Below the pieces are notes generated by a model. It made no database searches, was not told the origin of the DNA, and saw only the letters and a list, made by a program, of their open reading frames with translations. This document shows, in pieces, positions 1 through 20,460 of a stretch of DNA of 20,460 nucleotides. The stretch covers positions 1 through 20,460 of the IMG/VR virus record IMGVR_UViG_3300035698_023293; one strand, given 5' to 3'. A program made the position numbers and the translations under genes. This DNA comes from a virus. Every line of letters begins with the position of its first letter. The stretch's first letter is position 1.

Positions 1-168
1 GATGGATTCCACGAGGCTGGGCGGTGGTTCGGCCGGCCTTGCCCGCTCGTGAATCCTTGCGATGAACCGCTCGTGGACTGGGTCGTGTGCGGCGCTCTGG
101 TACTGCATCGCCGAACCCAGCCGGTCCGCGAGCGAGAGCGCGGACGGGTCGCCGGTGGTGATGCTCAC
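1..168 (-). CDS. Start of a further virion gene, cut by window edge
   Basis: An open frame of 56 codons begins with GTG at 168, which overlaps the preceding stop as GTGA, the same coupling used at several junctions here, and runs out of the window without a stop. The visible N-terminus reads (M)SITTGDPSALSLADRLGSAM, then QYQSAAHDPVHERFIARIHE and a Pro-rich stretch. GAGGG lies five bases before the start, inside the end of the previous gene. By gene order it would be the next internal virion protein (T7 gp16 position) or a terminase or fibre gene. Too little is visible to decide. Confidence 0.65.
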   Translation of the reverse strand, partial: MSITTGDPSALSLADRLGSAMQYQSAAHDPVHERFIARIHERARPAEPPPSLVESI

Positions 169-2717
169 TTGAACCCTCCCAGCATGATGGTGCTTTGGGT
201 TTGTCGCTCGCTCACGTCGATGCGATCCCTGGTTTGGGCCCGCAACTCTTGGATTCTCCGCTTCAGTTCGGCCATGTTCCCCGATTGGCCCGGAACCACC
301 ACGAGTGGGCCGAAGCTGTTGGTTTCATCGTTGTATCTCAACTCAATGTAGCTTGGTGATTCGAGCGAACGGAAGATGTATCCGCCTAACTGCGGGTGCC
401 ATTCTGGAACAAACTCGGTGGTGAGCCTGTCGAGCGCCTTCTGCTTTTGCTTGCGGCGTTGCGGTGGTGCGTTGGCGATGTCCTGGAGCAACTCGGCAGT
501 GATCCGGTCGCCGCCGAGTGGGTCCGGCGCGACACCGGGCCGGCCTGTGAAGTTCAGGGTTTCGTTCCAGAACATCGGCGGGTGCCGGAGCAGGGTGCGG
601 GCGGCCGCGTTCTCGGCGGCCACTTCCTGCGCCCGATTGGGCGGCATGATCTGGCTGAGTGTGCGGTACTCATCAGCGGCAATGTCCATGAACGTAGTCC
701 GCATCGACAGGGGCAGTTGTTCAACGCTCGGATTTTCGAGGTTGTTGAAATACCTGGCGACGATGCCGTCGCTCTGGTTTCGCTGCATGAGCACTTGGAA
801 CCCGACCGTGGTCTTGATGTGCTTGCCGAGCAGTTCGTTGGCTTTGCCGAGCCGCTCTTGCTCGCCCGTCTTTCGGGTTGCTGCGTCCCCGAAGAGCACG
901 GCGCCAAGGGCCAATTCCTGCTTGATCGGCGATTCGCTCTGTCGCAGACGCCCCAGCGTGTCGGCGTGTCGGCGTGCGAAGTCGGTGTAGGCGTCGGGGC
1001 TGCCCGATTCGGGGATGCCCTCGCGCTCGACCTGCGACCGGAGCCACGCGGCACGCAGACCCGCGTCGCCGGAAAGCTCGACGGCGCGGACGACGTCCGG
1101 CGCGAGTGTTTCGAGGGCTGCATAGGCCGCCGCGGCCCGGGCGATCTGCGTGACGTCGCTGGCACCGAGCCCGTTCTCGATCCACCTGCGGGCCTGCGCG
1201 GGAAGGCGGTTGCCCTGGGCGACGACCAGCCCGAATCGGACCGGGTCGGGGATGTCGCGGATGATGGCCTTCTGGCCTTCGATGGCCACGTCGACGATGC
1301 CGCGACCGCCAAGGTTGGCCAGAACCGCCGTGTCGAGCGATTCGTCGAACGGGGCGACGTCGGCGCCGGTGGCTGGGGTGTCGAGCATCTGCGAGAGCGC
1401 CTCGTCGGCGATCTGCGTCCGGGCATCAAAGTCGATGGCCTGCTCAAGTTTGCCGAGCAGCCGAGCCCCGTCGGTGGCGCGGATGAAGCCCGGGGCGGTG
1501 CTGGGCAGGTCCATGCGGCGGCCAATCTCGTCGAAGGACCGGCGCGGGTCGTTGTCCGGGTACCGCCGCTGGATCAGGTCGTTCTCGATGTCGTTGAGGT
1601 TCTGGCCTTGCGTGTCGCGGAGCCGCGCGGTCTCACCTTGGCGGACGAGCTGCGCGATGTCGCCTGCGGGGATGCCAAGGTCGCGGCCGCGGCGCGCGAT
1701 CTCGGCGGGCGCTGCGTCCGGCTGGAGTTTCACCCAGTCGGCGAACCGGTCCCGGTCCTCGCTCTCGATCCGGCCTTCTGCCGCGCGGATTCGCTCTTGG
1801 GCTCGGAACCGGTCCGTGCCGTCGATCTCGGGCGGGGCTTCATCCAGAAGCGATCGGGCGATGTCGGGCCTTCCAGCGGCGAGCTGGGTGTCGACGCTGG
1901 CGTTGAACGCATCGGTGAACTGGCGGGACCGGAACTGGTCCTGGCTGGCCTCTCGCCGCTCCATGTCGACGCGCAGCCGCTCGACCATGCCCGGGAACCG
2001 CTCGCCGAGCACGCCCGCGGCAGCCTCGAACCGGTTCTTGTCCCCCACCGCCGCGGCCTGCTCAAGGGCTGGCACGGCGATCTCGGTCAGTCGCTCGGTC
2101 TCGGTCAGGTCCGGCAGGCTGGTGCGGCTGGCGGCGATGGCCTCGTTGATGCCCGCGGTCGTGCCCGAGCCGACCGCGTCCTCGCGGTAGAGCCCGAGCA
2201 GTTCGGAACGGGCCTCTTCGGTGCGGGCCCGCTGGGCCCCGACGGCGGCAGACGCAAGCTGCGGCTGGGCAAGGGCCCGGTACCGCTCGGCGTAGATGTC
2301 CTCGGCGCCCTCCAGCCGCTCGTCGATGAGCCGCTGGGCAAACTCGACCGGGGACTCGTCCTCGTCCGGGGCCAACTCGCCGGATCTGATCTGGTCGGCG
2401 ATCGCGGCGAACTCGGTCTGGGCCTCCAGTGTGGCCTGCGCGCGCAGGTCCGACTCTTCGGCCCGGCGCAGGTCTTCGCGCTCACTCAGGATCGGCTGGG
2501 CGACCGCCGACGCGGTGTCGCCGAGTGCGCCGGTGGCCCGAAGCGATTGCCTGATCTGCTCGCTGAGTGTCGCGTCGGACTCGACCGGTGGCAGGCTCGC
2601 CACGCCCGGGGTTGTGGCCTGGGCGGGTCGGGTGCGGGCGATGCCGGCACCGGCGCTGCGGCGGCGCTCGCGCGGGTCGCCTTGGCGGCCAAGCGTGCCG
2701 GTGGGGAGCTGGCTCAC
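165..2717 (-). CDS. Large internal virion (core/ejection) protein, T7 gp15-like by position
   Basis: This is an 850-residue protein (T7 gp15 is 747). After a flexible Arg/Pro/Thr-rich start, it is almost wholly alpha-helical and Ala/Arg/Glu-rich (for example ILSEREDLRRAEESDLRAQA, ERYRALAQPQLASAAVGAQR), without membrane segments or Cys clusters. Such helical proteins make up the cylindrical core on the portal and are ejected into the cell to help DNA entry. The C-terminal 150 residues differ, with aromatic and Pro-containing strands (MFWNETLNFTGRPGVAPDPL, PEWHPQLGGYIFRSLESPSY). I see no lytic transglycosylase signature, so that activity may belong to the next gene. The GTG start 2717 overlaps the preceding stop, and the stop overlaps the following GTG. 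Confidence 0.8.
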   Translation of the reverse strand: MSQLPTGTLGRQGDPRERRRSAGAGIARTRPAQATTPGVASLPPVESDATLSEQIRQSLRATGALGDTASAVAQPILSEREDLRRAEESDLRAQATLEAQTEFAAIADQIRSGELAPDEDESPVEFAQRLIDERLEGAEDIYAERYRALAQPQLASAAVGAQRARTEEARSELLGLYREDAVGSGTTAGINEAIAASRTSLPDLTETERLTEIAVPALEQAAAVGDKNRFEAAAGVLGERFPGMVERLRVDMERREASQDQFRSRQFTDAFNASVDTQLAAGRPDIARSLLDEAPPEIDGTDRFRAQERIRAAEGRIESEDRDRFADWVKLQPDAAPAEIARRGRDLGIPAGDIAQLVRQGETARLRDTQGQNLNDIENDLIQRRYPDNDPRRSFDEIGRRMDLPSTAPGFIRATDGARLLGKLEQAIDFDARTQIADEALSQMLDTPATGADVAPFDESLDTAVLANLGGRGIVDVAIEGQKAIIRDIPDPVRFGLVVAQGNRLPAQARRWIENGLGASDVTQIARAAAAYAALETLAPDVVRAVELSGDAGLRAAWLRSQVEREGIPESGSPDAYTDFARRHADTLGRLRQSESPIKQELALGAVLFGDAATRKTGEQERLGKANELLGKHIKTTVGFQVLMQRNQSDGIVARYFNNLENPSVEQLPLSMRTTFMDIAADEYRTLSQIMPPNRAQEVAAENAAARTLLRHPPMFWNETLNFTGRPGVAPDPLGGDRITAELLQDIANAPPQRRKQKQKALDRLTTEFVPEWHPQLGGYIFRSLESPSYIELRYNDETNSFGPLVVVPGQSGNMAELKRRIQELRAQTRDRIDVSERQTQSTIMLGGFK

Positions 2718-3220
2718 TGGTCGTTTCCTCTCCCAAAGGCGTCGATGGTGTCGTTCACGCCCCGGCCCAGACTGAGCCCGGCTTGCAGGCCGCCCACGCC
2801 GCCCATGAACGCGCTGAGCAGCGAGTTCTGCATCCCCGACTGGAGTTGCAGGAGCCTGGCCTCGGCTTCACTTCGCGTGCGGTCGACGCCGGCGGCCTCA
2901 TTGAGCCCGATGCGGGAACGGTCTGTGGCCGCGTCGAGAATGATCTGGTCCTCCAGCCCGTCGCCCGAGCCGCCGGTCGTGCCGCTCTCGGCCAGCGCCG
3001 CGCGCAGCCGGCCCCGCGCCAGCGTCGCCCGCCGGGCCGCGGCGAGCCGCTCGGTCGCCCCCGCCTCTCTGATCTGGTTTTCTTGAATCCTGGTGGCCGC
3101 CGAAAGGGACCGGGCGCTTCGGCGCAATGCCCGGTTGCGGCTTTGCGACTGGCTCTGCCCGAGAATCCCTCCAAAGACAGCGCCCCCGATGGCAAGGCTT
3201 CCCGTGATGGGATCAATCAT
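2714..3220 (-). CDS. Internal virion protein, T7 gp14-like
   Basis: This 168-residue protein lies between tail tubular B and a large helical protein, the place of T7 gp14 (196). It begins with a Gly-rich hydrophobic segment (PITGSLAIGGAVFGGILG), continues as a long basic/acidic helix (RRSARSLSAATRIQENQIRE, RLAAARRATLARGRLRAAL), and ends with another Gly-rich segment (SAFMGGVGGLQAGLSLGRGV). This head-helix-tail layout is common among the small core proteins that are ejected to form a channel in the outer membrane. The start at 3220 has AGGAGC eight bases upstream. Its stop overlaps the next gene as GTGA. Assignment rests on position and layout more than on sequence identity. Confidence 0.75.
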   Translation of the reverse strand: MIDPITGSLAIGGAVFGGILGQSQSQSRNRALRRSARSLSAATRIQENQIREAGATERLAAARRATLARGRLRAALAESGTTGGSGDGLEDQIILDAATDRSRIGLNEAAGVDRTRSEAEARLLQLQSGMQNSLLSAFMGGVGGLQAGLSLGRGVNDTIDAFGRGNDQ

Positions 3221-3236
3221 CGCGGTGTGCTCCTGT

Positions 3237-6068
3237 TCATCGGGGTTTCATCAGGGGGTGACAGACGTGTCGCACGCCGGTGATGGTGCACGAACGGGCG
3301 TCGAAGCTGTTGAGGATGATCTCCTGGCGGTCCACGTCGCCGGCAACGTCGGCCAGGTGCCAGCCGTCGTCCTCGACGCCCGACGAATCCGTCGCGCTGA
3401 AGAACGTGGACTGTTCGACCACGCCGGTGTCCTTGGGCATCGCGGTCACGCGGTAGGTGCCCGCGTCCTTGTGCCGGACGATGAGCCGCTCGCTGTGCAG
3501 CCCGGTTTCGAGATCGGCGACGCCATTGGGCCCGGTGAGAAATGGCCGGTTGAACGTGACCGTGGCGGTGAAGCGCCGACCGATGACAGCCGGGCCCGCC
3601 CAGTTGCCCGGCACCGTGATGGTCGTGCCCGGATCGGCGTAGACCCAGTCGTCGTCCTGGTTCAGAAGCGTGCCGGCGGTCTGCGTGTTGCCGGTCAGGG
3701 CGACGACCGCGTCGAGTGTCGAGCCGCTGCCGGTCAGCGGGGCAATGTTGAAACTGGTGGTGTTTGGCCCCGCCGAGTGCGTGCCGGTGACTTCCAGGCG
3801 CCGATCGAGATGGATCGGGAAGGCCACGCCGGTGCCGTAGTCGCCCTCGGGCGTGAGGCTGATCCGTTCGAGCGTGTACTCGAAACTGACCTCGGCGAGG
3901 ATGTAGGCGTCGCCGCCGATGGTGACAACGTCGCAGATGCGGTAGCTGTCGTCGAACCGCCACCGGTGCCACGCGGCCTGCTGCTTTTCGGTCCCGACAA
4001 AGAACGTGCTGTAGACACTGAGCTTGTTGTCGTCCCGCGCCAGCACGAGCAGCACCGACGAGATCGAGTCGCCGGCCATCGACCAGATGTTGTTCGGCAG
4101 GTAGCCGTCGGCGTGCACCGTGGTCGGGTAGGCCAGATTGGACAGCGCGGTGTCGTCGTAGAGGTACTCGTACACCGTGGTCGTCATGTTCTGCTCGGTG
4201 CCGAAGTAGAGGTTGTTGCCCACGACCGCGGGCCGGACCGGCGCGGCCCGGTAGGCGGTGGCCGGCGTGACAGCGATGGTTTCGGCGGTGATCGTTTCCG
4301 GCGTGCCCACGTCGAACTGCTGGCCGTTGGCTGTAAAGACGAGCAGCGATCGCCGGAACGGGGACAGGAACTGCACCTTGGCGATCTCTCGGTCGCCCAC
4401 GCGCGTGTCGATCGGGTCATCGGCGGCCCGGGCCTCGTCGTCGCGGACGAAGAAGTCGAGCAGGTCCTCCGAGCGGCTGACCGCGAGAAACTCGTCGCCG
4501 CCGAGCCAGAGCCGCCCGCGGTGGTACGCGCCGTCGGCAATGGCCTTGCCCTCGCGGAAGAGCCGCGGGGCCGGGTTGCTGGTGGCGTCGCCGCTCTGTC
4601 GGTCGTCGAATGCTGTGACGTCGATCGTGAACGTGTTGAGCGCCGTGCGGACCATTGACACCGGCATCTTGGCCGGATCGAGCCTGCCGCCAATGTCGGC
4701 AGGCGCCGCGGTGCGGACCCATCGCAGGACCGGTCTGGACCGCTGGCCGATGGCCGAGGCGTTGCCCGCGCCATTCGTGGCCACGGCGGTTGAGTTGTAG
4801 AACGGGTCCACGGCGTTGTTGGTCAGGTCGTTGCCGACGACCGCGTCAACGGGCGCGGCGGTGCCGAGCACGGCGGCGCCGGTGCCCCGCCACGGGGCGG
4901 TGACCTGGAACCTGCCCGCGCCGGTCGTCGATGGAATCCACGAGACAAGGGCGTCCCGGGCCCCGGCCTGCTCCATGGCATCGCGGAGGCGGTCGGCCAC
5001 GTCGTGCATGGACCGCTCGGTGGCAAAGCCGAAGTCCTGCACCACGTCAACCGAGATGCCGATCGAGTTGGCGGTGACGTCGGTAGGGTTGGTGCCGCCG
5101 ATAGCCGACCCAAGGATGATGGCGTCGTCGCTGACCTTTTGGATGATCTCGTACCACCCGGCGGTGACGCCCGTGCCGCCCGTGACTCGGAGCTGGTCCC
5201 CTTTTTCCCACACGTAGCCCGCAAACGCGCCGATCTTGGCCAGTGCGTTGGTGCTGTTGGCGCTGGAGATGCCCGTATCGCTGAACGCCACCCGCTGGAA
5301 GGCGATATTGAAGCCCACGGTGCCGGCGGTGCCGCCATCACCATTGGTGGTGCTCCAGAGTTTCGGGCTGGCCCACTGGGGCGTGCCCGATCCGGCGCCG
5401 CCAACGGTCTGGAAGAGCATCGTGGCGAACGTGACGTCGGCGCTGGCCCCGTCTTGGTCGATCTGGTGCTGGAAGTGCCCGGCGGGCTCTCGCTCGGTGC
5501 TTTCCGTGGTGCGGGCGTAGAGCCCGCCTGCGGGCGTCCAGTTGATGAGGTCGGCAAAGGTCGGTCGGGTGCCATCGACGGCGTAGGACGGGGTCGTGGC
5601 GAGCCCGGTGGCCACAAGCTGGTTGATGATGAGCGTGGTGTCGGCGATCGAGACCGCTCGCAGTTGCCGGCCACCGGGGCTGTTGCTGGTGAGGTAGGCC
5701 GCGGCGGCGCTGCTGGTGGTCACCGAACAGATTGTGCCGTCGGTGTTGACGGCGTGGACGGTACCGCCCTCGTGGAGCATGATGATGTATTGTTCGGTCT
5801 CGTCACGAACAAGGGCGTGGGTCGTCACTTCATCGTCGGTCGCCCACTGGTAGCCCGACGAAGGCCCGCTGACTTCGGCCACCAGCGTCGAGCCTGGGCG
5901 TTTGACCATGCCGTCGGTGACGCGGTGCAGCCAGTTCTCGCTGGCGGCCACCTGCGTGGGCAGTCGCACGTGCTGGGGCTGGGTGCTGACGCCGCCAAAG
6001 AGCGGCGGGGTGTCGATCTCCACCCGCCCGTCCGGCCTGCCTGCGGGTCTGGGTCCGAACCTGGTCAC
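3237..6068 (-). CDS. Tail tubular protein B (nozzle), T7 gp12-like, enlarged
   Basis: At 943 residues this is about 150 longer than T7 gp12 (794). The hallmark N-terminus is PPLFGGVSTQPQHVRLPTQV followed by VTDGMVKRPGSTLVAEVSG, matching the gp12 pattern G.VSQQP...R...Q....N....V..G...RPGT. It forms the hexameric tail nozzle below the adaptor ring. The extra length seems to lie around residues 190-430, a Gly/Thr/Asn-rich part (for instance STTNGDGGTAGTVGFNIAFQ) suggestive of an inserted domain. The later part includes LPNNIWSMAGDSISSVLLVL, also family-like. I chose GTG 6068 because it overlaps the preceding stop (GTGA) and because the frame upstream is Arg/Pro-rich and covers the previous gene. 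The stop is followed by the next ribosome site. Confidence 0.92.
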   Translation of the reverse strand: MTRFGPRPAGRPDGRVEIDTPPLFGGVSTQPQHVRLPTQVAASENWLHRVTDGMVKRPGSTLVAEVSGPSSGYQWATDDEVTTHALVRDETEQYIIMLHEGGTVHAVNTDGTICSVTTSSAAAAYLTSNSPGGRQLRAVSIADTTLIINQLVATGLATTPSYAVDGTRPTFADLINWTPAGGLYARTTESTEREPAGHFQHQIDQDGASADVTFATMLFQTVGGAGSGTPQWASPKLWSTTNGDGGTAGTVGFNIAFQRVAFSDTGISSANSTNALAKIGAFAGYVWEKGDQLRVTGGTGVTAGWYEIIQKVSDDAIILGSAIGGTNPTDVTANSIGISVDVVQDFGFATERSMHDVADRLRDAMEQAGARDALVSWIPSTTGAGRFQVTAPWRGTGAAVLGTAAPVDAVVGNDLTNNAVDPFYNSTAVATNGAGNASAIGQRSRPVLRWVRTAAPADIGGRLDPAKMPVSMVRTALNTFTIDVTAFDDRQSGDATSNPAPRLFREGKAIADGAYHRGRLWLGGDEFLAVSRSEDLLDFFVRDDEARAADDPIDTRVGDREIAKVQFLSPFRRSLLVFTANGQQFDVGTPETITAETIAVTPATAYRAAPVRPAVVGNNLYFGTEQNMTTTVYEYLYDDTALSNLAYPTTVHADGYLPNNIWSMAGDSISSVLLVLARDDNKLSVYSTFFVGTEKQQAAWHRWRFDDSYRICDVVTIGGDAYILAEVSFEYTLERISLTPEGDYGTGVAFPIHLDRRLEVTGTHSAGPNTTSFNIAPLTGSGSTLDAVVALTGNTQTAGTLLNQDDDWVYADPGTTITVPGNWAGPAVIGRRFTATVTFNRPFLTGPNGVADLETGLHSERLIVRHKDAGTYRVTAMPKDTGVVEQSTFFSATDSSGVEDDGWHLADVAGDVDRQEIILNSFDARSCTITGVRHVCHPLMKPR

Positions 6069-6676
6069 GCGCCGGCGTCCGTCGGGCCCGGCCCGGCGTT
6101 CTGGGTCGGGATGAGCTGGCCCACGACCGGGCCGCGGTTCATCTCCCACCGGGGATGGCGGGGCACGCGGACGTCGGCGTCGTAGGCTTCCTGCACGAGC
6201 CATGCGTCGGTGTTGCCCATGCCCTTTTCTCGCCGCTGGAACCGGACCGCGGCCACCTTGGTGATGAGGTCTTTGATGGGCTGGCCGAGCGTGTCGAAGG
6301 CTGCGGTGCTGACGGTGTCGAAGATGAAGTCGGTGCCGTCGGTGAAGACGCTGTTGGCCCCGGCGTTGACGTCGAAGACGTTGCCGTCGCGGATGACCCA
6401 GTTGTTGAACCAGTCCTTGCCGCCGGCGCGGAGTTCGATGACGCCCGCGGGGACCGCGATGACGTTGCCGGCGGTGCCGGTGAGGGTCACGCCGAGGCGG
6501 ACGTTTTCGAGCCAGCCGAAGGCGAGGATGCGCTCGGTGTCGCGGGCGAGGATTTCGCGGGCCTTGGCCGCCGCGTCGGTGTAGCCGGCGGCGGGGAGCG
6601 TGGATACGCCTTGGTGGCCGGCGGCGCGGAGCATGAAGTTGACCGCCTGGATTTCGGTAAGGCCGGGGCTTGCCAT
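6065..6676 (-). CDS. Tail tubular protein A-like protein, copy 2 (T7 gp11-like)
   Basis: This is a 203-residue protein. The N-terminus LTEIQAVNFMLRAAGHQGVS and TLPAAGYTDAAAKAREILAR closely follow the T7 gp11 start (sequence AVN.ILASIGE..VSTLEG and a helical continuation). The GW motif is at ILAFGWLEN, then VTLTGTAGNVIAVPAGVIEL, the VFTDGTDFIFD strand and PIKDLITKVAAVRFQRREKG. The gene sits directly before the tail tubular B gene, the T7 order 11-12, so this copy is the likelier classical adaptor. The start at 6676 has CAGGAGACTGACCC upstream. The stop is shared as GTGA with the next start. It is clearly related to but diverged from the copy at 8078-8671. Confidence 0.86.
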   Translation of the reverse strand: MASPGLTEIQAVNFMLRAAGHQGVSTLPAAGYTDAAAKAREILARDTERILAFGWLENVRLGVTLTGTAGNVIAVPAGVIELRAGGKDWFNNWVIRDGNVFDVNAGANSVFTDGTDFIFDTVSTAAFDTLGQPIKDLITKVAAVRFQRREKGMGNTDAWLVQEAYDADVRVPRHPRWEMNRGPVVGQLIPTQNAGPGPTDAGA

Positions 6677-6679
6677 GGG

Positions 6680-7684
6680 TCAGTCTCCTGCGGGCGCAAG
6701 GGTGTCAAGGGGGTTGTCTGTGTTGGCCACGGGCAGGCCCATGTGTTCACGGAACAGGGTGTCGCTGATGTCGATGCCGATGGTGTCGTTGAGTTTGGCG
6801 GCCGCGTCAAGCGGGGCCTTGGCGAGCACTGCAAGCACTTCGGCGCCCAGCCGCCGCCGCATGAACGGATCGAGGGTGTCTCGGGCGTATTCGGGCCACA
6901 GGATGGTCGTGCCCACAAGGGCGTTGTGCTGGCGGCCGTGGTCTGGACAACTCAGACCGGACGCACCCTGCCAGTTCTGGCCCTCGGCTCGCTCGCTCCA
7001 GAAAACGTGCCTAGTCGTGGTGTCCTTGAGAAGAAGAATCTCGTAGCCCTTGGCGTAGGCCGCCAGGCTCATGTATTCCTCTTCCCAGCCCCACCCTCGG
7101 AAGAGGGGGCAGTAGCCGCCGAGTTCTTCGAGTACGCGACGATCGAAGACATAGCACCCGCCGCACATGGCCGGGATCGGGATGGCGACGGCGTCCGGCG
7201 AGGCTTTGGCGGTGGTTTGGTTCATGTCACGCCACTGCACGCGCCATGAGCCGTCGCTGTAGAGCCCGAACCGGCCGCCCTCGTAGCGGCCCGGACGTTC
7301 GCCGCCGGCCAGTGTGGACGGGCAAAGGACTTGGCCCGGGTGCTCGGCCGCGTGGCGGAGCAGATGCTCGGTAAAGTTCCGGTTGACCTGCACGTGCGAG
7401 TCGCTGATGACGACAAGGTCACCAGTGCACCGCTCTGCGGCAGCACGCTTGGCGCCGCCCGAGCCGAGCGGCTGGCCCTCGTTGCGGACGACTTTGATGG
7501 TCGTGCCCGGGGGTGGCTTGAGCCCGCAGAGTCTTTCTGAGACCCGGACAAGGCTGTTGTCGTCGTAGACCACGATCTCGATGGGCCTCGGCTGGCAGGC
7601 CATGTAGCCGGTGACGGTGGCTTCGAGTTCCGGCCCCTCGTTGATCGTGGCGATGGCGACGGACACGGTTTCGGGTGTGGTCAT
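6680..7684 (-). CDS. Family-2-type glycosyltransferase with polypeptide GalNAc-transferase-like motifs
   Basis: This is a 334-residue GT-A-fold glycosyltransferase. It starts VSVAIATINEGPELEATVTG; nucleotide-binding acids are in IVVYDDNS (Asp41-Asp42); and the metal-binding motif is DSH (95-97) in VVISDSHVQV, where most GT2 enzymes have DXD but polypeptide GalNAc-transferases have DSH. Then come AMCGGCYVFDRRVLEELGGY (173-191), WGWEEEYMSL (198-207), comparable with the WGGEN acceptor-site motif, and TRHVFW (225-229), comparable with the HVF whose His is the third metal ligand. No lectin domain and no membrane segment are seen, so it is presumably cytoplasmic. The donor sugar cannot be deduced. 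The start ATG 7684 overlaps the stop of the Thr-rich gene, so acceptor and enzyme may be made together. It ends three bases before the next gene. Confidence 0.92.
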   Translation of the reverse strand: MTTPETVSVAIATINEGPELEATVTGYMACQPRPIEIVVYDDNSLVRVSERLCGLKPPPGTTIKVVRNEGQPLGSGGAKRAAAERCTGDLVVISDSHVQVNRNFTEHLLRHAAEHPGQVLCPSTLAGGERPGRYEGGRFGLYSDGSWRVQWRDMNQTTAKASPDAVAIPIPAMCGGCYVFDRRVLEELGGYCPLFRGWGWEEEYMSLAAYAKGYEILLLKDTTTRHVFWSERAEGQNWQGASGLSCPDHGRQHNALVGTTILWPEYARDTLDPFMRRRLGAEVLAVLAKAPLDAAAKLNDTIGIDISDTLFREHMGLPVANTDNPLDTLAPAGD

Positions 7685-8064
7685 TCGGGTACCAGTGTGG
7701 TTTGGCCTGTGCCGCTTGTGGTGACTGAAAGTTCCGTGCTTGCTCTGGTCGTGCTCGCAGTTGTTTCCGTAGTTGTTTCCGTAGTTGTTTCCGTAGTTGT
7801 TTCCGTAGTTGTTTCCGTAGTTGTTTCCGAAGTTGTTTCCGAAGTTGTTTCCGAAGTTGTTTCCGAAGTTGTTTCCGAAGTTGTTTCCGAAGTTGTTTCC
7901 GAAGTTGTTTCCGAAGTTGTTTCCGAAGTTGTGGTGGTCGGGTCGCACGACACCGGTGTGATGCCGCCGGCGCACGAGCCGATGGTGACAATGCCGCCGT
8001 GCGCGACGGTGACGACCGTGATACTGCCCGCGCACGAGCCGATGGCGGAAATGGCCGGGCTCAT
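7681..8064 (-). CDS. Thr/Ser/Glu-rich repeat protein, mucin-like, probable glycosylation acceptor
   Basis: This is a 127-residue protein in three parts. Residues 1-40 are small and hydrophobic with a 20-residue imperfect duplication (IGSCAGSIT... and IGSCAGGIT...) and three Cys. Residues 47-102 are nine SETT followed by five TETT units, encoded by a 12-base tandem repeat. Residues 103-127 are again Thr/Ser-rich (ASTTRASTELSVTTSGTGQT). I chose this frame because Thr and Ser enrichment continues outside the repeat on both sides, because the start at 8064 has GAGGG ten bases upstream, and because its stop overlaps the glycosyltransferase start as ATGA. Other frames give Arg/His-rich flanks. The tract resembles O-glycosylated mucin-type linkers. 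No family is recognised; a virion surface or tail-associated role is inferred from its neighbours. Confidence 0.7.
   Translation of the reverse strand: MSPAISAIGSCAGSITVVTVAHGGIVTIGSCAGGITPVSCDPTTTTSETTSETTSETTSETTSETTSETTSETTSETTSETTTETTTETTTETTTETTTETTASTTRASTELSVTTSGTGQTTLVPE
7759..7926. repeat. 12-base tandem repeat, 14 perfect units in two blocks
   Basis: Fourteen units of agttgtttccg(t/a) follow each other without any indel. The first five on the plus strand (7759-7818) end in t and the next nine (7819-7926) end in a. This is the only difference, and it changes Thr to Ser in the encoded unit. A degenerate half-unit follows at 7927-7938. Identity at synonymous positions points to recent expansion by slippage or unequal exchange. 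As the unit is a multiple of three, copy-number change keeps the frame. Confidence 0.97.
7970..8045. repeat. 16-base direct repeat spaced 60 bases
   Basis: The 16 bases gcgcacgagccgatgg occur at 7970-7985 and 8030-8045, exactly 60 bases apart and in the same frame. They encode the duplicated IGSCAG of the repeat protein's N-terminal part, indicating an old 20-codon duplication that has partly diverged. Confidence 0.85.
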
Positions 8065-8077
8065 CGGAGAACAGCCC

Positions 8078-8671
8078 TCATGAGAGCGGCAGCCCGCCGG
8101 TGACGCGGCTGCCCAGCACGGTCTGGGCGCTGTGGGTGTGGAGCAGGTTGGTGTTCCGCAGTCGCGCGTCGTCGCGGTAAGCCTCTGCCGTGGCCCGCTC
8201 GCGCTCCTCAAACAGACCGCGGACCATGGCCCGGGGGATGTCGCCCTTCTGCTCGGTGAACCGGAGCTGGGTCTCGGCCACGATCAGCCGCTGCACGTGG
8301 TAGGGGATGCACCCGAAGGCGTAGTAGTAGACGATCCTCGTGCGGATGGGGTTGTCAAACTGGTCGGTGTTGTGCTCGCGGTCAAAGAGGAACGACCCGA
8401 GTTGGGTGACGTCACAGGACAGGCTCTGCGCGTCTGAGTCGATCTGGATGGTGCCGGTGGGCAGAGCGATCTTCTTGGTGCTGACGTCCGGCGTGAGTTC
8501 CACGTCGCGTCGCTCGTTGAAGTTCCAGCCCCGCTGCTGGGTGTCGAGACTGACCTGGTCGAGCATGTCCTCGATCCGGCCCGCATCGCTCTCTTCCCCA
8601 GTCTGGAGCGCCGCCACCGCGCCCATGCCCACCCGCCGCATGATCCGCTGGACCGCGTCGAGTTTGGTCAT
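8078..8671 (-). CDS. Tail tubular protein A-like protein, copy 1 (T7 gp11-like)
   Basis: This 197-residue protein has the length of T7 gp11 (196). The start TKLDAVQRIMRRVGMGAVAA, the DTQQRGWNFN segment, VELTPDVSTKKIALPTGTIQ and the late helical part (HVQRLIVAETQLRFTEQKGD, LFEERERATAEAY) follow the gp11 pattern of an N-terminal helix pair, a GW motif, a short beta part beginning with a Pro, and a long C-terminal helix. gp11-type proteins form the dodecameric adaptor between portal and nozzle. A second copy lies at 6065-6676; by eye the two share the AV, GW and VxLT...(A/V)LP/VP.G.I positions. The gene begins three bases after the tailspike stop and is followed after 13 bases by the Thr-rich gene. 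Confidence 0.78.
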   Translation of the reverse strand: MTKLDAVQRIMRRVGMGAVAALQTGEESDAGRIEDMLDQVSLDTQQRGWNFNERRDVELTPDVSTKKIALPTGTIQIDSDAQSLSCDVTQLGSFLFDREHNTDQFDNPIRTRIVYYYAFGCIPYHVQRLIVAETQLRFTEQKGDIPRAMVRGLFEERERATAEAYRDDARLRNTNLLHTHSAQTVLGSRVTGGLPLS

Positions 8672-8674
8672 GGT

Positions 8675-10930
8675 TTACACATCCGTGATGCCGATATTGT
8701 TGAGCACGACCGCCGTGCCGAGCGCCTGCCCGCTCACGTCGAGCGTCGTGCCGTTCGTCGCCGTCACGTAGTTGTGCACGATAAAGACGTTGGTCGATTC
8801 GGCGGTCTCGGTACGGATGCCGTCGTCGGCCGACGTGATGTGGTTGCCTTCAATCCAGCACTGGTCGGCATTGTTGAGCAGCACGCCCGCGCCGCCCGAG
8901 GTGTCGGCGCCGTTGATCGTGCAGCCGCGGATTTTGGTGTTCGTCGAGTTGGTCACGAGCACGCCGAGGCCGCTCGTCGTGCTCGCGCCCTCGATGGCGC
9001 TGTCGGCGATCGTCACGCCAGCGCAGCCGGTCAGGACCATGCCCGCCGAGGCGTTGGCGAAGATGTCACACCCGATCACCTTGGCGGTCGTGACGGCGTT
9101 GAGCGTGAACCCATTGCCGGCGGAGTAGACCGCGGTGTGGACGCCGAGCATCACCACGTCGGTCGAGTCGCGGATCTCGTTGGCCGACGCGCCCGGGTTG
9201 GTCGTCGCGGTGCTGGGCATGAGGCACCGGACGTTGGCCAGCGTCAGGCGGTCGCAGAATCGCGCGAGGATCGGACGCACGTTGTTGAGCGTGCCGGCCT
9301 CGACCGTCAGGCCGTCGATCACGACGTTGCGGGTACGGAACGTGGCGTCGCCGGCGGTGCCGATCTCCAGGATCGTGCCGCGACCGTTGGCCGCGGCCAG
9401 ATGCCGCACGACGGTGGCATACAGATGCACGTCGTCAAGATTCGCCGAGCCCGCACTGGCGTTGCTGGCGGTGATCTTGATCGCGGGCGACACGCCGCCT
9501 GCACTGGTGCTGTCGCCCAAATACTCGCAGACGGTGCCGCTGAGCACCACGCCGCGACCGCCCTTGTTGCCCACCGGCAACGTCGAGTGCTCGAGTCCCA
9601 TGATCCAGACGCACGAGCCCGACCGCGCCCGCGCGGTGCAGCCCGTCACGGTCACGCTGCGCGGCGAGTGCATATAGATCGCGTGGCTGGTCGGGGTGTC
9701 GGTCAGGTTCTCAAACAGGCACGAGTCGAACTTGATCCGCTGCGCGGTCGGGGTGATCTGCATCGCGCCGCGGGTCGTCTCGCTCGTCACGGCCTCGCAG
9801 CCGGCGGCCCAGTGGTCGAGACACTCGTGGGTGATGCGCCATGCGTCGTAGGCGCCGCTCTCGTAGCGGTTGTCGCTCTCGCGCACGAACCGGCAGCGGG
9901 CGTAGACCGCCGCGAAACTGCCCTCGGCGGTCGTGGCCTGCGGGCGCATGTTGATGACGCGCACCCGCTCGATCGCAGCGCTGTCGGTGTGGATGACGTT
10001 GAGCCCGATGTGGAAGTTATCCGCCGAGTCGATGCTGGGCGGGCTCCCTGTTTGATTCGCCCCGTTTCCGTCAATGGTCAGGTCGGCAATCTCGATGCCA
10101 ACCGCACGGTCGCCGGTCGGCGTGCCGGATTCCCCGTAGGTGCTGATGGCCGCGAAGCAGTCGTGATCGTCGTTGGTGTAAGTGTTGACTTGATTCGCTG
10201 TCAAGTGGAAGTTGTCGGCCATCTTCACCGTGGTCCGGTACTTGCCGGCGCCGATGAGTTTCACAAAGCTTTTGGACGGCAGGATTGTCTTCGTGATGGT
10301 GTAGGTGCCTGCCTCCAACAAAACTGTGCCGCCACCGGCCTCGGTGGCTCGGTCAATGGCTTGGTTGATGCTGGTGTCGGATGCACCGGTGGGGACGGTT
10401 TCTCGGTACTCGTTCTGGGTTTGCGGGTCGGCATCGCCGACAAGGCGGGCTTCGACAACGGTGTCGGACTGGCCGCCGCCAGTAATGGCCAGTGCGGTCT
10501 TGATCGTGACAAGCACTTCGTTGGTGCTGGCAAGGTCAACAATCTTTGGCTGGGTGTAGTACCGGTCCTTGAAGATGCCGTCTGTGCTGGCGCGGTCGAT
10601 GGTGATGTCGGCGCTGTCGCCGCTCTTGAGCAACTGCCACGCGCCATCACCGCTGCGGCCCCACACGTTGAAGACCGGCACGGTGTCGAACGTGACGCCG
10701 ACCGCATAAGACAGTCGCAGAGCAAGGCCGGTGCCCTGTCCATTTGTGTTGAGGCTCCAGCGTTCTGCCAGAAGTCGCACAGATGCTGGGTCGGTCGTGC
10801 CCGCGCCGCCACCATCGGCGTCGTCAAGCGTGCCAGGCATGGCCGCCTCGATCCAGAGTGAGCCAGTAACGCGACCAACAAAGTCGTTGCTATCGACCGG
10901 CAAGTCTCTGGGGCCGTTGTCAACACTCAT
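8675..10930 (-). CDS. Tailspike with right-handed beta-helix (pectate-lyase-like)
   Basis: This 751-residue protein starts at ATG 10930, which overlaps the previous stop. The N-terminal 165 or so residues are beta-rich and probably attach to the tail. From about residue 187 the sequence INQAIDRATEAGGGTVLLEA, then GTYTITKTI, is the standard entry to a pectate-lyase-3-type beta-helix. The remainder is a long series of short coils with repeated signatures such as GVLVTNSTNTKIRGCTI, GAGVLLNNADQCWIEGNHIT and IRDSTDVVMLGVH. Such trimeric spikes bind and often cleave host surface polysaccharide. The catalytic residues cannot be assigned from sequence alone. The location between capsid and tail tubular genes is unusual, since T7 has its fibre gene at the far end. 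The long frame extending to 11203 is an artefact of GC-rich codons over the lipoprotein gene. Confidence 0.8.
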   Translation of the reverse strand: MSVDNGPRDLPVDSNDFVGRVTGSLWIEAAMPGTLDDADGGGAGTTDPASVRLLAERWSLNTNGQGTGLALRLSYAVGVTFDTVPVFNVWGRSGDGAWQLLKSGDSADITIDRASTDGIFKDRYYTQPKIVDLASTNEVLVTIKTALAITGGGQSDTVVEARLVGDADPQTQNEYRETVPTGASDTSINQAIDRATEAGGGTVLLEAGTYTITKTILPSKSFVKLIGAGKYRTTVKMADNFHLTANQVNTYTNDDHDCFAAISTYGESGTPTGDRAVGIEIADLTIDGNGANQTGSPPSIDSADNFHIGLNVIHTDSAAIERVRVINMRPQATTAEGSFAAVYARCRFVRESDNRYESGAYDAWRITHECLDHWAAGCEAVTSETTRGAMQITPTAQRIKFDSCLFENLTDTPTSHAIYMHSPRSVTVTGCTARARSGSCVWIMGLEHSTLPVGNKGGRGVVLSGTVCEYLGDSTSAGGVSPAIKITASNASAGSANLDDVHLYATVVRHLAAANGRGTILEIGTAGDATFRTRNVVIDGLTVEAGTLNNVRPILARFCDRLTLANVRCLMPSTATTNPGASANEIRDSTDVVMLGVHTAVYSAGNGFTLNAVTTAKVIGCDIFANASAGMVLTGCAGVTIADSAIEGASTTSGLGVLVTNSTNTKIRGCTINGADTSGGAGVLLNNADQCWIEGNHITSADDGIRTETAESTNVFIVHNYVTATNGTTLDVSGQALGTAVVLNNIGITDV

Positions 10931-11382
10931 TGTCCGGCTCCCTTGCTGATCTTGGCCCCGGTATCGAGGCCCTTGTTGTACGAGCGTTCCTTGTCGCGGC
11001 GCTTGCCGCCGGCGCCGAGCACGTAGCCGATGAGGCCGAGCACACCGGGCACGGCGGTGCCGACGACCGGCACGCCGGCGACCATCGGGCCGACGTCGTT
11101 CAGGGCGCCCATCGTGAGCTGCCCGAGCATGTTTCTGATCTCGTTGGCCTTCTCGATGTCGGCCCGCCACGCCGCCCCGACACGCTGAGTGTCGTCGAGC
11201 CACGCGGCGTATTCGTCCTGCGATTCATTGAGCGTCATGCGGGACGGGAGGCCCTGCTCCTGCTGCACCTGCACCGGCGTGGGCACGCGGACCACGTCGC
11301 CGTAGTCGCAGCCCGAAACGCCCATGAGGGCCGCGGTGATGGCCAGTGCGGCGAAGATCACGAGCACGGTCTTGGTGGTCAT
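10927..11382 (-). CDS. Lipoprotein with C-terminal membrane segment; candidate unimolecular spanin
   Basis: This is a 151-residue protein. The N-terminus is a type II signal: TTK, a hydrophobic core (VLVIFAALAITAALMG) and the lipobox VSGC with Cys25. Residues 26-98 form a soluble, partly helical domain (YAAWLDDTQRVGAAWRADIE). Residues about 100-124 form a Gly/Val-rich membrane segment (VAGVPVVGTAVPGVLGLIGY), followed directly by the basic KRRDKERS tail, as expected for a cytoplasmic C-terminus. A lipid anchor at one end and a membrane segment at the other is the layout of u-spanins such as T1 gp11, which link outer and inner membranes during lysis. Asp at position +2 after Cys would favour inner-membrane retention in enterobacteria, which argues against an outer-membrane anchor unless the host sorts differently. 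It overlaps both neighbours by 4 bases (ATGA). Confidence 0.65.
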   Translation of the reverse strand: MTTKTVLVIFAALAITAALMGVSGCDYGDVVRVPTPVQVQQEQGLPSRMTLNESQDEYAAWLDDTQRVGAAWRADIEKANEIRNMLGQLTMGALNDVGPMVAGVPVVGTAVPGVLGLIGYVLGAGGKRRDKERSYNKGLDTGAKISKGAGQ

Positions 11383-11768
11383 GGTCGGGGCAATCCTGTG
11401 TGGGTATCGAGGTACTTGCCCGCGTTGCGGGGGTCAGGGATTCGGGTGCCGGGATTGGCGATCGCCTGCCGGAGCGAGTACGCCTCCATCTGGTCGATCG
11501 TCCAGCGGCTTGTGGTGCCGCCTTCAACGCGGGTCGTCAGTTTCGCCAGTTCGGTTCGCATCTCGACCTGCAACGCCAGCACGTTGTTTTCGAGTTGCTG
11601 CATGGCGAGGTTTGCCGTCGATTGCATCTCCGCGATGGCAACGCGGTTCTCGTCCTGGCCCTGGTAGATAAACCAGAACCCGGTGGAGCCGAGCCCGAAG
11701 ATGGCGATGAGTAGCCCGAGGCTCATCTTTGTGTTGCGGTCGATGCTGATGTCATTCTCAATACTCAT
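11379..11768 (-). CDS. Membrane-anchored coiled-coil protein (lysis-associated candidate)
   Basis: This is a 129-residue protein. After a charged N-terminus (MSIENDISIDRNTK) there is one membrane segment (about 16-35, SLGLLIAIFGLGSTGFWFIY), then a helical heptad-like region (39-82) and a tail with SRWTIDQMEAYSLRQAIAN and a Pro-rich end. N-in topology with a periplasmic coiled coil is the layout of inner-membrane spanins and of small phage membrane proteins near lysis genes. The start at 11768 is only 20 bases after the T-run of the terminator, with at best a weak ribosome site (GAAAGAAG). Its stop overlaps the next gene as ATGA. A direct role in lysis is an inference; no endolysin is visible in the window. 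Confidence 0.6.
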   Translation of the reverse strand: MSIENDISIDRNTKMSLGLLIAIFGLGSTGFWFIYQGQDENRVAIAEMQSTANLAMQQLENNVLALQVEMRTELAKLTTRVEGGTTSRWTIDQMEAYSLRQAIANPGTRIPDPRNAGKYLDTHTGLPRP

Positions 11769-11788
11769 GGGCGGCTTCTTTCGGCGCG

Positions 11789-11822
11789 AAAAAACCCCCG
11801 CCCGCAACGACGCGGGCAGGGG
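11789..11822 (-). terminator. Rho-independent terminator after the capsid/decoration block
   Basis: On the minus strand, an 11-base-pair stem (CCCCTGCCCGC with GCGGGCGGGGG, one G-U pair) with a 6-base loop (GTCGTT) is followed by six T. It lies 25 bases after the beta-rich gene. Its place just after the capsid block matches that of the major late terminator of T7 behind gene 10, and it would lower expression of the genes that follow. Confidence 0.92.
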
Positions 11823-11847
11823 CCGGATGGATCGAGGCTGGCACGGC

Positions 11848-12495
11848 TTAGTAGTCGCCGCTGAGGTGCACGGTGACGCGGATGGTGCCGCTGACCGTGA
11901 CGGTGGTGCTGGCCGAGGACGTCGCCGCGGTGACGCCGAGGTTGAGGTAGAGATCGACCGGCTGGCCCGCCGTCGAGTTGCCCGCGATGGTCTCGGCGGT
12001 GTTGTCGCCGGCAAGAGAATCGGTGACGGTGCTCGACGCGAGCGTGACGGTCGTGCCGGCGATGATGTTCTCGTCGGTCGTCTGGAGCGCGCCCGTCGAG
12101 AGGTTGCCGTCGACCGCGGTGGTGCCGACACCAACATCAACAACGGCGGTGGCGGTGAGGCCCGCGCCGGCGGTGAGGGTGATGGCGGCCACCTGGCCGT
12201 GGAGGCGGGTGACGTCGCCGGCGACAAAGTCGAAGAGCTTGAGGCCGCCGAAGCCGCCGTTGGCCCCGTCGTCGGTGGTGCTGATGGTCGCGCCGTTGAG
12301 CACGAACTCGATCTCGCGCGTGGAACTGGACCCGAAGATGCGGGCCGTGACGCCGGCGGAGGCCGCCGGCACGGTGCCGACAATGGCGTCGGCGTTGGAG
12401 AGCTGAATCCGGGCTTCGTCGTTCCGAATGGTGACGTCGTTGCTCGGTCCGGCCTTGTGGTCGCTGGTCAGGTTTAGCGTGCTGTTTGCTGCCAT
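11848..12495 (-). CDS. Beta-rich probable head decoration or minor structural protein
   Basis: This 215-residue protein is rich in Thr, Ala, Ser, Val and Gly with alternating hydrophobic strands and hardly any helix-forming stretches, and it has no Cys and no membrane segment. Segments such as REIEFVLNGATISTTDDG, LHGQVAAITLTAGAGLTA and the C-terminal STTVTVSGTIRVTVHLSGDY look like antiparallel beta strands of an immunoglobulin- or jelly-roll-like domain. I do not recognise a family. It starts with AAGGAGCCAGCACC before the ATG and is cotranscribed with the capsid gene up to the terminator. A protein expressed with the capsid at this place is most simply a capsid decoration or cement protein (inference). 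A host-attachment protein on the head surface is an alternative. Confidence 0.6.
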   Translation of the reverse strand: MAANSTLNLTSDHKAGPSNDVTIRNDEARIQLSNADAIVGTVPAASAGVTARIFGSSSTREIEFVLNGATISTTDDGANGGFGGLKLFDFVAGDVTRLHGQVAAITLTAGAGLTATAVVDVGVGTTAVDGNLSTGALQTTDENIIAGTTVTLASSTVTDSLAGDNTAETIAGNSTAGQPVDLYLNLGVTAATSSASTTVTVSGTIRVTVHLSGDY

Positions 12496-12507
12496 GGTGC
12501 TGGCTCC

Positions 12508-13539
12508 TTATGCCGGGTCGGACGACCCGTTGCTGAGGACGTAGGCGCTGGTGGAGGCGTAGCCCTCGACGCACGCTTCGGGACGGAGCCACTTGATGCC
12601 GCCGAAGAAGCCGGCGGACAGGAACGTGGCACGCTTGGTGGAGTGGTACTCGGGGCCGTCGGTGTTGATGCCGCCGAACTGGACGTGGCCGACCGCGGTG
12701 GGATGACCGACGGCGAGCCACGTGGTGGCGCCACAGTTGATCTGGTAGGCGCTCTCGTTCTCGTCGGCGCTGGTGAAGTTCTGGGCCGGCATCTCGGGGG
12801 TGACCACGAGCACAAAGCCCTCGATCTTGCGGATCACGCCGGTCTGGATCGAGTTGGAGCCCATCTCCACGAAGTCGACGCTGGTGATCTGGGGATCGTT
12901 GAGCAGCACTTCCTGGAGGTAGGGGCTGATGAACGCGGTGCGGAGACCCGCGGGCACTTTCTTCTCGATCAGGTTCCGCATCGCGGTGCGGAGGTCTTTG
13001 CGGAGGTTGTTGGCCCCGGTGGCGTTGTTGGGGTAGGCGGCCTCGATGTTGGCCGCGTTGCGGCGCACCAGCGTGCCGTCGGGGAAGGTGGTGTTGCCGG
13101 CGGTGCGGGCCGCGATGCGGGCACCCCGGGCGATCTGGCGGGCGATGCGCGAGTCGGTGACCTGCGCGATGGCCGCGGCGGATTCGCGGGCGATGTCGGG
13201 GGTGATGTCGTAGTGGCTGACGTCCTTCTCGGGCTTGCTCAGCCACGCGTGGGCGACGATTTCCTTCTCGTCGACCGGGATCGTCCGCTCTTCGACGGGC
13301 GGCTCTTCGGTGCCGGCGAGGTCCGTGCCGCGGGTGTGCGGCTGGGCCTTCATGCGACCGACGAAGGGCCACTGGAAGCTCTTGCCCGAGTCGACTTGCT
13401 TCTGCATGACGTAGGACAGGAACGCGGTCTGCTGGGCGAACTCGGCCATGACCTGGCCGGAGTACATTTTGAGGGCGAGCGCGCGGCGATCGCCGGCGCC
13501 GAGATTCTGGTTCGGCGCGGTAACAAAGGCATTGGCCAT
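12508..13539 (-). CDS. Major capsid protein, T7 gp10A-like
   Basis: With 343 residues it is practically the size of T7 gp10A (344). The N-terminal pattern agrees with the family: a flexible start, LGAGDRRALALKMYSGQV followed by MAEFAQQTAFLS, KSFQWPFVGRMKA with a basic/aromatic stretch, a GTDLAGTEEPPVEERTIPVD loop, and a HYDITPDIARESAAAIAQ helix. This corresponds to the N-arm, E-loop and spine helix of the HK97-type fold (the assignment to fold elements is by position). It forms the icosahedral shell, with the scaffold as assembly partner. It lies alone with the next gene between two intrinsic terminators, consistent with separate high expression. The stop is followed by AAGGAG, the ribosome site of the next gene. 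Confidence 0.94.
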   Translation of the reverse strand: MANAFVTAPNQNLGAGDRRALALKMYSGQVMAEFAQQTAFLSYVMQKQVDSGKSFQWPFVGRMKAQPHTRGTDLAGTEEPPVEERTIPVDEKEIVAHAWLSKPEKDVSHYDITPDIARESAAAIAQVTDSRIARQIARGARIAARTAGNTTFPDGTLVRRNAANIEAAYPNNATGANNLRKDLRTAMRNLIEKKVPAGLRTAFISPYLQEVLLNDPQITSVDFVEMGSNSIQTGVIRKIEGFVLVVTPEMPAQNFTSADENESAYQINCGATTWLAVGHPTAVGHVQFGGINTDGPEYHSTKRATFLSAGFFGGIKWLRPEACVEGYASTSAYVLSNGSSDPA

Positions 13540-13774
13540 TGGATAACTCCAAGGATGGATCGGGGGAAGCCGGGTTCGGCTCCGCGCGATCGACCTCGGG
13601 TTGTCCACGTATCACGCAGGCCCCTTCACTCACTCAAGAGCGAACGGGTTGGCTGCGTGGCCGTCGGGCCACCGGTCGAAGACTCGGAAAGCACGGGCAC
13701 AAAGCCGCCCGCGCCGGGAAGGGCCTGAACGGTGATTCAGGCCGCAACGCGGCGGGGCGGTGCCCTAACGAGAC
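13540..13774 (-). promoter_or_regulatory. Structured non-coding leader of the capsid gene; probable promoter location
   Basis: Together with the terminator, this is the only long non-coding gap (about 313 bases) in the window. It holds three perfect or near-perfect hairpins: 13722-13743 (GGCCTGAA with TTCAGGCC, 6-base loop), 13657-13672 (GTGGCC with GGCCAC) and 13566-13583 (7-base-pair stem just upstream of the ribosome site). Because it follows a terminator and precedes the capsid gene, a promoter for the phage RNA polymerase is expected here, as with the T7 gene 10 promoter. I cannot identify it: no T7 consensus is present. A weak host-like pair, TTGAGT (13632-13637) and GATACG (13608-13613) with an 18-base spacer, is poor. 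The first hairpin could be an RNA-processing site. Confidence 0.45.
13546..13552 (-). promoter_or_regulatory. Ribosome binding site that fixes the capsid start
   Basis: CCTTGGAGTTATCCA precedes ATG 13539, giving GGAG seven bases from the start codon. This selects the MANAFVTAP start over the in-frame GTG at 13608, whose extra 23 residues are Arg/Pro-rich and lack a ribosome site. Confidence 0.75.
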
Positions 13775-13809
13775 AAAACCCCCCACGCCGTGTGGAACGG
13801 CGCGGGGGG
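13775..13809 (-). terminator. Rho-independent terminator upstream of capsid gene
   Basis: On the minus strand, a 12-base-pair stem (CCCCCCGCGCCG with CGGCGTGGGGGG, one G-U pair) closes a 7-base loop (TTCCACA) and is followed by TTTTGT. It lies 43 bases after the 57-codon gene. It would end or reduce transcription from the portal/scaffold side before the capsid gene, so capsid expression probably starts from a promoter in the leader that follows. Confidence 0.88.
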
Positions 13810-13852
13810 CGGCACAGGTGTGGCGGCAGGAGAAACCGCCTGGGAGAAAGAC

Positions 13853-20268: not shown

Positions 20269-20460
20269 GGAGTGGGCTCCGCCTTGATCCACAGAACTTC
20301 CGTTCTGGTCTTGCGGGCGTTCACGCTCCCGTTATGATGCACCGCCGACCGGCACGCGACGTCACGCTCGATGCGTGTCCACCCCGCCAGCATCTCGTCG
20401 TACAGCGGATGTGGGTAGCCGGAGATGACGAACGTGCCTTTGCACGCCACGACCGTTCGC
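20265..20460 (-). CDS. Adenine-specific DNA methyltransferase (D12/Dam class), C-terminal fragment, cut by window edge
   Basis: The reading frame is open to the window edge, so only the last 64 or so residues are seen and the true start lies outside. The piece contains FVISGYPHPLYDEMLAGW followed by an RTEVLWIK ending. These match the usual C-terminal pattern of D12-class N6-adenine methyltransferases (a serine-glycine-tyrosine strand, a PLY..ML helix, and a terminal TEVLW). The catalytic DPPY and SAM-binding motifs would be upstream and cannot be checked. A GTG at 20450 could be read as a start, but the homology continues up to it without a natural N-terminus, so a longer gene is more likely. 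In phages such enzymes usually protect DNA from host restriction or modulate replication. The stop overlaps the next gene by 4 bases (ATGA), so the two are probably translated together. Confidence 0.8.
   Translation of the reverse strand, partial: RTVVACKGTFVISGYPHPLYDEMLAGWTRIERDVACRSAVHHNGSVNARKTRTEVLWIKAEPTP

Follow-up and report, generated by a model that had tools for sequence, protein, structure and literature searches.

A threonine-rich repeat protein overlaps a gene for a GalNAc-transferase-like enzyme in the tail module of a T7-like phage, and such pairs recur in other phages

The DNA analyzed here, a 20,460-base IMG/VR record (the window, meaning the whole stretch at its full length), is a piece of a divergent T7-like phage genome, as judged from family matches and gene order. 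The minus strand holds everything: RNA polymerase, portal, scaffold, capsid, a beta-helix spike, two gp11-like tubes, a nozzle and internal proteins, with the scaffold and the internal proteins named solely from their position. The window phage is only about 25-32% identical to its named relatives. Within the tail module lie the following features.

3237..6203, minus strand: nozzle, or tail tubular protein B (T7 gp12-like; PF25675 5e-96, phrog_457 5.6e-102); the true start is possibly downstream of 6203
6065..6676, minus strand: second, divergent T7 gp11-like tail tubular protein (PF17212 3.9e-15, phrog_446 7.6e-20), the downstream neighbor of the pair
6680..7684, minus strand: GalNAc-transferase-like GT-A glycosyltransferase, 334 aa (PF00535 7.3e-17, PDB matches, alignments, AF2 model); motifs from alignments are D43, DSH 95-97, CGG 174-176, WGWEEE 198-203 and HVF 226-228
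7681..7684, minus strand: ATGA overlap of the repeat-protein stop (TGA) with the glycosyltransferase start (ATG), read from the sequence
7681..8064, minus strand: Thr/Ser-rich mucin-like repeat protein, 127 aa (open reading frame, with the frame backed by codon statistics)
7759..7932, minus strand: 12-bp tandem array of 14.5 copies coding for 14 (S/T)ETT units (TRF score 313, 99% matches)
8078..8671, minus strand: first T7 gp11-like tail tubular protein (PF17212 7.4e-30, phrog_446 2e-35), the upstream neighbor of the pair

By Pfam and PHROGs, the glycosyltransferase gene sits inside the virion structural module, between two tail-tube genes. The earlier note had placed the pair in a phage tail gene cluster, and this holds: both neighbors belong to the PF17212/phrog_446 tube family, and the nozzle protein follows. 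The two gp11-like proteins are 23% identical across 177 columns and possibly form two different adaptor rings; these two divergent copies flank the cassette, and the named relatives checked have one copy. The Autographiviridae tail modules of Paadamvirus RHEph01 and TRX32-1, which are among the nearest named phages by tail proteins, show the same order as the window (capsid, tube A, tube B/nozzle, internal proteins) but lack its extra tube A gene, its repeat protein and its glycosyltransferase. As these phages keep the capsid, tube A and tube B genes but not the repeat-glycosyltransferase cassette, that cassette looks, from gene order, like an insertion in the tail module. Scans of viral contigs in which the two tube A proteins and the capsid protein served as queries turned up no close relative of the phage, which left no sister genomes for comparing the pair. 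Upstream of the tube genes, the right-handed beta-helix tail spike (8675-11203, minus strand) has weak tail-spike models as its best PHROG matches (1.6e-6). A candidate single-protein spanin (u-spanin) is encoded at 10927-11382 (minus strand): this protein of 151 aa has a lipobox-like signal (LMGVSGC) at its N-terminal end and a hydrophobic segment in the C-terminal half, and it has no family match in Pfam or PHROGs.

The repeat protein consists of an N-terminal segment of 42 residues (MSPAISAIGSCAGSITVVTVAHGGIVTIGSCAGGITPVSCDP), the (S/T)ETT repeats and a Thr/Ser-rich C-terminal tail. Its coordinates and composition are as first described: there are 49 Thr, 19 Ser and 16 Glu in 127 residues, and 56 consecutive residues (47-102) make up 14 (S/T)ETT units, 9 SETT and then 5 TETT. 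No trustworthy family match was found in Pfam, PHROGs or NCBIfam. As in mucin-type PTS domains, Thr and Ser account for 58 of the last 86 residues and there are 14 tandem units; the Pro-rich character of such domains is lacking, as the array has no Pro and a Glu at every fourth residue. Its TRF score, copy number and match rate imply that the 12-bp array did not arise by chance. The array has 41% GC, against 67% for the window; this low GC, together with the near identity of its DNA units, makes a recent slippage expansion, in frame-keeping steps, the probable origin.

The 12-mer has a stop codon in none of its frames, so openness by itself is no proof of the SETT frame. Indeed, the glycosyltransferase frame is open upstream to 8035, giving a 451-aa open reading frame that reads FGNN through the array. 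We therefore relied on codon usage in the flanks. The 44 codons of the N-terminal flank score +19.7 bits in the SETT frame (GC3 0.91), as against -47.8 and -21.2 bits in the other two minus frames and +1.1 bits in the best plus-strand frame. The C-terminal flank is less clear: the SETT frame scores -7.2 bits there, and the two alternative minus frames -13.8 and -12.0. We accept the SETT frame because the N-terminal flank shows phage codon usage in that frame only. These statistics speak against the single fusion in which an FGNN-repeat domain would be joined to the glycosyltransferase in one 451-aa product, a very improbable reading despite the frame being open from 8035: it takes the poorer N-flank score (-21.2 versus +19.7 bits), needs a GTG start and would be rich in Arg and His, as GC-rich DNA read out of frame typically is. 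The start and stop of the repeat gene also fit its neighbors: its ATG lies 13 bp past the stop of the tube gene, with GAGGG upstream, and its end overlaps the next gene. This ATGA overlap, already seen in the earlier note, is present at 7681-7684 and is expected to couple translation of the repeat protein and the enzyme.

Pfam assigns the enzyme to glycosyltransferase family 2. When it was searched against the PDB with phmmer, the first 16 matches were polypeptide GalNAc-transferases, a Toxoplasma entry included (best 1.2e-9), and a profile of phage relatives matched GalNAc-T10 at 5e-22 across the catalytic domain. The DSH, WGWEEE and HVF motifs that had been reported are at residues 95-97, 198-203 and 226-228; of these, DSH, W198-G199-W200-E201 and H226 align with GalNAc-T2 and GalNAc-T10. 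The aligned residues of GalNAc-T2 are D224/H226, E334 and H359, and D43 of the window enzyme aligns with the uridine site. Across a set of seven phage sequences, the D-x-H pair (D95 and H97 in the window enzyme), one Glu of the WGxE/GGEE region and the later His (H226) are invariant. Beyond HVF, the GalNAc-transferase loop appears not to be conserved (HVFWSERAEGQNW, with Arg replaced by Trp), in a region that is poorly modeled; Arg362 and Tyr367 of GalNAc-T2 are the catalytic flexible-loop residues there.

GT27 enzymes attach sugars to mucins in animals and carry a type II membrane anchor and a C-terminal ricin-B lectin domain. With these enzymes (animal and Toxoplasma GalNAc-transferases) the window enzyme shares the GT-A domain, DSH, GG, WGxE and the later His, and the protein encoded beside it is Thr/Ser-rich, as are GalNAc-transferase substrates. 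It differs in being a cytosolic phage enzyme of 334 aa with neither anchor nor lectin domain (hydropathy gave no membrane span, and Pfam no Ricin_B match at E<=1), in having WGWE rather than WGGE and apparently in its post-HVF loop; its repeat neighbor also differs from favored GT27 substrates in being Glu-rich and Pro-free. Because the anchor and the lectin domain are absent and activity is only predicted, we do not class it as GT27. From its sequence, it appears to be a soluble GT-A enzyme that resembles the catalytic domain of polypeptide GalNAc-transferases.

Structure prediction had been proposed as a way to separate GT27 from GT2 relatives, and it did so in part. The AF2 model of the window enzyme is moderate (pLDDT 64, pTM 0.70) and poor after residue 230, and the alignment behind it contained no GalNAc-transferase sequence. 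With Foldseek, the best 50 matches listed were all GalNAc-transferases (4.7e-17). VIA-align, in contrast, gave GalNAc-T2 a Z of 22.7 (190 residues, 2.3 A, 27% identity) in a tie with WrtF and K4CP (22.4 each), implying that fold alone does not assign the family. The GalNAc-transferase likeness claimed in the earlier note was nevertheless first by phmmer, by profile and by Foldseek, and sequence and predicted fold together favor a GalNAc-transferase. A related viral enzyme beside a Thr-rich gene, at locus L062, gave a better model (pLDDT 88.5); the first 29 VIA-align rows were GalNAc-transferases (Z 23.5-19.4, about 255 residues at 3 A), and the next family was K4CP (Z 18.1). This enzyme had no phmmer match in the PDB.

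Close relatives of the window enzyme are scarce. By tblastn it had no match at 1e-3 in named phages, its closest mycobacteriophage matches (galactosyl- and glycosyltransferases) reaching only E about 1; the enzymes of L062 and of another viral locus, L085, found none there either, and no significant relative of these three was present in 50,697 phage records. The L060 enzyme found TarP among named phages, and that of L012 one DxH phage and two fecal records that are DxD-like. PHROG matches for this enzyme group were absent or weak, and a plasmid search for relatives gave one match. Patterns from the window and from human GalNAc-transferase fragments gave candidates, none confirmed as a locus, and a GWGWEEE DNA pattern gave 0 viral and four chance bacterial matches. 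On the tree, the window enzyme joins L121 (85/79) on long branches, apart from the L012/L062 clade (99/97); it is not firmly placed and falls in a loose bush with bacterial DAH enzymes and GalNAc-transferases.

The same kind of Thr-rich/glycosyltransferase pair recurs in other phages. From the enzyme side, L012 was the only other DxH viral locus found; there a minor tail protein (phrog_538) with a Thr/Ser stretch of about 150 residues is encoded one small gene (about 0.3 kb) downstream of the glycosyltransferase. The first viral relative, L002, was set aside: it is a DxD-type glycosyltransferase cluster without Thr-rich genes and gives evidence neither way. From the other side, a DNA pattern scan of viral sequences for Thr runs gave at least 120 loci, 85 of them with a real Thr-rich gene among the matches listed. 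These loci are an arbitrary subset, the samples are small, and the (S/T)ETT array of the window is not of the poly-Thr type scanned for. Among the matches listed, a GT2-like gene lies directly beside the Thr-rich gene at L057, L062, L077, L086, L099 and L112; at L085 it is two genes away. Poly-Thr and Thr-Ser stretches are common in environmental phage genes (L013-L132), often broken by Ala-Pro or Pro-Pro and sometimes accompanied by Cys-rich modules.

By Pfam, GT2 was the commonest family in the next downstream gene (5 of 56, over the 85 loci among the matches listed). It was found at 1 of 63 upstream neighbors among those loci, and was not among the families listed for 119 far genes. With our own HMM, glycosyltransferases made up 5 of 487 far genes versus 5 of 56 downstream genes, a post hoc comparison (Fisher p=0.0017; p=0.008 after removing one of the related L057/L062 pair), since the downstream-only statistic was chosen once the loci had been seen. 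A within-locus permutation of two-sided adjacency, which is less open to hindsight, gave 6 of 11 loci where 2.4 were expected (p=0.015). The co-occurrence that the earlier note looked to is thus found in other environmental phages, in the permutation as in the downstream counts. DxH enzymes are 6 of the 13 glycosyltransferases among the matches listed (L057, L060, L062, L085, L086 and L121), and those beside Thr-rich genes at L099, L112 and L077 are non-DxH. At L057 (5082-7340) and L062 (4746-5165), the Thr-rich proteins encoded beside related DxH enzymes have in common a C-terminal motif that follows the Thr run (CPEDPDCNNLQF / CVDNTCNKLGF) and may serve as an anchor or a recognition tail.

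DxH enzymes also occur without such a partner. The earlier note had counted homologues in related phages with no Thr/Ser-rich neighbor against its reading, and homologues of this kind exist in Bacillota and in an isolated phage. The profile matched at E<=1e-15 in 29 of 348 Bacillota genomes, with no convincing Thr/Ser-rich neighbor within about 1.5 kb. These DAH-type enzymes (for example Cytobacillus spongiae WP_233812127) have the DxH, GalNAc-transferase-like signature of the window enzyme but, unlike it, no convincing Thr/Ser-rich neighbors; at L144-L168 they are GT2 enzymes of about 300 aa, often in tandem pairs, in about 8% of sampled species. Tunturiibacter phage Tunturi_4 encodes a DNH GalNAc-transferase-like enzyme (L176:1567-2565) between terminase and portal, and the stretches read hold no strong Thr-rich neighbor. 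DxH alone therefore predicts no mucin-like partner, and because the motif is insufficient our argument rests on the pairing. Tunturi_4 is, in addition, a cultured system for finding the acceptor of a DxH glycosyltransferase.

The case for pairing is made by the overlapping genes, the frame test, the place between virion-protein genes and the recurrence of glycosyltransferases. We predict that the window enzyme adds O-linked sugar to its Thr-rich partner and that the virion then displays this partner, and hold this somewhat likelier than an even chance. The two proteins would be co-produced in the host cytoplasm late in infection. There the enzyme would draw on a nucleotide sugar of the host (UDP-GalNAc, UDP-GlcNAc or UDP-hexose) and place its sugar on Thr and Ser of the repeats. 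The extended, acidic, sugar-bearing chain could then be anchored to the tail or particle via its short N-terminal segment and work as a glycan brush, and 12-bp in-frame slippage could change the number of glycosylation sites and leave the gene intact. Against this stand the preference of GalNAc-transferases, whose favored substrates differ from Pro-free repeats in which every fourth residue is Glu, the apparently unconserved loop after HVF and a window with no sugar-nucleotide gene.

The enzyme could instead act on another virion protein (spike, tube or capsid), with the Thr-rich protein an unmodified linker or decoration. PMC11256854 and PMC12619734, citing Freeman 2023, report virion glycosylation by phage-encoded glycosyltransferases in Che8-like mycobacteriophages, and the Tunturi_4 enzyme lies between terminase and portal without a Thr-rich neighbor. 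We consider this reading unlikely, because the start of the enzyme gene overlaps the stop of the Thr-rich gene and glycosyltransferases are over-represented directly downstream of Thr-rich genes. A little less likely again is that the array is recent, mostly neutral slippage in a minor tail protein and that the enzyme was acquired independently. The near-perfect, low-GC DNA repeat fits this, as does the frequency of Thr runs in environmental phages (at least 120 loci), most of which have no neighboring glycosyltransferase; on the other hand, the C-terminal flank is Thr/Ser-rich but non-repetitive, the N-terminal flank is codon-biased, and glycosyltransferase adjacency recurs (6 of 11 loci; 5 of 56 downstream genes).

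Modification of host surface glycans (O-antigen or capsule), altering adsorption or excluding other phages, is a common role of phage GT2 enzymes of the GtrB type, and a GtrB-like PHROG model matched the window enzyme weakly (E=0.065) and that of L060 at 1.6e-5. We judge this role distinctly improbable here: the enzyme has no membrane span, no flippase or GtrA-like gene lies beside it, its position is among late tail genes, and its metal motif and nearest structures are those of polypeptide GalNAc-transferases, not GtrB. Glycosylation of phage DNA bases is the least probable reading, for although DNA-acting virus-encoded glycosyltransferases are known (cited in PMC12619734), the tail-gene position, the GalNAc-transferase-like fold and a window without base-modification genes all speak against it.

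Phage virion glycosylation is already known. In mycobacteriophages of the Che8 type, phage-encoded glycosyltransferases are proposed to glycosylate virion proteins of the phage itself (PMC11256854 and PMC12619734, citing Freeman 2023). The phage-encoded enzyme is the feature shared with the window; the Che8-type acceptors lie at the C-terminal ends of capsid and tail-tube proteins, whereas in the window the predicted acceptor is a Thr-rich repeat protein whose gene overlaps that of a GalNAc-transferase-like enzyme. We found no description of such a phage pairing in open-licence papers; the new finding here is that the pairing recurs.

An enzyme plus a Thr-rich protein for mucin-type glycosylation is textbook eukaryotic biology. 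The recurrence of enzyme-plus-repeat pairs suggests that phages may build a predicted sugar coat of their own, and the pairing gives the poly-Thr stretches so common in environmental phage genes a possible role. More broadly, and with the balance tipping slightly against so general a claim, we tentatively predict that tailed phages evolved their own mucin-type O-glycosylation modules in more than one enzyme lineage, each with a GalNAc-transferase-like enzyme devoted to the poly-Thr or Thr-rich virion protein beside it, and that the length of the resulting glycan brush can vary through in-frame slippage of the repeats. We speculate that the coat aids adsorption, shielding or mucus binding. Making O-glycoproteins in bacteria is a possible use of the phage GalNAc-transferase-like enzymes. 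If the prediction is true, it would have consequences for the origin of GalNAc-transferases, and bacterial viruses would be makers of mucin-like coats, with a bearing on adsorption, persistence in mucus and immune recognition of phages.
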